The notes beneath the pieces are model-generated. The model worked only from the letters and a program-made list of their open reading frames with translations. It ran no database searches and was not told the DNA's origin. From a virus: 62,058 nt of DNA. Below are positions 1 through 62,058 of the stretch, in pieces (position 1 is the first letter of the stretch; every line of letters starts with the position of its first letter). The translations under genes and the position numbers were made by a program. Where the stretch lies: IMG/VR virus record IMGVR_UViG_3300046492_000606, positions 1-62,058 of that record; one strand, written 5' to 3'.

Positions 1-435
1 TCAAAACATCTCATCACTCATCTGCTCTAAAACCCGCTCAACCTGATTACGATAATCCCTGAGGGTTTCGTGATTTCTACTATCGGTTTCCACATCTTCG
101 AACCCCCAAGCCATGATCTGATCGATCTCCTCAAGTAAAGAAAAACACTCAAGGCGAGTTTCGGGATAAATTTTCATTTGCGCCTTTCTCAATAGAGAAT
201 CTCGACGCGCCAGCAGCGCTTCCCATTTTGCTTTATCGGCCAAGACTTCTTTATCCGTTCGACGGATCTTGTGGTGCCAGTAAAAAACGCAACCTACCCA
301 AACAGCTAACCCGAGGCCAATGTTTCCGATGCTGGTAAAAAACCATGCTGGTAGCAACGCCAACAGGTAGACAATGCACGTCATGCACAGGATTTTTTTT
401 CTCTGACTTGGATGCGTTGAGATTTCGAAAGCCAC
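1..435 (-). CDS. Two-TM membrane protein of unknown function
   Basis: The 144-residue product has two hydrophobic segments near residues 17-36 and 38-52. A charged, probably coiled, cytoplasmic tail of about 90 residues follows. The start is GTG at 435-433, chosen because GGAGGGG lies seven bases upstream. The gene ends exactly at the window edge with TGA. I do not recognise the family. Its position at the outer end of prophage 1 suggests either a lysogenic cargo gene or the first bacterial gene beyond the prophage. No catalytic motif is visible. Confidence 0.7.
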   Translation of the reverse strand: MAFEISTHPSQRKKILCMTCIVYLLALLPAWFFTSIGNIGLGLAVWVGCVFYWHHKIRRTDKEVLADKAKWEALLARRDSLLRKAQMKIYPETRLECFSLLEEIDQIMAWGFEDVETDSRNHETLRDYRNQVERVLEQMSDEMF

Positions 436-750
436 AAGTACCCCTCCATACAGCGAAACCTGACTGAGATGGTAGCCAAATCCTTATCAACCAATGCAAT
501 TTGTTGCTCATTGACGATTGGCTGTCTGCGCGGGACTCCCCCTACGAGGCACAGCCCGCGTTTGAGGGAATTATTGGCAATAAGTCGACAGGTTAAATCC
601 CCAGGCCCAGCGATCGTCCCGTCACCTTGCCCTCCACCATGTCAAGGTGACCCCGAAACTCGCGCAACCTATTGATATATAGGAAAAATATACCACTTCA
701 AAGCAACTGCAAAACCGCCGTATCACCCTATAAGAATCAATAACTTAGCG
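436..750. other. Non-coding stretch without a convincing gene
   Basis: This stretch separates the membrane protein gene from the SOS-controlled gene. The open frames on both strands lack plausible ribosome binding sites and phage or Pseudomonas-like composition. The right part, from about 675, is AT-rich with several TATA-like tracts. It could hold promoters or the prophage boundary. No tRNA, terminator or att repeat is recognisable. Confidence 0.5.
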
Positions 751-766
751 TTGTATATTCCTACAG
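751..766 (+). promoter_or_regulatory. LexA-like site, one mismatch in the half-site
   Basis: The sequence TTGTATATTCCTACAG matches the Pseudomonas LexA box layout CTG-N10-CAG except for T in place of the first C. It lies 94 bp upstream of a perfect box. It would be a second SOS operator for the same gene. The copy of this gene in prophage 2 has no matching upstream site. Confidence 0.4.
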
Positions 767-859
767 TAGTCCCTTCTTCCGGCGTTCTGCCGACAGAACA
801 TCAATCCAAAAACCTACAGCTCGTCGCCTCACCCTCGCTCACCGGCTGCGCCTCGATTA

Positions 860-875
860 CTGTATATCCAAACAG
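860..875 (+). promoter_or_regulatory. LexA box (SOS operator)
   Basis: CTGTATATCCAAACAG fits CTG-N10-CAG with an AT-rich left arm, as in known Pseudomonas LexA targets. It lies 19 bp before the GTG start of the downstream gene, so LexA bound here would block transcription directly. The identical 16-mer precedes the homologous gene in prophage 2 at 43376-43391. Confidence 0.8.
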
Positions 876-894
876 TACAAGGCAAGGCACACCA

Positions 895-1266
895 GTGGAT
901 CCCCTCTATATAGAAGACACCGATGATTGGCTCGGCTGCCCAACGCCGCTTGAGACCTGCCAGCATCAGCTCAGAATGTACGAAAGCGAGTTCGAGGAAC
1001 TGAACCTCCAACTGCGCAAGCAAAGAGAGCAGATTTTCAATTTGGTTGAGATGCACGCTTCCGCCGCAACGGAGCGGGATTCACTTCGGACACAATTGAA
1101 GGCCGCGAAAGAAAAGGCCGCCGACGCAAACCGTCGGGCGACTGATGCGGAAACCAAGAGCGCTTGGGAGTTGATGGCGAAGACAAAGCACATCAGCGAG
1201 CTGACAACCAGGCTCGAAGCCGCTACGGGCATCAGCGTGCGTACGGGCCAGCCGTTAGACAGGTAG
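895..1266 (+). CDS. SOS-controlled coiled-coil protein of unknown function
   Basis: The product is about 123 residues from GTG at 895. It opens with a conserved acidic stretch (MDPLYIEDTDDWLGCPTP). From about residue 20 to the end it is a long charged coiled coil rich in Glu, Arg and Lys. The GTG start is chosen because similarity to the prophage 2 copy (43410-43769) begins there and the LexA box lies just upstream. The two copies agree closely over the first 60 residues and then diverge. I know no function. It is transcribed towards, and convergent with, the lysis genes. Confidence 0.7.
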   Translation: MDPLYIEDTDDWLGCPTPLETCQHQLRMYESEFEELNLQLRKQREQIFNLVEMHASAATERDSLRTQLKAAKEKAADANRRATDAETKSAWELMAKTKHISELTTRLEAATGISVRTGQPLDR

Positions 1267-1275
1267 CTTTGATGG

Positions 1276-1365
1276 TCAATCCGACATCCAATACATCACC
1301 GAAACAACTATTACCACCCAAGCAAGCGTGATTAGGAACGACAGGCCAGCCAGTTGCTTGTTCAT
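1276..1365 (-). CDS. Possible 29-residue single-TM microprotein
   Basis: A short frame with ATG at 1365 and TGA at 1276 encodes MNKQLAGL followed by about 17 hydrophobic residues and a short polar end. It lies directly downstream of the spanin genes on the same strand. That position and the single membrane span suggest a small lysis accessory peptide. The ribosome binding site is weak, so translation is uncertain. Confidence 0.35.
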   Translation of the reverse strand: MNKQLAGLSFLITLAWVVIVVSVMYWMSD

Positions 1366-1437
1366 AAACCATTATCAATTTGGTGAATGTGCATGATGCA
1401 GCATGACTAATTCACCAGCAATACTAGACCAACGTCA

Positions 1438-1947
1438 TCATCGCGCGAGCTCTCGAATGTACGCCTGACAAGCCTGAAGCGCGATCAATCCCCGGTCACC
1501 GGTGTCGGTGATGGCGATAATTCGTTGAGCATGCGCCGGGTCAAGTCTGGCTCGTACGGCTCCATGATCCACGCCGCCGGCGACGGTGGAGGCTGACACG
1601 TTGCAGCCCTTGGCAGCGTCGGTCGCATCGAGGAGGACTGACAGGCGCACATCAGCAGTGGCAAGGCGATCACGCAGGCGATCCTGATCACGTTGGGCAT
1701 CGGCAATTTTCCTATAGTGGGCTTGTTCACTGGTCGCCAGGCTTTGCTCGAGCGCGAGACGCTTATCCTGCTCGGCCTGTTGTGCAGCGGCAGCAGCCAG
1801 TGTCAGTTGGTTGAGGGTTTCGCCGTGCAGGCGGGCTTGCTCAGCCAACTGATTTCCATAGCGCCAGTCTTGGAACTGCCAAGCGCTGCCGGCAGCGACC
1901 AACACCAGCACCAGCGCGCCGACCGCTCTCCACGGCACGGCGATCAC
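1438..1947 (-). CDS. Rz-like inner-membrane spanin (DUF2514 family)
   Basis: The 169-residue protein has one N-terminal membrane segment (about residues 8-22). A long periplasmic coiled coil rich in Gln, Glu, Ala and Arg follows, then a conserved C-terminal part (AHAQRIIAITDTGDRG). This is the layout of Rz-type i-spanins, and the sequence matches Pseudomonas DUF2514 proteins as I recall them. GTG at 1947 is chosen because it overlaps the endolysin stop (GTGA), which implies translational coupling. The Rz1-like lipoprotein is nested inside it in another frame. Its role is to fuse inner and outer membranes at the end of lysis. Confidence 0.8.
   Translation of the reverse strand: MIAVPWRAVGALVLVLVAAGSAWQFQDWRYGNQLAEQARLHGETLNQLTLAAAAAQQAEQDKRLALEQSLATSEQAHYRKIADAQRDQDRLRDRLATADVRLSVLLDATDAAKGCNVSASTVAGGVDHGAVRARLDPAHAQRIIAITDTGDRGLIALQACQAYIRELAR
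1485..1700 (-). CDS. Rz1-like outer-membrane lipoprotein, nested in Rz
   Basis: A 71-residue frame starts at ATG 1700 and lies wholly inside the Rz-like gene in a shifted frame. It begins with a signal peptide-like stretch ending LLMCAC, which could serve as a lipobox. The mature part is proline-rich (QPPPSPAAW), as in known Rz1 o-spanins. TAGGA lies about nine bases upstream. The nested arrangement is the classic lambda Rz/Rz1 one. Confidence 0.6.
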   Translation of the reverse strand: MPNVIRIACVIALPLLMCACQSSSMRPTLPRAATCQPPPSPAAWIMEPYEPDLTRRMLNELSPSPTPVTGD

Positions 1948-2366
1948 GGCACATCCTTGAAGAAGACGTGGCCGCCCAACTTCAGGGTCTGCTTTGCCTT
2001 CAGCGACCAAGCCGGCGCCTTGATGCTGGAAGCGTAATAATGCGTGGCGCCGCCGGTAGGATCCGAAACCTTGCCGTCAATCACTTGGTCTGCGGCAATC
2101 CGCGCCTGCGCCAGCTCACGGAACGGGATCTGCTTCACGCCGATCAGGAACTGATAGTTCGGATCAGTCTTGTTCCAGCAGCTGAACTGATACGGTTTCT
2201 GGCACACGCCCGCATACCCCTCCCCCCACCACGATTTCTCCTTTCCATCGAACACGCGGTTTCGAACTGTCCACGCCACGGCGATCTGGCCAGTCAGACT
2301 TTCACCACGTGCTTCACCCCACAGCGTGCGAGCAAGGACGTCACGATCTTTCTCCGTAGCACTCAT
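1944..2366 (-). CDS. Endolysin, SleB-like cell wall hydrolase
   Basis: The 140-residue protein belongs to the Hydrolase_2 (SleB) family. The motif LARTLWGEARGES near residues 10-22 contains the usual catalytic Glu, and the conserved VAWTVRNRV and GVCQKPYQFSCW blocks follow. There is no signal peptide, so export must depend on a holin. ATG 2366 is preceded by TGGAG at a good distance. It is followed by the overlapping Rz gene. An almost identical gene occurs in prophage 2 (43785-44207), so the two lysis genes share a recent ancestor. Confidence 0.88.
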   Translation of the reverse strand: MSATEKDRDVLARTLWGEARGESLTGQIAVAWTVRNRVFDGKEKSWWGEGYAGVCQKPYQFSCWNKTDPNYQFLIGVKQIPFRELAQARIAADQVIDGKVSDPTGGATHYYASSIKAPAWSLKAKQTLKLGGHVFFKDVP

Positions 2367-2381
2367 CACTTTTCTCCAGGC

Positions 2382-2406
2382 AAAAAAATACCCGCTTGGC
2401 CGCGGG
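2382..2406 (-). terminator. Intrinsic terminator just before the endolysin gene
   Basis: On the minus strand a CCCGC/GCGGG stem is followed by TATTTTTTT. The U-tract ends only about 15 bases before the endolysin start. Prophage 2 has an equivalent terminator at 44224-44247. Read-through or antitermination is therefore needed for lysis. Confidence 0.75.
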
Positions 2407-2515
2407 CGTTCAGAAGGTTCTGCAAAAATTGCTGCGTGGGGCTGGGCATAATTGTCCCTATATCGATTTCCACAATGACATGTAGAATGGCCGGATAAAC
2501 TCGCGGAGCAGGTGA

Positions 2516-3520
2516 ATGAACAACAACTTTCATATAATAAGATTAATCTTAGCGCTAATGGTTTTGTTCTCACACTCAGCACCAATCGCAGGATTACCTT
2601 ACACCCAATTAGAACAATACATCGGCAAGCCTTGGGAACTTTATTTTGGCCCGATAGCCGTTCACGCATTCTTTGCAATAAGTGGATATTTAATAGTACG
2701 CAGCTGGACAAAATCCGCGAACACCTTTGAGTTTGCAACCCATAGATTCCTCAGACTTTTTCCCGCTCTCGTTTTTGCAGCAATTTACTCAGCGATTTGT
2801 TTCAAAATAACCAAGCCAGATGCTGTCGGCAGGATAGAGATCCTAAACGGCTCACTCTGGACTTTGAGCTGGGAGATCCTTTGCTACATTGCAGTTGGCA
2901 TTCTCGGAATTCTTGGAGTAGTAAACAAAAAGCATTACAATGTGTTTTTCTCTGTATTGCTCCTCCTGCTTGCGATAAACATATCATACGACTCGTTCTT
3001 CATTCGCAAGGTCATACCTGCACTCATGTGCTTCGCCATTGGCGGATTAATAGCACTGAACGAGGAATCAATAAATATGCGTATTGCCGGAATTGCTTCC
3101 GGCTTAATTTTGGCATTACTGCTATTTCCGCCAACCGCAAATGCAATCATGGCGCTACTCGTTAAAACACCTATATCACTTGGGCCTGTGATTCCAGCAA
3201 TTATAATACACAAGACAATTTATTATTTCGCACTGCCATTTTTCATAATATATCTTGGGAAATACACAGCGACCAAGATCGCATTAAAAAACGATATATC
3301 ATATGGAGTTTATATCTACTCTTGGCCCACGCAGGAATTTGTTGTCTACTTCTTCAGAGATATAATGGGGACTCCGGTGTCAAGCCCAATCCAAGTATTC
3401 GCAGTTGCGCTACCTATTGTCATAGGGCTCTCGGTTCTATCATGGGTCTTAATTGAGCGCCCATGTCTTGAACTGAAACACAAGATACCTAGTTTGCTGC
3501 GCAAGCCACGGGAAGGCTAG
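2516..3520 (+). CDS. Acyltransferase-3 family membrane protein (surface polysaccharide modification)
   Basis: The 334-residue product has about ten hydrophobic segments and starts with the family signature R-x10-H (RLILALMVLFSHS, residues 9-21). Such proteins O-acetylate surface polysaccharides, and phage-borne ones convert the host O-antigen and block superinfection. GGAGCAGGTGA precedes the ATG. It lies on the plus strand between lysis and tail fibre genes and overlaps the tail fibre assembly gene by four bases, tail to tail. The gene is much more AT-rich than its neighbours, which suggests recent acquisition. Confidence 0.85.
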   Translation: MNNNFHIIRLILALMVLFSHSAPIAGLPYTQLEQYIGKPWELYFGPIAVHAFFAISGYLIVRSWTKSANTFEFATHRFLRLFPALVFAAIYSAICFKITKPDAVGRIEILNGSLWTLSWEILCYIAVGILGILGVVNKKHYNVFFSVLLLLLAINISYDSFFIRKVIPALMCFAIGGLIALNEESINMRIAGIASGLILALLLFPPTANAIMALLVKTPISLGPVIPAIIIHKTIYYFALPFFIIYLGKYTATKIALKNDISYGVYIYSWPTQEFVVYFFRDIMGTPVSSPIQVFAVALPIVIGLSVLSWVLIERPCLELKHKIPSLLRKPREG

Positions 3521-3927
3521 CCGCCAAAAACTGGAGCCACAGGCCACTGTATTTCCTGTGGCCATCCCTCCTGCAATTCAATGCGGTTAAGTGAAACACG
3601 GTACTGCTTCCACGTTTTCAAGCTGGCGACCTCATCGGGCGTTGCTTCGTCTAGATCTACAGCATCCTGAAGAGGCCCCATTTGCTGAGTAGCCCATATC
3701 ATCAGGCCACGGCGCTGCTCCAACGCCCAAATGCCTAGTTGCTCCGTTGTTGGAGGCGGCGGCGCAGAGAACACCTCCGCGCCATATGACCAGCCGGCTG
3801 CGGGATGGATGGTATCCGGGATTTCAACCCAGACTAGGTCAGGGTGAAACATCTGGGTGATGTCCCCATCAGTGGAAAACAGCTCGGCGACAAGTCCGCC
3901 TTCAATGCGTGCGTAATTTTTCATCAT
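3517..3927 (-). CDS. Tail fibre assembly protein
   Basis: The 136-residue protein opens with MMKNYARIEGGLVAELF. It contains a Trp-rich middle and ends with EIQWPVAPVFGG, resembling tail fibre assembly chaperones of Pseudomonas phages. Its start overlaps the tail fibre stop as ATGA, so it is probably translated by coupling. It should help the fibre at 3924-5129 to fold or trimerise. Confidence 0.7.
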   Translation of the reverse strand: MMKNYARIEGGLVAELFSTDGDITQMFHPDLVWVEIPDTIHPAAGWSYGAEVFSAPPPPTTEQLGIWALEQRRGLMIWATQQMGPLQDAVDLDEATPDEVASLKTWKQYRVSLNRIELQEGWPQEIQWPVAPVFGG

Positions 3928-5129
3928 GCGTACTCATAGACGATAACGACACCAGGCTGCCCTGCAACACCAGCGGAAGCTGCCAAGCTTTGGTTGTTGT
4001 TGGCCCCAGAGCTACCAGCGCCATAACCAGAACCAGAGCGCGCTCCGGTACCGACAGGGTAATGGCCTCCGGATCCTAAAGGGTTGCTACCGCCTTCACC
4101 GGCAACCCCTTGACCGCTGCCAATGCTTAGGCCATTCGCTCCACCTTTACCTGCGAAACCCACCAGGTTTGCACCCGATGGAGTTGCGCCATTTCCTCCA
4201 CCTGCGCCGGTAGCGCCAACGCCTGCTGTAGTTGCGGAACCGCCACCTGCAGTCCCTCCAGGGCAACTGAGCAATGCGCCAAAACTTGTGGCTCCACCTG
4301 GGTTGCCATTGTTGGCACCTGCAGCTGGGGCGGCCCCGCCCGCACCGATTGTCACCGCTACGCCAGAGAACGCGGCAGTGAAACGTGCACGGCCATATGC
4401 GCCACTGCCTCCTCCAGCTCCGGCTGCTGCTTGGCCTGCCGCTGTTGCGGCTGCAGCGCCACCGCTGCCACCTCCTCCTACCGCCTCAACAATCACAGAT
4501 GTCGTTCCGGAGGTCGGCGTGTAAGTGCCGTTCGCGATAAAAGTCTGCACACCGATCAGGCGCCCAACAGCCTGCCCGAGTTGCATGGCGTGCTGGCTTT
4601 TGGAGGCCGGAGAGACTTGGAACGCGCCACCGGAACAGGCAACAAGCACCCAGCTTCCCGCACCAATACTGCTGTTGTATTGCAACCAAAGTTCGCTATT
4701 CGCAACGATTTCACCACCCTGCAGGGCGCTGTGCCCTCCCCCGACAATCGCCTTGGCGCCGAGACCATTGGGATTGAATGTTGCCGCCGCTGTATTGGCG
4801 AAAGGGGATTTGCATTTCAGCACCATGCCGTCTGTGAGCGCGGTTACAGCGGGCGTGTATGTTGCCGACAGCGCATTCCCCGCGGCTGTGCCGACGGCGT
4901 ACTGCGCCGGGCTGATCAGTTTCAGCCTGCTGATCGCCAACAGCAGTTGTGAGTTGTTGAACTCGTCAGCAGTTATACCGGCGGCCGTCAGAACATTCAG
5001 CAACTCCTCAGTGACTGCATTACCCCACTGAGCTGGAATCAGCGAGCCAGGAGTACCAGCCAAAGCATCTTCATCAACAAACTTCCCCCCCACCAGCCCA
5101 ACGCTGGGAACACTTTTCGGATAATCCAC
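3924..5129 (-). CDS. Tail fibre protein with glycine-rich distal domain
   Basis: The first 150 or so residues of this 401-residue protein resemble phage tail-collar N-termini (GTPGSLIPAQWGNAVTEELLN). From about residue 205 to the end it is extremely rich in Gly, Ala and Ser, with many GGGG/GAGG runs. In some T-even-like adhesins, polyglycine sandwiches form the receptor-binding tip, and this may do the same. It follows the baseplate genes and precedes its own assembly chaperone. The Gly content makes long spurious proline-rich frames on the other strand. Confidence 0.8.
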   Translation of the reverse strand: MDYPKSVPSVGLVGGKFVDEDALAGTPGSLIPAQWGNAVTEELLNVLTAAGITADEFNNSQLLLAISRLKLISPAQYAVGTAAGNALSATYTPAVTALTDGMVLKCKSPFANTAAATFNPNGLGAKAIVGGGHSALQGGEIVANSELWLQYNSSIGAGSWVLVACSGGAFQVSPASKSQHAMQLGQAVGRLIGVQTFIANGTYTPTSGTTSVIVEAVGGGGSGGAAAATAAGQAAAGAGGGSGAYGRARFTAAFSGVAVTIGAGGAAPAAGANNGNPGGATSFGALLSCPGGTAGGGSATTAGVGATGAGGGNGATPSGANLVGFAGKGGANGLSIGSGQGVAGEGGSNPLGSGGHYPVGTGARSGSGYGAGSSGANNNQSLAASAGVAGQPGVVIVYEYA

Positions 5130-5140
5130 GTTCCTACCTC

Positions 5141-5740
5141 TCAGTCATAATTGATGTGCACAACGGTGTGCGCCGGCGCAGGGCGCCGAATAGTGCATTC
5201 GAGTGGGTTGCCCGGGTTCACGCCAAAGCGCTCTCCCCAATAGCTGACGCCGAACCGCCTTCCCTTTCGCTGCCGGCCACCGGTATTCAAAGTCCAGATG
5301 AATTGCGCTCGCCAAGTGCCGAAGTGCGCCGAACCGAATCTTGCTCGTCCAAAACGCGGGGCGCGGTGCTCGGTAATGGAGGCGTTGGGATAGCCTTGGC
5401 TTACGGCTATCTCGATGAAATAACTTCTGCTTTGCCCACCCACCTCCAGCAGGCGCCGGCGAACCGCCAGTCGCCGATCCTCGAACGCTGGATTGAAGCC
5501 CAGACATGGGTCAGGCAGGTTCATCACCGACTCCCAGTCGGGTACCAGCTCGCTGACGTTCGCCGGATCCATCTCGTTCAGCAGATCCACGGCGCGTGCG
5601 TCAAGCCGGGAGAATTCGAGAGCAACACCCGTCAGAACCAAATCGATTTCAGGTACCAAGTCGGGATCCCAAGCCGGGCCCGCGGGGAGCAAACCACGCA
5701 GCTGCTGCCGATATTGTTCAGCGGTTCGCGCTATAGCCAT
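5141..5740 (-). CDS. Mu gp48-like baseplate protein (DUF2313/YmfQ)
   Basis: The 199-residue protein begins MAIARTAEQYRQQLRGLLP and contains PAGPAWDPD and PANVSELVPDWE, the hallmarks of the DUF2313 family. In Mu-type phages this protein follows baseplate J and forms part of the baseplate wedge. It overlaps the J gene by ten bases, which implies coupled expression. Confidence 0.85.
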   Translation of the reverse strand: MAIARTAEQYRQQLRGLLPAGPAWDPDLVPEIDLVLTGVALEFSRLDARAVDLLNEMDPANVSELVPDWESVMNLPDPCLGFNPAFEDRRLAVRRRLLEVGGQSRSYFIEIAVSQGYPNASITEHRAPRFGRARFGSAHFGTWRAQFIWTLNTGGRQRKGRRFGVSYWGERFGVNPGNPLECTIRRPAPAHTVVHINYD

Positions 5741-6768
5741 GTGACGCCTCCGAAGGTCAGCAACTCGTTAGTGGCGGCAGTTACATCTGCAGCGGGGACG
5801 GTCAGCAGGTGATCCGTTTCGCCGGCCGCGCCGCTGATGGCTTCGCGGATGTGGCTGATGAGGAGCATGTCCCCCAGCCCGGCTTCTCGGTCATGCAGGT
5901 CTTTCAAGTTGGCTACGATCGCAGCTCGAACGGCAGTGGTGTCAGGTACCGGGTGGATGCTGTACAGCACAGGCTTTTCAGTGGGAGCGAGTACGTACAA
6001 CTCGGCAGTCACTGGCCGAAGGGGCTCGATGTAATTTTTGATCTCCAGCAACTGAGCCGGATTCGGTACAGGCACCGGATCGTTGTCGCGCATGACAAAC
6101 AGGCCGACGGTACCCGGCCCCAAATAGTTGCCTCGACACCAGGCGCGGGTCACGCCGGGAAATTCCAGCGCCCAGGTTTCGTAATCGTCGGCAGAACCGC
6201 CATGCGGAATCACCCTATAGGAACGAATGACCCGCGCACGCAGCGACTCGATGCTCTCCCTCTCAATGCCCCCACTCAAACCCGGCGCAATGACGGTGAA
6301 GGCATTGGTGACGCCGGACACCGGTTGCACCAGTGTGAGCGCCAACCCGGCGTCGGCGTTGCCCAATGTGCCGGAATCCACCGCCTCAATCGTAGTGGTA
6401 TTGACCCCTGCCACAGTGGTGACACCGGTCGTTACTCGATACATCCGTCCATCACCGGCCTGAAGTACTACGTCGACATCAACAACCGCGCCGGCAGCAG
6501 CACTGAAGGAGACGGCCCCCTCTGCCGGTTGTGCCGCGTTTCTCGGCTGGTTCAGGCGCAACGCGGCGATGCGCTCGAGAGTTTCTTCATCCGCTTTATC
6601 TGGAAGAATTTGCTCGGTGATCCAGTCGAGATAACCGTATAGACCATAGGCGGTGCCACTCAACGTTCTCGCCAGCACCTGTGCATCGGAACGACGCAGC
6701 GAGTCGCTAGCCAGATCGCCCTGGGTACGGCTGATGAGTTCTGGCAGTGAAGGTGTATCAAACGGCAT
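5731..6768 (-). CDS. Baseplate J-like protein (Mu gp47)
   Basis: The 345-residue protein matches the baseplate J family. An N-terminal helical part with PSLPELISRTQGDLAS is followed by the SFSAAAGAVVDVDVVLQAGDG segment and the central GGIERESIESLRARVIRSYR motif. It forms the wedge of a contractile-tail baseplate. It overlaps the gp46 gene by 11 bases and the gp48 gene by ten. Confidence 0.9.
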   Translation of the reverse strand: MPFDTPSLPELISRTQGDLASDSLRRSDAQVLARTLSGTAYGLYGYLDWITEQILPDKADEETLERIAALRLNQPRNAAQPAEGAVSFSAAAGAVVDVDVVLQAGDGRMYRVTTGVTTVAGVNTTTIEAVDSGTLGNADAGLALTLVQPVSGVTNAFTVIAPGLSGGIERESIESLRARVIRSYRVIPHGGSADDYETWALEFPGVTRAWCRGNYLGPGTVGLFVMRDNDPVPVPNPAQLLEIKNYIEPLRPVTAELYVLAPTEKPVLYSIHPVPDTTAVRAAIVANLKDLHDREAGLGDMLLISHIREAISGAAGETDHLLTVPAADVTAATNELLTFGGVTWL

Positions 6769-7156
6769 AGATCACCTGCCACGAGGAGTTGGGTTTAATT
6801 TCAATGCGATCGCCACCAGGGATGGTCAGGATGACAATCAGGTTCAGCCGGCTGATGTCGTGCTTCTCGCTGGCGATTTCCATTGCGAGAACCTGCCCGT
6901 CATCGATCATCCATTGGAGGGCTTCATGGGCATAGAACTCGGCGTCACGCTGCGTGGCGTCAGTAAGCTTTACCCGTCGCAGCAGCCAGAGCCGGGAACC
7001 GATGCGGTCGTCTGCAACGCTCGGGTAGCTGTCACCCCACCAGCCGTAAAGCTCTTCGTCGTCACTCGGGTCATCCGTCAAAGCACGGCGCCATGTAAAC
7101 AGGCTGATCAACACGGCGCGGGTGAGCGCAGTTTTTCGGTCAACTGACGTAATCAT
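6758..7156 (-). CDS. GP46-family baseplate protein (W-like)
   Basis: The 132-residue protein contains WWGDSYPSVADDRIGSRLWL, typical of the Mu gp46 family, which is related to T4 gp25 and P2 W. It is the lysozyme-like wedge initiator linking sheath and baseplate. The stop overlaps the baseplate J start, and its own start touches the end of the gp45 gene. Confidence 0.85.
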   Translation of the reverse strand: MITSVDRKTALTRAVLISLFTWRRALTDDPSDDEELYGWWGDSYPSVADDRIGSRLWLLRRVKLTDATQRDAEFYAHEALQWMIDDGQVLAMEIASEKHDISRLNLIVILTIPGGDRIEIKPNSSWQVIYAV

Positions 7157-7662
7157 CAGGCACCCGCCGCGGGTGGCCCGCTGTTGCCGTTGCCGGCCTG
7201 AACATTGGTATGGACATGATTGATCTGGCTGATACCGCCTGCGACTTGATCCCCCGTAGAAACGATCTTCCCGGTCTGATTGATCACCGGTGTATCGAAG
7301 TTCACCGCCGTGGTCGCCTTGATGTTCAACGTCTCGGTTTCAATGTCGATCACCCGGCCGCGCTTGAAGTGCACCTTGTCGCCCTCGTCGGTGTAAATCG
7401 CCACTTCACCAGACTCCAATTCTTTGATCCGGTACCGGCGATCCGCTGCCACCACAACAACACCATGGGAGCGATCGCCGTTGAGGAACAAGGTCAGCAC
7501 TTCAGCGCCGGCCAGTGGATTAGAGGTAAAGCCGTAGGGTTCGAAATGCTCAACCCCATCCTTCAGTTCGCCGGCAGTCAGCTTCACCTGCAGCGTCTGC
7601 ATCATTTTCCCGGCGGCAGCCAGCACCACGGTGCCGCGGGCCATCACGCTTTTCAGGCTCAT
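7156..7662 (-). CDS. Baseplate spike protein (Mu gp45/P2 V-like)
   Basis: The 168-residue protein has the OB-fold N-terminal region of baseplate assembly V proteins. Glycine- and valine-rich beta repeats follow (VIDIETETLNIKATTAVNFD), with a C-terminal NHVHTNVQAG. An H-x-H motif in this position binds iron at the apex of P2 and Mu spikes. It should puncture the outer membrane. The start overlaps the upstream gene by four bases. Confidence 0.88.
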   Translation of the reverse strand: MSLKSVMARGTVVLAAAGKMMQTLQVKLTAGELKDGVEHFEPYGFTSNPLAGAEVLTLFLNGDRSHGVVVVAADRRYRIKELESGEVAIYTDEGDKVHFKRGRVIDIETETLNIKATTAVNFDTPVINQTGKIVSTGDQVAGGISQINHVHTNVQAGNGNSGPPAAGA

Positions 7663-8771
7663 TTTTTTGGCTCGTAATCTGCGGGAATGAGGTATTCGAA
7701 GTTGTCGGCCTTGCCGCCTTTTTTCAGCTTGCGGTCTTTGTGCGGGTCGTGCGGCTCGGGCTCAAAGCCATCGGGAGGGCCGACTTCCATTGTGGTGATC
7801 ATGCCGCTGTCGCTCAGCGAGTAAGTCACCCTGGCGATGAGCATGATTCGCTCGAACCCAACGATTGGATCAATGACGCGTACCAGCGAATTGTGCTTCC
7901 ACAGAGCGCCGTTTGATTGTCGCCAGCCCTGAACCGTGTACGTAGTGGTGAGCGCTTTTCCCATCCGCGACCCGCGCTCCCAATTGGCCCGCGCTTGCGC
8001 CAGCTCGTTGGTCATCTGCCCGGATTCCTGAATGATCATTACCCGCTTGCGGCTCATTCGCGGATCAGACACAACTGCCGAAACCTCGGCTGCTTTCTCG
8101 CCAAATTCTTCATCAGTCCCGCTTTTCTGACCCAACACCTGGTATTCGGAAAACACCGCCGAGAAGTCCAGCGGCGCGTCACCAGTCAGGATGTTCTTTC
8201 CAACTTCAAGCGCATCGAAGGCGCGCACCTCGCTGCCTGGCTTTGCCAGTACCGCCATCCCTTTGGCATCGTCTGTTGAGAACACACGGAACAGTGTCAG
8301 CAGGCGGTCAATGGATTCGAAAACCGTTTCGCCTGGCTCAATCGTGTGGTCTGACAGTTTCGCTCCCTCGGGAATCTCGCTTCGCACACGAATGCCGTAG
8401 GGCGCAGCGAGCGCAGAGACAATCGCGAGAACACTTTGATTGTTCCATTGGCCAGGCTTGTTGACTGCCGCGCAGTCCACCAGATCGGCGGTGAGCGAGC
8501 GGCCGCTGATGCTGGTGGTGATCTGTTGATGGTCATAGCTGATGGGTGTGGCGAACACCCAGCCAGTCAGGACAAGGTCGTCGCCGATCTTTACCTGGCA
8601 CTTTGCACCCTGCTTGATGGGCAAAGGCTCGATCTGGCCGGGCCACTTCCATGTGATGTTGAGCGTGAAAGATCGGGCCTGATCTTCTAAGCCCGCGGTG
8701 ATCTCTACCGATTTCCAGCCAAAGTAATCCAGACCGTCAACCGTAAGGCTGACAGCGTTGATGTCTTCCAT
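7659..8771 (-). CDS. Baseplate hub protein (Mu gp44/P2 D-like)
   Basis: The 370-residue protein starts MEDINAVSLTVDGLDYFGWK and carries the GRSLTADLVDCAA motif (about residues 90-102) common to Mu P/gp44 and P2 gpD hubs. It forms the central hub to which the spike attaches. The lysine-rich C-terminus (KDRKLKKGGK) is typical. It lies three bases after the DNA circularization-like gene. Confidence 0.85.
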   Translation of the reverse strand: MEDINAVSLTVDGLDYFGWKSVEITAGLEDQARSFTLNITWKWPGQIEPLPIKQGAKCQVKIGDDLVLTGWVFATPISYDHQQITTSISGRSLTADLVDCAAVNKPGQWNNQSVLAIVSALAAPYGIRVRSEIPEGAKLSDHTIEPGETVFESIDRLLTLFRVFSTDDAKGMAVLAKPGSEVRAFDALEVGKNILTGDAPLDFSAVFSEYQVLGQKSGTDEEFGEKAAEVSAVVSDPRMSRKRVMIIQESGQMTNELAQARANWERGSRMGKALTTTYTVQGWRQSNGALWKHNSLVRVIDPIVGFERIMLIARVTYSLSDSGMITTMEVGPPDGFEPEPHDPHKDRKLKKGGKADNFEYLIPADYEPKK

Positions 8772-8774
8772 CGG

Positions 8775-10121
8775 TCACCTCTGGGCGATTTTGAGCGGGC
8801 GTGCTGGAACAAACCCGGGGTGCCGCAAGCGGTTGCGCTGTACCACCTCCGACTCGCGGGTGGCATCTCCAAATCGGCGGTAAGCCAGAACCAACGCCGA
8901 GAGTGTTTCGGAAGGAGTGATCTCCACGAGGCGCACTCCAGATTCCGCAACGGCGGTCAGGTGTTTGACGATGCTTTGGCGCAATGTATTGAGCACCATG
9001 TAATGCGCCGAATCAGCCTTGAGTGAAGCCTGAAAGATGGCTTCGTTGAGGCTGTCTCGCAGCTCAATAACGTCGTCGGCCACCGGCACCTCCATGCGCA
9101 CAATGGGCTGAACTGCCTGTTGTTCAACCGACGGCACCGTAACCGTCGACACAGGTTGGGACGCTACAGGCATCTCACTAATGATCAGCGCGACCTGCAC
9201 CAGCAGCATGTCCTGTACAAGGTTCGCCGCAGTCTGCGATGCAGCAGCGGCATCTACCCCTCCCAACTGGCTGACGCTATTTATTTTGACGACAGCTTCC
9301 GCATGCTGCGTGGAAGCCACCACAGTTTGTCGATAGTTCGAATCAGGCGTCTGCGCGAAAGAATTCGCTGAGTCGCCCCCGCTCAAGCTCGCCTGCTGCG
9401 AGGGAGTGAGCACTGTTGCGTTGGAGCTCGATCTAGCAGAATTCCCCAGATACTCATCCACCGAAAAATCGCTGAAGTAACTGGAAAATAAAGACGACAG
9501 AGAATCGGGCGCATTCATCAACGATTGTGCGAGCCCGGTCAAATTCGTGAAGGCGCCAAGGATGGTGGAGAACTGTTGTTGGATGACCGTGTAAACACTC
9601 GACAGGCTGTTTCGCAGGCGGGCCAAGCCAAGACGTGCCTGATCCACTTTCGCCATGGCCGATTTATAACGAGCCAATGCCGAATCCAGCAGGCTGTCGG
9701 ACGCCTTCACGACTTGCTGTTGGGTATTGACCTTCGCCGTCGGGAATTTCAGGGGGATGTCCGGATAGAACGTCACCGCGAAGGCGGCCATGCCGCCCTG
9801 TTTGAAATCGTGCGTCAGCTCGGCCTCGCCGGCCTTTACCTGCATTCGGCCCAGCCAAGGGTGAACAAGCTCACCGGCACCGGGCGTCTGCACGGCCTCC
9901 ATAAACTTGTCACGACGCTCGAAGCAATCATCACCGATGATCCAGCAAACGAGCCGGTGCACTTGCGCCTGCTTTCCCAATTGCTCCGCGTACGGTTCGT
10001 CACGCTGCGGAAACTCGTGCAATTGCACTTTCATGCCCACCGGCACCGATGCCTGGGGGATCAGGAAATTGATCCCTCGGAACGAGGCCGGAAGCATTTG
10101 CTCACGCCATGTTTGTTCCAT
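8775..10121 (-). CDS. Mu N/gp43-like tail protein (DNA circularization N-terminal domain)
   Basis: The 448-residue product begins WREQMLPASFRGINFLI, the signature of the DNA_circ_N domain found in Mu gpN and SfV. The domain covers roughly residues 1-120, and the rest is helical and less conserved. Despite the domain name it is a baseplate hub-associated tail protein. It sits between tape measure and gp44, as in Mu. Confidence 0.88.
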   Translation of the reverse strand: MEQTWREQMLPASFRGINFLIPQASVPVGMKVQLHEFPQRDEPYAEQLGKQAQVHRLVCWIIGDDCFERRDKFMEAVQTPGAGELVHPWLGRMQVKAGEAELTHDFKQGGMAAFAVTFYPDIPLKFPTAKVNTQQQVVKASDSLLDSALARYKSAMAKVDQARLGLARLRNSLSSVYTVIQQQFSTILGAFTNLTGLAQSLMNAPDSLSSLFSSYFSDFSVDEYLGNSARSSSNATVLTPSQQASLSGGDSANSFAQTPDSNYRQTVVASTQHAEAVVKINSVSQLGGVDAAAASQTAANLVQDMLLVQVALIISEMPVASQPVSTVTVPSVEQQAVQPIVRMEVPVADDVIELRDSLNEAIFQASLKADSAHYMVLNTLRQSIVKHLTAVAESGVRLVEITPSETLSALVLAYRRFGDATRESEVVQRNRLRHPGFVPARPLKIAQR

Positions 10122-10124
10122 TCC

Positions 10125-12401
10125 CTACCCCTTCATAACGCCCACGGTTCGGGTGCCAACGTTCGGTTTGATCTTCAGTCCGCTCTGGTCGGTTTTTGGT
10201 TGCTCAACGGTTGTACCTGGCGGTGCACCGTTGATATTGATGTTGAGCTCGCCGTTTATCTTTTGCCCGGTAGCTGCTGCGGTCTGTTGAATAAGGCTGC
10301 CGGCCGGTGGCAACTGCGCGGGTGCGCGAAGTAGCTGGCTGTTATCGGCTGCCGGTGCCGGCGGTGATACCACCGACTTGTCACTGGCGATTTGCGCAGC
10401 ATCCGATCTAACTAATGGCGGCACCTGCCCAGGGGCACGCATTAATTTGCCTGTATCAATACCGAACGCCTGATTGTTTGCTGCCTGCGGGTCTTGAGCG
10501 ACCTTCGCGGCATCGGCTCTGACCGTCTGCGGTAACTGACCAGGGGGACGAAGTAGCCGGTCTTTATCAGTACCAAAGGCTTGGTTGTTTAATGCTTGCT
10601 GATCTTTGGCGACCTTCGCTGCATCGGCTCTAAGCAGTGCGCCAGTTCCTCCACCAACACCGGCGTTCCGCCGGGTTTGCTCTTCGGCGAATGCGTTTGC
10701 CTTATCGGTAGCGGTCTGGACAAGCCCTTTGTCGCCGACTTCAATACCCAGCAACTTCATCATCGGTTCAAGGATCGGTCTGATCCTGTCCCACATCTTT
10801 TTGAAAAAGCCGACGATGGGTTCCCAGTTATTGATGATCATCCCGAGTGGTGACCAGTCGAACAGATCTCCCAGGAATTTCATCACTGGTGTGGATACGG
10901 CATAGAGCACGTCCCAGATAGCAGTGAACAGCCCCGTCAAAGGCTCCCAGTTCTTGACCACCCAAGCCATCGGCGTGTACTGCCACGCCAACTTGATCCA
11001 CTCCCAAAACACCATCGCCGGACGGCGCACTCGCTCCCACAACTTTTCAAAGAATGGCGCGACGGTTTTCCAGTTGGCGATCAGCAAGCCGGCCGCCAGG
11101 GCAATTACCCGAACGATGATCCCGACAGGGCTCATCGCGGTGACTGCGCTGAACAACTTCATCGCCCACATGGCAGCGGTGACCGCTACGCGCATGACAC
11201 CGAACGCCACGCCCGCAGCCAACACGCCTTTGATCAGCTGCGGATGCTCAGCCGCCAGAGCTGACACGCGCGATACCAGCGGCCCGATTTGCACCATTAG
11301 TTCATTGAAAGGTGGCAATAAAGCATTGCCGACCTCGACGCCGAGGCGGGTCACACGGTTCTGAAGCAGCTGCATCGCGTTGGCGGTTGTGGCGGCTCGC
11401 GCGTCGTATTCTTTCTGCATCGATCCGGCAAACCCAGCACCCTCCGCGACGTCCCTGAAACTCTTTTTAAGCAGATCAAGATTCGTCAGAAGTGGAGCGA
11501 TTGCGGAAACTGATTCAGTTCCGAATAGCTGGGTCAACAGGCCTGCCTGTTTCGAGGGATCGACTTTAGCGATCCGCGCAAGGACATCTTCGATAGTACC
11601 TTGGGCATCTTTCTGCATGGACTTGGCCAAGTCCTTTACATCGAGCCGTAACGACTTGAATGCCTGTGCCTGCTGTTTGGTGGCGGAGCTACCTTTGGTC
11701 AGCGCCAGCATGAAGTTCTTCATGCCCGTTGCGGCGACTTCACTCGGAACGCCTACGCCGGCCAGCGTTGCGCCCATAGCCGCGATCTGTCCAGACGCCA
11801 ATCCAGCAATTGCGCCGAGCGGCCCGATACGAGTGACGATGTCAGCAATCTGGGCGGCGGAGGACGGCCCGGTATTGCTGAGGTAGTTGATCTTGTCCGC
11901 CAGCGCGACGACTTCAGGCTGAGTAAGTTTGAAGGACGTGCGCCACTTCGCCATCATGTCGCCGGATTGATCCGCTGTCTGATCGAAAGCGATACCCATC
12001 TTCACCGCGTCTTCAGCGAACTGTTTTAGCTCACCGCGCGCGAAACCGGCTTGCCCACCAGCAGCGACGATCGCAGCAATACCACTTGCTGCCACCGGCA
12101 TTTTTTCTGACAGGTCGAGGACGTCCTTGCCCATTTGCCGAAACTGCTCAGGTGTATCGAAGTCGACGACCTTCTTCACATCCGCCATGGATGTTTCAAA
12201 TTCCATCGCCGCGCGAGCACCAGCGATGAAAGGTGCCGCGAACGCACCTCCTTGAACGACATCCTTAAAACCGATGTTGCCCAGACCAGACTTGCCCAAC
12301 TGCTTGCGGAATCCCGCAACGTTTTTTGCAGCCCCTTTCAGCGTCGGCGACAGCTTGTCGACGCCGGTGATCAACGCCTTGAGCTGAAACTTATCCGCCA
12401 T
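10125..12401 (-). CDS. Tail tape measure protein (Mu-type tail)
   Basis: The 758-residue protein has the TP901-type core near residues 80-330 (MEFETSMADVKKVVDFDTPEQF, broken here by position only) and hydrophobic segments around 385-450. Its C-terminal 180 residues hold three imperfect repeats of about 37 residues, each with a DAAK-V/I-A core and an LLR/LMR-PxQ-PP turn. ATG 12401 is preferred over the adjoining GTG 12404, because AGG lies seven bases before it. At the 1.5 angstrom-per-residue rule known for tape measures, the tail would be about 110 nm. Confidence 0.88.
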   Translation of the reverse strand: MADKFQLKALITGVDKLSPTLKGAAKNVAGFRKQLGKSGLGNIGFKDVVQGGAFAAPFIAGARAAMEFETSMADVKKVVDFDTPEQFRQMGKDVLDLSEKMPVAASGIAAIVAAGGQAGFARGELKQFAEDAVKMGIAFDQTADQSGDMMAKWRTSFKLTQPEVVALADKINYLSNTGPSSAAQIADIVTRIGPLGAIAGLASGQIAAMGATLAGVGVPSEVAATGMKNFMLALTKGSSATKQQAQAFKSLRLDVKDLAKSMQKDAQGTIEDVLARIAKVDPSKQAGLLTQLFGTESVSAIAPLLTNLDLLKKSFRDVAEGAGFAGSMQKEYDARAATTANAMQLLQNRVTRLGVEVGNALLPPFNELMVQIGPLVSRVSALAAEHPQLIKGVLAAGVAFGVMRVAVTAAMWAMKLFSAVTAMSPVGIIVRVIALAAGLLIANWKTVAPFFEKLWERVRRPAMVFWEWIKLAWQYTPMAWVVKNWEPLTGLFTAIWDVLYAVSTPVMKFLGDLFDWSPLGMIINNWEPIVGFFKKMWDRIRPILEPMMKLLGIEVGDKGLVQTATDKANAFAEEQTRRNAGVGGGTGALLRADAAKVAKDQQALNNQAFGTDKDRLLRPPGQLPQTVRADAAKVAQDPQAANNQAFGIDTGKLMRAPGQVPPLVRSDAAQIASDKSVVSPPAPAADNSQLLRAPAQLPPAGSLIQQTAAATGQKINGELNININGAPPGTTVEQPKTDQSGLKIKPNVGTRTVGVMKG

Positions 12402-12403
12402 CA

Positions 12404-12828
12404 CTACACCTGCTGAATACTGTTGATTCGTTGGGCGTGCTCAAGCGATTCGCAGAGCACGTCCAGTGGCTTGGCCATCATCTGTTCGGGGTCAACTTTC
12501 CAGAACCAGGCCAAGTCATAAGCGACGGCAATCAGGTCGTTGATGGACTCGATGCCGCACTCATGAAAAAACTCGCAACAGCCCAGCTCAAAGCGTTGAG
12601 ATCCGCCAAATCCAACTGGTTAACCGACGACGGAGGAATGCCGGCGCAGACCGCGATGTATTTGGCGGCCACATCCATATCCAGGCTGACTTCTTCGTTC
12701 TTGTCGATCTTGTACGGCAGCGCCTTGATCGCCCGCACCTCCTGCACCGTCGGACGGCGCATAGTCAGCTCGGTGACGGGATCACCGTGTGCCTCGATCG
12801 CAACCTGCAACTTCACCGATTCACTCAT
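12404..12828 (-). CDS. Frameshifted tail assembly chaperone (E-E' fusion)
   Basis: Ribosomes that slip back one base at 12571-12565 leave the shorter chaperone frame after ...AVAS and continue as FFHECGIESINDL to a TAG at 12404-12406. The product is about 141 residues. The extension is rich in aromatic residues (DLAWFWKVDPEQMM) and abuts the tape measure start. Mu, P2 and lambda all make such a fused chaperone to load the tape measure protein. The open frame and the slippery heptamer are visible. Slippage itself is inferred. Confidence 0.8.
12532..12828 (-). CDS. Tail assembly chaperone (Phage_TAC_7, gpE/gp41-like)
   Basis: The 98-residue unshifted product contains the family core ELTMRRPTVQEVRAIKALP near residues 20-38. 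It lies between tail tube and tape measure genes, exactly where E/gp41 proteins sit. Its start overlaps the tube stop by four bases. Most ribosomes should make this form, and a minority the longer fusion ending at 12404. Confidence 0.85.
   Translation of the reverse strand: MSESVKLQVAIEAHGDPVTELTMRRPTVQEVRAIKALPYKIDKNEEVSLDMDVAAKYIAVCAGIPPSSVNQLDLADLNALSWAVASFFMSAASSPSTT
12565..12571 (-). other. -1 frameshift slippery heptamer T TTT TTC
   Basis: On the minus strand the zero-frame codons AGT TTT TTC give T TTT TTC, which fits X XXY YYZ. After a one-base slip both tRNAs re-pair on TTT TTT, and the new frame stays open for 53 codons. It is the probable programmed frameshift site of the tail chaperone gene. 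Confidence 0.75.
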
Positions 12829-13172
12829 TGCCAGCTCCCTTTCACACCATCAAATTGCAGTTCAACGGTACCGTCTTCGCCCTTGTGCGAGGGCTCATCG
12901 ACGAGATACGCGCCGGACAAGACGTACACCCGGCCGTTGCTAAATTCACACGTCACTGTCATGTCGCGCCCGTTCGCCAGTGATTTAATCGGGAAGCCTT
13001 GCGGCATCAGCGCAGTCATCTTGAGGTAAGCAGCCAGCTCCTCCTCTTTGAAATAACCGGGCCAGACTGTCTCGCGTTTTTTGTCCATCAGCGGTGCTTC
13101 TGCACCACCGGTAATCGTCAGCTGCGTACCGTCTACTTTCACGTACACGGTGCCGGCTACTTTTTCGCCCAT
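12825..13172 (-). CDS. Tail tube protein (Mu gpM-like)
   Basis: The 115-residue protein (MGEKVAGTVYVKVDGTQLTI...) matches the Phage tail tube family of Mu-type phages. It includes the KRETVWPGYFKEEELAAYLK stretch. It polymerises around the tape measure inside the sheath. It follows the sheath gene after a terminator-like hairpin, so its level may be set separately from the sheath. Confidence 0.88.
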   Translation of the reverse strand: MGEKVAGTVYVKVDGTQLTITGGAEAPLMDKKRETVWPGYFKEEELAAYLKMTALMPQGFPIKSLANGRDMTVTCEFSNGRVYVLSGAYLVDEPSHKGEDGTVELQFDGVKGSWQ

Positions 13173-13191
13173 GGTCTTTGTCTCCAGAATG

Positions 13192-13214
13192 AAAAAGCCC
13201 GCACAGGGCGGGCT
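13192..13214 (-). terminator. Intrinsic terminator between sheath and tube genes
   Basis: The minus strand reads AGCCCG-loop-CGGGCT followed by TTTTT just after the sheath gene. It lies inside a co-oriented late operon. It may be an RNA-stabilising or partial terminator that sets the ratio of sheath to downstream products. Confidence 0.65.
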
Positions 13215-13232
13215 GGGTGTTCAGGGTCAGCG

Positions 13233-14729
13233 TTACGCCGCTTCGTCGTACTGGAGGCGGAACTGGTTGAGCAGCGCGAAAATGCGCAGGCCGTTGATGT
13301 AGTCCGGTGGGAACAGAACGTTCACGCGGCTCGGGTCGTTGCTGTCGCGCTCGACCACCAAGTGTTCAGCGAAGAGCTCGCCATTTTCGACATGCCCTTC
13401 CAACTCCAGCTTGGCGTACTGGGCGATCAACTCGCCACGGATCACGGCCGGAGTGACAATCGGCTGGCCATCGCCGAAGCGGGTGCCGTCGCTCGCCAGC
13501 TTGTGCCGGCCGTATTTGCTCGTGATGACGCTGCGCATACGACGGACGATGAACGCCGACTGGTGCATGGTCTCGCTGTCCAGGTAAGAATTGTCGGCCT
13601 GGCCAAACGCGTTCTTTTGATAAGTGGTGATCGAGCGCTGAATGCGCACGTAGCCGCCTTCGTAGTACGCGGTGGCGATGCCGTAGTTCAGCAACGACTG
13701 TCGCTCAGTGAGCGTAAAGCGGTCACTGGCCGGCGCCGGGTCGACGCCGGGCATGCTGCCGCTCTGGGTTGGACGGCTGGCATCGGCGGAAATGAACACC
13801 GCCGTGCGCGCTGCAAGAGACGCAGCCTGCACCCATACAGGTTGAGGCACACCCGGCTCGACACCCTGAATGGTCATATGCTGATCGTTTCGATCCTCCC
13901 CCGCCGCAACCAGTGTTCCCAGAGTTCCGCGCTTAGCGGTGTAGACGTGACCGAACAATTGCTTGGCCCAGCTCCAGCGGCCGGTGCTGTCATCCATCGC
14001 ATCCTTCCACGCATTCAGCGTGGTTGTGTCCGACCAAGGCTGACACAGGAATTCGAAGGGCTCATCACCCAGCGCAGCGATCGCGTCAACGACGTCCGGA
14101 GCGCCGACACCGGAGGTCATTGCGGTGGTCACGATGGTGAGGCCCGCCGGCGTGGACTCGCCATTGGACTTGCCCAAGCGATTCATTGCGACGCTGATGT
14201 CGTTGCCGCTTTCGCCTTTCCATTTACAGGTCAGCGTGACAACGCCAGCGGCGGCTGCAGCAGTTACTGGCAGATCCGGTGTTGCATTGACCTTCACCGC
14301 CAGCGCAGCGGCCGCGGCAGTGGGATTAGCCGCGGACACAATCACCGACTGTACGCGCACACCGCCGATGTACAGGTTCAGCAAACCGGCTTCCGTGGCC
14401 GCGCCAGTGATGGTGACGGTCGCAGAAGCGGCCACGCCCATTTCACCTTGCAGCGGCAAACACCAGACCTCGCCGACAGGATCAACCTTGCGCCAGGTCT
14501 CATACATCGCGGCAAGCATCGAACCTTGGCCGGCGATGCTTTTGGCGATCGCGAGGCTGGACACAAGTACCAACTTGCCGATGCTTTCACTGGTTGCATC
14601 GTCGTTAACCTGAGCGACGATCAAACGGCGCATAGCCGACGACGCACTGTTTGCAGCCGAATTATCCATCTCCGCGTAAAACAGCGGGACACGGATATCG
14701 GCGGGAATGTTGCTGAATCCGATGGCCAT
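13233..14729 (-). CDS. Contractile tail sheath protein (Mu gpL-like)
   Basis: The 498-residue protein begins MAIGFSNIPADIRVPLFYAE, the characteristic Mu-type sheath N-terminus. It ends with the conserved HLVVERDSNDPSRVNVLFPP stretch. The sheath surrounds the tube and contracts on infection. It overlaps the DUF2635 gene by one base. A long open frame on the opposite strand is a composition artefact. Confidence 0.92.
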   Translation of the reverse strand: MAIGFSNIPADIRVPLFYAEMDNSAANSASSAMRRLIVAQVNDDATSESIGKLVLVSSLAIAKSIAGQGSMLAAMYETWRKVDPVGEVWCLPLQGEMGVAASATVTITGAATEAGLLNLYIGGVRVQSVIVSAANPTAAAAALAVKVNATPDLPVTAAAAAGVVTLTCKWKGESGNDISVAMNRLGKSNGESTPAGLTIVTTAMTSGVGAPDVVDAIAALGDEPFEFLCQPWSDTTTLNAWKDAMDDSTGRWSWAKQLFGHVYTAKRGTLGTLVAAGEDRNDQHMTIQGVEPGVPQPVWVQAASLAARTAVFISADASRPTQSGSMPGVDPAPASDRFTLTERQSLLNYGIATAYYEGGYVRIQRSITTYQKNAFGQADNSYLDSETMHQSAFIVRRMRSVITSKYGRHKLASDGTRFGDGQPIVTPAVIRGELIAQYAKLELEGHVENGELFAEHLVVERDSNDPSRVNVLFPPDYINGLRIFALLNQFRLQYDEAA

Positions 14730-14932
14730 TATTTGCCTTCCTCGATCAGCGCCGGTTTGGCTTTGGCGGATGGGAGTTCTACAGCTTTGGTCTTGACGTC
14801 ACCGTCAGCCAGGCGGCGGCGCCACCAGGCATTGTCCGGGACTTCCCGGCCTTCAACGGGCAACAAGTCGCCAGCCTCCGGATCGGGCACAGAGCGGCCA
14901 GCGGCCGGCACCACAGTGATGCGCTTGGTCAT
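14729..14932 (-). CDS. DUF2635 small tail-region protein (Mu gp38-like)
   Basis: The 67-residue protein contains VPAAGRSVPDPEAGDLLPVE and PDNAWWRRRLADGDV, which identify DUF2635. In Mu-type phages it always lies between the tail terminator and the sheath. Its function is unknown. It overlaps both neighbours slightly. Confidence 0.85.
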   Translation of the reverse strand: MTKRITVVPAAGRSVPDPEAGDLLPVEGREVPDNAWWRRRLADGDVKTKAVELPSAKAKPALIEEGK

Positions 14933-15519
14933 GGTGTTACGTCTCCAGTGAATGCAACTTCAATGCGCCCGTCCGGGCCGGGTTGTTTCAGATTGGGGTC
15001 TGCGGGATCGATGCAGTCCATGTTGATGGTTGCGCCGGTGAAACCGGGCAAACCGTCCAGATTCCACTCTTGCCATGTCTCGGCCGGTTGATCCGAACGA
15101 TTGCGGCCGAGCTGGAATTCGGAGAAGAAGGTGAACTGGTAAACGACCCGGGCGCGGCTGATGTGCAGCAGCGCCCCTTTGCCGTATTCGATTGGGGTGT
15201 ATTCCGGGCCAGGCTTCCAACCCACGAGCGCACGCCAGAGTTCGGCGCGGATCTCGTGCAGCAGGTCATTGTCTGCCTGGCCGCGCTCATCCGATGTTTC
15301 CAGCACGATGACCACGTTGAACTGGTCGGTAATGTTTTGGATAACAACGTTCTGCGCCTTGCTCGGCGTGGCGGCGTCAGCAGTGGCGATGACGTAAGCC
15401 GCGGGCAAGCCCAACTGAGCACTGTCGACAACAGCGTCCCAGTCGATCCCGCCCGCAATTCGACCGGAAAAGGTTGGGCACGTCAGCCGCAGATGGGCAA
15501 CGATAGGATTCAATTTCAT
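14929..15519 (-). CDS. Gp37-like tail terminator protein (DUF1834)
   Basis: The 196-residue protein fits the Mu gp37 family in size and position. It carries the conserved LPAAYVIA and LLHEIRAELWRALVGW stretches. It probably caps the tail tube and sheath before joining to the head. Its stop overlaps the DUF2635 start as ATGA. Confidence 0.8.
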   Translation of the reverse strand: MKLNPIVAHLRLTCPTFSGRIAGGIDWDAVVDSAQLGLPAAYVIATADAATPSKAQNVVIQNITDQFNVVIVLETSDERGQADNDLLHEIRAELWRALVGWKPGPEYTPIEYGKGALLHISRARVVYQFTFFSEFQLGRNRSDQPAETWQEWNLDGLPGFTGATINMDCIDPADPNLKQPGPDGRIEVAFTGDVTP

Positions 15520-15539
15520 GCGGGTGTCCGGAGCGACGA

Positions 15540-16061
15540 TCAGCCCAGCGCGCTTGCGAACGCGGCAGAGAGAATCGATTGAACTTGCGTTGCCGAATCT
15601 TGAAGTGCGTCGGCCATGTAGTTATCGCGTGGCTTGATGCGCCATTCGCCGGAAGCGCGCTCAGCAAGCGCAGCAGCACGCTCACCTTTTGCGCGGCGGT
15701 TGGATTTTCCCTTCCCCTGCCCTGGGGCAAGTTTTCCCAGTTTCCGACCTTTCTTCACACCGTAGTGCAGGTATGCCGGATAGAACTCTGCCATCGACGA
15801 TGTTCTAGTCGGGGATATGCGAACAAGAAATCCGGAGCGGGATACTTTGAAACTTATGGATTCGACCGTGGCACCGGTGCGGTTTACTGGATAGCCATCC
15901 TGACCTTTGCCAAGCACGAGGTTCATCTGTGCACGCTGCGTGATCAGAAGTCCGACCTTGCGCATCCCGGCGCGGATCTTCCCTTTATCGAAAGCGTCCC
16001 GCTCGAAGTTGTCAAAACCCTCGACGTGCAGGTAACCATCGATTGATGCGGAGTTAGACAT
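15540..16061 (-). CDS. HK97 gp10-like tail-completion protein
   Basis: The 173-residue protein is basic and contains KVGLLITQRAQMNLVLG and the MADALQDSATQVQ C-terminal helix, typical of HK97 gp10-like proteins. It lies between the head-tail joining gene and the tail terminator. The start overlaps the preceding gene by eight bases. Confidence 0.75.
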   Translation of the reverse strand: MSNSASIDGYLHVEGFDNFERDAFDKGKIRAGMRKVGLLITQRAQMNLVLGKGQDGYPVNRTGATVESISFKVSRSGFLVRISPTRTSSMAEFYPAYLHYGVKKGRKLGKLAPGQGKGKSNRRAKGERAAALAERASGEWRIKPRDNYMADALQDSATQVQSILSAAFASALG

Positions 16062-16464
16062 AGATACCAGTCCTTGACTGCGACGGGCTGAGCTCTTCGA
16101 CTTCCAAAAGTGTGAAGCGTCGAGAGCCGTTCATATCGGCGGATCGTTTAACGCGATAAACCGGGCTGTCAGCCACCACCTCATAGACGTCTGCCATGCC
16201 AGAAGTCTGGGTTACATGGACAACTTCATGAGCGTCGGTTATGCCTTTTACGATCCTCAACCAGATACGGTGCGTGATCTTGTTTTCGGTCTGCACGCCG
16301 TCGGCGTAAACAGCTGTACCTACCGGCTGAATTTTCCCCCAACGGGCTTTCAGTACGGAAAATACTGAATCCAGCCCCATGTCGCCCGCCGGCAGATCTG
16401 TTCGGTGGCGAATCGCCAAACGCCTATTCAACTCTCCGGCAGACGGTTCTCGATACGCAGCCAT
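16054..16464 (-). CDS. Head-tail joining (head closure) protein
   Basis: The 136-residue protein has the layout of the Phage_H_T_join/SPP1 gp16 family. An N-terminal GELNRRLAIRHRTDLP is followed by the typical ARWGKIQPVGT and KITHRIWLRI strands. It closes the portal after DNA packaging. It is followed directly by the gp10-like gene. Confidence 0.82.
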   Translation of the reverse strand: MAAYREPSAGELNRRLAIRHRTDLPAGDMGLDSVFSVLKARWGKIQPVGTAVYADGVQTENKITHRIWLRIVKGITDAHEVVHVTQTSGMADVYEVVADSPVYRVKRSADMNGSRRFTLLEVEELSPSQSRTGIYV

Positions 16465-16473
16465 GGCAAATCC

Positions 16474-16782
16474 TCAAAAGCGTTTTCGATACCAGAGCAA
16501 CCGCTCATAAGCGAGCGGCACCTCAGATGCGGACACGCCGTTCGATCCAATCATCACGGCCTCTCGGTTCGAGTACCAGTGACCGACCAACAAGAGCACA
16601 GCCTGCCGGACGTCTTTAGTCAAACCCATTTGCTCGGGCAGTAGCGGATCACCCTCGACGAGCACCCTGTCGCAGTGCTGCTCAACGTGCGCGAGGGCCG
16701 CATCGATATATCCCTGGATCAAGACATCTTCATCATCATGATCGACACGTAAATGCTGCTTCACCAGGGATAGATCGATCAT
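16474..16782 (-). CDS. HK97 gp6-like head-tail connector
   Basis: The 102-residue protein begins MIDLSLVKQHLRVDHDDED, the standard signature of gp6-like connectors. Helical QGYIDAALAHVEQHCDRVL and LLLVGHWYSNREAV segments follow. It forms the ring under the portal. It abuts the 72-residue gene upstream without a gap. Confidence 0.88.
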   Translation of the reverse strand: MIDLSLVKQHLRVDHDDEDVLIQGYIDAALAHVEQHCDRVLVEGDPLLPEQMGLTKDVRQAVLLLVGHWYSNREAVMIGSNGVSASEVPLAYERLLWYRKRF

Positions 16783-17001
16783 TTACTTGCTCTCTTTCGG
16801 GCCAGTCGGCTTGGTGTCTTTTGGCTTAACGGGCTTCGACTTGCCTTCACCGTCGACCTCATCTGCCAATCCCTTGCCGATCAAGGTATGGGCATACTCA
16901 TCATCGACCTCTTCGAACACCTGACCGGCCTTCACAGAACTCGAGTCAGCACCCAGCAACGTGGCGTTACCGACAAATCCCCACAGCGCTTTGATTTTCA
17001 T
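16783..17001 (-). CDS. Small conserved head-region protein
   Basis: The 72-residue protein has a folded N-terminal half (KIKALWGFVGNATLLGADSS) and a Lys/Pro-rich tail. It lies between major capsid and connector genes, where many HK97-type phages carry a short protein of this shape. I do not know its function. A capsid decoration or connector accessory role is only a guess from position. Confidence 0.7.
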   Translation of the reverse strand: MKIKALWGFVGNATLLGADSSSVKAGQVFEEVDDEYAHTLIGKGLADEVDGEGKSKPVKPKDTKPTGPKESK

Positions 17002-17017
17002 GTTGTCTCCTGAAACG

Positions 17018-17040
17018 AAAAAGCCGGCGCAAAGGCCGGC
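17018..17040 (-). terminator. Intrinsic terminator after the major capsid gene
   Basis: The minus strand has GCCGGC-CTTTGC-GCCGGC followed by TTTTT immediately after the capsid gene stop. It probably lowers expression of downstream connector genes relative to the capsid, or protects the capsid mRNA 3' end. Confidence 0.75.
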
Positions 17041-17058
17041 CAGTGGACGATGTGGGGA

Positions 17059-18264
17059 TCAGGGCGCGGCGGTGAAGCGGCCTTTGACCAGACCTTCACG
17101 GCGACGCACACCAAGACCGAGGCGCTCTTCAACCAGCAGCGCGCGCTCGTTTTTGATGAACTGATCGTTGATCAAGCCCATCTTGAACAGGAATGACATG
17201 CGATCGAACAGCACGGACGAGCGAGCGAAGTTCGCGACCAAGAACTCGCCACCGGTATCTTCGTCACCCTCGTCGACACTGTCGGAAGTCACCACCGGAC
17301 GGCCCCAGAGAACCGGCGTGACCAACCCTTGCAGGTTCGCGAACAGATAGCGATTCTCGCCATCTTTCTGCAGTTCGATGTTCATCCAGTCGAGTTCGGT
17401 CATCACGATACCGTCGGCGGACAACATCGATTGCTTGCGAACTTGGTAGATCGCGCGCCGCACCAGATCGATAGCGGTATCGCCAGCCTTGGTCAGCGCC
17501 GCGTCGTACACGGTGGCCTGGGTCATCAAGCCATTCAGGTTCTCACCTGTGCCGTCGCCCTTCAGGATCTGACGCTCTTCCTCAAGCTTGAGATCGTAGC
17601 GCAGCAGCTCCTGCAGGTAGGCCATCAGCTGAGGAACATCGTCCAGCGCCTCGTCGGTCACGGGCATCCAGACCGCGATCTTCTTGACCCGGTCGGTTTG
17701 GGTCGTGAAGGTCACGTTGCTGGTTGGCTTCAAGCCACCTTCCGCCACTGGCCCGGCGCCGCGGGTGTGCAAGTTTTCTTTGAAAAAAGTGTATTGCTGG
17801 CCTGTTACAGGAACAGTAGTCAACAGGTCGCGGATTCGCAGCTCTTGGCGAATACCTGGCTGGATGACCGGATCATAGTTCGGCGCAACGATACCGGCGC
17901 TGGTGACCTTCATTTCCTTCATGCTGGCCATGTCGGACTTGGTCACTTCAATATCGGCCAGGGAAACGCTTTTCGCCTGTAGAGATTTGTAGGCATCGTC
18001 GTTTTTGACCAAGTCGATAAAGCTCTTGGCTTCGCCGGGCTGACTGCGCAGTTTGATGCCTTTTTCTTCGAGCTTCTGCACCTGCTCAATGACACGCTCG
18101 ATCTCGCCCTTCTGGGTTTCGATCTGCGATTTCATTTCTTTGGTGACGGTGTTGCCCTTCTGCAGTTCATCGGCGACGTTGTCGTACTTTTTCTGCAGAC
18201 CAGTGAAGCCTTCCTTCAACTGGTTTTCGAGAGAGCTTTTTACTTCTTGGATTGGATCGGTCAT
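17059..18264 (-). CDS. Major capsid protein (HK97 fold)
   Basis: The 401-residue protein has an N-terminal coiled-coil delta domain (about residues 1-105). The HK97-type core follows (VAPNYDPVIQPGIRQELRIR, GTGENLNGLM). The delta domain should act as scaffold and be removed by the prohead protease encoded just upstream. The two genes overlap by four bases (ATGA). Confidence 0.92.
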   Translation of the reverse strand: MTDPIQEVKSSLENQLKEGFTGLQKKYDNVADELQKGNTVTKEMKSQIETQKGEIERVIEQVQKLEEKGIKLRSQPGEAKSFIDLVKNDDAYKSLQAKSVSLADIEVTKSDMASMKEMKVTSAGIVAPNYDPVIQPGIRQELRIRDLLTTVPVTGQQYTFFKENLHTRGAGPVAEGGLKPTSNVTFTTQTDRVKKIAVWMPVTDEALDDVPQLMAYLQELLRYDLKLEEERQILKGDGTGENLNGLMTQATVYDAALTKAGDTAIDLVRRAIYQVRKQSMLSADGIVMTELDWMNIELQKDGENRYLFANLQGLVTPVLWGRPVVTSDSVDEGDEDTGGEFLVANFARSSVLFDRMSFLFKMGLINDQFIKNERALLVEERLGLGVRRREGLVKGRFTAAP

Positions 18265-18902
18265 GGCGACACCTTAAAAAATTGGTCAAAAGTGCTGGAG
18301 AGTGTTTTCAGCTCTTCCACGATCGCCGTGGCCTCGCTTCCGCCGTCACGGCGTAGCGCGGGATAGCCGAGGGAGGCGACGGCTGCCGCCTCTTTCTGAG
18401 AAAGCCCCATACGTTCGCGAAGGGCGTTCTCGAAAAGTCGAATGTCAGATTTCACAGTGAGAACCTGAGCCGCTGGATTCATACCGAACGGCACGAACGA
18501 ACCTTCCCAAAGCTCGGCTTCCTTGATGATGCGTACGCGGCGGCCGGCACGTTCTTCAAAGTCCGCCTTGATGGTGTTGAAGCCGATCGACATGCTGTCG
18601 AGGATCTCGGCCTTCATGAGTTCGTACGCGTCTCGGGCGTAGCTCACCGCCAAGTTCACGCGCCCCTTGAGCAGCAGCCCGTAATCGTCCTGCGTGTAAT
18701 CAGCAGCGCCGACAAGCCGAGTCAGGTCATGGTAGAGAGCGAGCTTCAACTTGCCGCCGCGTGTGGTTTTCACCCGAGTAAAAGCGCCAGGCAAAATAAC
18801 GTCGTCGCCAAGGTCGATGTTATTGAACACGGCGGCATAGCCTTCGAAGTTGCCGGCGTCGTCCACCGCCTTGAGTTCAAACGGGACTTCAAGCGTTGAC
18901 AT
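18261..18902 (-). CDS. Prohead protease (HK97 gp4, peptidase U35)
   Basis: From ATG 18902 the product is 213 residues. It carries FEGYAAVFNNIDLGDDVILPG, then LYHDL with the catalytic His, DSMSIGF with the catalytic Ser and AELWEGS, as in HK97-type prohead proteases. It matures the capsid by removing the delta domain. Its start lies 14 bases inside the portal gene end. A longer in-frame extension upstream is portal coding sequence and is not counted. Confidence 0.88.
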   Translation of the reverse strand: MSTLEVPFELKAVDDAGNFEGYAAVFNNIDLGDDVILPGAFTRVKTTRGGKLKLALYHDLTRLVGAADYTQDDYGLLLKGRVNLAVSYARDAYELMKAEILDSMSIGFNTIKADFEERAGRRVRIIKEAELWEGSFVPFGMNPAAQVLTVKSDIRLFENALRERMGLSQKEAAAVASLGYPALRRDGGSEATAIVEELKTLSSTFDQFFKVSP

Positions 18903-20100
18903 TTTTTTGCAGCTCCCACCGGGTAACCCGGTCGTATTCTTCGCCAGCCAGCGGAGGAAGGTTTTCTTTGCGACGAACCTCGTTGATGCACATCCAGCCA
19001 GACCCGCCGGATCCACCGAGGGCTGCTTGGTAGTAGGTGGCGCGACCTGCGCTATCAGCCCGCAGCAAGCCCTCTACGACAAACTCCACAAACTGGGGCT
19101 TGTCGCGAAAAAGCTTGTCGTTGACTTCGTCTTCAATAGCATCGAGATATGGCTTGAGCCCAAACGTAACGAACCCGCTGGTTTGCTGTTCCAGGTTCGA
19201 CCCCATGATGGAGGTCTTCCCGGCGCGATTGGCCAGGTAGAGAGGAACGCCGTAGCAGCCTGCAATCGCTTCTTCTTGAAACTGCTGTGACTCGATGAAT
19301 TGACTGTCTTTCTGGCTCAACCCGGCAGGAACAATCTTCGGGCCGCCCTGAAGAATGCCCATGGAGCCAATGTCATTGACGTCGCCTTTGCGAACATCAG
19401 GAAATTTTTCCATGATCTGCGCTTGCTGCGTCTTCGTCAGAAACTGGTCGTAGATCACATAGCCGCCGGTGAAACCACCTTTGCGCATGAACATTGCAGA
19501 CCAGTTTTGCGCTGTCTTCGACAACCCCATCGACTCGGCCATGTACTCGACCGGCGAGAGGCCGATGATCCCGTCGACGCTAAAGAGCTTGAAATGCAGC
19601 ATGTTTTCCGGCGATACCGGAAAACGCTTGCCGCCGACTGTTGCCCAGTAAAGCAAATCGTCCGATGTATCGACTTCGACGTCGTCAGCACTGACCGGGA
19701 TCAGTCCAATCCAATCACCGTTATCAGCCCTTTCGATGATGTTGTAACCGTTGCCACGTAACGCCATATTCACAACGGCGCACTTCAGAAAATTTAGCTT
19801 CGTCATGTGCGGGTTCGGCTTGCGCAACAATCGAGCTTGTCGGGTTTTGGTATCAGCCAACACCCGTCCAACCGGCGTATCTTCGAAAATTTTCAGCGGT
19901 AGACCAGCAGCTGACTCACTCAAGATTTTTACGCAAGACCACACGATCGGAATCGTAAGGGCGGTTTTGGCTGTGACGGTTACCCCTGATTTGGTGCGCT
20001 TCCCGCCGGCCAACATTTCTACTTCAACATATTCACCGGTCGCAGGGTCGTTGTAGCCGAACATGCGCCATGTCAGCGGGTTGTACCAACGAGATGCCAT
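18889..20100 (-). CDS. Portal protein (HK97 family)
   Basis: The 403-residue protein contains TALTIPIVWSCVKILSESAA and LLRKPNPHMTKLNFLK, both typical of HK97-family portals, and ends with the usual charged C-terminus. The dodecameric portal is the DNA gate and docking site for terminase. It lies between the large terminase and protease genes, the standard HK97 order. Confidence 0.9.
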   Translation of the reverse strand: MASRWYNPLTWRMFGYNDPATGEYVEVEMLAGGKRTKSGVTVTAKTALTIPIVWSCVKILSESAAGLPLKIFEDTPVGRVLADTKTRQARLLRKPNPHMTKLNFLKCAVVNMALRGNGYNIIERADNGDWIGLIPVSADDVEVDTSDDLLYWATVGGKRFPVSPENMLHFKLFSVDGIIGLSPVEYMAESMGLSKTAQNWSAMFMRKGGFTGGYVIYDQFLTKTQQAQIMEKFPDVRKGDVNDIGSMGILQGGPKIVPAGLSQKDSQFIESQQFQEEAIAGCYGVPLYLANRAGKTSIMGSNLEQQTSGFVTFGLKPYLDAIEDEVNDKLFRDKPQFVEFVVEGLLRADSAGRATYYQAALGGSGGSGWMCINEVRRKENLPPLAGEEYDRVTRWELQKNVNA

Positions 20101-20107
20101 ATTCAGC

Positions 20108-21802
20108 CTATGAGTTCGAGCCGATGAGTCCGAAGAATCCGTCGGAGAGGTAATTGTCGAGACCGCCTTGGGCCTGGGGGTTCAGCGATATAAGTGATAC
20201 GGCATTGAAGGTGGCCATTAGCGGGTCAATTTTGGCGAAGCCCGACGCTTGCTTGGTGATGAGGATTGAGTTGCCGCGGGGTTCTACTCGAGCATTACCA
20301 CAGCACCAATTCATCAACGGCTGCCCGCCGTGCACCAACCCTCCCTCTGCCAGCCTGCGCTCAGTCGTCTTGATGGCTCCGCCAAGTTTCCAGCCTTGAG
20401 AAATGCCGATGACTTTTTCCTCCGGCACTTCTGCCGCCACCAATGCATCAAGGATCGCTCCGACGCCTGCGGGGTCGACACCGACCTTGTCCAACAGCCC
20501 AGCCATTTCAATGCGCGCAACCAGTTCTGCGACTTCAGTCACGTCATCACCGATGGCCTTCACCAGCGTTAGATGACCATCGCGAGCAAAATCATGAAAC
20601 CGGGCCGCCTCACTTTTACGGCGAATCAGCACGGATGGATGAGCCCAGGCATGTGTCCACAACAGCCACTCCCTGGTATCCCGATCACGACCGATCGCAG
20701 CAAAGCCAAGCAAGTCGTCCAGACCGCCACCATCGATTCCCACATCAACGACTTCGCTTCGATCAAGCAAGTACTCGAAGCTGACACCCGCGGGGCGGGC
20801 TTGGGCCTCCCAGAACTCGGCGCCGGCCCAACGATCCGAGCGCAAGGCCAGACCGATCTCAACGTTCAGGTGCTTCGCAAGGAAGCCCCGCATGGACTCC
20901 TCGCCATCCTCATTCGCCTTCTGGAATTCACGAAGCAGAAACTCGGTGTCGACCGACGCGCCCATGTTGGGATTGGTGATGAAGAAATTGGCAGGATCCC
21001 GGTGTTTGTTTGCCTTGATCATCTCTTCCGGAAATTCATAAATCACCGGAAGAAAGCGTTTGTCATTGATGCGCCCATCCCGTACGCCGCGTGCATAGTT
21101 CAGCTTCTGCCGAAATACGCCAGCGGGAGGTTCGTCGGATTGGGTAGAGAGAAAGATGGTGAAACCTTCAGGCCTTGAGGCCAGGCCGCCGCAGGCTTCG
21201 CGCAACATGTTCTCGGCGTTGGGCCGCTTGCCGAACAACCACAACTCATCGATCAGAACGCCAGTGGCTTTCTTGCCGCCGACCGTGTCGCTGTCGGCGG
21301 CTACTACTTTCAGCGTGGCGCCAGTCAGGCGATGAGTGATGGTTCGTGTGTGATCCTGCACCTGGAGCAGTTCCGACAGTTCGTCGTCGCTGTTCACCAT
21401 GTCGCGAGCAGGGAAGAAACTGTTGTTAGCGATCTCAATAGTCGGCGCAAGGATTAGAAACTCTGCCGAATGACGCCAGTTGCGGATCAGCGCAGTGAGC
21501 ATGATTCCGGCGGCGGTCGTCGACTTGGTGTTCTTCTTCGAGATCAGAAGGAAGAACTCAGTGATCAGCCGACGGCCCTGCTCCGGATCGTAAGAGCCGA
21601 ACACTGAACCGACGAAATCGATGATCCAGTCGCGGGAGACTTCGCCCATCGTCGGCTTGCCGGCCATGTCCGCAACACGAAGCTGCTTGAAAACCTCCAT
21701 CGCTTCGGTGCGTTCTGCCGGGAACAGTGGAGCAACTGGCACCAGCGACTCGCTCGCCAAGATGCGTTTTTCCCAATCAGGGCAAGCTGTTGTCCATTCC
21801 AT
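20108..21802 (-). CDS. Terminase large subunit (HK97-type)
   Basis: The 564-residue protein has an ATPase half with a Walker A-like SKKNTKST (about residue 98), Walker B LIDELWLF (about 188) and the coupling motif STQSDEP. The nuclease half contains acidic clusters in DVGIDGGGLDDLLG and VGVDPAG. It packages DNA into the prohead and cuts it. It starts one base after the small subunit gene ends. Confidence 0.9.
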   Translation of the reverse strand: MEWTTACPDWEKRILASESLVPVAPLFPAERTEAMEVFKQLRVADMAGKPTMGEVSRDWIIDFVGSVFGSYDPEQGRRLITEFFLLISKKNTKSTTAAGIMLTALIRNWRHSAEFLILAPTIEIANNSFFPARDMVNSDDELSELLQVQDHTRTITHRLTGATLKVVAADSDTVGGKKATGVLIDELWLFGKRPNAENMLREACGGLASRPEGFTIFLSTQSDEPPAGVFRQKLNYARGVRDGRINDKRFLPVIYEFPEEMIKANKHRDPANFFITNPNMGASVDTEFLLREFQKANEDGEESMRGFLAKHLNVEIGLALRSDRWAGAEFWEAQARPAGVSFEYLLDRSEVVDVGIDGGGLDDLLGFAAIGRDRDTREWLLWTHAWAHPSVLIRRKSEAARFHDFARDGHLTLVKAIGDDVTEVAELVARIEMAGLLDKVGVDPAGVGAILDALVAAEVPEEKVIGISQGWKLGGAIKTTERRLAEGGLVHGGQPLMNWCCGNARVEPRGNSILITKQASGFAKIDPLMATFNAVSLISLNPQAQGGLDNYLSDGFFGLIGSNS

Positions 21803-21803
21803 A

Positions 21804-22289
21804 TCACTTCACCGCACGGAGCGGAGGCGCGCCTGTGCCGAAGCGACCGGCACCGACCTGCTTCGCGGCGTCCTGCTTGTCCTGTTTTTTTCCAGCATCA
21901 CCCTTGCGCTGGTGCATGAAGGGCATCAATGCCTTCGCCGCATCCACCCGGAGCTTGGCTTCACTGCCGAAGTCGTTCATTACGGCGAGCAGAAAGTCTT
22001 TTGGATCGTTGTGCCGTATCGCTTGGGCAAGATCGAAGCCAGCTTCAGTAGCCTCTTCGAATGCTTCGCCGACATCGGCGACGGGTGCAGAACGGGATGC
22101 CCGGGCTTTAACAATTTTGTTAACGCCTGGCGCAGCAAGTGCAGCCATGACGTCTGGGTGTTTTGCCAAGCGTGAGCCGGCGACCGATGCGCTGTCGACG
22201 GCGTATCCCGCGGCGATGGCTGCATTTTTATTGGACGCACCTTCCCTAACAGCATTCACAAATGCCTGCTGTTTGGGTGTTAACGCCAT
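21804..22289 (-). CDS. Terminase small subunit (Terminase_2-like)
   Basis: The product of about 161 residues opens with LTPKQQAFVNAVREGASNKN followed by AAIAAGY, the helix-turn-helix of Terminase_2 small subunits, and ends in a basic tail. It recognises the packaging site. ATG 22289 is preferred; an upstream TTG at 22295 is also possible. The HNH gene lies upstream across a non-coding stretch that may hold the packaging site. Confidence 0.85.
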   Translation of the reverse strand: MALTPKQQAFVNAVREGASNKNAAIAAGYAVDSASVAGSRLAKHPDVMAALAAPGVNKIVKARASRSAPVADVGEAFEEATEAGFDLAQAIRHNDPKDFLLAVMNDFGSEAKLRVDAAKALMPFMHQRKGDAGKKQDKQDAAKQVGAGRFGTGAPPLRAVK

Positions 22290-22471
22290 TAACAAAAAAC
22301 CTATGAGAGGAAAAAAATCTGTCCGTGCGGGGGCGAGTGGTCTAGAACAAATTTACTTCGCAGAAATTTACCCCCCCCCGGGGTGGGGCAGTGACGTGCC
22401 GCACCACGATGGTGCAGGATCGGGGGAGTTGACGTGCCACACGAGGCACGCGGAGCCAGCCCGAGGAAGGC
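22290..22471. other. Non-coding stretch between HNH and small terminase genes, candidate cos region
   Basis: This gap in an otherwise packed operon contains a run of nine C followed by GGGGTGGGG near 22372-22389, plus short inverted repeats. In cos phages of the HK97 type the packaging site lies near the small terminase and HNH genes. The location is suggestive only; no known cos sequence is recognised. Confidence 0.35.
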
Positions 22472-22813
22472 TCAACGACCAAAGGACAGTTGAGCTTCTT
22501 CGCGCTTCTTCACGATGTCGTGGCAGGGTTTGCACAAGGACTGCCAGTTAGCACGATCCCAGAACAGCACCTCGTCGCCGCGATGAGGAATCTTGTGGTC
22601 AACAATGCAGGCTGCGGTGACACGGCCATCGCGATCGCAATAGCTGCACAGTGGGTTCTCATTGAGGAACACCAGCCGCGCTTGCTGCCATTCGTAGTTG
22701 TAGCCACGCTGGCCAGACGTACGCTTGTCCGCACGCCATGAGTCAGGATTGATGGTTGTCAGCCGATCACCTTGGGTCTTCACACGTGTGGCGAGAGTCA
22801 CGAGGCGTGCCAT
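22472..22813 (-). CDS. HNH endonuclease (packaging-associated)
   Basis: The 113-residue protein has CSYC and CKPC zinc knuckles (C-x2-C pairs). Between them lies IVDHKIPHRGD, the beta-beta-alpha metal motif of HNH nucleases. Such proteins next to terminase stimulate cos cleavage in HK97-like phages. ATG 22813 is chosen because it overlaps the holin stop (TGATG). Confidence 0.88.
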   Translation of the reverse strand: MARLVTLATRVKTQGDRLTTINPDSWRADKRTSGQRGYNYEWQQARLVFLNENPLCSYCDRDGRVTAACIVDHKIPHRGDEVLFWDRANWQSLCKPCHDIVKKREEAQLSFGR

Positions 22814-23094
22814 CAATCCACCTGAACAATGCGTGCAACGTTGCCACGAGCCCGCCAAACCAAAACGGCGGCCAGACCGTAGAAGGCCGTGTTGAACCAT
22901 GATGCGTCGGCGAACTCGCCCTCAAGCACCATCCGGCCGATCAGGCTAACGCACTGCATGCCGGTGACGGCACAGGCCGCCCAAGCGATGAGGGAGATGG
23001 ATAGCTTGTAACGCGAGTTGGGATATGGGCTGTAGCGCAGCCCGATCAGGGTGAAGATCACTGCACACAGTGCAGCTTGGATGACAGCAGCCAT
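22813..23094 (-). CDS. Putative holin or antiholin, three TM segments
   Basis: The 93-residue protein has hydrophobic segments near residues 3-19, 32-54 and 66-80. It lies just downstream of a second small membrane protein. Such pairs at the start of the late operon act as holin and antiholin in many Pseudomonas prophages. It overlaps the HNH gene by one base. The endolysin is far away at the distal end of the same operon. Confidence 0.65.
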   Translation of the reverse strand: MAAVIQAALCAVIFTLIGLRYSPYPNSRYKLSISLIAWAACAVTGMQCVSLIGRMVLEGEFADASWFNTAFYGLAAVLVWRARGNVARIVQVD

Positions 23095-23469
23095 TTAACT
23101 CTCCTTCCGTGCCCGAAGGCGGAAGAACCATTGCAGCCAGCGCGGCATGATGCCGGTGTGCATCCACTCAAGAATGCCCGTGGCGACTGCAACGCAGATT
23201 GCGCCACAGACGAAACCACTGAAGCCGGCTGTTTTAGTCCAGGTGAGCCCCAAGAGTTCGGCAGCGCCGAAATAACCACCGATCCAGCCGGCGAAAAGGT
23301 AACCAATACGGCGCCACGTTGGCATGGCGTCCGCTGCCACGACGAACAGAAACGCTCCGCCGAAAGCTCCTACTAGTGCTGACAGATCAATCTGGGGAAA
23401 TGCAGCACCCAAGCCAAGGCTGGCGACCACACCAGTTACAGCGAGTGCGCCAGTGCTCGGCTCAGCCAT
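23095..23469 (-). CDS. Putative holin, multi-TM
   Basis: From ATG 23469 the 124-residue product has hydrophobic segments around residues 8-26, 29-46, 58-72 and 80-98. It ends with a basic tail (RLRARKES). GGAGCGGCAC precedes the start. It resembles phage holins in size, topology and position at the late operon start. It lies directly against the next small membrane protein gene. Confidence 0.65.
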   Translation of the reverse strand: MAEPSTGALAVTGVVASLGLGAAFPQIDLSALVGAFGGAFLFVVAADAMPTWRRIGYLFAGWIGGYFGAAELLGLTWTKTAGFSGFVCGAICVAVATGILEWMHTGIMPRWLQWFFRLRARKES

Positions 23470-23523
23470 GTGCCGCTCCATTGATAAAAGAGGCCTGCGT
23501 GGCCTGGGCAAAGCCCGAAAACG

Positions 23524-23550
23524 AAAAAGCCCCGCTCGGTGGCGGGGCTT
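23524..23550 (-). terminator. Intrinsic terminator ahead of the late operon
   Basis: The minus strand reads GAAGCCCCGCC-loop-GCGGGGCTTTTT, placed after the probable late regulator gene and before the holins. A strong terminator here is where an antiterminator of the Q type would act. Confidence 0.8.
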
Positions 23551-23620
23551 CGTGCGTCGTCTCTCATAACGCGCAAGATCGACATGATGGGGTTAATTTA
23601 CGGCCAATTGGCCATCATGG

Positions 23621-24184
23621 TCAAGCGGCATCTACAAAGATTTCTTCCCGGTCGAATATCTCGGTTGCGTGGATTACGGCGGCCTCCTCCAACTGCTCAA
23701 GCCGCTTATGGATTCCGGATCGCCAGTTGCGTCGAGTGCGCTCCGGCGAACCAGCGAGATCCCACGTATTCATGTCGTAAAACTCAGCTGGCAGCACGAT
23801 CATGTCAGTTGAGCGCTTGCCTACCTGGACGCCTTTGAGCTTAGGAATTGCCCACGCAGTGAGCGCTTTATAGATGAACAACTCCGGCGCCGGGGAAGTC
23901 ATCCGAGCGACCAAGCGGCCAATGGCACCGACCTTGTTGGCCTTATGGGTCGAATATTTGGCGACGAGGACATCCCACTGCGCCGGAGCCAGGTGGCGAT
24001 GAAGCAGCGCATAAAGGCAGCAGTCGTAATCGAACTTGTCGCGAGGTGACAGCGAGCTGCCGGTGCCACCCTGCCGCATATCGGCGTCAATCAGCTTCTG
24101 CCATGACTGCTTGGTGCTGTTGTCGATGTTATCGGCGGCCAGTACTCGTACCAGGGTGCTCATCACGTCTTTATACATACCCAT
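23621..24184 (-). CDS. Probable late gene regulator (Q-like by position)
   Basis: The 187-residue protein is helical, with a DYDCCLYALLHRHLAP core followed by WDVLVAKYSTHK. A C-terminal RTRRNWRSGIHKRLEQLEEA stretch could be a helix-turn-helix. It is the last gene before a terminator and the late operon, the position of Q antiterminators. I do not recognise the family with certainty. GGAG lies seven bases before ATG 24184. Confidence 0.55.
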   Translation of the reverse strand: MGMYKDVMSTLVRVLAADNIDNSTKQSWQKLIDADMRQGGTGSSLSPRDKFDYDCCLYALLHRHLAPAQWDVLVAKYSTHKANKVGAIGRLVARMTSPAPELFIYKALTAWAIPKLKGVQVGKRSTDMIVLPAEFYDMNTWDLAGSPERTRRNWRSGIHKRLEQLEEAAVIHATEIFDREEIFVDAA

Positions 24185-24186
24185 GG

Positions 24187-24378
24187 TTATTCTCCAGATT
24201 CGGCATTAACGGCGCGACGCCCAGCACGAGCCAAAATCTTGTCTTGGCAGGCGTGGATCGCCAAACAGAACTCTTGGCGCTCAAGTGGATGTTCGGCAGG
24301 TAGCTTCAAGTACTCATTCCAGACGCCAGCTAGGAGGCCGACCACAAACGCCTCACGATCGGTAACTTCGATTTTCAT
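24187..24378 (-). CDS. Small hypothetical phage protein
   Basis: The 63-residue protein (MKIEVTDREAFVVGLLAG...) is mainly helical, with one Cys pair and no recognisable domain. GGGGGA precedes ATG 24378. It is packed between the zinc-finger-like gene and the late regulator with minimal spacing, so it is surely part of the operon. No function is assigned. Confidence 0.65.
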   Translation of the reverse strand: MKIEVTDREAFVVGLLAGVWNEYLKLPAEHPLERQEFCLAIHACQDKILARAGRRAVNAESGE

Positions 24379-24380
24379 GG

Positions 24381-24695
24381 TCAATCCCCCGTGTAATTAG
24401 AGCCACCGGCGCCGCGTCGGTTGTTCTGTTCGTACTGCTGATGCGCACCACCGACGGCACGGTTGAATTTGGCGATCTCCCCGAGCGCTTCCCGCAGCCG
24501 TACGTTCAGCACCTGCACGACGTCTATGAGTGGCAAAGTCTTCAGCGTCTCACCACACACCCAACCCGAGGCGTGACAGTTCTCGCAAGTCATTTGATGG
24601 AACACGCCGGTGTAAACGCCGGTACCGCGGCAGACGTTGCACTCAACGATGAATTTCAATTTCCGGCGGAAGTCTGGGCCATGCGACTTTTTCAT
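24381..24695 (-). CDS. Small zinc-finger-like protein (DnaJ-type CxxCxG)
   Basis: The 104-residue protein carries CNVCRGTG and CENCHASGWVC, paired C-x2-C knuckles like those of the DnaJ zinc domain. A helical C-terminal part follows. It is probably a small metal-binding protein of the early-to-late operon. Its start overlaps the preceding stop by four bases. Function unknown. Confidence 0.7.
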   Translation of the reverse strand: MKKSHGPDFRRKLKFIVECNVCRGTGVYTGVFHQMTCENCHASGWVCGETLKTLPLIDVVQVLNVRLREALGEIAKFNRAVGGAHQQYEQNNRRGAGGSNYTGD

Positions 24696-24886
24696 ACGGA
24701 CACCACCAAGCGCCTATGCATGGATCGCACATCAAGCCCGGCTTCTGGGTCGTGATGAATAGCCAACTCGAAACCATCTTTCATGGTGATAACCATGTGC
24801 AGGCGCGGCATCTCGACGATCCTGACGGCCGCTATCAACTTCGGATTCACAGCGAGGCCGGTGGCCGCATGAAGCAAAATCATCAT
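24692..24886 (-). CDS. Small hypothetical phage protein
   Basis: The 64-residue protein has an alternating beta-like pattern (AAVRIVEMPRLHMVITMKDG) and no known motif. GAGG lies seven bases upstream of ATG 24886. It starts two bases after the recombinase stop, so it is co-translated with it. Function unknown. Confidence 0.6.
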   Translation of the reverse strand: MMILLHAATGLAVNPKLIAAVRIVEMPRLHMVITMKDGFELAIHHDPEAGLDVRSMHRRLVVSV

Positions 24887-24888
24887 TT

Positions 24889-26169
24889 TTAAACCTCGCC
24901 TATGGTTGTTTCTTGAATGGCCTTGCAGGCCTTATGTTCTGTGGCTTGCAGCGGATTACCGAAATCTTCAAATCTAACGCCGGTCAATCCGTGAATCGCT
25001 GCAAACCCTTTCTGATCTAGATGCGCGTGCCACCGCTCGAGGGCATCACGCTTGCGACTCATCACGTCGGACTGGATGTACACCTTCACGTTGTGGCCCA
25101 TCGCGTGGTTGATCAGCAGCTCGCCGATCAGATGGTCAACGCCGAGATCTGCCCAACCGGTACGGGCCACCTTGCGCAGGTCATGGCTTGTCCACTCGCC
25201 CTGCCCTAGCCGACGGAACACAGCACAGCCTTGAGCCTCACCCAGCGCCTTGCCGTTGCGAGCCGGGAACAGGAACTGGCCGTCATAGCCTCGACCTTGC
25301 TGACCTTCTCTGTACCGAACCAGCAGCGTGCAGACCTGCTCTGTCAGGGGCAGGTGATGCTCGACACCGGTCTTGGTGTTCTCGGCAGGAATGAACCACT
25401 CACGTTCGGCCAGGCTGATGTGCGACCAACGCGACATCCGGGTTTCGCCGATGCGCGTGCCGTGGCAGAGCATCATCAGCGCGAGCATCGAATCCAGCGG
25501 CGCACTGGCCATGACCTCGGCCAGTTGATCCAGCAGCCCTTCCAATTGAACGCCGCGCAGACGGGACGGTTTGATGCCCACCTTCGCCTTGGAGAAGTCG
25601 TTGAACCTGATCGCCGCCATTGGGTTGGCCGTGATCAAGCCCAACTTGGTCGCCTGACGGAATGCCAAGGCCAGCAACTGGAACACCGAACGCACGTAGT
25701 CGATGGAAATCGTTTCCTGCAATGGCCACATCAGCAGGTTGTCGAGCGCGGCCTTGTCCAGGCTGATCAGCGCCAGATCACCAAGTCGCGGCTTCAGGTG
25801 ACACTTGATCATCGAGGCGCCGGTGTTCTTGCGCTTGGTCGAGAGGTTGCGGTCGCGCGACATGCGATCGGCGAACCAGTCGAGCAGCTCGCCCACGGTG
25901 TTCCACTTGGATAGGCTCGCCCCTTCGCCAGCGGCCAGACGCAGTCGAATCGACGGAAGCGCCGCGACCAACTGCTTGTGCGTCAGCTCGGGGAAGGTGC
26001 CGATCTGGTTCCACTCGCCTTTCAACACCAGGTACCACGAGCCACCGGTGCGGGCCTTGTTGAAGCGCAGGTAAAGGCCTTTGTTTTCGAGGTCGCGCAC
26101 ATCTTGGACGGTGCCGACTGCCTGACGTTTGAGCTCGGCTTCGGTGATCTTCACCGCGGCAGTCGTCAT
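24889..26169 (-). CDS. Second tyrosine recombinase in the replication module
   Basis: The product of about 426 residues has a DUF4102-like N-terminal arm domain (KGLYLRFNKARTGGSWYLVL), a core-binding domain, and a catalytic domain. The catalytic residues are visible in GTRIGETRMSRW (Arg), SHDLRKVART (His-x-x-Arg), INHAMGH (His) and VYIQSD (Tyr). It is therefore probably active. It is not at a prophage end but in the minus-strand early operon, after VRR-NUC. The start overlaps the VRR-NUC stop as ATGA. It may resolve replication products or act as an alternative integrase. Confidence 0.85.
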   Translation of the reverse strand: MTTAAVKITEAELKRQAVGTVQDVRDLENKGLYLRFNKARTGGSWYLVLKGEWNQIGTFPELTHKQLVAALPSIRLRLAAGEGASLSKWNTVGELLDWFADRMSRDRNLSTKRKNTGASMIKCHLKPRLGDLALISLDKAALDNLLMWPLQETISIDYVRSVFQLLALAFRQATKLGLITANPMAAIRFNDFSKAKVGIKPSRLRGVQLEGLLDQLAEVMASAPLDSMLALMMLCHGTRIGETRMSRWSHISLAEREWFIPAENTKTGVEHHLPLTEQVCTLLVRYREGQQGRGYDGQFLFPARNGKALGEAQGCAVFRRLGQGEWTSHDLRKVARTGWADLGVDHLIGELLINHAMGHNVKVYIQSDVMSRKRDALERWHAHLDQKGFAAIHGLTGVRFEDFGNPLQATEHKACKAIQETTIGEV

Positions 26170-26597
26170 GCAGCCACCACAGTAGGCGCGAGCCGCAGGT
26201 AGGCGCGGATCTGCTCCATCGCGTCGAAGTGTCCACGGCAAACGATCGCCAGATATCCCTGGTCGTTTAGTTTGCGCAGGCGTTCTTGTTGGTTTGCCGA
26301 TACCGCTGCGTCGTTCGGCGGCGTCGCCTTGAATTCGATGTACAGGCCGAAGTACCCGCCGCGGGCCATGCTCAACACCAGATCAGGAATGCCGGCCTTC
26401 ACGCCTTGAGCTTTGAGCTTGGCTGCGACCGCCTTGACCCGGTGCCCGCCGTTCGGGACGTGGTAGATCAGGTCAAACACCGCTGGGGAGCACAGTTCAA
26501 GCTCACGCATCAGCGCGGCCTGCTCGAGTCCTTCACGATCGACCGGCTTGGCCCGCCCGGTTCTCGGCTTGAACAGTTTCGGAATGATCGGCTTCAT
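26166..26597 (-). CDS. VRR-NUC domain nuclease
   Basis: The 143-residue protein carries the PD-(D/E)xK core of VRR-NUC proteins. GIPDLVLSMARGG is followed by LYIEFKA and then NQQERLRKL, with the conserved Asp, Glu, Lys and Gln. Such phage enzymes process DNA structures during replication or recombination. It lies between microprotein genes and the recombinase, overlapping both. Confidence 0.85.
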   Translation of the reverse strand: MKPIIPKLFKPRTGRAKPVDREGLEQAALMRELELCSPAVFDLIYHVPNGGHRVKAVAAKLKAQGVKAGIPDLVLSMARGGYFGLYIEFKATPPNDAAVSANQQERLRKLNDQGYLAIVCRGHFDAMEQIRAYLRLAPTVVAA

Positions 26598-26707
26598 CTG
26601 CGATCACCCCGTGCTTTTCGCTGTGCACGATGAACCAGGCCACATATCTCTCGGAGCACCCAGCACCCAAGCACCAACAGGATGAGATAGGTCATCGGGT
26701 CTATCAT
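26594..26707 (-). CDS. 37-residue single-TM microprotein
   Basis: ATG 26707 is preceded by AAGGGGG. The frame encodes MIDPMTY, a hydrophobic stretch of about 14 residues and a basic tail (RAQRKARGDRR). Its stop overlaps the VRR-NUC start as ATGA, and its start overlaps the previous microgene in the same way. These overlaps favour real, coupled translation. Function unknown. Confidence 0.5.
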   Translation of the reverse strand: MIDPMTYLILLVLGCWVLREICGLVHRAQRKARGDRR

Positions 26708-26787
26708 GCGGCCCCCTTCACGGTGAGTATTCCAGCACAGAATCGGCAGTTTTCTATCTTGGCGACAGCCAAACGGCGATTAGCCAT
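26704..26787 (-). CDS. 27-residue microprotein with a CxxC pair
   Basis: ATG 26787 has GGAG six bases upstream and lies inside the last codons of the P-like gene. The product contains ENCRFCAG, a C-x2-C pair that could bind zinc. Its stop overlaps the next microgene start as ATGA. It is one of a chain of overlapping tiny genes. Function unknown. Confidence 0.45.
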   Translation of the reverse strand: MANRRLAVAKIENCRFCAGILTVKGAA

Positions 26788-27463
26788 GCGAAACTCCAAG
26801 CGTGCTGCGCAGTTTTGCCAACGCATCCTTTCCGACTTCGGGCGTTACCTTCGCCGCAGTACGAACTGGTAACGCCTTCGGCATTGCCTGCAGCGGTAGC
26901 CCTGCCAGTAAGCGGCGAATGGTGATCGTGTAGTTGCGCTCAAACAGCTTCAGGCTGAGCGCGGTGTCGAGCTTGTTAAGGCTTTCAAAACCGCACTCTT
27001 TGGCCGTATGCCATACCGCGTCATGCGACCACTGCCCCTGCCCGGCCATGCTCGGGTGAGCGTTACGACAGGCTTCCCGGTGTGCGGTGGCGAGTGGCGG
27101 CAGGCCAAGCATTTCGGGAGTTGGTTTGCACCATTCGGTGAACTGTCCCGGACTCGGGATGAAGTCGCCGGGCTGCTTGCGTACCTGCGCCATCCCGAAA
27201 TCGATCTGCCCCTGTGTGCTGATTCCTTCCTCGAGGAATGCCTGGTACCACTGCCGCTTCGACGCCTGATAGGTTTCCTTGTCTGGCCACGCTTGGCGCC
27301 AAGCCGAACGGATGGATCGAAGCTCCCCGAACAGGTTGTTGATGGCCGACACCAAAGTGCTGCTGGCGTCGCTGACCACAGGTGACGCATCCTCGGCGGC
27401 GATGAATTCGCCTGACTGAGCTTTTTCCCACAAGCCGTTGGCAACCACGGAAACGGCCTTCAT
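26780..27463 (-). CDS. Replication protein P-like (helicase loader)
   Basis: The 227-residue protein contains INNLFGELRSIRSAWRQAWP and FIPSPGQFTEWCKP, features of the lambda-P-like family that recruits DnaB helicase to the phage origin. ATG 27463 is chosen because it overlaps the stop of the O-like gene (ATGA). The O-P order is that of lambda. Confidence 0.75.
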   Translation of the reverse strand: MKAVSVVANGLWEKAQSGEFIAAEDASPVVSDASSTLVSAINNLFGELRSIRSAWRQAWPDKETYQASKRQWYQAFLEEGISTQGQIDFGMAQVRKQPGDFIPSPGQFTEWCKPTPEMLGLPPLATAHREACRNAHPSMAGQGQWSHDAVWHTAKECGFESLNKLDTALSLKLFERNYTITIRRLLAGLPLQAMPKALPVRTAAKVTPEVGKDALAKLRSTLGVSHG

Positions 27464-28209
27464 GGTTTCACCCCGTTCTGCCATCCAGTGTCGTTGTCGT
27501 CGAAATCAGTAACGGGCGCATTCTTCGGCTTGAATTGAGCGACGTTGGTTGCCGCTGAGCGTGCCTTGTCGTTGCACACCCACTTGACCAGCATCTGCAC
27601 CCATTCAGCCTGAGTGTTCACTTGACCGCGGGGTTCGTAGTAAGCGGTGAACGCGCGGCGCACTTCATCGGTGAACATGGTGAGTGCCACGCCAGAATGG
27701 GTGGCATAGGTCTTCAGCAACTTGGCGTCAGGTTGCCAGTCGAGGGTCATTTCGCTTGGCATGCGAGGGTCTACGGGCTCATGCGCAGAGAGAGGGTCTT
27801 TATTCTTCTCTTTCTCTTCTTTAGGTAACGCACCGCTAACGTTCGCAGCGTTACTTTTACCGTTACTTGCTTTGTGATTGGCCACCCGCTTTGCCGTGAG
27901 AAGCCTGTTTTTAGCGGTCTTGCCGTTATGGCGCTCGAAGTGAGGAAGACTGATTACCCCGCCCTCCTCAATCATCCATGCGACAGACTTCATGTATTCA
28001 CAGAAACCGCTAACGCCAACCAAGCGGTCGAGTAACTTTTTGCTAACGCTCGGAGCGTTACCGTTCTCAGTTTGTTGATCGAACCAACCCCACACACGCA
28101 TCAACTTGCCGACAACCGCATCCGGGTCGATGTCAGCCAAGTCTGCGATCTGGCAGACCTCAGGCTTGTCCAGGGTGGTGAGTTCAAATTTGATCCAATC
28201 GCCGGCCAT
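27460..28209 (-). CDS. Replication initiator O-like protein
   Basis: The 249-residue protein has an N-terminal winged-helix-like region (KLMRVWGWFDQQTENG), a Lys/Asn-rich linker around residues 105-140, and a C-terminal DnaT/O-like part with WVQMLVKWVCNDKA. The linker-coding DNA holds repeats that could be the phage origin, as in lambda O. It is followed by P with a four-base overlap and preceded by Rha. Confidence 0.75.
   Translation of the reverse strand: MAGDWIKFELTTLDKPEVCQIADLADIDPDAVVGKLMRVWGWFDQQTENGNAPSVSKKLLDRLVGVSGFCEYMKSVAWMIEEGGVISLPHFERHNGKTAKNRLLTAKRVANHKASNGKSNAANVSGALPKEEKEKNKDPLSAHEPVDPRMPSEMTLDWQPDAKLLKTYATHSGVALTMFTDEVRRAFTAYYEPRGQVNTQAEWVQMLVKWVCNDKARSAATNVAQFKPKNAPVTDFDDNDTGWQNGVKP
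27824..28061. repeat. Iteron-like inverted repeats in the O-like gene (candidate origin)
   Basis: Two near-identical 20-bp elements, GCTAACGTTCGCAGCGTTAC (27835-27854) and GCTAACGCTCGGAGCGTTAC (28042-28061), are imperfect palindromes with CTAACG and CGTTA arms. Further single arms occur at 27824-27830, 27860-27866 and 28009-28015. Lambda-like phages carry initiator-binding iterons within the O gene, so this is a good candidate for ori. Confidence 0.55.
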
Positions 28210-28913
28210 TACGCGGCCTCCTGCATAAGTTCTGCGAGTCGTGTAAGGCCTTTCGGCGTGATCATGGGGTCGAAAGCCGCGCGCTCAATCCCGGTCTCAG
28301 GGTCTGGCTTCAATGCCGTGACTTTGTGGGTCATATGGCCTGAGCTGATTCGAGGCTGATAGGCGACCCAGCGCTTGCCGCCGTGTCGCCGGAAGATCCA
28401 GCGATGCTGTTCAAGCCAGCTGAAGAGCCGAGATGGCGCAACACCCAATTGCTTCGCCGCGTCTGTAATGCAGATAGCGCCGCCAGCAGCTGCTAGACGT
28501 TTGATGGCCGCCACCTTCGGAGCCTGGTCAGTGATAACCCGCTGCAGCTCGCCATTTTTATCAGCCAGATCAGCAGCAAGACGCAGGGCTTCAGGTAGGG
28601 ATTGTGGAATCGAGACAACCTGTCGCGACACGTTTTCTAGTTCGCTCAAACGTGTCACGACACGATGGCGGAGCGGGATGCTATAGCCAGTCAGCAGCGT
28701 TTCAGTCAGGACTCGATCAAGGTGGAATTCGGAGGTGTAATCCCGGCCATCCTTTACCTCGTGGAGATGGCGCAGATCTGCGCCATCATTGACCAAGGCT
28801 TTGCGCATCACGCGGATATCACGAATGATATCCTTGTGTTGCTTGCCGGTGAGTTCGGCAATCTCTCGACTCGACATAGTGATCGTGTTGCTTGGAGCGA
28901 CGATCGTGTTCAT
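28209..28913 (-). CDS. Rha family regulator with C-terminal KilAC-like domain
   Basis: The 234-residue protein starts with a Rha domain (MSSREIAELTGKQHKDIIRD and SEFHLDRVLTETLLTGYS, residues 13-100). It ends with a KilAC/ANT domain containing CITDAAKQLGVAPSRLFSWL. Such proteins act as phage antirepressors or host-range regulators. The stop and the O-like start overlap as TAATG. It is the third gene of the leftward early operon. Confidence 0.88.
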   Translation of the reverse strand: MNTIVAPSNTITMSSREIAELTGKQHKDIIRDIRVMRKALVNDGADLRHLHEVKDGRDYTSEFHLDRVLTETLLTGYSIPLRHRVVTRLSELENVSRQVVSIPQSLPEALRLAADLADKNGELQRVITDQAPKVAAIKRLAAAGGAICITDAAKQLGVAPSRLFSWLEQHRWIFRRHGGKRWVAYQPRISSGHMTHKVTALKPDPETGIERAAFDPMITPKGLTRLAELMQEAA

Positions 28914-28948
28914 AATGGCCCCACTGTGTTTTACAAGTTGTTGAAGAA

Positions 28949-28972
28949 GCCGCCCTGCCAGGCGGTTTTTTT
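28949..28972 (+). terminator. Plus-strand terminator facing the leftward operon
   Basis: CCGCC-CTGCCA-GGCGG is followed by seven T on the plus strand, between the CII-like and Rha genes, which are both on the minus strand. No plus-strand gene lies upstream. It could stop antisense transcripts entering the immunity region. Confidence 0.6.
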
Positions 28973-28983
28973 ATGCCTACGAT

Positions 28984-29406
28984 TCAGGCGACCTTCACCG
29001 ACGCCTTCAGCTGCGCCAGCGCCTCTTCGGCGTGAGCTATCTCTTTCAGGATCCGAGCGCGCTCTACCTGGTCTACTCGCCCGTCAGCCATTGCGGTGTG
29101 GGTTTCGACGGTTACTTCTGCGAACTCGAGAGTGGCGCGGCCGAGCGCTTCGTGGATGGCGAGCGGAGCCGGCTGCTCCTTCAACACGATCGAATAACCA
29201 AACTCACCGGCCAAGGCCGCGAGTGGGCGCATGTCCTTGCTGTGCAGTAGCAGCGCGTATAGGTGCTTCACGTTGAACCAGGCGCCGTCGTAATTCGCGT
29301 TGGCCCGTTGGAGCAGGCTTACTGGCGGCATGCTCATCAACGTGGCGAGTTCCTTAGTGTTGGCTTCGTCAACCACGGTGTCGCAGGCCTTCAGAAATTC
29401 GTGCAT
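28984..29406 (-). CDS. CII-like regulator (Phage_CP76 family)
   Basis: From ATG 29406 the 140-residue product has a helix-turn-helix-like region, ATLMSMPPVSLLQRANANYD. LYALLLHSKDMRPLAALAGE follows, as in P2-type CII/CP76 regulators. GAGG lies eight bases upstream. Being second in the leftward operon after Cro, it is likely to steer the lysis-lysogeny decision by activating a lysogenic promoter. Confidence 0.75.
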   Translation of the reverse strand: MHEFLKACDTVVDEANTKELATLMSMPPVSLLQRANANYDGAWFNVKHLYALLLHSKDMRPLAALAGEFGYSIVLKEQPAPLAIHEALGRATLEFAEVTVETHTAMADGRVDQVERARILKEIAHAEEALAQLKASVKVA

Positions 29407-29478
29407 CCGTAAAACCTCGATTTTGTTTATGTGGCTGCGTGCCATCAGGCATTGCAAAATGTTTCTCAGGGCGATCAA

Positions 29479-29715
29479 TCAAGCGGCGCCACGGAGAACC
29501 TTGTGGGCAAGATCAACGAGATCTGGACGTAACCCAGCAATGGTGATTTCACCGTTAGAGGCGTCTTGAAGGCGCTCGGCAAGTTCGGCTGAAGCCTTTC
29601 GATGACCGCCGGCAAGCTGCCAAAGGTGTCCGACGGAAGTCTTGGCAATTTCCGCCACAGCCTGGCGTCGCTCGGTCGTCGCGTTGGCGAGCCAATCGCG
29701 CAAGTGGTCATTCAT
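29479..29715 (-). CDS. Cro-like repressor (YdaS-type helix-turn-helix)
   Basis: The 78-residue protein contains ERRQAVAEIAKTSVGHLWQL and then GGHRKASAELAERLQDA, a short helix-turn-helix of the Cro/YdaS kind. It is divergent from cI and the first gene of the leftward transcript. AGGAGAATCCTT precedes ATG 29715. The operators at 29742-29807 separate it from cI. Confidence 0.85.
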   Translation of the reverse strand: MNDHLRDWLANATTERRQAVAEIAKTSVGHLWQLAGGHRKASAELAERLQDASNGEITIAGLRPDLVDLAHKVLRGAA

Positions 29716-29739
29716 AAGGATTCTCCTAAACGTAGGAGA

Positions 29740-29768
29740 AATTTAGCTTAGGGCTAATATGAGAGCAA
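29740..29768 (-). promoter_or_regulatory. Leftward early promoter (Cro operon)
   Basis: On the minus strand TTGCTC (29768-29763) and TAAATT (29745-29740) are separated by exactly 17 bases. The operator TTTAGC-N5-GCTAAT overlaps the -10 element, so repressor binding should exclude polymerase. The rightward early promoter at 31198-31226 has the same design and the same -10 sequence. Confidence 0.7.
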
Positions 29769-29807
29769 GGAATATTTAGCTATGGGCACATTTAGCATTG
29801 AGCTAAA
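29742..29807. promoter_or_regulatory. CI/Cro operator cluster between cro and cI (three sites)
   Basis: Three 17-bp sites fit TTTAGC-N5-GCTAAA: 29742-29758, 29775-29791 (right arm degenerate) and 29791-29807 (perfect). The last two are head to tail, sharing one base. The arrangement recalls lambda OR with three sites controlling divergent cI and cro. Confidence 0.7.
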
Positions 29808-29826
29808 GAATGGCATTCTTGCTTGC

Positions 29827-30675
29827 ATGGATATCTATGCGATACGCAAGCGCCAACTCATTTCGTTGATCGGCGACCAAAAAAAAGGGGCCTGTGCCGA
29901 GCGCTGGGGGATGGCGCCTGCGCACCTCAGCCAGATTCTTTCGGACAAAACCGCCAAGAATCTCGGGGACGACGTCGCGCGTCGGATTGAAGTGGTTGAG
30001 AAGTTGCCGCGAGGATGGTTCGACGCTATACCGAGCGCGGATGACTCTGTAATTGCTGAAACAAAGACCATGGCTATTGGCCCGGCAGTGGACACGGCCT
30101 CGTCGGCGGCCGACCAGGTCAAGCAAATGCTCTCCAAGGTGAAAGGCCTTACGACTGAAGCAAGAGATCGCATTGTTGCCGCTGCTGAGGAGCCGGATGA
30201 TGAAGCGGCCCAGGCGCTCTCGGTGAATATGGCGAATCTCCGCCCGACCAACGAAGAAATCGTCATACCTCAGTACGACATTCGCGCAGCGATGGGTCAC
30301 GGCCAAGTCCCGCCTGACTATACCGAGGTCGTCCGAAACCTCGTGGTGCGGGAGGAGATCTTGCGCGAGAAAGGCATCACCTATACATCCAAAACATCCC
30401 TTGGGATGATCAACGGATGGGGTCAGAGCATGGAAGGCACCATCAATGATAAGGATTTGGTGATTGTTGATAAGGGCATAAGAGATTTCGTAGGCGATGG
30501 GATTTACGTTTTGACTTGGCACAACGAGCTTTATATCAAGCGAATCATGCGCCTCGATGATGCTCACTACCGGCTGATCTCTGACAATCCACACTATGAA
30601 AATCAGACTGCCCGAATAGAGGACGTGACCATTCACGCCAAGGTGCTGCTGATCTGGAACGCCAGAAAGGCCTGA
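29827..30675 (+). CDS. CI-type repressor (HTH plus S24 peptidase)
   Basis: The 282-residue product opens with a helix-turn-helix domain (MDIYAIRKRQLISLIG to KNLGDDVARRIEV). It ends with a LexA/CI-type peptidase domain containing GWGQSMEGTINDKDLVIVD with the catalytic Ser, and LYIKRIMRL with the Lys. It should maintain lysogeny and be inactivated through RecA. ATG 29827 is preferred to ATG 29782, because the earlier one lies inside an operator and homologues start at MDIY. No clear ribosome site precedes it, so a leaderless message, as for lambda cI from PRM, is possible. Confidence 0.88.
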   Translation: MDIYAIRKRQLISLIGDQKKGACAERWGMAPAHLSQILSDKTAKNLGDDVARRIEVVEKLPRGWFDAIPSADDSVIAETKTMAIGPAVDTASSAADQVKQMLSKVKGLTTEARDRIVAAAEEPDDEAAQALSVNMANLRPTNEEIVIPQYDIRAAMGHGQVPPDYTEVVRNLVVREEILREKGITYTSKTSLGMINGWGQSMEGTINDKDLVIVDKGIRDFVGDGIYVLTWHNELYIKRIMRLDDAHYRLISDNPHYENQTARIEDVTIHAKVLLIWNARKA

Positions 30676-30687
30676 TCACCAAAACAG

Positions 30688-30720
30688 AAAAAAGCCCGCT
30701 AAGATCGTGGGCTTTTTTTT
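30688..30720. terminator. Bidirectional terminator after cI
   Basis: AAAAAAGCCC and GGGCTTTTTTTT form a stem with A and T runs on both sides, between the convergent cI and the 106-residue gene. It can end transcripts from either direction. Confidence 0.85.
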
Positions 30721-30725
30721 GCACA

Positions 30726-31046
30726 TCAAAAAGGAGCAGCTTCTTCAACCGCATCGAACTCTTCATGTGCTTCTACTCGCGGATCTTCATCCGCGGGTGC
30801 CTCCCATCGAAGAGTTACTGATTCGTCCTCGTCGTTGAAGGTCATTTCAATCCCTTCCACTTCGGTCAGCGCGCCAATCACCTCCTCCCACTCCCTGTTC
30901 CCATCCGTGTCGAGGCGATGGATCGTCGCCCACTTGCGATCCTGCGCAATCGGGTGATTGATCATATTCGCAACCCGGATCGTCAGGCGCTCTACCCCCG
31001 TCATCGGCCTTGTCTCTTGTTGATTTTTCTTTTGCGAACTTGCCAT
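30726..31046 (-). CDS. Acidic hypothetical protein next to immunity region
   Basis: The 106-residue protein has a basic, Gln-rich start, a central RKWATIHRLDTDGNREWEEV segment and a very acidic C-terminus. AAGGAG lies seven bases before ATG 31046. It is transcribed leftward towards cI, and an operator-like site (31091-31107) lies just upstream of it, so the repressor may control it. Function unknown. Confidence 0.65.
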   Translation of the reverse strand: MASSQKKNQQETRPMTGVERLTIRVANMINHPIAQDRKWATIHRLDTDGNREWEEVIGALTEVEGIEMTFNDEDESVTLRWEAPADEDPRVEAHEEFDAVEEAAPF

Positions 31047-31090
31047 CTGCCACTCCTTAACAACTGGATGAACATACAGTGTTTGAGGAT

Positions 31091-31224
31091 ATTAGCTTGA
31101 TGCTAAGCCCGGGGTAAAGAGCGCCCGAGAATTTTGATCGACCCATTTCTAGAGCCAAAATATTTCATCCAGCGCTAAATTATTTAGCTTGAAGCTATTG
31201 ACGTATGTTTAGCTCATGGCTAAA
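31091..31224. promoter_or_regulatory. Second operator cluster at the rightward early promoter (three sites)
   Basis: Sites fitting TTTAGC-N5-GCTAAA occur at 31091-31107, 31183-31199 and 31208-31224 (perfect arms). GCTAAATTATTTAGC at 31174-31188 adds another inverted pair. They are the same sequence as the sites by cI, 1.4 kb away. One repressor therefore probably controls both arms. Confidence 0.7.
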
Positions 31225-31226
31225 TT
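31198..31226 (+). promoter_or_regulatory. Rightward early promoter
   Basis: TTGACG at 31198-31203 and TAAATT at 31221-31226 are spaced by 17 bases. The perfect operator 31208-31224 fills the spacer, so bound repressor must block polymerase. The promoter points to the small early genes from 31443. Confidence 0.75.
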
Positions 31227-31442
31227 GATCTCAACGCCACCGAACCGGCGCCAGCAGCGAAAGCCGCGCCGTTCTTTAACAAACTGAAGACGAACCCTGG
31301 TTGCGATCAGGGAACAACAACGCAACACGGCCTGCTTCCGTGCCCGGTAACTCGGCACGCAAGGTTCGCCGCTGATGGGCATCATCACTGAGCAGCCTTC
31401 TCGCGAGGGCTGCTTGGGATGACAACCGACAGGTAATCAACC
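31227..31442 (+). ncRNA. Structured 5' leader of the rightward early transcript
   Basis: No gene is apparent in these 216 bases, but the transcript would form at least three hairpins: CCCTG/CAGGG at 31295-31312, CGTGCC/GGCACG at 31339-31359 and AGCAGCC/GGCTGCT at 31391-31414. None is followed by a T-run, so they are not simple terminators. A cis-acting antitermination element or an RNA regulator are possible roles. Confidence 0.4.
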
Positions 31443-31604
31443 ATGAAGCACGAAGCAGTAATCGCCCTACTCGAGCAGCACGCGTCCATTAACGAGCAGA
31501 ACGCCGTGATCCAAGAACGCGAAGGTCGGTTCGACGAAGCCGCGAATAGCCGTAGCAACGCCGCCGATTACCGCGCGGGTGTCGAAACTCTCAAGACGGA
31601 ATAA
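31443..31604 (+). CDS. Small early protein, 53 residues
   Basis: ATG 31443 has ACAGG ten bases upstream. The product (MKHEAVIALLEQHASINEQN...) is a charged helical peptide without a known domain. It is the first gene of the rightward early operon and is followed after two bases by another small frame. Its place under the early promoter suggests a host-takeover or regulatory peptide. This is inferred from position only. Confidence 0.6.
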   Translation: MKHEAVIALLEQHASINEQNAVIQEREGRFDEAANSRSNAADYRAGVETLKTE

Positions 31605-31606
31605 CC

Positions 31607-31750
31607 ATGCTTCTGATCATCCTGATCGGCGCAGCGCTGGATCATGTGCGGCCAGAACCGCCCTGCTCTATCGCGCTGCCAACCGATCCGCAACGCACAC
31701 ACCGCGAGCGATGGCGATGTACCGCCGGGGTCGTCGCGTTCTGGCGCTGA
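31607..31750 (+). CDS. Possible small early protein, 47 residues
   Basis: ATG 31607 follows the previous stop by two bases, with GGA six bases upstream. The product starts with a short hydrophobic stretch (MLLIILIGAALDH) and ends in a basic Arg/Trp-rich part. It might be an exported or membrane-anchored peptide. Tight coupling supports translation, but homology is unknown. Confidence 0.45.
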   Translation: MLLIILIGAALDHVRPEPPCSIALPTDPQRTHRERWRCTAGVVAFWR

Positions 31751-31791
31751 TCGATCCCGCCAAAAACCGCAACTCACTGCATCGAAAAACA

Positions 31792-31826
31792 GAAAGGCCT
31801 TCCTGTCCAGTTGGGCCTTTCTTTTC
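31792..31826 (+). terminator. Early operon terminator
   Basis: GAAAGGCC and GGCCTTTC form an eight-base stem followed by TTTTC on the plus strand. It lies after the first two early genes and before the rest of the operon, where lambda-like phages place antitermination-controlled terminators. Confidence 0.65.
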
Positions 31827-31926
31827 GCCTCGCCTTTATTACGTCAGCACTCTTCCCTGCGCCCAACGGCAACCAGCAGGCGGCGCCGAGTGCTGACGAA
31901 TAAACGCAACCCTTCGAGGAATCGAC

Positions 31927-32211
31927 ATGCATCCATCAATTCAACAGCGAGTCGACGGGGTTGCGGCCCTGCACGCTCGCTCAACGATCGCTACTGCCGC
32001 GTTCTACGCCTTGATCGGCAAGGAGCCACCCGTGCAAAAGATTCGCTACCAGGTTGTTGCCAAGGGCGAGCGCGCGTATCACATCGTGGAGCTGTCCACC
32101 GACAAGGTCCGCGGCTTCCGCTTCAGCTACAAGGAGGCGGTCAACTTCGCTCAGTCGCTTGAAGCGCGCGCCGATGGCATCAAGGTCACGCTCTCGGGTC
32201 AGCAGTCATGA
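31927..32211 (+). CDS. Hypothetical early phage protein
   Basis: The 94-residue protein is led by GAGGAATCGAC before ATG 31927. The first half is helical and the second contains YHIVELSTDKVRGFRFSYKE, a beta-rich segment. No domain is recognised. The stop overlaps the next start by four bases. It is a member of the rightward early operon. Confidence 0.65.
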   Translation: MHPSIQQRVDGVAALHARSTIATAAFYALIGKEPPVQKIRYQVVAKGERAYHIVELSTDKVRGFRFSYKEAVNFAQSLEARADGIKVTLSGQQS

Positions 32212-32516
32212 TCGGCGTGCCAATGCCCCACCCGCGCGACTGCATCGTCGCCAAGCTGAACGAGCAGATTGAACAATTCTTTGGGGCGGGCAACACGGCC
32301 CAGCAAATTCCTAGTGGCGTCAGCGGCGATCCAAAGCTGGCGTCCACCCCTCACCATGACCGCCTGCGCGTTGAGCGGAACAAGATTGCTCCGAAGGTGC
32401 GTGAGCTTGCCGAAGCCGGCAAAACTATCAGCGAGACAGCCAAGACGCTGCACATGCACGTCAAGCGCGTGCAACTGATCGCGACCGAGAACAAGTTCAA
32501 ATTCGTCGACTCATGA
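32208..32516 (+). CDS. Putative HTH protein of the early operon
   Basis: The 102-residue protein ends with LAEAGKTISETAKTLHMHVK followed by RVQLIATENKF, which looks like a helix-turn-helix of the transposase/resolvase type. It may bind DNA. The start overlaps the previous stop as ATGA. Function in the phage cycle is unknown. Confidence 0.65.
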   Translation: MIGVPMPHPRDCIVAKLNEQIEQFFGAGNTAQQIPSGVSGDPKLASTPHHDRLRVERNKIAPKVRELAEAGKTISETAKTLHMHVKRVQLIATENKFKFVDS

Positions 32517-32607
32517 GACGGATCAGCAGACAGGTGCAGCAGCGCCTACGCCAGTCGCAATTCAACCTCCCACCAAGCGGCCTAAAGGCCAATCAGGAGC
32601 AAAAGTC

Positions 32608-32955
32608 ATGTCCACACCAACCGATACCGCCGAGTTCCTCGAAGAACTAAACGGGGGCGCATTCGCCAGCCAGATCGGCCACGCCCTTTCCGAAGTTGCC
32701 TCCGGTGTCGTCGACCACGGCAAGACCGGCAAGCTGGTGATCACTCTCGACTTCAGCCAGATCGGCGAGTCCAGCCAGGTAAAGATCAAACACAAACTCG
32801 ACTACAAGGTGCCGACCAAACGCGGTACCCGCAGCGAGAACACCAGTCTGGACACGCCGATGCACGTCGGTTCTGGCGGCAAGATCACCCTCTTCGCGGA
32901 AAAACACGACCAGCTGTTCAGCCGCGATCAAGCCCCTATCACCCCTCGCACCTAA
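32608..32955 (+). CDS. Conserved early protein upstream of DUF2303
   Basis: The 115-residue protein has a helical N-terminus (AEFLEELNGGAFASQIGHAL) and a beta-rich middle. It ends with KITLFAEKHDQLFSRDQAP. AGGAG lies upstream of ATG 32608. It occurs next to a DUF2303 gene here, and I recall the same pairing in other prophages. Function unknown. Confidence 0.7.
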   Translation: MSTPTDTAEFLEELNGGAFASQIGHALSEVASGVVDHGKTGKLVITLDFSQIGESSQVKIKHKLDYKVPTKRGTRSENTSLDTPMHVGSGGKITLFAEKHDQLFSRDQAPITPRT

Positions 32956-32980
32956 CCGATCCCCACCAAGGAACTGAAGA

Positions 32981-33796
32981 ATGTCTATGACAAAAGAAGC
33001 AATCCAGCTCATCAACGACACCGCGCTCGAAGCAGCGGGTAAAAAGCTGGGCACCCTGACGCCGACAGTCGTTTTGCCGGAAGGCTGCCAAGTCGTCACC
33101 TTGGAGAAATGGCAGGCGGGCCGCAGCCGGTTCCGCGGTATCTACTCTACTCATTCGTTGGCAGACTTCAGCGCCTACGTCGCAGCCCGCGCGATCCCGA
33201 CCGCCAAGGGCTTCATCGATCAGGACGAAATGACATGCACTCTGCTGTTCAACCTCGGCACTGATGAAGCGCCAGGCCACGCCGATGACCGCGCAGTGCT
33301 GCGACTGAAGGCCTCTGCCAGCTACAAAGCTGCGCAGACAATCGGCGGGCGCGCGATGTCTCAGAAAGATCTGAGCGACTGGATCGAAGACTGGCATCAG
33401 TACCTGACACCTGTGGATGACGAAGGGAAAGAAATTCCTATTGCCAGGGCAATTGCCGCGGTACGCACAATCACAGTCAAGGCGACTAGCGAATCCGAAA
33501 ACACCGTCGGCGACACCAGTGCCAGCCGTAGCGCGATGGATCAGATCGAGGCCAGAAGCAAAGAGACGCTGCCAGCTGCCCTACTGTTCAGCACCACCCC
33601 GTATGAGGGTTTGACCGAGCAGCGGATCAATCTGCGAATTTCTGTCCTCACCAGCGGCACCACGCCCGCACTGAAGCTGCGCTGGGTCGGTGAAGAAGCT
33701 CAGCGCGAGGACATTGCTCAGGAGTTTAAGACGGTTCTACAGAACAAGGTCGGTGACAACGCCAACTTGGTGTTAGGAGCGTTCGATCCAAAATAA
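32981..33796 (+). CDS. DUF2303 (YfdQ-like) protein
   Basis: The 271-residue protein matches DUF2303. QVVTLEKWQAGRSRFRGIYS and DQDEMTCTLLFNLG lead to the QKDLSDWIEDW block. YfdQ of the E. coli CPS-53 prophage belongs to this family. It is usually an early gene of temperate phages and its role is unknown. It is the last plus-strand gene before the opposite-facing AT-rich cassette. Confidence 0.8.
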   Translation: MSMTKEAIQLINDTALEAAGKKLGTLTPTVVLPEGCQVVTLEKWQAGRSRFRGIYSTHSLADFSAYVAARAIPTAKGFIDQDEMTCTLLFNLGTDEAPGHADDRAVLRLKASASYKAAQTIGGRAMSQKDLSDWIEDWHQYLTPVDDEGKEIPIARAIAAVRTITVKATSESENTVGDTSASRSAMDQIEARSKETLPAALLFSTTPYEGLTEQRINLRISVLTSGTTPALKLRWVGEEAQREDIAQEFKTVLQNKVGDNANLVLGAFDPK

Positions 33797-33808
33797 CGAC
33801 CGAAATCG

Positions 33809-33846
33809 GCGCCACGATTCTCTTTTCCAGCAAGAAGTCGTGGCGC
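33809..33846. other. Long hairpin at the edge of the AT-rich cassette
   Basis: GCGCCACGA and TCGTGGCGC form a perfect nine-base stem. An inner TTCT/AGAA extension with one bulge surrounds a CTTTTCCAGC loop. No T-run follows. It marks the border between the GC-rich DUF2303 gene and the AT-rich cassette, and could be an RNA end signal for either side or a scar of insertion. Confidence 0.5.
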
Positions 33847-33898
33847 TGGATTGTCACCGTATGATCTACCTGATGAATTTTCTTCTAGGCTTGAAAAC

Positions 33899-35008
33899 TC
33901 ACTTTCCAAAAAATCTTTGGATTGCAAAAGATCCCAGCTCAGTAGTAGTGAAGATGTCACCATCAGATTTCACCATATTGAATGTTGCCGGCCCGAATCT
34001 TCCACTTGGTATTTCAACGGCTTTACCCTGAGCGCTTAGCATAAACTCCCGAGCTAGGATGAAGCTGATAAAATCCGATATCTCCAAAAGCAAATGGCTT
34101 CCGGGCTTGACAAACTTAGGTGCGTGCACCGCTACACCGGAGCTTAGGTACATAAACAACGGAGTGTACTGCAGCCCCAGAAAACACTCTTCGGCCCAGC
34201 CTTCCCTTTTCGGCCCATTGGATGCGTCTTGGATATTATCAAATGTCCACGACGGTGTACTCCGATTGCCTCGAAACAGATCCAACGAAGTAACTATGGT
34301 TCTTTTAAAAAGCTCCTCTTTCTGATATTTAAGACTCGCTTTGCGCCCTCCTAAATTTTCCGCGAGAACAATTGCGCTGGTATAGACAAAAATTTGCAGA
34401 TAAGGCATTAACTTCTTTATACGATGGGCGTACTTTAGCCCATACTCAATCTTTTGATTTTTATTTTTAAAGCTATATTTTTCTTTTTCCGTGCTAGTAC
34501 TCCAAATATCGGTGAAATGATGCACCCAATCCTCTGGATTAGTATCAGGGCGAGCTTGCCGCTTCAACTGAGCAAAGCGTTGTTGGGCCAAATCATACTT
34601 ATCTCTATGCAGACAACTTAAAGTCAAACACATAAAACTAATAGTCTGCCCATTGCGCTCTATTATCCTATGACCTTCATCGCCATAGAGATGCCATGTC
34701 GTGTCGGATTTTCTTTCAGGAACAGGCACGTGATACTCAGACGAACAAGCGCTGCAAGCTACAGGAAATGAGACCGGAACGAAATATTTTCCACTTGGGA
34801 TATTAAGTATCGGCTCACCCGGGTACGAAAGCTCATCAACCCATTTTATTTTGTCTCGATTGTGACACTTTGGACAAATCGACTTTAAACCTAGGAGCCT
34901 TTCCGGAACCAATCCTGGGTTCTGTCTTTTGCTACGCCTATCTGGCCGAGCAGCAATAGTTTCACTGTCCGAGCTGGGTGCTATGAAAAAGCCCTGTATA
35001 TCTTCCAT
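33899..35008 (-). CDS. Zinc-ribbon protein of the AT-rich cassette, candidate defence gene
   Basis: The 369-residue protein starts at ATG 35008, with AAGGA seven bases upstream. Near residues 45-48 and 85-88 it has CPKC and CSAC, a probable zinc ribbon. HLYGDEGHRII and a C-terminal EISDFISFILAREF vaguely recall DUF3800-type RNase H folds, but this is weak. The gene is clearly more AT-rich than the phage genes and lies opposite to the early operon, signs of separate acquisition. Together with the HEPN-like gene upstream it may form a phage-borne immunity system. Family not recognised with certainty. Confidence 0.6.
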   Translation of the reverse strand: MEDIQGFFIAPSSDSETIAARPDRRSKRQNPGLVPERLLGLKSICPKCHNRDKIKWVDELSYPGEPILNIPSGKYFVPVSFPVACSACSSEYHVPVPERKSDTTWHLYGDEGHRIIERNGQTISFMCLTLSCLHRDKYDLAQQRFAQLKRQARPDTNPEDWVHHFTDIWSTSTEKEKYSFKNKNQKIEYGLKYAHRIKKLMPYLQIFVYTSAIVLAENLGGRKASLKYQKEELFKRTIVTSLDLFRGNRSTPSWTFDNIQDASNGPKREGWAEECFLGLQYTPLFMYLSSGVAVHAPKFVKPGSHLLLEISDFISFILAREFMLSAQGKAVEIPSGRFGPATFNMVKSDGDIFTTTELGSFAIQRFFGK

Positions 35009-35127
35009 TATCAATTCCTTCTTGGAAGTTGAGGCCGAGCAGAGATTCCGATAGACCGACCTTGATTTAGATTATTTCACCGAAGACATCGACTCATTCT
35101 GCGGTGAATGATAGAAGGTCGTGTCAA

Positions 35128-36132
35128 TTAGCGAATTAGATGCTTCAAAGCTGCGCATCTCAACAAGCAAGGTGTCAGCGCGTCCGACTCTGGAGTTGAG
35201 CCAGGATGCATCAAACTACCCTTCCCCTCGACCATTGCTGCGGAGAAAGATAGTGCGCTCAACAGATTAAATAGTCTGAGGTAGTTCTCAGGTGTGGCAA
35301 ACCCATGGAAAAATCCGTGAGAAATACCATGTCGATTCAGAGTTAAGTATTCAGGGGCTGAGCCGGTGTGTAAATAGAGCTTAGCGTTCAGGTAGCTCGT
35401 TATACTTTCAAACATCTGGACGCGTTGATGAAAATGATCCAATAAAGCAATAGTAATTTCATTATCTGGATACCAATCATATCCATCCATCATCATAATA
35501 ATTTCTTTCTGCTGCAGTTTTTTGAAAACTTTAGTTAGTGTTTTGATACTTACATCTTCATCAACACTTATTCCTGACACCACCCCTAATCGCCTGACAA
35601 TACCTTCAATGCACGGTAAAAGACCGACTATTGCAACACTGTAGAGTCCAAGACAGTACGCTTTTGATGACTCTACTAATTGAGAGTGAAATTGATCAAA
35701 AGTTTTTCTTACAGACCACACACCATCAATTAGCTGCGCCAAACCGGCAGGGGGATACATCTCTAAAAGCATGCGATCGCCACACTTCATTTTGTCACTT
35801 TGTGTCGTCGCCTCCAATATGCCAGCCGCATGCCTACTTAGGAAACCCATAGCGTAATAAGGGGGCAAAACAATGTCAGCGGATGAGAAGACTTCGCGCA
35901 TCCAAGCCAATCCATGGCCTCTTGGCACCTCAGAGATATTTCTAGGAAAAAAAGCTGTTCCATCTAGAGTAGTAACTCTATATCCATATATCGGCCAAAA
36001 AACATCGACCTTAGCCTCTTCGACTCTTATGTAGTCTACCCCCTGCCTTACTAAGCAGGCCTCTACCGCTTTCAGGCTTTTACCCAATGCCTGCGTTCTT
36101 CTGCATGCTCTGTAAACTTTCGCAAAATCCAT
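35128..36132 (-). CDS. HEPN-like protein of the AT-rich cassette, candidate RNase effector
   Basis: The 334-residue protein contains LNRHGISHGFF near residues 265-275. The R-x4-H arrangement there is the catalytic signature of HEPN ribonucleases. A hydrophobic helix with LLPCIEGIVRRL (around 171-182) precedes it, as in two-helix HEPN cores. ATG 36132 is preferred over GTG 36135, as GGGGGGG lies close upstream. The gene is AT-rich and sits 120 bases ahead of the zinc-ribbon gene on the same strand. HEPN enzymes serve in abortive infection and toxin-antitoxin systems. That role is inferred here. Confidence 0.6.
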   Translation of the reverse strand: MDFAKVYRACRRTQALGKSLKAVEACLVRQGVDYIRVEEAKVDVFWPIYGYRVTTLDGTAFFPRNISEVPRGHGLAWMREVFSSADIVLPPYYAMGFLSRHAAGILEATTQSDKMKCGDRMLLEMYPPAGLAQLIDGVWSVRKTFDQFHSQLVESSKAYCLGLYSVAIVGLLPCIEGIVRRLGVVSGISVDEDVSIKTLTKVFKKLQQKEIIMMMDGYDWYPDNEITIALLDHFHQRVQMFESITSYLNAKLYLHTGSAPEYLTLNRHGISHGFFHGFATPENYLRLFNLLSALSFSAAMVEGKGSLMHPGSTPESDALTPCLLRCAALKHLIR

Positions 36133-36179
36133 CACGCCCCCCCTATCCAGTCCACGGAATATACCCGCGAGGTATCCCC

Positions 36180-36752
36180 ATGCCCACGATCATCTGGCGA
36201 TTTATTGCCAAGCTGCTTGCGCGTCCGGCCATCGCTCAATGGCTCATCGCCCGCGCCAAGCTCACCCCTTACCAGCACATCATGTCCGCCGACGGCACCG
36301 AGATGTATATGGGCCGCTGGTGGCTGTTCAACCCGTACAGCCGGAAGACGCACAAGCCGACGCTTTGGTGGTGCCCGTGGTCGTTCCGCGTCCACCACAT
36401 CATGCGGCCGGATGAAGATCGGGATCTGCACGATCACCCATGGAACGCACGCACGATCATTCTGAGCGGCTGGTACACGGAGGAACGTCTGGAGCTGGCA
36501 AGCACCGCCGACTGGCTCTCTGACCGGCCGACACTGCTCCTGCAGGATGACGAGGTCTACAAGGTCACGATGCAGACCCGCAGCCCGGGCGACACCGCCA
36601 GACTCAACCACGGCGAATACCACCGAATCGACCAGGTATCCCCCGGCGGCGTCATCACACTCTTCATCACCAGCAAGTGGCGCGGTGACTGGGGATTCCT
36701 CGTAAACGGCGTGAAGGTGCCTTGGCGCATTTACACCGGTACCGACAATTGA
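36180..36752 (+). CDS. Cupin-like conserved phage protein
   Basis: From ATG 36180, with GAGG seven bases upstream, the product has 190 residues. The stretch RDLHDHPWNARTIILSGWYT is a cupin-type metal-binding motif, with a second HGEYHRIDQV further on. It may be a small RmlC-like enzyme or binding protein. I recall similar genes in many phages, but no substrate is known. GC content is normal for the phage, marking the end of the AT-rich cassette. Confidence 0.7.
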   Translation: MPTIIWRFIAKLLARPAIAQWLIARAKLTPYQHIMSADGTEMYMGRWWLFNPYSRKTHKPTLWWCPWSFRVHHIMRPDEDRDLHDHPWNARTIILSGWYTEERLELASTADWLSDRPTLLLQDDEVYKVTMQTRSPGDTARLNHGEYHRIDQVSPGGVITLFITSKWRGDWGFLVNGVKVPWRIYTGTDN

Positions 36753-36754
36753 TC

Positions 36755-37114
36755 CTAAGACAAGCCGGCCATTTGCATAACCTTCGCGACAATTTCAACG
36801 ATGTTCTTCGCGCTTGTAGTCAAATGTCCGGCGCTTACCAGCCATTCTTTCAATCGAGATTTCTCGGCGATTGCTACTTTCTCTTCGCCCGTCGCAGCTT
36901 TTGCATGAATAAGCGCCTGAACAACCTTGTCCAGGAGATCGGCTGGAGTGTTAACTGGAAGACCTACTGCTTGCATTAATGCAGGGTTGTACAGCTCGAC
37001 TGCCGTATCGTTTCGTCGGAAGTGCGTATCCGTAGCGGTTATCTCGATATCGCCGGTGGCGACGATGCCAACGCCGTTATCTTCAAAGCTGCACCCATTA
37101 AGATTGAGTTTCAT
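36755..37114 (-). CDS. Hypothetical protein with beta-helix-like start
   Basis: The 119-residue protein begins with two short beta-helix-like turns (CSFEDNGVGIVA and THFRRNDTAVEL). It then becomes helical, with Lys/Ala-rich segments. It is one of the few minus-strand genes in the right arm and is convergent with the cupin-like gene. The ribosome site is weak. It may be a lysogenically expressed cargo gene; function unknown. Confidence 0.6.
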   Translation of the reverse strand: MKLNLNGCSFEDNGVGIVATGDIEITATDTHFRRNDTAVELYNPALMQAVGLPVNTPADLLDKVVQALIHAKAATGEEKVAIAEKSRLKEWLVSAGHLTTSAKNIVEIVAKVMQMAGLS

Positions 37115-37242
37115 TTTTGTGTCTCATCATCGCTGCGATTGTCAGCAGCCCTTTGATATACAAAAGCCACCATCCGCGCAACACATAACTAGTAACCCCT
37201 CCCCCCTTCAAAGTCAGCCGCTATAGCGGCAAAGACGAAGTC

Positions 37243-37569
37243 ATGCCTGAAGAAATCAAATTGATCCAGCCAGCACCAGTCGTGCGCGACGAAATGGGCT
37301 CGTTCCAACATCCGGATATGCCCGATTTCGACGAGGGTGACGGCGACAAGTGCAAGGCCTGGGTAGCGGAGCGGGGTTTGACCGTTACTCAGGTGTGCCT
37401 CGAATACGCCGAAGAGGCAGTTGCCGATCGCTACTTCGAAGCCGGCGACCCAGATTTCAGTTACTGGGAGCCTGAGCGTCCTGATGGCGAAGGATGGTTC
37501 TGCTTGGCGATTCACGACACCGACGATGGCCCGGTCTGCTGGTGGGCACGCCGCGAGGTGGCGCCATGA
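37243..37569 (+). CDS. Acidic hypothetical early protein
   Basis: The 108-residue protein is strongly acidic and ends with GEGWFCLAIHDTDDGPVCWW. No domain is known. It restarts the plus-strand early operon and is coupled by an ATGA overlap to a tiny frame and then to the NinX-like gene. The leader before it contains the palindrome AGCCGCTATAGCGGC near 37212-37226. Confidence 0.65.
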   Translation: MPEEIKLIQPAPVVRDEMGSFQHPDMPDFDEGDGDKCKAWVAERGLTVTQVCLEYAEEAVADRYFEAGDPDFSYWEPERPDGEGWFCLAIHDTDDGPVCWWARREVAP

Positions 37570-37622
37570 TCTGCGCCCCGCTCTACATGGCCTACCTCAT
37601 CTACAAGGGGCCGTGGCGATGA
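37566..37622 (+). CDS. Possible 18-residue linking peptide
   Basis: This frame begins in the stop of the previous gene (ATGA) and ends in the start of the next (ATGA), encoding MICAPLYMAYLIYKGPWR. Such a fully coupled position suggests that ribosomes pass through it, perhaps mainly to couple expression of its neighbours. The peptide itself has no known role. Confidence 0.35.
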   Translation: MICAPLYMAYLIYKGPWR

Positions 37623-37936
37623 ACCGCCTGGTCAGCGTCCGCACCGAGGAACTGACCGGCCCGGCGCTGGACTGGGCAATCAACGCGATCGAGGGTGATC
37701 AGCAGCCCGACACTGGGCAACTGCAACTCTTCGTTCTGCCCTACGCCGAGCAGCTGATCACGAAGTACGGTGTCTGGGTCGACTCTGGCCACCGGCACCC
37801 GTGGCTGGCCGACATGACCAACGACCCGCACAACCGCCAGCCCGGCGAAACCCGAACCATCGCGGTGTTTCGCGCCGTAGTCTTCGCCAAGCGCGGCGCT
37901 GCGGTGAAAGTCCCCGCCGAACTCGTCCAGCGGTGA
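37619..37936 (+). CDS. NinX/DUF2591-like phage protein
   Basis: The 105-residue protein contains TEELTGPALDWAINAIEG near the start, the hallmark of phage NinX-like (DUF2591) proteins, and GETRTIAVFRAVVFAKRG near the end. ATG 37619 is chosen for its ATGA overlap with the preceding short frame. The family is common in early regions of lambdoid phages; its function is unknown. Confidence 0.7.
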   Translation: MNRLVSVRTEELTGPALDWAINAIEGDQQPDTGQLQLFVLPYAEQLITKYGVWVDSGHRHPWLADMTNDPHNRQPGETRTIAVFRAVVFAKRGAAVKVPAELVQR

Positions 37937-37943
37937 GCCAGCC

Positions 37944-38138
37944 CTACAACAAGCCCTGCTGCTTTGCTTCCGCCAGCAACTCTTTCGCGATTAGTCGGGC
38001 AATTGTTTCAGGTGGAGACCCGCCAATCTGCGTGGATTTTGACAAGGTTGCAGCCCATACCGTGACCATCCGTTTATCTACGGAATACGAAACTTTGTGG
38101 GTCTTCCCTTCGAACTCGACTTCAAGTGTTTCACGCAT
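37944..38138 (-). CDS. Small hypothetical protein
   Basis: The 64-residue protein has a beta-rich start (TLEVEFEGKTHKVSYSVD) and a helical end. GGAG lies seven bases before ATG 38138. It is convergent with the NinX-like gene. Unknown function; perhaps a small regulator expressed from the prophage. Confidence 0.55.
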   Translation of the reverse strand: MRETLEVEFEGKTHKVSYSVDKRMVTVWAATLSKSTQIGGSPPETIARLIAKELLAEAKQQGLL

Positions 38139-38230
38139 TGCTCACTCCAAAACTTTGGCATTGAAGCCATAACCTTAGACCTTTTTTTCAACTCAACAGC
38201 CTGCCGGTGTAAGGCGGGCGAGGATCAATC

Positions 38231-38737
38231 GTGTCCGACCAAAACATGGAGTACCAGCTCGATGCCGCCGATGCGGAAGCCCTGAAAGGCATGGTTGTTG
38301 TCCCGCTCGGCTTCCGCCGCGCTGCAATCGAGCTCTACCTGACTAAGCACGGGCTGGACGCCACTCTCAACCTTTTCGAGCAGGCGCTGGGCATGGCCAA
38401 CTCAGTCGCTCAGAACTGCCGTGAGATGTCCGAGATGCTCATGGTCGAGCATTGCGACATGCATCCGTACGCAGCTGAAAACATCAATCTCCCGACGATG
38501 CTTGGCGCGTGCATGGGAGCCGCGCTCAACCGCAAGTGTCAGCCAGAACCTCGCGGCATGTGCCATGGGTGCGCCTACCGACTCGGATCAATCGCCAACC
38601 AGTGTGAGCCAACCACGATTGATGCAGACCAGATGATCTACGACAGCAAAGGCTTCATGTGCCACGCCGATCTCAACGAGCGCGGGCAGCCCACCAAGGT
38701 TTGCGCCGGGCACGCAAAAGCGTCCACCACCCAATAA
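38231..38737 (+). CDS. Cysteine-rich hypothetical phage protein
   Basis: The 168-residue protein starts at GTG 38231 after GAGGATC. The N-terminal half is helical (RRAAIELYLTKHGLDATLNL). The C-terminal half has several Cys and His (CQPEPRGMCHGCAYR, MCHADL, VCAGH), which probably bind zinc. It lies just before excisionase. Function unknown. Confidence 0.7.
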   Translation: MSDQNMEYQLDAADAEALKGMVVVPLGFRRAAIELYLTKHGLDATLNLFEQALGMANSVAQNCREMSEMLMVEHCDMHPYAAENINLPTMLGACMGAALNRKCQPEPRGMCHGCAYRLGSIANQCEPTTIDADQMIYDSKGFMCHADLNERGQPTKVCAGHAKASTTQ

Positions 38738-38774
38738 CTAACTTCTGCCGCCACGCGCGGCATGGAGCACCACA

Positions 38775-38987
38775 ATGAGAAAAGAGCTGATAAAGATCAG
38801 TGAATTCCAGCGCCGGCACTGGGGCGAGAACGGCACGCCGCCCTGCTCCCAAGCGATCCGCAACTACATCCGAAATGGCCAGGTGCCCGGCGAGCAGATC
38901 GGGAAACTCTGGTACGTTGATTGGACTGCGTTCAGTCGATCGGACGGCAACGATCTGGTCGCGATGGTATTGAAAGGAGCTGCATGA
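38775..38987 (+). CDS. Excisionase
   Basis: The 70-residue protein has the winged-helix layout of lambda-type Xis. KISEFQRRHWGENGTPPCSQ is followed by AIRNYIRNGQVPGEQIGKLW and ends with WYVDWTAF. It bends DNA at the att site to favour excision. GGAG precedes the ATG. Its stop overlaps the integrase start region (ATGATG), so the two are coupled. Confidence 0.88.
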   Translation: MRKELIKISEFQRRHWGENGTPPCSQAIRNYIRNGQVPGEQIGKLWYVDWTAFSRSDGNDLVAMVLKGAA

Positions 38988-40099
38988 TGGTCCCACGGCC
39001 GCGCAACAAGGCGAACAAGAGCCTCCCGCAGAACCTGTACTTCGATTCGCGGCGCTCGACCTATCGCTACCGCCGGCCTACCGACGGTAAGTGGTTCCAA
39101 TTCGGCGCCGACCGAATCAAAGCGATCGATGCCGCGAAGCAGTTGAACTTGGAATTTATGCGAGGCGCCGACCTGATCGGCGCGGTGATGGGCAGCACGT
39201 CCGAATCGTTCGCAGGTTTCTTGGACACCTACGAGCGCGACGTGCTGCCACCACGGGAGCTGGCAAAAGGAACATTGGGCTTGTACGCCGTGCACTTCCG
39301 CCGCTTCCGGAAACAATTCGAAGGCAAAGCGGTCGACCAAATCACGATCCGCATGATCGCGGAGATGCTGGACGCTCTCACGCCTCGCACTGCCAACCAG
39401 TGCCGTGCCCTGCTGGTCGACATCTTCAACCACGCAGCAGCCAAGGGCCTTTGCCCGGACAACCCGGCGGGCAGCACCATCAACCGAATTGAAAAGAAGC
39501 AACGCAAGCGGCACACGGTCGAAGGCCTGAAAGCCATCAGGGAAAAGTCGCCGTTCTGGCTGCAGAACGCGATTGACCTCGCACTGATCACTGCGCAGCG
39601 CCGGACGGACATCTTGAATATGAGGTTCGATGGTGTTCGGGAAGGTTTTTTGTATGTGGTGCAGCAGAAGACGGCCAAAGCCAGCGACGCGGCGTGGATC
39701 CGGTTCAAAGTGACCGAAGAACTTCAGGCGGTGATCAGCCGGTGCCGGGATGACATCGTCTCGCCCTACCTGATTCACCGCCGGCCAGACCGAAAAAAGC
39801 AGAAGCAGGCGCAGACGAAAGACCACTGGACTCAGGTCGAAGAACGATATTTGACGCGAGCCTTCAAAGAGGCCCGGGAAGCGGCGGGTTGTTACAAGGG
39901 ATGGAAAGAAGAGGAAATGCCAGGCTTCCACGAAGTGCGGGCGCTATCGTTGCACCTGTATCAGAAAGCCGGGAAGGACGGTCAAAAGATCGCCGGCCAC
40001 GCTAGCGAAACCATGACCAAAAACTACCAGAAGGATCACGCGGATATCGTCTGGTCGGAGGCAACTCCAGACCTGAATATCAGCGAAATCACCGGGTAG
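38987..40099 (+). CDS. Phage integrase (tyrosine recombinase)
   Basis: The 370-residue protein has an arm-binding N-terminus (PRNKANKSLPQNLYFDSRRS), a core-binding domain, and a catalytic domain. The catalytic residues are Arg in AQRRTDILNM, His and Arg in HEVRALSLHL, His in IAGHASET and Tyr in TKNYQKD. ATG 38987 has GGAG at the better distance; ATG 38984 is the alternative. Its stop codon is followed at once by three arm-type repeats and the tRNA-Pro att fragment, so this is the enzyme that uses that site. Confidence 0.92.
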   Translation: MVPRPRNKANKSLPQNLYFDSRRSTYRYRRPTDGKWFQFGADRIKAIDAAKQLNLEFMRGADLIGAVMGSTSESFAGFLDTYERDVLPPRELAKGTLGLYAVHFRRFRKQFEGKAVDQITIRMIAEMLDALTPRTANQCRALLVDIFNHAAAKGLCPDNPAGSTINRIEKKQRKRHTVEGLKAIREKSPFWLQNAIDLALITAQRRTDILNMRFDGVREGFLYVVQQKTAKASDAAWIRFKVTEELQAVISRCRDDIVSPYLIHRRPDRKKQKQAQTKDHWTQVEERYLTRAFKEAREAAGCYKGWKEEEMPGFHEVRALSLHLYQKAGKDGQKIAGHASETMTKNYQKDHADIVWSEATPDLNISEITG

Positions 40100-40130
40100 T
40101 TTTGCGCAAGTTTTGCGCGAGTTTTGCGCA
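40098..40130 (+). repeat. Three tandem 11-bp integrase arm-type repeats
   Basis: AGTTTTGCGCA, AGTTTTGCGCG and AGTTTTGCGCA follow each other without gaps, starting inside the integrase stop codon. The period of 11 bp is close to one helical turn. The position between int and the att core suggests binding sites for the integrase N-terminal domain. Confidence 0.65.
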
Positions 40131-40135
40131 GACAC

Positions 40136-40162
40136 AAAAAAGCCGATCTAGATAATCGGCTT
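40136..40162 (-). terminator. Minus-strand terminator facing the att site
   Basis: On the minus strand GCCGATTA-loop-GATCGGC is followed by TTTTTT. It lies just 3' of the tRNA-Pro fragment in the tRNA sense. In the integrated state it could end transcription of the restored tRNA before it enters int in antisense. Confidence 0.7.
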
Positions 40163-40188
40163 AAGTGTCTGATTTTACTCAGGAATAA

Positions 40189-40236
40189 TGGTCGGGACGG
40201 AGTGATTCGAACACTCGACCCCTAGCACCCCATGCT
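40189..40236 (-). other. Attachment site: 3' part of tRNA-Pro(GGG)
   Basis: Read on the minus strand the 48 bases contain an anticodon loop ATGGGGT (anticodon GGG), the 3' anticodon stem GCTAG, a T arm with TTCGAAT, the acceptor strand GTCCCG and CCA. The match to tRNA-Pro stops at the anticodon stem, and the 5' half does not follow. This is what an attP or an internal att between tandem elements looks like. A single attL or attR next to integrase would show the complete tRNA here. Confidence 0.8.
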
Positions 40237-40424
40237 TGATAATGGGCATTAACCCCAGCATTTGTTGAGTCTTCCACTGGCGCTCGCTGCAAACGGTGCC
40301 TAACCGAGATCAACTAAAAATAGCGAATCTCCGAAAAAGTCCCCACGCCTTTTTGGCGCCCTCATGGCTTTCTGCCAAATCACTATTCTCCTGCTACGCT
40401 GGGTTCTTCCATGGAGGATACCCA
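40237..40424. other. Non-coding stretch right of the att site
   Basis: This stretch of 188 bases has no convincing gene, tRNA or terminator. It lies between the att fragment and the small conserved protein gene. It would be the opposite phage arm if the att is internal to a tandem array, or bacterial spacer DNA otherwise. Confidence 0.4.
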
Positions 40425-40634
40425 ATGCCTAATTCTGATTTGCTCCCATCCCTACTTTTCAAAATTAACGAAAACCAACTCGCACTTGAAGCGGCGATCA
40501 TGGAGCTGACCCTCTGGGTGGAGCAGCGTGGCTCCGCCGATGTGGCCGAAAATGTGCGTGGCGCGCTTTGGGCTATCGATAAAAATGAGGAATTTATCAA
40601 GATGACGCTGGCAGTTTTGATGGCGCCTGAATGA
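40425..40634 (+). CDS. Small conserved protein of unknown function
   Basis: The 69-residue protein begins MPNSDLLPSLLFKINENQLA and is predicted helical throughout. The ribosome site GGAGG lies seven bases before ATG 40425. I recall short proteins of this kind in pseudomonads but know no role. It may be bacterial or carried by prophage 2. Confidence 0.65.
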   Translation: MPNSDLLPSLLFKINENQLALEAAIMELTLWVEQRGSADVAENVRGALWAIDKNEEFIKMTLAVLMAPE

Positions 40635-40743
40635 CCGCTTTCGGCCAATAGCGGACTTTCGACTTATTTCACCTCAACGAGACCTGATCTTCAGTGAGGC
40701 TTATAATAAGTTCCACACATCTATCTGGATCAGGAACGATGTC

Positions 40744-41148
40744 ATGAATGAGGATTGCGAAAAATCTTCGCCTCTGTCTGAGTCGGTAATCGTCGTTGAG
40801 GATGACCCAATACTTCTCGGTCTGATGGTAGATATTTTGTCCGAAATAGGTTTGCGCTCGCAGGCCTTTGATAGCGCTGATGGTGCTTTAATGCATATGC
40901 TCGGCACACTGCACACGTATCCGCTGGTGATCGCGGATCACGGTTTGCCTGGCAAGCTCAAAGGTGCGGATTTTATCGCGGTAGTAAGGGCGAGATGGCC
41001 CAGCACTGCCACGATTCTCACCTCTGGCTACTCGCTGGATCCTGTCATCGTGCCGCCCTCTACAACGTACTTGGAAAAGCCGTGGGCGATGGACGAACTG
41101 GTGACAGCGGTGGCAAATTCACTTCATACCGATCCCCCCACTTCGTAA
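40744..41148 (+). CDS. Single-domain response regulator
   Basis: The 134-residue protein is a stand-alone receiver domain. VVEDDP holds the acidic pair, VIADHGLPG the phosphoacceptor Asp (about residue 62), ILTSGY the Thr/Ser and YLEKPW the conserved Lys. There is no output domain, so it must signal through a partner. It faces the KaiC-like and second receiver genes, which suggests one signalling set. No kinase gene is in the window. Confidence 0.85.
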   Translation: MNEDCEKSSPLSESVIVVEDDPILLGLMVDILSEIGLRSQAFDSADGALMHMLGTLHTYPLVIADHGLPGKLKGADFIAVVRARWPSTATILTSGYSLDPVIVPPSTTYLEKPWAMDELVTAVANSLHTDPPTS

Positions 41149-41327
41149 GATGTGAGTACGTCTGTGCCATACCTTTTCCTTAGGTTTTAACTCCCTAAGT
41201 ATCCTTTCTCAAAAATCGGTGTGGGCGGTTACAGCCCTCGGCCGGAGAAGACGCCGGCAACCTCGTCAGCAGAGCTGGCGTGATCAATTGCAATCGGGGG
41301 GCCTCGATGGCCAGCGCACACAAGTAA

Positions 41328-41696
41328 TCAGCACCGATCTTCGACCAAGAGCTTTTTAACTTCGGCAACAATCAGGTCTATGTTGAATGGTTTCGCCAGC
41401 ACTGCATCAAACAAATCAGATCGCTGCATGCCTATGTGGGCTTGAGCGCCGCTCATTAGGATGATCGGCAAATGCTTGACGGATGGAAGGGCTCGGACGG
41501 CTGTTGCGAATTCCAAGCCGTCCATCACCGGCATCATAAAGTCAGTAATGATCAGGGCTGGCCGCTCTCTATCTAGCACTTCGAGCCCCTTTTGACCGTT
41601 ACTAGCCGTCACCACCATGAACCCCTCATCCTCCAGCGCAAAGCTGAGAATGTCAGCGATCAAATACTCGTCGTCGACGACCAGGATGGTGGTCAT
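41328..41696 (-). CDS. CheY-like response regulator next to KaiC-like gene
   Basis: From ATG 41696 the 122-residue product is a receiver domain with VVDDEY, LIITDFMMP (phosphoacceptor Asp about residue 53), ILMSGA and VLAKPF. It follows the KaiC-like ATPase gene closely on the same strand, and such pairs are common in bacteria. GTG 41714 is an alternative start. It probably relays a kinase signal to or from the ATPase. Confidence 0.85.
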   Translation of the reverse strand: MTTILVVDDEYLIADILSFALEDEGFMVVTASNGQKGLEVLDRERPALIITDFMMPVMDGLEFATAVRALPSVKHLPIILMSGAQAHIGMQRSDLFDAVLAKPFNIDLIVAEVKKLLVEDRC

Positions 41697-41720
41697 GTTA
41701 AATTCAACCCGCACGAAGGC

Positions 41721-43160
41721 TTAAGATTGTGAACCGGGCGATTTCTCAGTCGGGACTGAAGGTTCATGTCTTGAAGCCTTTTTCAGGAAAACATCTTGAT
41801 CACGAATGACGACCTCAAAACGCGAAGGGTCGTAAGAGCTGTCTCGTACTTTAAGAATGGAAAGCGTCCTGCTTAGTTCAGAGTGATTCTCATAGAATCG
41901 CATCAGCATCAGGTTGTCGACGATGCTGGACAGGTCAGAGTTCGGTGCGCTGACCTCTGAACCAAACAGATCACGCATTTCCCAAGATGCAAATACCGTA
42001 ACGCCTCTGGATCGCAGCTCGTTCATAAGAGCACTGAAGAAGTCAGTAATCCGCGTTGGATTTGTCGTGACTCGCGTCATGCCGCTTAGGCTATCGATGA
42101 ACAAACGCTTGATGCCCTTCTCTTCGACGATACTCAACAGCCGTGCACCCAGCCCATCCAAAAGCCCCTCTGTGGTGGGCTGCCAGGCAATGCTCAACGC
42201 GCCGCTATCTTCCATGCCCTTGATATCGATACCCAGTGATTGGCCTTTGAGCCTCAGCCGTTGTGGGCTTTCGTAGAAGCCAAAATGTAGGCCCGGAGCT
42301 TCCACAGTCGACTCGGCCAGGAACTTGAGGCCCAGCGTCGTTTTACCAATCCCGGAGGGGCCTATGACCAGAGAAACACTGGAACTGTGCAGGCCACCGC
42401 CTAATATGCCGTCGAGTGACTCAATGCCACTGGCGATGCGCGTCATATCGGCGCTATCGGGAGAAGACGGGTGGCTGTAGAGACTTTCGAGTCGCGGGTA
42501 AACCACCAAGCCCTTGTCGGTAATTTCACACTCGTGAAGACCGGTCATGGCTCCGCTGCCGCGAGTTTTACGTAGCTGAATTCGACGTACTGAGCGAGTG
42601 CCATATAGCTCTTCGCCCATTTCGATGACGCCATCAACCATGGTGTGCTCAGGACTGCCGTCGTCGAGGCGGGAGCTGGTAAGAAACAGCACCGTGCAAC
42701 CAGCAAATGCGGCATGCCCTTGAAGTTCAGAGATGAATTTCTTGGTGTCGATGTGTGAATCAGCTTTTGAGCGCGCATTAAGCAAACCGTCCACAACCAT
42801 AACAGTGGCTTTCTGACGGCTTATCTCGCGTCGAAGCAGCCTTACTACCTCGTCCAGGCCTTCGTTTTCCAGAGTGTCAAATGCGCTGACGAATTGGATT
42901 TCAGCACCGACCTTGGAAGAGTCGAAAAAGCTCAGAGTAGAAAGGAACTGAAAGAGACGGTCGTGCGATTCGGCCAACAGCGTGGCGACCAGAACCCGGC
43001 CCCCATTCCTCGCATGATGGAACCCAAGCTGGTTCGCTAGGATCGTTTTTCCAGACCCTGGGCGCCCTTGGATTATGTATGAAGAGCCAGCTACCAGTCC
43101 GCCCTTGAGCAGAGCGTCGAGCCCTTCGATTCCACTTTCGAGGCGTTTAAGCTTTTCCAC
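41721..43160 (-). CDS. KaiC-like tandem RecA-fold ATPase
   Basis: The 479-residue protein has two KaiC-type domains. The first has Walker A GRPGSGKT (about residues 32-39) and Walker B VMVVDGL; the second has GPSGIGKT (about 264-271) and RLFIDSL. Outside cyanobacteria such proteins work with receiver or histidine kinase partners in stress or regulatory pathways. It is co-oriented with a receiver gene just downstream. Whether it is bacterial or prophage cargo cannot be decided from this window. Confidence 0.85.
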   Translation of the reverse strand: MEKLKRLESGIEGLDALLKGGLVAGSSYIIQGRPGSGKTILANQLGFHHARNGGRVLVATLLAESHDRLFQFLSTLSFFDSSKVGAEIQFVSAFDTLENEGLDEVVRLLRREISRQKATVMVVDGLLNARSKADSHIDTKKFISELQGHAAFAGCTVLFLTSSRLDDGSPEHTMVDGVIEMGEELYGTRSVRRIQLRKTRGSGAMTGLHECEITDKGLVVYPRLESLYSHPSSPDSADMTRIASGIESLDGILGGGLHSSSVSLVIGPSGIGKTTLGLKFLAESTVEAPGLHFGFYESPQRLRLKGQSLGIDIKGMEDSGALSIAWQPTTEGLLDGLGARLLSIVEEKGIKRLFIDSLSGMTRVTTNPTRITDFFSALMNELRSRGVTVFASWEMRDLFGSEVSAPNSDLSSIVDNLMLMRFYENHSELSRTLSILKVRDSSYDPSRFEVVIRDQDVFLKKASRHEPSVPTEKSPGSQS

Positions 43161-43375
43161 AATGCGACCCTGATCTGAAAAACAGGCTGTTTAAGCCGAG
43201 TGGACGGAATGCTAACGCCAATTCTGCTTCAGAGCCATTCTGGTTGAGTATAAACGTGGAGCGATATCACACTCTGTTGTCATAAAAGCTGCCCGCGAGC
43301 GGCTGCTTTTGGCCGATTGCTGACTTTCACTACAGCTCGTCGCCTCACCCTCGCTCACCGGCTGCGCCTCGATTA
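43161..43375. other. Non-coding stretch at the start of prophage 2 homology
   Basis: No gene is evident here. At 43330 the sequence becomes closely similar to that starting at 814 in prophage 1 and stays so through the LexA box and into the SOS gene. The left end of the shared phage segment in this copy is therefore at 43330. Confidence 0.5.
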
Positions 43376-43391
43376 CTGTATATCCAAACAG
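43376..43391 (+). promoter_or_regulatory. LexA box (SOS operator), second copy
   Basis: The 16-mer CTGTATATCCAAACAG is identical to that at 860-875 and precedes the homologous gene by 18 bases. It should place the gene under SOS control. Confidence 0.8.
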
Positions 43392-43409
43392 TACAAGCAA
43401 GGCACACCC

Positions 43410-43769
43410 GTGGATCCCCTCTATATAGAAGACACCGACGATTGGCTCGGTTGCCCGACTCCGCTCGAAACCTGCCAGCATCAGCTCAGGATGTATGAAA
43501 ACGAGTTTGAGGAGCTGACGCTACAGCTGCGTCAGATGCGAGAGCGGATTTTCACGTTGGTTCAAATGAACGACCAACTGGCCGCTGAAAAAAACAAGGC
43601 CGCTGCCGATCTGCAAAAAGCCGCCGACAACGTCGCCCGCTTGCAAGACGAACGATCGGAATTGCTCCGCAAGGTGAACAGCATGTTGCTGGTATCGAAG
43701 CAGCGGGATCATCTTCATCAAGAAAATCAGCGCCTCCTTATGGAGAAGCGAGAGCGGGAAAGCCGATAG
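43410..43769 (+). CDS. SOS-controlled coiled-coil protein, second copy
   Basis: The 119-residue protein starts at GTG 43410 with the same acidic N-terminus as the prophage 1 copy. After about residue 60 it diverges into a different coiled coil (LAAEKNKAAADLQKAADNVA). A conserved head joined to a variable coiled-coil tail suggests an N-terminal common function and a variable partner. It converges with the endolysin gene, whose stop lies 15 bases away. Confidence 0.7.
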   Translation: MDPLYIEDTDDWLGCPTPLETCQHQLRMYENEFEELTLQLRQMRERIFTLVQMNDQLAAEKNKAAADLQKAADNVARLQDERSELLRKVNSMLLVSKQRDHLHQENQRLLMEKRERESR

Positions 43770-43784
43770 AGCCGGATCCGGAAA

Positions 43785-44207
43785 TTACGGCACATCCTTA
43801 AAGAAGACGTGTCCGCCCAGCTTAAGTGTCTGCTTCGCCTTCACCGACCAGCCCGGCGCCTTGATGCTGGAAGCGTAATAGTGCGTGGCGCCGCCGGTGG
43901 GATCGGCTACCTTGCCGTCGATCACCTGGTCAGCGGCGATCCGGCATTGCGCCAGCTCGCGAAACGGGATTTGCTTCACACCGATCAGGAACTGATAATT
44001 CGGGTCGGTCTTGTTCCAGCAACTGAACTGATACGGTTTCTGGCACACGCCCGCATACCCCTCCCCCCACCACGACTTCTCCTTTCCATCGAACACGCGG
44101 TTTCGAACTGTCCACGCCACGGCGATCTGGCCAGCCAGACTTTCACCACGCGCCTCACCCCACAGCGTGCGGGCAAGGACGTCACGATCTTTCTCGGTAG
44201 CACTCAT
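43785..44207 (-). CDS. Endolysin, SleB-like cell wall hydrolase (second copy)
   Basis: The 140-residue protein differs at only a few positions from that of prophage 1 and has the same LARTLWGEARGES active-site block. ATG 44207 is preceded by TGGAG. Unlike prophage 1, it ends with TAA and no spanin gene follows, because the SOS gene lies directly beyond. It must rely on spanins encoded elsewhere or on those of prophage 1. Confidence 0.88.
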   Translation of the reverse strand: MSATEKDRDVLARTLWGEARGESLAGQIAVAWTVRNRVFDGKEKSWWGEGYAGVCQKPYQFSCWNKTDPNYQFLIGVKQIPFRELAQCRIAADQVIDGKVADPTGGATHYYASSIKAPGWSVKAKQTLKLGGHVFFKDVP

Positions 44208-44223
44208 CACTTTTCTCCAGGCG

Positions 44224-44247
44224 AAAAAAAACCCGCCGGAGCGGGTT
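44224..44247 (-). terminator. Intrinsic terminator before the second endolysin gene
   Basis: On the minus strand AACCCGC-loop-GCGGGTT is followed by TTTTTT, after the acyltransferase gene and about 16 bases before the endolysin start. It mirrors the terminator at 2382-2406. Confidence 0.75.
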
Positions 44248-44265
44248 AAGAATGTTTCTAATTGG

Positions 44266-45306
44266 TTAGGCAGGAACTGTAATCGGCGGTCGAATGCGCT
44301 TCTGAATCGAATGACGAAACTTTTCAATAGGAGCTTCAATTGCGTAGTGCAAGACTGCTCCACCGACAATCGCACAGACAATACCGATTGCCATCCAAAG
44401 CAAGCTGTCGGGGTGGGCAGTGCCGAACGTTATGTAAAAGTACCAATGAATGAGGTAAATCGAAAAACTCCAAGCACCAATCTTCTTCATCATTGATGAT
44501 TTCATGATGGATCCGATCACTCCTTCGCCATCGGCAAGCGCCAGAATAAACACACCCCACAACACGCTCAAATACACGAACTTGTTTTGCAGCCATTTAT
44601 CCATTGGCATATCAAGCAACAGATATCGCATGATCGGACTAGAGAGAACCATGCATCCAATAACAAATACCGCCAGTGCCGTTGCAATTCGTCCAGATAT
44701 GTACTTCCGGTAGAAATCCATCGACACCGCGCAGTAGCAACCTATTGTGAAACACGACAAGTAGAAATGCGTTGATATGCTGCTTTCAGGTGTTTCCCAG
44801 TAAGGCCACGCCCATTGCTGGATGCCGATCAGAGCCGCTGTGGCTAGTGCAGCACCTGCCTGCCCGCCGCCACGCTTCGCAGCGACGAGAAGAAAGGCAA
44901 ATACGGGGAGAGCCAAGTAAAACTTAAACTCAACGGGTATCGTCCATAGGTGGGCGTAACCTTGCGTCAAAAGCAACGCCCCCTTCAAGTCTTGAACAGT
45001 ATTGATCTTTGCTGTTCCGAAAATGTAATACAGGATAGCAACTATCGAGAAAAGCGGAATAATTCGTAAGAACCTGCCAAGCGCGTAAGAGAACAATTGA
45101 TATGGAGAAAACCCAGAAGATTCAAACTTGCTTGTAAGCAGAAATGCACTCAGGACAAAGAACAGCCAAACGCCAATTTTTCCAGTCCCCGCGAGCGGCA
45201 TATACGTTTCACTAAAAAAAATTGCAGATGCGTGGACAAACACCACGATCAGGCACGCAAAGCCCCTGATTCCGTCCGCCCCTGAATACCTGGTGTTTTT
45301 TTCCAT
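44266..45306 (-). CDS. Acyltransferase-3 family membrane protein (different from prophage 1 copy)
   Basis: The 346-residue protein has about ten membrane segments and the R-x10-H signature in GIRGFACLIVVFVHASAIFF (Arg 14, His 25). It probably O-acetylates surface polysaccharide and changes phage sensitivity of the lysogen. It occupies the same slot between endolysin and tail fibre genes as the acyltransferase of prophage 1, but is on the other strand and little alike in sequence. This marks a swap locus for conversion genes. Confidence 0.85.
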   Translation of the reverse strand: MEKNTRYSGADGIRGFACLIVVFVHASAIFFSETYMPLAGTGKIGVWLFFVLSAFLLTSKFESSGFSPYQLFSYALGRFLRIIPLFSIVAILYYIFGTAKINTVQDLKGALLLTQGYAHLWTIPVEFKFYLALPVFAFLLVAAKRGGGQAGAALATAALIGIQQWAWPYWETPESSISTHFYLSCFTIGCYCAVSMDFYRKYISGRIATALAVFVIGCMVLSSPIMRYLLLDMPMDKWLQNKFVYLSVLWGVFILALADGEGVIGSIMKSSMMKKIGAWSFSIYLIHWYFYITFGTAHPDSLLWMAIGIVCAIVGGAVLHYAIEAPIEKFRHSIQKRIRPPITVPA

Positions 45307-45434
45307 GCCGCCCCCTCTGATGAAGCGGGCATTTAATCACTGCCGTCTGCCTATACAAAGCTGAATTTCTCAATCTGGCGGGACTGACCATTGAATATCT
45401 GCCGGCCCCTAGCAGCTCTTGATGCGCACTGCGT

Positions 45435-45851
45435 TTATGCGGGGCGGACTGGTCGGAAGGCCTGATCCGGATAATGCTCGGCCCCCTCTTTCCATGCCCT
45501 GACCATTGTTCTGTAGTCGCGCCAATGCCGTTCGGTACCTGGCAGTGCACTAGGATCACTGTCCTCGATGGCGATCAACTGGTCAGCGATGAAGTCCATC
45601 TCGCTGGCTTTCCATGCATCTTCGGCAGAGATCAACTGGCCAATAGATTGGGGAGGCGCCACATATTCGGCGATCTCGCCAAAATCGCCGTCAATGGATC
45701 GCTGAAATAGCTCCCGGCCGTAGTCCTCCACGTCATAGGGAGTCGCGGTAAAGCTCACCTCCTCGGTGAGCCACTCAAACGTTGCCATCAGGTTGACGAT
45801 GGTGCGCTCGGCATTCCCCCACGCCGGTGAATGGGCATTGAGATAAGTCAT
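45435..45851 (-). CDS. Probable tail fibre assembly protein
   Basis: From ATG 45851 the product has 138 residues. The C-terminal half (LPGTERHWRDYRTMVRAWKE to QAFRPVRP) resembles tail fibre assembly proteins with their conserved WR-YR-x-R block. The start overlaps the tail fibre stop by one base. It is the last gene of the tail fibre module. Confidence 0.65.
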   Translation of the reverse strand: MTYLNAHSPAWGNAERTIVNLMATFEWLTEEVSFTATPYDVEDYGRELFQRSIDGDFGEIAEYVAPPQSIGQLISAEDAWKASEMDFIADQLIAIEDSDPSALPGTERHWRDYRTMVRAWKEGAEHYPDQAFRPVRPA

Positions 45852-46987
45852 CAGGAAATCCTCTGGAAAAGTGTTCGTCCGCCGGCCACGGTATCGCCCA
45901 TACAACGCCATGTCCCCGGGGGGCTAAGTGAGCCTTGCCCAATGGCAAAGCCATAGTAAAGAGTCCAACCTGCCACAGTGGCGCCGGGTGTTGCGGCATT
46001 GCTGGAGAAGCAGAACGCATACGATCCAACACCACCGATGCCAATGGCAGCGATCTTGGCGGCGGCGATTGCGTCGTTCCACGCTGTGCTGCCATTGATA
46101 CGAAAATCATTTGCGGTTGCTACGAGTGCATCCAAGGTGCCCGACGCTGAGTTAATCAGCCGAACGTTGTAATCGGTGATCGTGTTGTTGAAATGGAAGT
46201 CGATGAAAGGAAGGGCTGCCGTTATCTCAATGGAGCCAATCGCGAGCGATGCAGTAGGGCCCAATCCAATACCCGCCCGAGCATCGGCAGGCGTCTTGCC
46301 GCCTGTGCCACCCTGCTCCACACTCAAGCAGGTTGTCCCGGTCGGATACAGGCAGAAGTAGTCGTCAGGTGCCCAGACACCTGCGTTTTTGCGGCGCAGT
46401 GCGACCATCGACGATGTGCGGTTAACGATGATCTGGCTTTGGTGATTGGCCGTCCAAGTCATCGCAATGCCACTCGAGCCTGCAGCGAAAGGCACCGTGG
46501 TGCTTCCGAGAGCCCAAGGAATATTCGACGCGCCGGTGTTGATGCCGAATTTCTGGCTTACCGCGATCGCGTTTAAATCAGTAGGGTTGTCGGCTGATAC
46601 TGAACCCCAGCCCCAGGCGCCGTTGAGCATCGCCCTACCTGCGGTTGGATCGATGACGCTGGTTTGAATATCGACGGCGGACGCGGTCCCCATTGCGGCG
46701 AGCTTTGTTCCAAATTGGTTGTATAGGTTGTTGAACGCGTCTGTCAGAGTTTTCGGATAACCCTGCACAGGCGTGATCGCGTAGCTTCCAGTCGTAGTAG
46801 CGCCGCGATAGGGCGGCGATATCGACATGGCAGTGTCGCTGGCGATGTTGGTGACTTCGTACCATCCACCGTCCGGGCCGCGAAAGGCATCACCGACCCG
46901 ACTGTTTGCGATGAAAGCGGTACCCGTACCGATCACCGCATTGGAATTTAGGGTGACAGCGACCGTTCCCGTTTTGTACCAGGGCAT
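45851..46987 (-). CDS. Tail fibre protein
   Basis: The N-terminus (MPWYKTGTVAVTLNSNAVIG then GTGTAFIANSRVGDAF) of this 378-residue protein is a common tail fibre attachment module in pseudomonad phages. The middle is Gly/Ala/Thr-rich and the end beta-structured. It should bind the bacterial receptor. It is followed by its assembly protein and preceded by two related small tail proteins. Confidence 0.8.
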   Translation of the reverse strand: MPWYKTGTVAVTLNSNAVIGTGTAFIANSRVGDAFRGPDGGWYEVTNIASDTAMSISPPYRGATTTGSYAITPVQGYPKTLTDAFNNLYNQFGTKLAAMGTASAVDIQTSVIDPTAGRAMLNGAWGWGSVSADNPTDLNAIAVSQKFGINTGASNIPWALGSTTVPFAAGSSGIAMTWTANHQSQIIVNRTSSMVALRRKNAGVWAPDDYFCLYPTGTTCLSVEQGGTGGKTPADARAGIGLGPTASLAIGSIEITAALPFIDFHFNNTITDYNVRLINSASGTLDALVATANDFRINGSTAWNDAIAAAKIAAIGIGGVGSYAFCFSSNAATPGATVAGWTLYYGFAIGQGSLSPPGTWRCMGDTVAGGRTLFQRIS

Positions 46988-47008
46988 GGCGACATCCTTT
47001 AAAAGAGG

Positions 47009-47689
47009 CTAAGCGGCTTGTTTGGCAAACATTGCCGGCAGGAAAAAAGCGGTTGGATTGGAAGCTGCGACAGTAATGGCGTAGAGCTTGGCGTTGGGGA
47101 AGTCCCACCAGCAGGCCAGGCTTCTCGGAATCCCGCTGCCCGAAGTCATCGGCATGCCAAAGCTGTTCAGCAGCATGAATTCGTTTTGTGGAAAATCGAA
47201 AGGAACCGAGTAGAAGATCCGGGTTAGGCCCTGATCGTCGGTGTCATAGGTGACGTACGTCCAGCTTTGAAAAGATCTGGTGAAGCTTGCGTTTGGAGTA
47301 CCCGAATCGAAAAGCAACTTCCCAGCACCGTCCCACAGACGCATCCCATACTGCGCAACCGCTTGCGCCGCGAACGCGGCCACAAAATACCTACCATTGG
47401 GTTGCGCTGTTTTTACGTTGTAGGCCCTGACATAGAACCCCGTCCAATTACCTGCCGATCCAATGAGTCGCATCTGACACAGTCCCGCAACTGCATTCAC
47501 CGTGTCAGGGCGAACAAACACGAGCGGAGGCTCCTGAGACGTAACCGGCCGTGCGAAATATGTCGTCGATCCCAGACCACTCTCCTCTGTTGGGGCAAAG
47601 CGGCCAGACGAGATAACCATCAGCCGGGAAAATTCAGAGTCGAGGATGACGACATTGCTGTTGTTGGTGAACTGAACTCCATAGGCCAT
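47009..47689 (-). CDS. Tail-tip associated protein with MAYG start
   Basis: The 226-residue protein from ATG 47689 starts MAYGVQFTNNSNVVILDSEF and is beta-rich throughout. The next gene upstream starts MAYGMRIW, so both share an N-terminal motif. It lies between J and the tail fibre, as accessory tail-tip proteins do. Function unknown beyond probable virion location. Confidence 0.65.
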   Translation of the reverse strand: MAYGVQFTNNSNVVILDSEFSRLMVISSGRFAPTEESGLGSTTYFARPVTSQEPPLVFVRPDTVNAVAGLCQMRLIGSAGNWTGFYVRAYNVKTAQPNGRYFVAAFAAQAVAQYGMRLWDGAGKLLFDSGTPNASFTRSFQSWTYVTYDTDDQGLTRIFYSVPFDFPQNEFMLLNSFGMPMTSGSGIPRSLACWWDFPNAKLYAITVAASNPTAFFLPAMFAKQAA

Positions 47690-48012
47690 CAGCTCCACCT
47701 CATCACAATCAGCCTCATCGTTCCCCATGAGGTGTTGCTGGCAGCAAACGTTCGAGTGTGGTTATAAACGCGCACCACACCATTGAGCATTTCGGTCTCG
47801 AACTGCATCTGGTCGCTGCCATAAGCGCCGTTGGGTATTACAAAGGCCGTTCCATTGCCGGGGCCGACGCCAGGTACTGCAAAATCCTGACTCCCCTTCG
47901 GCGAACCTACTGCGAATGTTACCAATGTCGAAAGTGCGGCGCGGATTGTGAAAGAGTTTTCGTCGACCTGGAGCGCGCCGTCGCCGCCCCAGATCCGCAT
48001 GCCGTAAGCCAT
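47689..48012 (-). CDS. Small tail-tip associated protein with MAYG start
   Basis: The 107-residue protein is beta-rich (FTIRAALSTLVTFAVG, MQFETEMLNGVVRVYN). It overlaps the next gene by one base and follows J with three bases between. The shared MAYG start with its neighbour suggests duplication of a small fibre module. Function unknown. Confidence 0.6.
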   Translation of the reverse strand: MAYGMRIWGGDGALQVDENSFTIRAALSTLVTFAVGSPKGSQDFAVPGVGPGNGTAFVIPNGAYGSDQMQFETEMLNGVVRVYNHTRTFAASNTSWGTMRLIVMRWS

Positions 48013-48015
48013 TTA

Positions 48016-51000
48016 TCACCCCAAATAGCCGAGTCGAACGCGCAGCACATTGTTTGCGTCGTAGACCGAAACGTTGAGAGAGTTGATCACCAGTCGACCT
48101 TGGCCAGGAACGACGCCGTTTATCTCAAGCGTTCCGTCCTTGTTCAGGATCCAGCCTTGCTGCCCGGCGATGTAGTTAGTTGAGCTGATGTAGTTACCGA
48201 TCTTGGCGTTTGTAATGGCTCCATCCATGATGAACGCCGAGTTCATGAACACTTGCCCCCCTTGCACCGCAAATGGAACCGCAATAGCGCCACCGGCGAT
48301 GGTGTTGACGATCGCGAATCGATCCGCGCTAACCAAGAACTGGCTTTGCAGACCTGCTCCCGTGTTTTCGATGCCAAGCCCGATTCCCGCCGCGACGTAC
48401 TGACCGTTCGCAGTGACCTGCATCTTCACCGACCACATGGTGCTGAGCTTGCCGGCGGTGTCCGCGTAGGCCGTGGCAGTCTGCTGAATGGCGGCGCTGT
48501 TCTGCTGAATGGCGCTTCCTTGCTGCTGAATCGCATCCCCATTCTGTTTGATTTCCGTTCCGTTTTGCCCAACCGTAACGCTCAGTTGGCTGATTTGAGT
48601 TGCGGTCGCTGAGTTCGCGGTGACTACCACCCGCTCCAACTCCGTAATATTCGCCGCATTAACCCCCAGATTGGCGTCCAGAGTTATCAAACGTTGCGCT
48701 GATGCCTCATCTGCCGATGCCCGAACCTTCGATTCCTGAGCGATGCTCGCGGTACTCGTCCATCCCCTCAATGCATCGGCCATTCCACCCTCGACATCGT
48801 CGTCTCGCGACGATGCTCGAAGCGCCTCAAACGCGGTTGCCTGCGCGGACACCACACCATCCAGCTCCGTAATTTCGGCGGTATTGGTAGCGACCTGCTG
48901 GGCAAGTCCGTTTGCCGTCTCAACGGTCTGGCCAACGTCCAGCCAATAGAGCGGATTCGGCGGTGGCGTATTGGCCGGTACCGGGCCGGTCGCCTGATAG
49001 ATGCGCTTGCCCTGAATGACCAGGTCGTACTCAACGTAGGTCGCATCCGGGTCGTAACCCTTCAGCCCGTCGAGTGCATCGATCTGCGCCTGCAATCCCG
49101 GGATCTTTTCGATCTCGGCCAGTAAGTCCTCACCGAGTTCTGTCTCGGTAATCTGACCCTTGATCATTTCCAGAATGTCACTGGCGTTCGAGCTGGACTG
49201 GCCCTGCACTCCCAAGCCAATCGGATACCACGGCCCGATGTTTCCGATCTTGTCGACGATGCGACCCCAGAAGTACAAGGTCACGCCGCCAGCCAAGCCG
49301 AGCATCGAGAAATCGCTTTGCGGATAGGACAAGTCCGTCAGTTTGGTCGCTGCCTCCAGGTTGGTTGTCGGCCCGTACCAGATTTCCGTCCGCTGGCTGT
49401 CTTCAGCGCCAGCTGGGAAGCCCCACTTCAGATAGATGCCGAACAGCAATGGCGTGGCCGTCAGGTAGCTGAGCGCAGGCGGGAGTCCGTTCTTCCCTTT
49501 CAGGTTGGTCAGAATCGAGTTGCGCCACTGCGACGAGATATCGTAAGCGCTGACAGCGCGCACGCGAGCAACGTAGGCGCCGGCATATATACCGACCACG
49601 TCGACATTCGTCATACCGGTGCGCTGCACCTTGATCCAGTTGCCGCTGTCCTTGCGCCACTCCACGTCGTAGCCGACCGCGCCATCAACAGCGGGCCAAC
49701 TGATGGTCATGGTGGCCACGGCCAGACCTTGAACGACCGACGACGTCGACGCGAGAGCAACGCTGGCCGGCGCCGGTACCACGGTGATCGGAATGACGCT
49801 GATCGGGCGTTCCTCCAGCCGCGCGCCCGTGTCGATGTAAGCGAATTTGCTCGGCTCGAACTGCAGCGCGCTGATCTCGAAATCGCCCTCGGTTGTGCGC
49901 TTGGTGCGCAGCACCCGGTACAGCGGGATCGCCAGATCGTCTGCGTCCAACGCCCATTGCAGCTGTGCGATCGGTGGTTCGCTGTATGCGACAGTCAACG
50001 TCACTGCGCGGCCGTTTACGCTATGCACGGTGCGGCCTTCGGCGCGGCCGCCAGGCAGGTTGATGATCAGACGATCACCGGCCTTGGCCTGGGTGTCGCG
50101 ATCAAGCGTAATTACCCGGCCGGCCGCCTTAGAGATTCGGCCGCCGACTTCACGCCCCGCGAGCAGTGAATCGGCCACAGGGATGATGTGTCCAGGCAGC
50201 GGGATGACGCCTTCCATACCGGTCTTGAACGAGACGGTGCGGTCTTGGTTGTTGCTGAGGATTGCCCACTTGCCGCGACGCTGCGCCTCGGACGCGCGTG
50301 TGCAACCAATGGCGCTCAGCTCGGTAGGTCGATCACCATAGCGACGTTGCAGATCCAGATCGGCAAACGGAATGACGTCGGTGTCGTAGTTGTTCGCGGG
50401 GTTGTCGTAGCTGACCAGAGCTCGGGTGTAACGGGTTTTCGCCGAGGCGCTGCCGTAGGAGAACTTGCCGTCGATGACGTTCGAGCGGGTGAAGACGTAA
50501 TCGATGTCCTGCGCGCGCGGCATGTCGGCTTGCATCACCAGTTGACCTTGAGCCCAATAGGTCATGCCTCGGTAGATCGCCGAGATGTCACGCAGCAGCG
50601 ACCAAGCATCAGCCTTGCCTTGCAGGTTCATGTCGCAAAGGAAACGCGGCTCGGTACCGCCAAGTCCGTTCGGCACCAACTGATCGCAGTACTGCGCGAT
50701 CCGGTACAACTCCCACTTGTCGACCATGAACGGCTTGATGCGTTTGCCCAAACCGAAACGGTCTTCAGTGCACACCCCGTAGGTGATCCACGCGGCGTTA
50801 TTCGTCCACGCCGACTTCATCGAGCCGTCCCATGTGCCGGTGTACGTGCGCTGCACGGGATCGTAATTGCTAGGCACCATCCAACGGCGTGCCTTGCACT
50901 TCACGGTCACGGCCGGGATGTTGGTGAACTGTTCGGCGTCGAACTCGATGTAAAGCAGCGCGGTGTTCGGGTACCGCAGCTTGGCGTCGATCACCTCGGT

Positions 51001-51642
51001 ATAACCGGCCACCAGCATGGTGTCAGCGATCTTGTTGCTGTTCTGGTTCGGCGTCAGGCGGCGCACTCGGATCTGCCAGCCCGTGGTTGCTTCGGGCAAA
51101 TCGATACGGCGCGATCGCTCGTAGCGCGTGGTGGTCTTGCCGTCGACCGCGTCCACCAGCACCTGCTGATAGGCGCCGCCATCGGTGGCCACGTCGATTG
51201 CATACTCGATGCGGTACCCGCCAACATTGCCTTCGTCATCTGCCCGTTGCAGCGCCGGCCATGCCAAACGCATGCGCACCGCCGACAATTGTGTGTTGCT
51301 GATGGATCGCACCCACGGCGAATCGCTGCGGAGTTCGATGTTCAGCGATGTCTCGTTCTCCACGGACGGAATGCCCGGGATGTAAGTTTGATCCACGGAG
51401 CCCGCGCGCCAGTCCCATTTCACATTGGGGAAGTTGTAGTTGCCGCTGGCATCGCGGATCGGCGTGTTGTCCAGGTAGATGTCGTAGTCGGTCGGGATCT
51501 CGTCGAACTCACCCTCACCCACCGCGATCAGCAGCTTCGCCAAGTTGGTCGAGCGCAGGCTGTCGCTGGCTTCGACCGGAGATTTCGGCTTGCTGCTACC
51601 GCCCTTCTCGCCGTGGATCTCGATCTGTTCTGCTGCGCCCAT
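48016..51642 (-). CDS. Tail tip host specificity protein J
   Basis: The 1208-residue protein has the gpJ layout. The N-terminal J domain contains SLRSTNLAKLLIAVGEGEFD and IYLDNTPIRD. Two or more fibronectin type III-like segments lie around residues 620-790. The C-terminal part is DUF1983-like, with short NGxAIQQ repeats and WSVKMQVTANGQYVAAGIGL. It forms the central fibre that recognises the host. GGAGGAAAGC precedes ATG 51642. Confidence 0.92.
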   Translation of the reverse strand: MGAAEQIEIHGEKGGSSKPKSPVEASDSLRSTNLAKLLIAVGEGEFDEIPTDYDIYLDNTPIRDASGNYNFPNVKWDWRAGSVDQTYIPGIPSVENETSLNIELRSDSPWVRSISNTQLSAVRMRLAWPALQRADDEGNVGGYRIEYAIDVATDGGAYQQVLVDAVDGKTTTRYERSRRIDLPEATTGWQIRVRRLTPNQNSNKIADTMLVAGYTEVIDAKLRYPNTALLYIEFDAEQFTNIPAVTVKCKARRWMVPSNYDPVQRTYTGTWDGSMKSAWTNNAAWITYGVCTEDRFGLGKRIKPFMVDKWELYRIAQYCDQLVPNGLGGTEPRFLCDMNLQGKADAWSLLRDISAIYRGMTYWAQGQLVMQADMPRAQDIDYVFTRSNVIDGKFSYGSASAKTRYTRALVSYDNPANNYDTDVIPFADLDLQRRYGDRPTELSAIGCTRASEAQRRGKWAILSNNQDRTVSFKTGMEGVIPLPGHIIPVADSLLAGREVGGRISKAAGRVITLDRDTQAKAGDRLIINLPGGRAEGRTVHSVNGRAVTLTVAYSEPPIAQLQWALDADDLAIPLYRVLRTKRTTEGDFEISALQFEPSKFAYIDTGARLEERPISVIPITVVPAPASVALASTSSVVQGLAVATMTISWPAVDGAVGYDVEWRKDSGNWIKVQRTGMTNVDVVGIYAGAYVARVRAVSAYDISSQWRNSILTNLKGKNGLPPALSYLTATPLLFGIYLKWGFPAGAEDSQRTEIWYGPTTNLEAATKLTDLSYPQSDFSMLGLAGGVTLYFWGRIVDKIGNIGPWYPIGLGVQGQSSSNASDILEMIKGQITETELGEDLLAEIEKIPGLQAQIDALDGLKGYDPDATYVEYDLVIQGKRIYQATGPVPANTPPPNPLYWLDVGQTVETANGLAQQVATNTAEITELDGVVSAQATAFEALRASSRDDDVEGGMADALRGWTSTASIAQESKVRASADEASAQRLITLDANLGVNAANITELERVVVTANSATATQISQLSVTVGQNGTEIKQNGDAIQQQGSAIQQNSAAIQQTATAYADTAGKLSTMWSVKMQVTANGQYVAAGIGLGIENTGAGLQSQFLVSADRFAIVNTIAGGAIAVPFAVQGGQVFMNSAFIMDGAITNAKIGNYISSTNYIAGQQGWILNKDGTLEINGVVPGQGRLVINSLNVSVYDANNVLRVRLGYLG

Positions 51643-51658
51643 GCTTTCCTCCAGGCAT

Positions 51659-51681
51659 AAAAAAACCGCCTCTCGGGCGGC
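51659..51681 (-). terminator. Intrinsic terminator between I and J
   Basis: On the minus strand CCGCC-CGAGA-GGCGG is followed by seven T, just ahead of the J gene. It lies within a co-oriented late operon, so read-through is required. Confidence 0.75.
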
Positions 51682-51699
51682 TGTCGTGCTGCTGTCTGC

Positions 51700-52314
51700 T
51701 TACACCTTGTCTTCGGCCATGATCGAGGCCGAGATGATCATTCCACCCCACCGGCGTTCGCCGATGCAGATTGGTACCGGGTTACCGCTGGCCGTTGTGT
51801 TCTTGGCGCTGCCGAAGGCGTAGGACGGCGCGTTTTCTGGGGAGGCGCTTTGCGACAACCCTTTTGCTTGGGGGCTGAGCATTTGGATAACGCCGCCGGC
51901 GGTCGAGGCGATACCTGCGGCATACAGCGCGGATACCGCTGGCCCGGAAAACGCACCGAACGGGTTGAAGTAAGCAAGAGCGATCAGTACGGCCCCAACC
52001 ACTGTTTGCAGTACCCCGGCTCTCTTGCTGCCCGAGATCACCGGAACAATCTTCAAAATCCTCGTGCCGGATAAGCCGAGCTCGCTGAGTCCTGCGTTTT
52101 TGCCGTTTCGATAAATTGCAAAGCGCATCCCAAGTCGATCAAGCCTTTTGATTTCCTCCTGGAATCCCGCAAGGATGACGCTGAGCGCTCTGAAGACCTC
52201 TGTCGCTTGGCCTGAATCCAGCAGCAAGTGATGGACTTCACCAAATTTGCTCGCGAGCTGCCTCGTTAGGAGAACCCGAGTTCTGGGTGTGTAATGCGCA
52301 ACTGTGGCCGCCAT
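51700..52314 (-). CDS. Tail assembly protein I
   Basis: The 204-residue protein has the lambda gpI layout. A ubiquitin-like N-terminal part (DSGQATEVFRALSVILAGFQ) is followed by a hydrophobic Gly/Ala-rich segment (VVGAVLIALAYFNPFGAFSG). The C-terminus contains NPVPICIGERRWGGMIIS. It works with K and J in building the tail tip. It lies between two terminator-like hairpins. Confidence 0.88.
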   Translation of the reverse strand: MAATVAHYTPRTRVLLTRQLASKFGEVHHLLLDSGQATEVFRALSVILAGFQEEIKRLDRLGMRFAIYRNGKNAGLSELGLSGTRILKIVPVISGSKRAGVLQTVVGAVLIALAYFNPFGAFSGPAVSALYAAGIASTAGGVIQMLSPQAKGLSQSASPENAPSYAFGSAKNTTASGNPVPICIGERRWGGMIISASIMAEDKV

Positions 52315-52331
52315 GCTGTACTCCGGGCAAT

Positions 52332-52352
52332 AAAAAACCGCCCTTGGGCGGC
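52332..52352 (-). terminator. Intrinsic terminator between the lipoprotein gene and I
   Basis: On the minus strand CCGCC-CAAG-GGCGG is followed by TTTTTT. It could end the moron transcript while the late transcript reads through under antitermination. Confidence 0.75.
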
Positions 52353-52369
52353 TTGAAAAAAAATGGTCA

Positions 52370-52726
52370 CTATCGGGAGCAATTCCTAACTACATCGGTA
52401 ACGCTCGAGGATGGATCCTGCCAGGTTCGAAAGAAGTGGTAAGCAACTGCAGACCCGCTCGGAGTCGGTGTTACGTCAGCGACATGCCAAGGTGATTCTG
52501 GGTTCGGTGCGATGACCGAATATTTTTCACCGGAAGTCTGCAAGACCCCTCCTACGCTACCGCCGATCAACGAGGTGCCTTGCCAACCATCACGGATGCA
52601 TTCGGCCACATGTTTCGCGGACTGACTTGAAGACATCTTCACGATGGGGGGATTATTCCGAATGTCGTTCGTGGTTGCGCACGCCGCCAACAGCGCTACC
52701 GCCAGTGTCCCTATGAAAATCCGCAT
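52370..52726 (-). CDS. Phage-encoded lipoprotein (moron)
   Basis: The 118-residue protein has a lipoprotein signal peptide with the lipobox LLAAC (Cys about residue 16). The mature part carries two further Cys, in AECIRDGW and VVRNCSR, that may form a disulfide. It is inserted between tail genes K and I, with its own ribosome site AAGGAG and a following terminator. Phage lipoproteins such as T5 Llp and phi80 Cor-like proteins block receptors against superinfection. That role here is inferred. Confidence 0.75.
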   Translation of the reverse strand: MRIFIGTLAVALLAACATTNDIRNNPPIVKMSSSQSAKHVAECIRDGWQGTSLIGGSVGGVLQTSGEKYSVIAPNPESPWHVADVTPTPSGSAVAYHFFRTWQDPSSSVTDVVRNCSR

Positions 52727-52728
52727 GT

Positions 52729-53052
52729 TTACTCCTTAAAGTTGGCGCTGAAGGTGAAAAAATAGAACGAGATCTTCTCGTTTTCAAAATCCCTCAGTTC
52801 GTACCGGATCCTGTCCAGACCGTCATCGATGCGAGTCACGACGACGTCCATGAATTGGGTTAGCCCGCCACCGAAGCCGCTTAGCTTTAGTGCGCTCACG
52901 TCATGAAAAACAGCCGTGACACCCTCGGCTTCTGGATCATCGGCGGAAGACATGGTCAGCGTGAGGTTGAATTTGAAATCCACCATTTCGAGCTGCATCG
53001 AAGCAACGCAGTTGTTCTCGAAAAAAAGCTCGTTGAGGCGAGACAGTTCCAT
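52729..53052 (-). CDS. Hypothetical moron protein
   Basis: The 107-residue protein is acidic and beta-rich (LEMVDFKFNLTLTMSSADDP, EKISFYFFTFSANF). No domain is recognised. Its stop overlaps the ribosome site of the lipoprotein gene, so the two are probably co-expressed. GAGG lies six bases before ATG 53052. Confidence 0.6.
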   Translation of the reverse strand: MELSRLNELFFENNCVASMQLEMVDFKFNLTLTMSSADDPEAEGVTAVFHDVSALKLSGFGGGLTQFMDVVVTRIDDGLDRIRYELRDFENEKISFYFFTFSANFKE

Positions 53053-53239
53053 TTACAACCTCGAGGACAAATTAGGTGGTGCACTCACCGCAGCCAACGC
53101 TCCTACGATCAATTTCATGCAGGTCACTCCTCCGGGAAAGCTGCAAGATTACACCGGAACGACGCTGTACGAATCCCCAGTAACGCCCCGCCCAGATTCA
53201 GGAGTAGCGTTTGGCCTTCATCACAGCCAAGGTGCGGTC

Positions 53240-53485
53240 ATGTCTACAAGAACCCCCGCGAAAAATCTCCCGGCTGATCCAAACAACTTTGGCTCAGTAT
53301 TTGGCTGGGCTGTGGTCGAAAAGTCACCGTGGAGGTTCATCGACATTTACGCCTCCCAAGATATAGCCGAGGCGGAAGCCAAGGCTCGCGGCCCGCGCTT
53401 CAGCATTGAATATGGGTCTCACCGCTTAGGCACAAGCTACTTTATCGGGGCGCTTACGCCTCCGCCGGCATCAGCCAAAAAATGA
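53240..53485 (+). CDS. Hypothetical plus-strand moron protein
   Basis: From ATG 53240, with AAGG seven bases upstream, the product has 81 residues. It contains FGWAVVEKSPWRFIDIYASQ and ends with a proline/lysine tail. The same frame is open further upstream (an ATG at 53117 is possible), but that part is less protein-like. It runs against the tail operon and shares its strand with the next small gene and a terminator, so it is an independent moron. Function unknown. Confidence 0.5.
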   Translation: MSTRTPAKNLPADPNNFGSVFGWAVVEKSPWRFIDIYASQDIAEAEAKARGPRFSIEYGSHRLGTSYFIGALTPPPASAKK

Positions 53486-53569
53486 AGTGAAGAATTCCCC
53501 AGTCCTTTGCCTGCAAGCCCAAGGACTGAGATTGCACCAATTTCGGCGCGTCAATGACCTGGAGGTCAA

Positions 53570-53818
53570 ATGGAACAGTTTTCCCCTTTCGAGCAAGGCT
53601 TACTGATGGCGCTGGTTTCAATATCTGCGACCATTCGAGCAACACCTGGTTTCGATGGCGAAGCACTCACCAAAGCCGCTCAATACTTCACTGATAATCC
53701 TGCGCAAGGCTGCGAGAGCGGAGCTGCGAAAACAGCTTACGAATGGCCGCTGAACATTCTGAAAACAGACTTGGCACAACTTCAGCAGATGCTCAACGCG
53801 GACAAGACCCGCAATTAA
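53570..53818 (+). CDS. Hypothetical plus-strand moron protein, 82 residues
   Basis: GGAGGTCAA precedes ATG 53570, a strong start. The helical product opens with MEQFSPFEQGLLMALVSISA and contains GCESGAAKTAYEWP. It is followed by a plus-strand terminator, completing a small independent unit within the minus-strand tail operon. It is probably expressed in the lysogen. Function unknown. Confidence 0.6.
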   Translation: MEQFSPFEQGLLMALVSISATIRATPGFDGEALTKAAQYFTDNPAQGCESGAAKTAYEWPLNILKTDLAQLQQMLNADKTRN

Positions 53819-53843
53819 GTTCTAATTTACCGCTCTTGGTCAG

Positions 53844-53875
53844 CCGCCAGACCGGTTCGCCGCTGGCGGTTTTTG
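53844..53875 (+). terminator. Terminator of the plus-strand morons
   Basis: CCGCCAG and CTGGCGG form a seven-base stem followed by TTTTT on the plus strand. It prevents moron transcripts from running antisense into K. Confidence 0.75.
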
Positions 53876-53925
53876 CTGCTGACTCGATTACGCTTTCCAT
53901 CGTTAACTCCAACGGCTGCGCCGCT

Positions 53926-54690
53926 TCATGTGATTGGTTGTGAGTCTTTGTGTCTGAGAATCAGGCGTGTCCGATCGAGCCAAGGCCCGCCGAAAACGAT
54001 GACCTCCGATGGCCGGCCGTAGAGGTGGTGCAGCAGGAACGGGCCGGGGCCGAATGTCGATGCGTCCTCGCCCGGTAACGCCGGATCGGCGCCGAGGAAA
54101 ATCCCGGCATGGTTCGGGTAAACCGTCCGCCCCACTTCCATCACAATCATGTCACCGCGTTGTGGCTGATCGACCCGGTAGAACCCGGCGGCCTCGTAGT
54201 TCGCCTCGTACAGGCTGGCGTTGTCCTTGCTCTCCCACCAGCCATCGGCGCGCTTGAAGGTTTCGAATTCCAGCCCCCACTCGCGCTTGTACCAATCGGC
54301 GCAGACCTGCCAGCAATCCCAGGCGCCGTGCACGAACGGTCGCTTCAACAGCGGAACGTCTCCGGACGGCATCACCGTTCGCAGATCACCCTCGGGCCAG
54401 CTGAGGATGTGCCACGGCATAGCCGTCGCCTCACACATGGCGAGATCGCGCGGTGAAGGGCGGCTGGAAGCGTCAGGATGCGAGTGCACGACGCCGATCA
54501 CCTCGCCGACGTCTTCGGCTGCGGCGTATTGCTCGGGGTCAATCCGGAACTCTTCGCTCGGCTCGGTCGAGACATTGTTGCAGGGAAAGTATTGCTGCTT
54601 GCGCCCGATCGCCAGCAGCAGCCCGCAGCACTCTTTTGGATACTCGGCGGCCGCATGTGCCTGGATCGCGTTCAATATGTGTTTGCGCAT
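53926..54690 (-). CDS. Tail assembly protein K (JAMM peptidase plus NlpC/P60)
   Basis: The 254-residue protein has an N-terminal JAB/JAMM domain with EVIGVVHSHPDASSRPS (His-x-His plus Asp in PRDLAMCE). Its C-terminal NlpC/P60 domain has Cys in HGAWDCWQVCADWY and His in PNHAGIFLG. Lambda gpK has this two-domain form and acts in tail tip assembly. It follows L with one base between. Confidence 0.9.
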   Translation of the reverse strand: MRKHILNAIQAHAAAEYPKECCGLLLAIGRKQQYFPCNNVSTEPSEEFRIDPEQYAAAEDVGEVIGVVHSHPDASSRPSPRDLAMCEATAMPWHILSWPEGDLRTVMPSGDVPLLKRPFVHGAWDCWQVCADWYKREWGLEFETFKRADGWWESKDNASLYEANYEAAGFYRVDQPQRGDMIVMEVGRTVYPNHAGIFLGADPALPGEDASTFGPGPFLLHHLYGRPSEVIVFGGPWLDRTRLILRHKDSQPIT

Positions 54691-54691
54691 A

Positions 54692-55441
54692 TCAGCTCCG
54701 TGCGATCAGGGAAACGGCCGGGAAGCCGCCGAAAGGCAGCGGGTTGCCCTCGCCGAAGCGCGGGATGCAGCCCTTGCCCAAAGTGGCGTCGCACTCGTCC
54801 AGCTCGGGGTTATCGGTAACGATTCCGTCCTTGGTCACGTATGGTCCGGTGTAGCCGCAGTTCGGCCCGCGATATCCGCCGGTGAGGCACCAATGGCAAA
54901 GGGTTGTGGCCTGACGCCCAATCGACTCGTTACCGACGTCGCCCGGGCTGGCCAGCTCCCAACTGACGTTTTCCCCGTCCTCGTTCGTTTTCTGGTCGAT
55001 GTACCAGACCTCGATCGTCTCTTGGGTTGGGTCTGCTGTTGGATTGCCGGCCGGGAAGTTCGCCGCATCGAGGTAGCTGCCGAGCGTGTGCCGCATCGTC
55101 AGTTTGAACTCGAGCAGATCCTCGAACGCCAGACACAGCGCGGTGATGCGCCCGTTGACGTTGCCGACTGACAATGTGGGCCGTACCGCCGTACCGTCTC
55201 CATTCGCCTCGATGCCGTCAATCTGCATCGGCCAGGCGCTGTACTCGTTGCCCCGCCAGTAGATTGCTTTCGCCGGCAGTTGGTCAGCATCCGCGCCTGC
55301 GGCAATCAACTCAGCCGGGGTGTGCGGAATCGCGTGGCCGTGGAAGCGCAGAACATCTGCCCCATAGTCCGTGCCGTCCAATTCAAACAGCAGCACTTCG
55401 CTGCCAGGCTCGAGCACCTGGATATCACTAATCAGCGGCAT
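54692..55441 (-). CDS. Minor tail protein L
   Basis: The 249-residue protein matches lambda gpL. The N-terminal half is beta-rich, with ALCLAFEDLLEFKLTMRHTL. The C-terminal cysteine cluster is LCHWCLTGGYRGPNCGYTG plus two further Cys. In lambda these cysteines bind an iron-sulfur cluster. It lies between M and K as in lambda. Confidence 0.9.
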   Translation of the reverse strand: MPLISDIQVLEPGSEVLLFELDGTDYGADVLRFHGHAIPHTPAELIAAGADADQLPAKAIYWRGNEYSAWPMQIDGIEANGDGTAVRPTLSVGNVNGRITALCLAFEDLLEFKLTMRHTLGSYLDAANFPAGNPTADPTQETIEVWYIDQKTNEDGENVSWELASPGDVGNESIGRQATTLCHWCLTGGYRGPNCGYTGPYVTKDGIVTDNPELDECDATLGKGCIPRFGEGNPLPFGGFPAVSLIARS

Positions 55442-55449
55442 GTTTGCCC

Positions 55450-55788
55450 CTATGGTTGGAATGCCCGCTCAAACGTGGCGGTGAGTTTGAAGACCCCGCC
55501 CCCCATTGGTGTGGGAGCGGGATTTTTGCAGGTGAACAGCCCGAGCTCGCCGAGCGGCGTCGTCCAGAGAAACGCCTTTGCGCCAGCGTGCCGGTCGAGG
55601 AACTTCATAATCTCCAGCACCTTGGCTTTCTGGCCGGTGCACGTAATCGGATAGGAGTCCTCTTTGTTGTTCGGGCCATCGCCGACATTCTGGGCGTAGC
55701 CATTCCCGAACTTCGAGGAGCGCACCCGATAATTGATGTCGGGTGTTTCCCCGCGCTCGGTTGGCCAGGTGAATTTCTCGATGGCCAT
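55450..55788 (-). CDS. Minor tail protein M
   Basis: From ATG 55788, after GGGAGGGCCTG, the product has 112 residues. It carries FTWPTERGETPDINYRVRSS and KFLDRHAGAKAFLWTTP, typical of lambda gpM. The start overlaps the tape measure stop by one base. Confidence 0.88.
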   Translation of the reverse strand: MAIEKFTWPTERGETPDINYRVRSSKFGNGYAQNVGDGPNNKEDSYPITCTGQKAKVLEIMKFLDRHAGAKAFLWTTPLGELGLFTCKNPAPTPMGGGVFKLTATFERAFQP

Positions 55789-58700
55789 CAGGCCCTCCCA
55801 TTTGCGTTTCGGAAGCTGGTACCGCCCGCGCGCCAAGAATCAGCGACGGCTTTTTCGGCAACGGCCTGCATTTGCGATTGCAAATTTCTCGACAGCGCCT
55901 GCTGGTCGATCTGCATCCCTTCGGAGCCTCGATCCTGCGTCACCACCGTTACCGGTGCGCTGATGCTGATTGCAGTCCCAGAGCCACCGCCGGCCGCGAG
56001 AACACCCAGCTTGCCGCTGGAAGTCCGGGTCAGCGGCATGATCGCCTCCGGCCCCGCCTCACCCATGACGCCCGCCCGGCCGCCGGCCATGCCGAAGGCG
56101 GTCGGCGTGCTGACGATGCTGTTGGTGAAGGCGCCGCCGTTGGCGAACATCTGCACGCCCGACGACCAGGCACCACCGAGCGCCTGCGGGAAATAGCTGC
56201 TGGAGTAACCCGCCGAGGACGCCCCGAGGTTCGACGACGTCGCACCTGCTGATCCAGCCGCCAGCCCATTACCGCCACCACCGCCAGTGAAGTAACTGGT
56301 GGCAGCGCCGACGAGGCTGCTAAGCAACGCAGAACTGGCCTGACGGGTCGCGATCCGTGCCATGTCCGCCAGAATCGACTTGGTGAAATCCGCAAACGAC
56401 AACTTCCCGGTCATGGCGAAGTTGACGACTGCGTCTTCCATCGAGCTGAAGGCGTTGCCGAACAGGGTCTTTGTCTGGCCGGCAATGTTGCTCGCCGAAT
56501 CCAAGTAGTTGGCCCAGGCCGACGTTGCGCCTTTCGTCCAGTCCCCCTGCGCCGCCTCCACGTCCGCGTAGTTCTGGCGGATTTGGTCGGTGGCAGCCTT
56601 GTTCGCATCGGCGAGAGCCTGCGACTTACGGGCGAACTCCTCCTCCGACATGTTCCGCGACGGATCGGACTTCTGGTTTGCCAGTTCCAGCGACTGCTGC
56701 GCGAACCGATCCTGCTGGCTGTTCAACTCAGTGTTGAGCGCGTTCTGGCGATCGCCCTGACCGACACCGAGAACGGCTCGCTGTCCTGCCAGCTCCAGCG
56801 CTCTCTGCTGCTGAGCCAAGGCCTGAACGTAGGTAGTGATCGAACGCTCTTGTCGGGCGAGACGGCCGGTCTCGTTTGTGGCCAGAACCTCAAGCTGGCT
56901 GTCCGCCTCTTTCTGCGCCTTGACCATCCCGGCTCGCGCATCGGCAATCTTCTGGTCGAGCTGAACGCTTTGTGCGGCAGAGGTGGTCTTTTTCGTCTTC
57001 ACAGCTTCCAGCGCGGCGATCTCCGCCTCGTAGGCTGCGGTCACCTCGTCGCGCTCGTTGCCGATTAGGGCTTCGCGCTTTAGGGCATAGTCGGCTTGGG
57101 AAACGAGCCCGGCCTTCTGCGCTGCGTCCAGTTCCTTCTGGGCGTTTTTGTATTCCGCGCTGATGGATGTGAGGTTGTTCTTCGCGTTGTTGAAACCAGT
57201 CAAATCAACCTGTGAGCCAGTCGCTTTCGAATCCTTGAACTGGTCATTGATGTTCGCGAGGTTCTTGTCGATCGCGGCCTGATCAAGACGTGGGTCGTTC
57301 GGCGCGACCTTGCGGATGTCTTCAAGCTGCCGCTTGTATTCCTTGATCGCGTTGGTGCGCTTCTGCTCGTTTGTCCATGCAGCCTTAGTGAGAGCATCAA
57401 TTTTACCCATGGACGAAACAGCGTCACTTTGGGCTTTTGCCTGCTCCCCTTCCCACTTAGCGATGTCAGCCTCGGCGGCCTTCTGATCCTCAAGCATATT
57501 GAGACGGTTGGTGTAGAAATCGATCATCACCTGCTTGTTTTGGAACAGGCCAACATTCCCCGCCTGGGCCCCAGCCAGATCGCGGCGAGCCTGTTCAATA
57601 TCAGCACCGATGTCCGATCGCCCGATATTCTTTAGCCCATCAGCAGCGCGCGCGACGGCGTTGTAACCTCGTTCCCAGAAACTCAGGTTTTCCAAAATCC
57701 TCGGCGTGCGCTCGTTGATCGCATCTGCAAGGGACTCGGTTGCAAGCTTCACAGCACCGGCATGATTACCCTGTGACTCCAGCGCAGCGATCTGCGAATA
57801 AACAGATGCCGTCAGATAGTGGTACTGCTCATTCAGAGCAGCAGACGCCTTCACCGGGTCGTCGGCGAGCTTCGAAAACTCCGCAACGGTCTCACTGACT
57901 GCCTTGCCTGTAGCCTCCTGCATAGACACGGCGGCTTGGGTAATTCCGACAAAGCTTTCGCCCGCGATCTTGCCGTTACCCGCGAGTAGCGCCAGAACCT
58001 CAGCGGCTTGCCCGGTCGAGCCGACTGTTGCGCTGACCTGGCGTGCCATATCCCCAAGCTGCCCAGCGCTCACGCCGGCGTAGTTGCCCGTCAGGATGAG
58101 CGATTTGTTGTAGCTGTCCTGCTCCTCACTCCCCTTGTAGAACGCATATCCGAGCGCGCCGACCGCAGCCGTGGCGAGCGCGAGAGGCCCCAGAATTGCG
58201 AGCAATCCCGCAGCGCCCTCACCCGCACCAGCACCCAACTGGGCAACCGCTCGAACACCACTCCCCCAGTCTCCAGAAGAAAGCGCATTCCCCAACTGCA
58301 CGACGTTTTCCTGCGCCTGGCGGGAGCCGAGTCGCAGCTTGTCGAACCCAGTGGCTGTTTTGTTGAGCTTGTCGTAGTCCTTGTCGATTTTGCTAAGGGC
58401 TGAGTTGTATTGATCTTGGCTGATCCGGCCGGCATCCAGATGCTTGCCTAGCTGCTCAACTTGGGTGTCCAGTTTCGCCAGCGCAGCGCGGGCCGGGTCA
58501 ATCGCACCCAGCAAGCTGTTCAGGGCCTTTTGCTCATCCATGGCTGACTTGGCAAGCGCCACCTGCTGCTTGTCGAGCTGCGCCGAGATCTTCGCAGCTT
58601 CAGCCTCGCCATAGGCGCCTGTCTTTGTAAGCTTCGCCAGCGCATCTCGCTGTTTCGCGAGATCCTGCGTGGTCTTGGCACTGGTAGAAAGCGACTTCTC

Positions 58701-58838
58701 CAGCGCCTGCATTTCATTCATCAGCGAAACGGCGGACTGCTCGGCCCGGCCACCGGCCTTTGCCATTTCATCAAGGCTGGTTTTGGCCTCGATTGCATCG
58801 GCCGACTCGATCTTGACGCCGAGTTCTGCAATGTTCAT
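55788..58838 (-). CDS. Tail tape measure protein (lambda H-like)
   Basis: The 1016-residue protein has a long coiled-coil N-terminal region and hydrophobic segments around residues 220-245. The C-terminal DAVVNFAMTGKLSFADFTKS motif is characteristic of lambda-type tape measures. At the known 1.5 angstrom per residue the tail would be about 150 nm. AAGGTGAGTCG precedes ATG 58838. Confidence 0.92.
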   Translation of the reverse strand: MNIAELGVKIESADAIEAKTSLDEMAKAGGRAEQSAVSLMNEMQALEKSLSTSAKTTQDLAKQRDALAKLTKTGAYGEAEAAKISAQLDKQQVALAKSAMDEQKALNSLLGAIDPARAALAKLDTQVEQLGKHLDAGRISQDQYNSALSKIDKDYDKLNKTATGFDKLRLGSRQAQENVVQLGNALSSGDWGSGVRAVAQLGAGAGEGAAGLLAILGPLALATAAVGALGYAFYKGSEEQDSYNKSLILTGNYAGVSAGQLGDMARQVSATVGSTGQAAEVLALLAGNGKIAGESFVGITQAAVSMQEATGKAVSETVAEFSKLADDPVKASAALNEQYHYLTASVYSQIAALESQGNHAGAVKLATESLADAINERTPRILENLSFWERGYNAVARAADGLKNIGRSDIGADIEQARRDLAGAQAGNVGLFQNKQVMIDFYTNRLNMLEDQKAAEADIAKWEGEQAKAQSDAVSSMGKIDALTKAAWTNEQKRTNAIKEYKRQLEDIRKVAPNDPRLDQAAIDKNLANINDQFKDSKATGSQVDLTGFNNAKNNLTSISAEYKNAQKELDAAQKAGLVSQADYALKREALIGNERDEVTAAYEAEIAALEAVKTKKTTSAAQSVQLDQKIADARAGMVKAQKEADSQLEVLATNETGRLARQERSITTYVQALAQQQRALELAGQRAVLGVGQGDRQNALNTELNSQQDRFAQQSLELANQKSDPSRNMSEEEFARKSQALADANKAATDQIRQNYADVEAAQGDWTKGATSAWANYLDSASNIAGQTKTLFGNAFSSMEDAVVNFAMTGKLSFADFTKSILADMARIATRQASSALLSSLVGAATSYFTGGGGGNGLAAGSAGATSSNLGASSAGYSSSYFPQALGGAWSSGVQMFANGGAFTNSIVSTPTAFGMAGGRAGVMGEAGPEAIMPLTRTSSGKLGVLAAGGGSGTAISISAPVTVVTQDRGSEGMQIDQQALSRNLQSQMQAVAEKAVADSWRAGGTSFRNANGRA

Positions 58839-58865
58839 CGACTCACCTTGAATAAGTGCCCGTGA

Positions 58866-59569
58866 TTACGGGCTGTTTTCCCTCTCCTCCGCCATGACGC
58901 GCAGGGCTTCGCCTTCCAGCACCTGCAGGTCAGGAAAGATTTCAGCGAGTTTCTTTTTCTTGATGCCGAGGAAGCCGGCGACGTCGCGGATGCAGTTGTA
59001 ATCGAGGCCGATGGCGCCACCGGTGCCGACCCGCCACTGTGTGGACATTCGGTTGAACAGGAGGAAGGCAGGCCAGTTGCATGGCCAGACCTCGACATCG
59101 TCACCCGACATATCGGCAGCCGTCAGCCCGAGAATTGCCAACTGCTCAGCAGATGGCCCGCTTTCGTACAACGCTGCGGCTGCTGCCCTCAGTTTCCCAA
59201 GCGGGACTGATTGAATGCGCTCTGGTAGGCATTCACCACCGCTTCAGCGGTTCCCTGGCAGGACTTAACAAGGGCGAGGATGCTCTTGTCGTCGAACTTG
59301 TCATCGAAGCCCCAGCCCGCGACCAGATCCTTGATCTGCTGCACCTGATACTCGGTTTCGGCAGCAACGACATCCGACAATGTGGTGCCTTCCCCGAATC
59401 CCTCGCGCATTTCCTTCGCCTTCAGGTTCCATTCGTCGAACAGAGCGGCGAGTGCCGGGCGATCGCGATACTTGAATGTGAATTCGATTGCCTCGGGCTC
59501 ACACCCAACGATGGGTATGTGCACGAGAGCCTTGAATGTGGGGTTCTGGGCGATCCTGATCTTTGCCAT
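58866..59569 (-). CDS. Frameshifted tail chaperone GT fusion (DUF1799 extension)
   Basis: After a -1 slip at GGGAAAC (59198-59192) the G frame continues as LRAAAAALYESGPSAEQLA and on through the DUF1799-like part (EVWPCNWPAFLLFNRM, GLDYNCIRDVAGFLG) to a TGA at 58866. This is the lambda G-GT arrangement. The fused protein loads tail tube subunits onto the tape measure. The slippery site and the open frame are visible; slippage is inferred from family behaviour. Confidence 0.85.
59189..59569 (-). CDS. Tail assembly chaperone G
   Basis: The 126-residue unshifted product begins MAKIRIAQNPTFKALVHIPI and contains RDRPALAALFDEWNLKAKEM, a common gpG-like tail chaperone form. It ends at TGA 59189 directly after the slippery sequence. 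It is made in excess over the GT fusion in lambda, and probably here too. Confidence 0.85.
   Translation of the reverse strand: MAKIRIAQNPTFKALVHIPIVGCEPEAIEFTFKYRDRPALAALFDEWNLKAKEMREGFGEGTTLSDVVAAETEYQVQQIKDLVAGWGFDDKFDDKSILALVKSCQGTAEAVVNAYQSAFNQSRLGN
59192..59198 (-). other. -1 frameshift slippery heptamer G GGA AAC
   Basis: The zero-frame codons TTG GGA AAC end one codon before the G stop, giving G GGA AAC, which fits X XXY YYZ. It differs only in the last base from the lambda G-T site GGGAAAG. Confidence 0.85.
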
Positions 59570-59578
59570 GGGAAATCC

Positions 59579-60238
59579 TTATGCGCCGGCCAGATAGCGA
59601 AGCGAACGAGCGGAAAGCCCGATGCTGATGGTTCGGGTCATGACGTTGTTGCGCTCCATGGTCGGATCAGGAGTGATGCTCACGTAACCCGGATAAAGAA
59701 TCTGGTCGCCATTGCGCAACTTCATGCGCACGACGGCAAGCTCTTTGGTGTCGTCATAGCCTTCGACAGTCTCAACGTATTGAGCCGTTGGCTGATCCTC
59801 CACCACGATGGTGATCGTGGTTGGATTACGGTTGGTTGGAAACTGCTTGTCATCGTCGTCTTCCAGGTACCCGACTGTTTGGTATTGCTGCTCACCGCCA
59901 GAGGATGTGAAGGAAGTAACTTTCGAAATTTGCGTCCATCCGGAAACCGGAATCACGGAACCAGCTCCAGCACCGACGGTGAACTTGTCGATGTTGGTGG
60001 TATTGAGACCGGCCAACGCAAAAGCATCGGCGGTGATGCCGGAGGCCTTTACTGCGCGATCGTTGATCAGCGCCCAACCGGAGTTGATCAGCAGAACATC
60101 GCCGTTTTCGATGCTATGGCCTACAGAGGCCGCAACAGGTGGCTTCGCATTGGTCAAAGCAGTGAAAGCGACGGCGGATCCCATAACGCTGGCGATCTCC
60201 AGCACAGCGCCGTTAGGCAGCGGGAAGCGTGCGGCCAT
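59579..60238 (-). CDS. Major tail (tube) protein, lambda V-like
   Basis: The 219-residue protein is beta-rich and lies upstream of the G gene. It contains DVLLINSGWALINDRAVKAS and TMERNNVMTRTISIGLSARS, as found in siphovirus tube proteins of pseudomonad phages. It forms the tail tube. GAGGAAATACACC precedes ATG 60238. Confidence 0.85.
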   Translation of the reverse strand: MAARFPLPNGAVLEIASVMGSAVAFTALTNAKPPVAASVGHSIENGDVLLINSGWALINDRAVKASGITADAFALAGLNTTNIDKFTVGAGAGSVIPVSGWTQISKVTSFTSSGGEQQYQTVGYLEDDDDKQFPTNRNPTTITIVVEDQPTAQYVETVEGYDDTKELAVVRMKLRNGDQILYPGYVSITPDPTMERNNVMTRTISIGLSARSLRYLAGA

Positions 60239-60277
60239 GGTGTATTTCCTCGTGAATGCCCGCCTGACGGCGGTAGG

Positions 60278-60706
60278 TTATGCCCCAGCGGGCGGTTGGT
60301 CTGCGACACCTGCATAGGCGAAGCTGGCCGGAACCGTGTAGGTCGCCGACTCAGTGATAGTTGGCCCTTGATCTACCGGCTCAGTGATGAGTCCATCGAA
60401 CCCGTTGCGGGCTAGTGGCGTGTCAACTCGAAAGAGCTGTGTCAGCTCTTCAACAAGTGTTTCTGCGGTGGCCATGGCCTGGGCAGATGGACAGACGATG
60501 CTGATCTGATAGACGCCGGTGTACTCGTAGGCGTCTCCGCCGAGATAGCGACAGGTCGTGCTGGCAGGAAGCTGGAATGCCCGGAGATATGTTTCAGATG
60601 GACTCGGGGTGAATGGCTGATTCGGATAAACCACTCGAATTGGACGCGCAGCCGACCACGCGGCCAGCTTCGTTTCGATGGCCTGACGGGCTCGTGCGTG
60701 ACTCAT
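60278..60706 (-). CDS. Tail terminator-like protein (DUF4128)
   Basis: From ATG 60706 the 142-residue product contains ARARQAIETKLAAWSAARP and GVYQISIVCPSAQAMATAET, the DUF4128/tail terminator pattern. It caps the tail tube before head joining. Its start overlaps the preceding stop as ATGA, which fixes the start against a longer open frame. Confidence 0.8.
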   Translation of the reverse strand: MSHARARQAIETKLAAWSAARPIRVVYPNQPFTPSPSETYLRAFQLPASTTCRYLGGDAYEYTGVYQISIVCPSAQAMATAETLVEELTQLFRVDTPLARNGFDGLITEPVDQGPTITESATYTVPASFAYAGVADQPPAGA

Positions 60707-61287
60707 ACCTGATTGTTCCTGATGGCCTCCTGCACGATCTGCTGGAAGCGAGCCACGGTTACCCGAACCATCCCGCCGGGTGCCTGCGTGGAATGGCCGA
60801 ACTCCAACGGAATTGCGTAAGGCAGGTTGTTGATGATGTACGCGATCTGGCCGGCGGTGAAGTCGCTCATTGCGGCGACCAGCGCGGCAGTGGTTTCGGC
60901 GCCGCTCGGGTCTACCTCGTCGAAAGTGATGCTCTCGACCACGCCAAGGGAAATGTGCCAATTCGCACGGAACCGGCCGCCGACGTAGCCTTCCGGTGCG
61001 ACGATGTCCATGCCGTCGTTGAGCTTGCGGCCTTTCTTGAGCCTGCCGCCTTTGGTCAGGTTGGCAGGGTCGCTGCGCAGCGCAGTGTTGTGTTCGTCGA
61101 CAGCCTTGTTGTACTGGCTCGCGATAGAATTCTGCGCCCAGATCTCCGGGTTACCCACTGGAGACATGCGGATCAGGCTGCTGCCGACCTCAATGATGAT
61201 CTCGCGCACACTGGCGTCGATGGCTTCGCTGGTCTGAGCGGCGAACTCGGCCAGGCTCAGGGCGAAGCTGCCGGATTGAGCGGCCAT
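60703..61287 (-). CDS. HK97 gp10-like tail completion protein
   Basis: The 194-residue protein contains IRMSPVGNPEIWAQNS, then GGRFRANWHISLG, and later NLPYAIPLEFGHS, the usual features of gp10-like head-tail proteins. It lies between the stopper-like gene and the tail terminator. GAGG lies upstream of ATG 61287, and the preceding stop is close by. Confidence 0.8.
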   Translation of the reverse strand: MAAQSGSFALSLAEFAAQTSEAIDASVREIIIEVGSSLIRMSPVGNPEIWAQNSIASQYNKAVDEHNTALRSDPANLTKGGRLKKGRKLNDGMDIVAPEGYVGGRFRANWHISLGVVESITFDEVDPSGAETTAALVAAMSDFTAGQIAYIINNLPYAIPLEFGHSTQAPGGMVRVTVARFQQIVQEAIRNNQV

Positions 61288-61288
61288 G

Positions 61289-61678
61289 TCATTTCCTCAG
61301 TTGAGCTGTCCACGTTGCGCCAGCAGGATCGGAAGACACGTTGATTACCCGCAGCCCGTTGACGACATCGCCAATGGCCGGGGCAGCCGGTACTGCCGTC
61401 GGCACACCGACTTCCGACACGAACAGTTCGTTTTGCAGCACCAGCAGCTTCTTGTCGGTCGTCTGGATCAAGGAGCCATCGATTTCTTTGGCAAGGAAGC
61501 TGCCAAATACTCCACGACCGCCGTAGGTGGTGGTCACTTCGGGCGCACCCCCTAGATCAGGGTCATACTCGCCCACAACCTTGCGCACACCTGCCACTGG
61601 TTTCACCGCATCGGCCAATCCATCAGGATCATCGAACGCCTCAGCCATTTCGGTCTGGATCTCTTCGCGCATGCCCAT
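61289..61678 (-). CDS. Head-tail joining protein (probable stopper)
   Basis: The product of about 129 residues from ATG 61678 has a helical start (MREEIQTEMAEAFDDPDGLA) and a beta-rich end (VVNGLRVINVSSDPAGATW). AAGGA lies upstream. Position and size fit the head completion (stopper) protein. The family assignment is by context. Confidence 0.65.
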   Translation of the reverse strand: MGMREEIQTEMAEAFDDPDGLADAVKPVAGVRKVVGEYDPDLGGAPEVTTTYGGRGVFGSFLAKEIDGSLIQTTDKKLLVLQNELFVSEVGVPTAVPAAPAIGDVVNGLRVINVSSDPAGATWTAQLRK

Positions 61679-61680
61679 GA

Positions 61681-62058
61681 TCAGATCCTTTTCAGCATCA
61701 TTACGCCGGAGCGCTTGATCCAAGGCTCCAACAGCGCCAAGGCGAAGTTGACGCCCGCCGACTGATCGGTAGATCCGGCCACGTAGGTCTTGCTCACAGA
61801 GGTGCCGGACTGAGCCGATACGGTCTTACTCTGCACTTCCTTCTGCGTGGACGTGTACAGCTTGCCCGCCGCCGCCTCTTTTGCGACCTGAGCGCCGGCT
61901 GTTTTGATCTCGGTCGGAACCGGATCTGGAACAGCCCGCTTAATCTTGGTCGTGAGCCAGGCGTTGGCCATGGTCACGGCAAGGACTGGATCACCGGTGC
62001 CGGCCCAGCCAGAACCGAGCTGGGCGTCAACATCGGCGACGGTGATGAAGTCGGTCAT
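61681..62058 (-). CDS. Probable head-tail connector
   Basis: The 125-residue protein begins MTDFITVADVDAQLGSGWAG at the window edge and ends with LALLEPWIKRSGVMMLKRI. It is helical, and in this gene order it should be the connector below the portal. The ATG is at the edge, so a longer start beyond the window cannot be excluded. Confidence 0.65.
   Translation of the reverse strand: MTDFITVADVDAQLGSGWAGTGDPVLAVTMANAWLTTKIKRAVPDPVPTEIKTAGAQVAKEAAAGKLYTSTQKEVQSKTVSAQSGTSVSKTYVAGSTDQSAGVNFALALLEPWIKRSGVMMLKRI

Follow-up and report, generated by a model that had tools for sequence, protein, structure and literature searches.

The window, a linear IMG/VR virus record of 62,058 bp, carries the 3′ half of a tRNA-Pro(GGG) gene on the minus strand at positions 40189–40236, reading from CCA to the anticodon arm. 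This att core consists of 47 bases (TGGTCGGGACGGAGTGATTCGAACACTCGACCCCTAGCACCCCATGC, 40189–40235) that are common to all junction types, followed by an additional shared T at 40236. From the anticodon arm to CCA there are no mismatches to the complete Pseudomonas gene used as the reference, that of P. marginalis PgKB35 (CGGGGCGTAGCGCAGTCCGGTAGCGCACTAGCATGGGGTGCTAGGGGTCGAGTGTTCGAATCACTCCGTCCCGACCA), and the identification of the fragment in an earlier note on this DNA is therefore exact. The same note reported that the 5′ half of the tRNA is absent, and indeed the bases adjoining the core read TTGATAATGGGC... where the tRNA has TAGTGCGCTACC.... ARAGORN called no complete tRNA in the 62-kb record, and the window holds a single copy of the core, compared with a chance expectation of 0.00 (30-base stretch, up to 3 mismatches).

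A tyrosine recombinase of 371 aa (38984–40099, plus strand), with matches to PF00589 and to the lambda-Int arm-binding domain PF09003, lies 89 bp from the core on its CCA side, which agrees with the earlier placement of the integrase on the 3′ side of the tRNA. Thus, a tyrosine-family integrase adjoins a core identical to a tRNA 3′ half, as in attP sites of recombinases that use such cores. This integrase was found at 70 genome loci from Pseudomonas and one Stutzerimonas. At 69 genome loci the integrase is followed by the core, which belongs to a complete tRNA in 48 and is a fragment in the other 21. If a single prophage were integrated in this orientation, the complete tRNA would therefore be expected at this junction, as had been argued before.

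The end of the integrase gene meets three tandem GTTTTGCGC repeats (40099–40129, plus strand; copies at 40099–40107, 40110–40118 and 40121–40129), which a comparison of elements with this integrase class, called class I, marks as putative arm-type sites of the integrase. The same arm includes a predicted terminator hairpin (40140–40162, minus strand; pattern match, fold z = -5.3) located downstream of the tRNA 3′ end. Equivalent hairpins adjoin other integrase classes too.

Phage genes on the two sides of the core

The region to the left of the core (1–40188) is a nearly complete phage, termed phage A, with the integrase at its right end. Its lysis and tail genes code for Rz, endolysin, an O-acetyltransferase, tail fibre, baseplate, tape measure and contractile sheath, and its head and early genes code for capsid, portal, both terminase subunits, replication proteins, an antirepressor and a CI-like repressor. 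The late genes are on the minus strand, both in this phage and in the one on the right, termed phage B. Phage A encodes another tyrosine recombinase at 24889–26241 (450 aa, PF00589), in the interval from its replication genes to its terminase. An A-like phage of PgKB35 has a homologue, and the record SC_8_H2H8 has an annotated integrase in the same position. In the early region, 36087–36752 matches a PHROG annotated as cysteine dioxygenase (E = 5.9e-46).

To the right of the core is an att arm of phage B with the conserved element TGGCGCTCGCTGCAAACG (40278–40295, plus strand), called R1, which is native to another integrase class. This is followed by AAAAAGTCCCCACGCC (40334–40349, plus strand), whose position and pairing suggest that it is an arm-type site of phage B's own integrase; a related sequence, AAACTCCCCACC, is found on the integrase side of an R1 element in the genome G182. 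A small ORF (phrog_12397; 40425–40634, plus strand) comes next and also adjoins att in PgKB35, G056 and G057. Beyond it is a cargo region (40744–43160) in which family matches and relatives identify two response regulators (40744–41148, plus strand, and 41328–41696, minus strand) and a KaiC-type ATPase (41721–43160, minus strand). The late end of phage B (43317–62058) codes for an att-proximal hypothetical protein, endolysin, an acyltransferase, tail fibre, a J-type tail protein, tape measure and connectors, along with lambda-type minor tail proteins and neck and adaptor proteins. These genes correspond to a non-contractile tail and continue past the contig end. A relative of phage B in G057 encodes an integrase of its own at the other end, a location that in phage B would lie beyond 62058.

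The arm, the small ORF and the response regulator and KaiC genes recur as one 3.1-kb unit, 98% identical, on another viral contig (L199), where they are joined to a different integrase side than in the window. For this reason we place the start of phage B directly at the core. The earlier note was right that the second element has the same orientation as the first, but its estimate of a start within 3 kb of the core must be replaced. The response regulator and KaiC cassette is also located among the tail genes of a different phage (L201), and thus it may move as a unit. PADLOC returned weak matches only for 40744–43160, and therefore we claim no defence role for this cargo.

An att-proximal module composed of the genes for a hypothetical protein, Rz and endolysin occurs twice in the window, with one copy per phage, 41.8–42.5 kb apart. 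A 68-nt repeat at the start of the phage A copy (814–881, plus strand) is identical to that at the start of the phage B copy (43330–43397, plus strand), and two longer, imperfect repeats are shared as well, one of 176 nt (84%) and one of 300 nt within the endolysin region (89%). The att-proximal end of phage A is thus at 751–2396 rather than at 40237. Because the module adjoins att in relatives, the far att of phage A itself should be found just left of position 1. An O-acetyltransferase-like gene adjoins endolysin in each phage (2516–3520 and 44266–45306), a position typical of genes whose products modify the surface of the host.

Pairing of att arms with integrase classes

We compared 130 core copies, mostly from arrays on Pseudomonas contigs, after ordering them outward from the complete tRNA. 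The integrase side of an element was read at its tRNA-proximal core copy and the far arm at the next copy. The genomes searched comprise one per species, many of them drafts. Since the class labels are sequence motifs picked after viewing the data, the counts that follow describe a pattern, with no formal test attached.

Repeats of GTTTTGCGC are present on the integrase side in all 21 class-I elements, with one copy in the genome G027 reading GTTTCGCGC. The far arm is of a type called R3 in 19 of these 21 elements, and in 20 of 21 it contains GGTTTTGCGC, which matches the repeats of the integrase side. The R1 arm (CGCTCGCTGCAA) ends 13 elements, 12 of which have an integrase class other than class I. 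A 3.6-kb element of G027 combines a class-I integrase side with an R1-like arm. In the window, the three GTTTTGCGC repeats stand to the left of the core, and the R1 arm CGCTCGCTGCAA together with AAAAAGTCCCCACGCC stands to the right, where the class-I motif (GGTTTTGCGC / TTTTGC) was looked for and not found. Given this pairing of a class-I integrase side with an R1 far arm, the site appears to be a hybrid of the arms of two phages. The position and pairing of the GTTTTGCGC and AAAAAGTCCCCACGCC repeats suggest that they are integrase arm sites.

A third type of far arm (CTCCTTTTTCATACTTCTTGAAAG...), accompanied by a changed core end (CCCCATC), is present at many array junctions, including right of the core in L021, L026, L028, L033, L036 and others. 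It marks another element class and has CTCGCAACCC as a flank in most cases.

Related junctions and alternative explanations

The same type of junction is found on isolate chromosomes. On a 4.2-Mb contig of P. marginalis PgKB35, the core is directly repeated at 1903545, 1945040 and 1993199, and these copies delimit, in order, a fragment, an A-like phage, a second fragment, a second prophage and the complete tRNA, which is the third copy. The A-like phage is 41.5 kb long and resembles phage A in baseplate J (81%), sheath (87%), tape measure (68%) and integrase (89%). The second core copy has a class-I integrase on its left and an R1 arm on its right, as in the window, and the second prophage is no close relative of phage B. 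In P. fluorescens HKI0770, a 98% identical integrase, belonging to a class-I element reduced to a 9-kb remnant, is followed by an R1 junction and then by genes for a J-type tail protein and for a tape measure that shares 94% identity with that of phage B, and the complete tRNA is located further right, 78.5 kb from the junction. In none of the genomes compared are the two phages both complete and highly identical to those of the window. A 6.48-Mb contig (G182) has an R1 junction of the same subtype as the window, the same type of junction is found in G239, and five other IMG/VR records carry the junction motif. A nucleotide search of the phage collection yielded partial matches only and no phage with this junction.

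The record SC_8_H2H8_2017 (MT121966, L009) begins with a stretch (1–6231) in which a complete tRNA-Pro (at 6185) and a gene annotated as IF-3 are located, and it has a tRNA fragment at the opposite end (47489–47535). With the complete tRNA-Pro at one end and the fragment at the other, this record appears to be a single prophage with host flank rather than a free phage.

The fragment in the window, without its 5′ half, is flanked by two distinct elements of the same orientation, and the arms of the site come from different elements. We consider it, with a probability of roughly 0.9, to be the internal att between prophages stacked in tandem at the single tRNA-Pro(GGG) gene of a Pseudomonas host. 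The evidence supports two different Pseudomonas viruses placed head-to-tail in one tRNA landing site, with the 48-base piece as the seam. The late region on the left includes a contractile sheath, terminase and capsid, whereas that on the right includes a non-contractile tape measure and a J-type tail protein. Of the two possibilities raised by the earlier note, the internal att between tandem prophages is the one that we retain. The other, an unintegrated attP, conflicts with the mismatched arms, the two late regions and the chromosomal equivalents. The free genome of phage phiPSA1 demonstrates that such a fragment can lie between two phage arms in the native attP of a single phage, be it circular or packaged. 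However, the arms in the window belong to different integrase classes and the site therefore joins two phages. Moreover, one phage genome would not be expected to carry two tail systems and two lysis modules, nor to have the att-proximal end of phage A so far from the core. In view of the arm pairing and the duplicated late genes, we have set aside a single-phage attP as highly improbable.

No greater weight can be given to a simple prophage edge, in which 40237–43300 would be bacterial chromosome and the tRNA would have been damaged by deletion. Response regulator and KaiC genes are typically bacterial, and a KaiC homologue is present in 48 of 119 Pseudomonas genomes, but the arm element and the adjoining small ORF are conserved att-proximal features of phages, and phage tail genes come directly after this stretch. 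The 98% identical 3.1-kb block in L199, which lies between att and a phage lysis module, led us to reject these genes as bacterial flank. A better case, albeit still an unlikely one, can be made for an assembly chimera, wherein the assembler fused two separate metagenome phages at the 47-bp core that they have in common. The record is a viral contig of the metagenome type, the join falls exactly at the shared repeat, and the matches listed include many IMG/VR phages with this core. However, the largest k-mers usual in metagenome assembly exceed 47 bp, chromosomes of isolates carry a class-I/R1 junction too, among them on contigs 4.2 and 6.5 Mb long, and the motif recurs in the five further IMG/VR records.

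Formation of the tandem array and comparison with known systems

A tandem array of this kind could arise as follows. Phages A and B would encode different integrases that both use the tRNA 3′ half as attP core, each attP presumably carrying a terminator hairpin on the integrase side of this half. Insertion would rebuild a complete tRNA at one end, now with the phage-supplied terminator, and leave a 3′ fragment at the far end, so that the site would stay usable. The rebuilt tRNA could serve again, and perhaps the left-over fragment could as well. The seam would then consist of the integrase-side arm of phage A, the core and the far arm of phage B, produced either by insertion of phage B into the tRNA rebuilt by phage A or by insertion of phage A into the fragment left by phage B. 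Both orders would yield an identical seam, and the order is therefore not readable from it. In PgKB35 and HKI0770, a complete tRNA is seen at one outer end of the array and a fragment at the other. Because the record is a viral contig unlinked to a chromosome, we infer the equivalent sites of the window, namely a complete tRNA beyond the right edge and a fragment left of position 1.

The seam would serve as one att half for phage A and as the other att half for phage B, such that the halves for phage A would be the far copy on the left and the seam, and those for phage B the seam and the tRNA copy on the right. By analogy with lambda-type recombination, each prophage would be expected to excise independently, since its att halves hold the full set of its arms.

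Prophages pile up often at tRNA-Pro(GGG) in Pseudomonas. The core is present in 198 of 199 sampled genomes and in at least three copies in 20 of 199, a count for which the mobile-element flanks of the copies were checked only partly, and P. putida ASAD has eight copies over 209 kb. A tentative and rather doubtful extension is that this tRNA gene offers unrelated phages and islands, of at least three integrase/arm classes, a landing site without a fixed limit, and that their hybrid att sites permit excision singly or as a block. If so, neighbouring phages and their cargo could leave together. A viral contig from a metagenome can consist of two phages connected through a tRNA att site, and it would be wrong to take such a contig for a single virus of 62 kb. 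A simple sequence test, whether the integrase class matches the far arm, separates internal junctions from native attP sites.

Islands stacked in tandem at one tRNA gene have been described before. Our literature search, in which subscription journals were thinly covered, found no published tandem prophage arrays at this Pseudomonas tRNA. In Bordetella petrii, the tandem genomic islands GI1–GI3 at tRNA-Gly are likewise integrase-coded elements stacked at one tRNA gene with internal repeats of its 3′ end, where an element adjoins the repeat that a previous insertion had left behind (PMC2717098). Those islands are ICEclc-like conjugative elements with highly related integrases (PMC2717098), whereas the window has two phages with different integrase classes. 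The Islander catalogue lists 125 tandems of at least two islands, and 4 of at least three, at tRNA genes (PMC4383910). These resemble the window in that several islands share a tRNA gene and every island has an integrase and a tRNA fragment of its own (PMC4383910), but the array in the window is incomplete, with one integrase and one fragment inside. In P. protegens/fluorescens Pf-5, the integrase of the defective prophage 04 also adjoins a tRNA-Pro gene (PMC2647930). The passage on this element describes a single 13.5-kb remnant, unlike the window, and leaves the tRNA anticodon unstated (PMC2647930). A parallel in sequence is phiPSA1 (KJ507100), which has the same tRNA-Pro(GGG) core and an R1-type arm, CGCTCGCTGCAA, in its attP. 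However, phiPSA1 is a single phage with a different integrase-side arm, and both of its arms come from that one phage, whereas those of the window appear to come from two.
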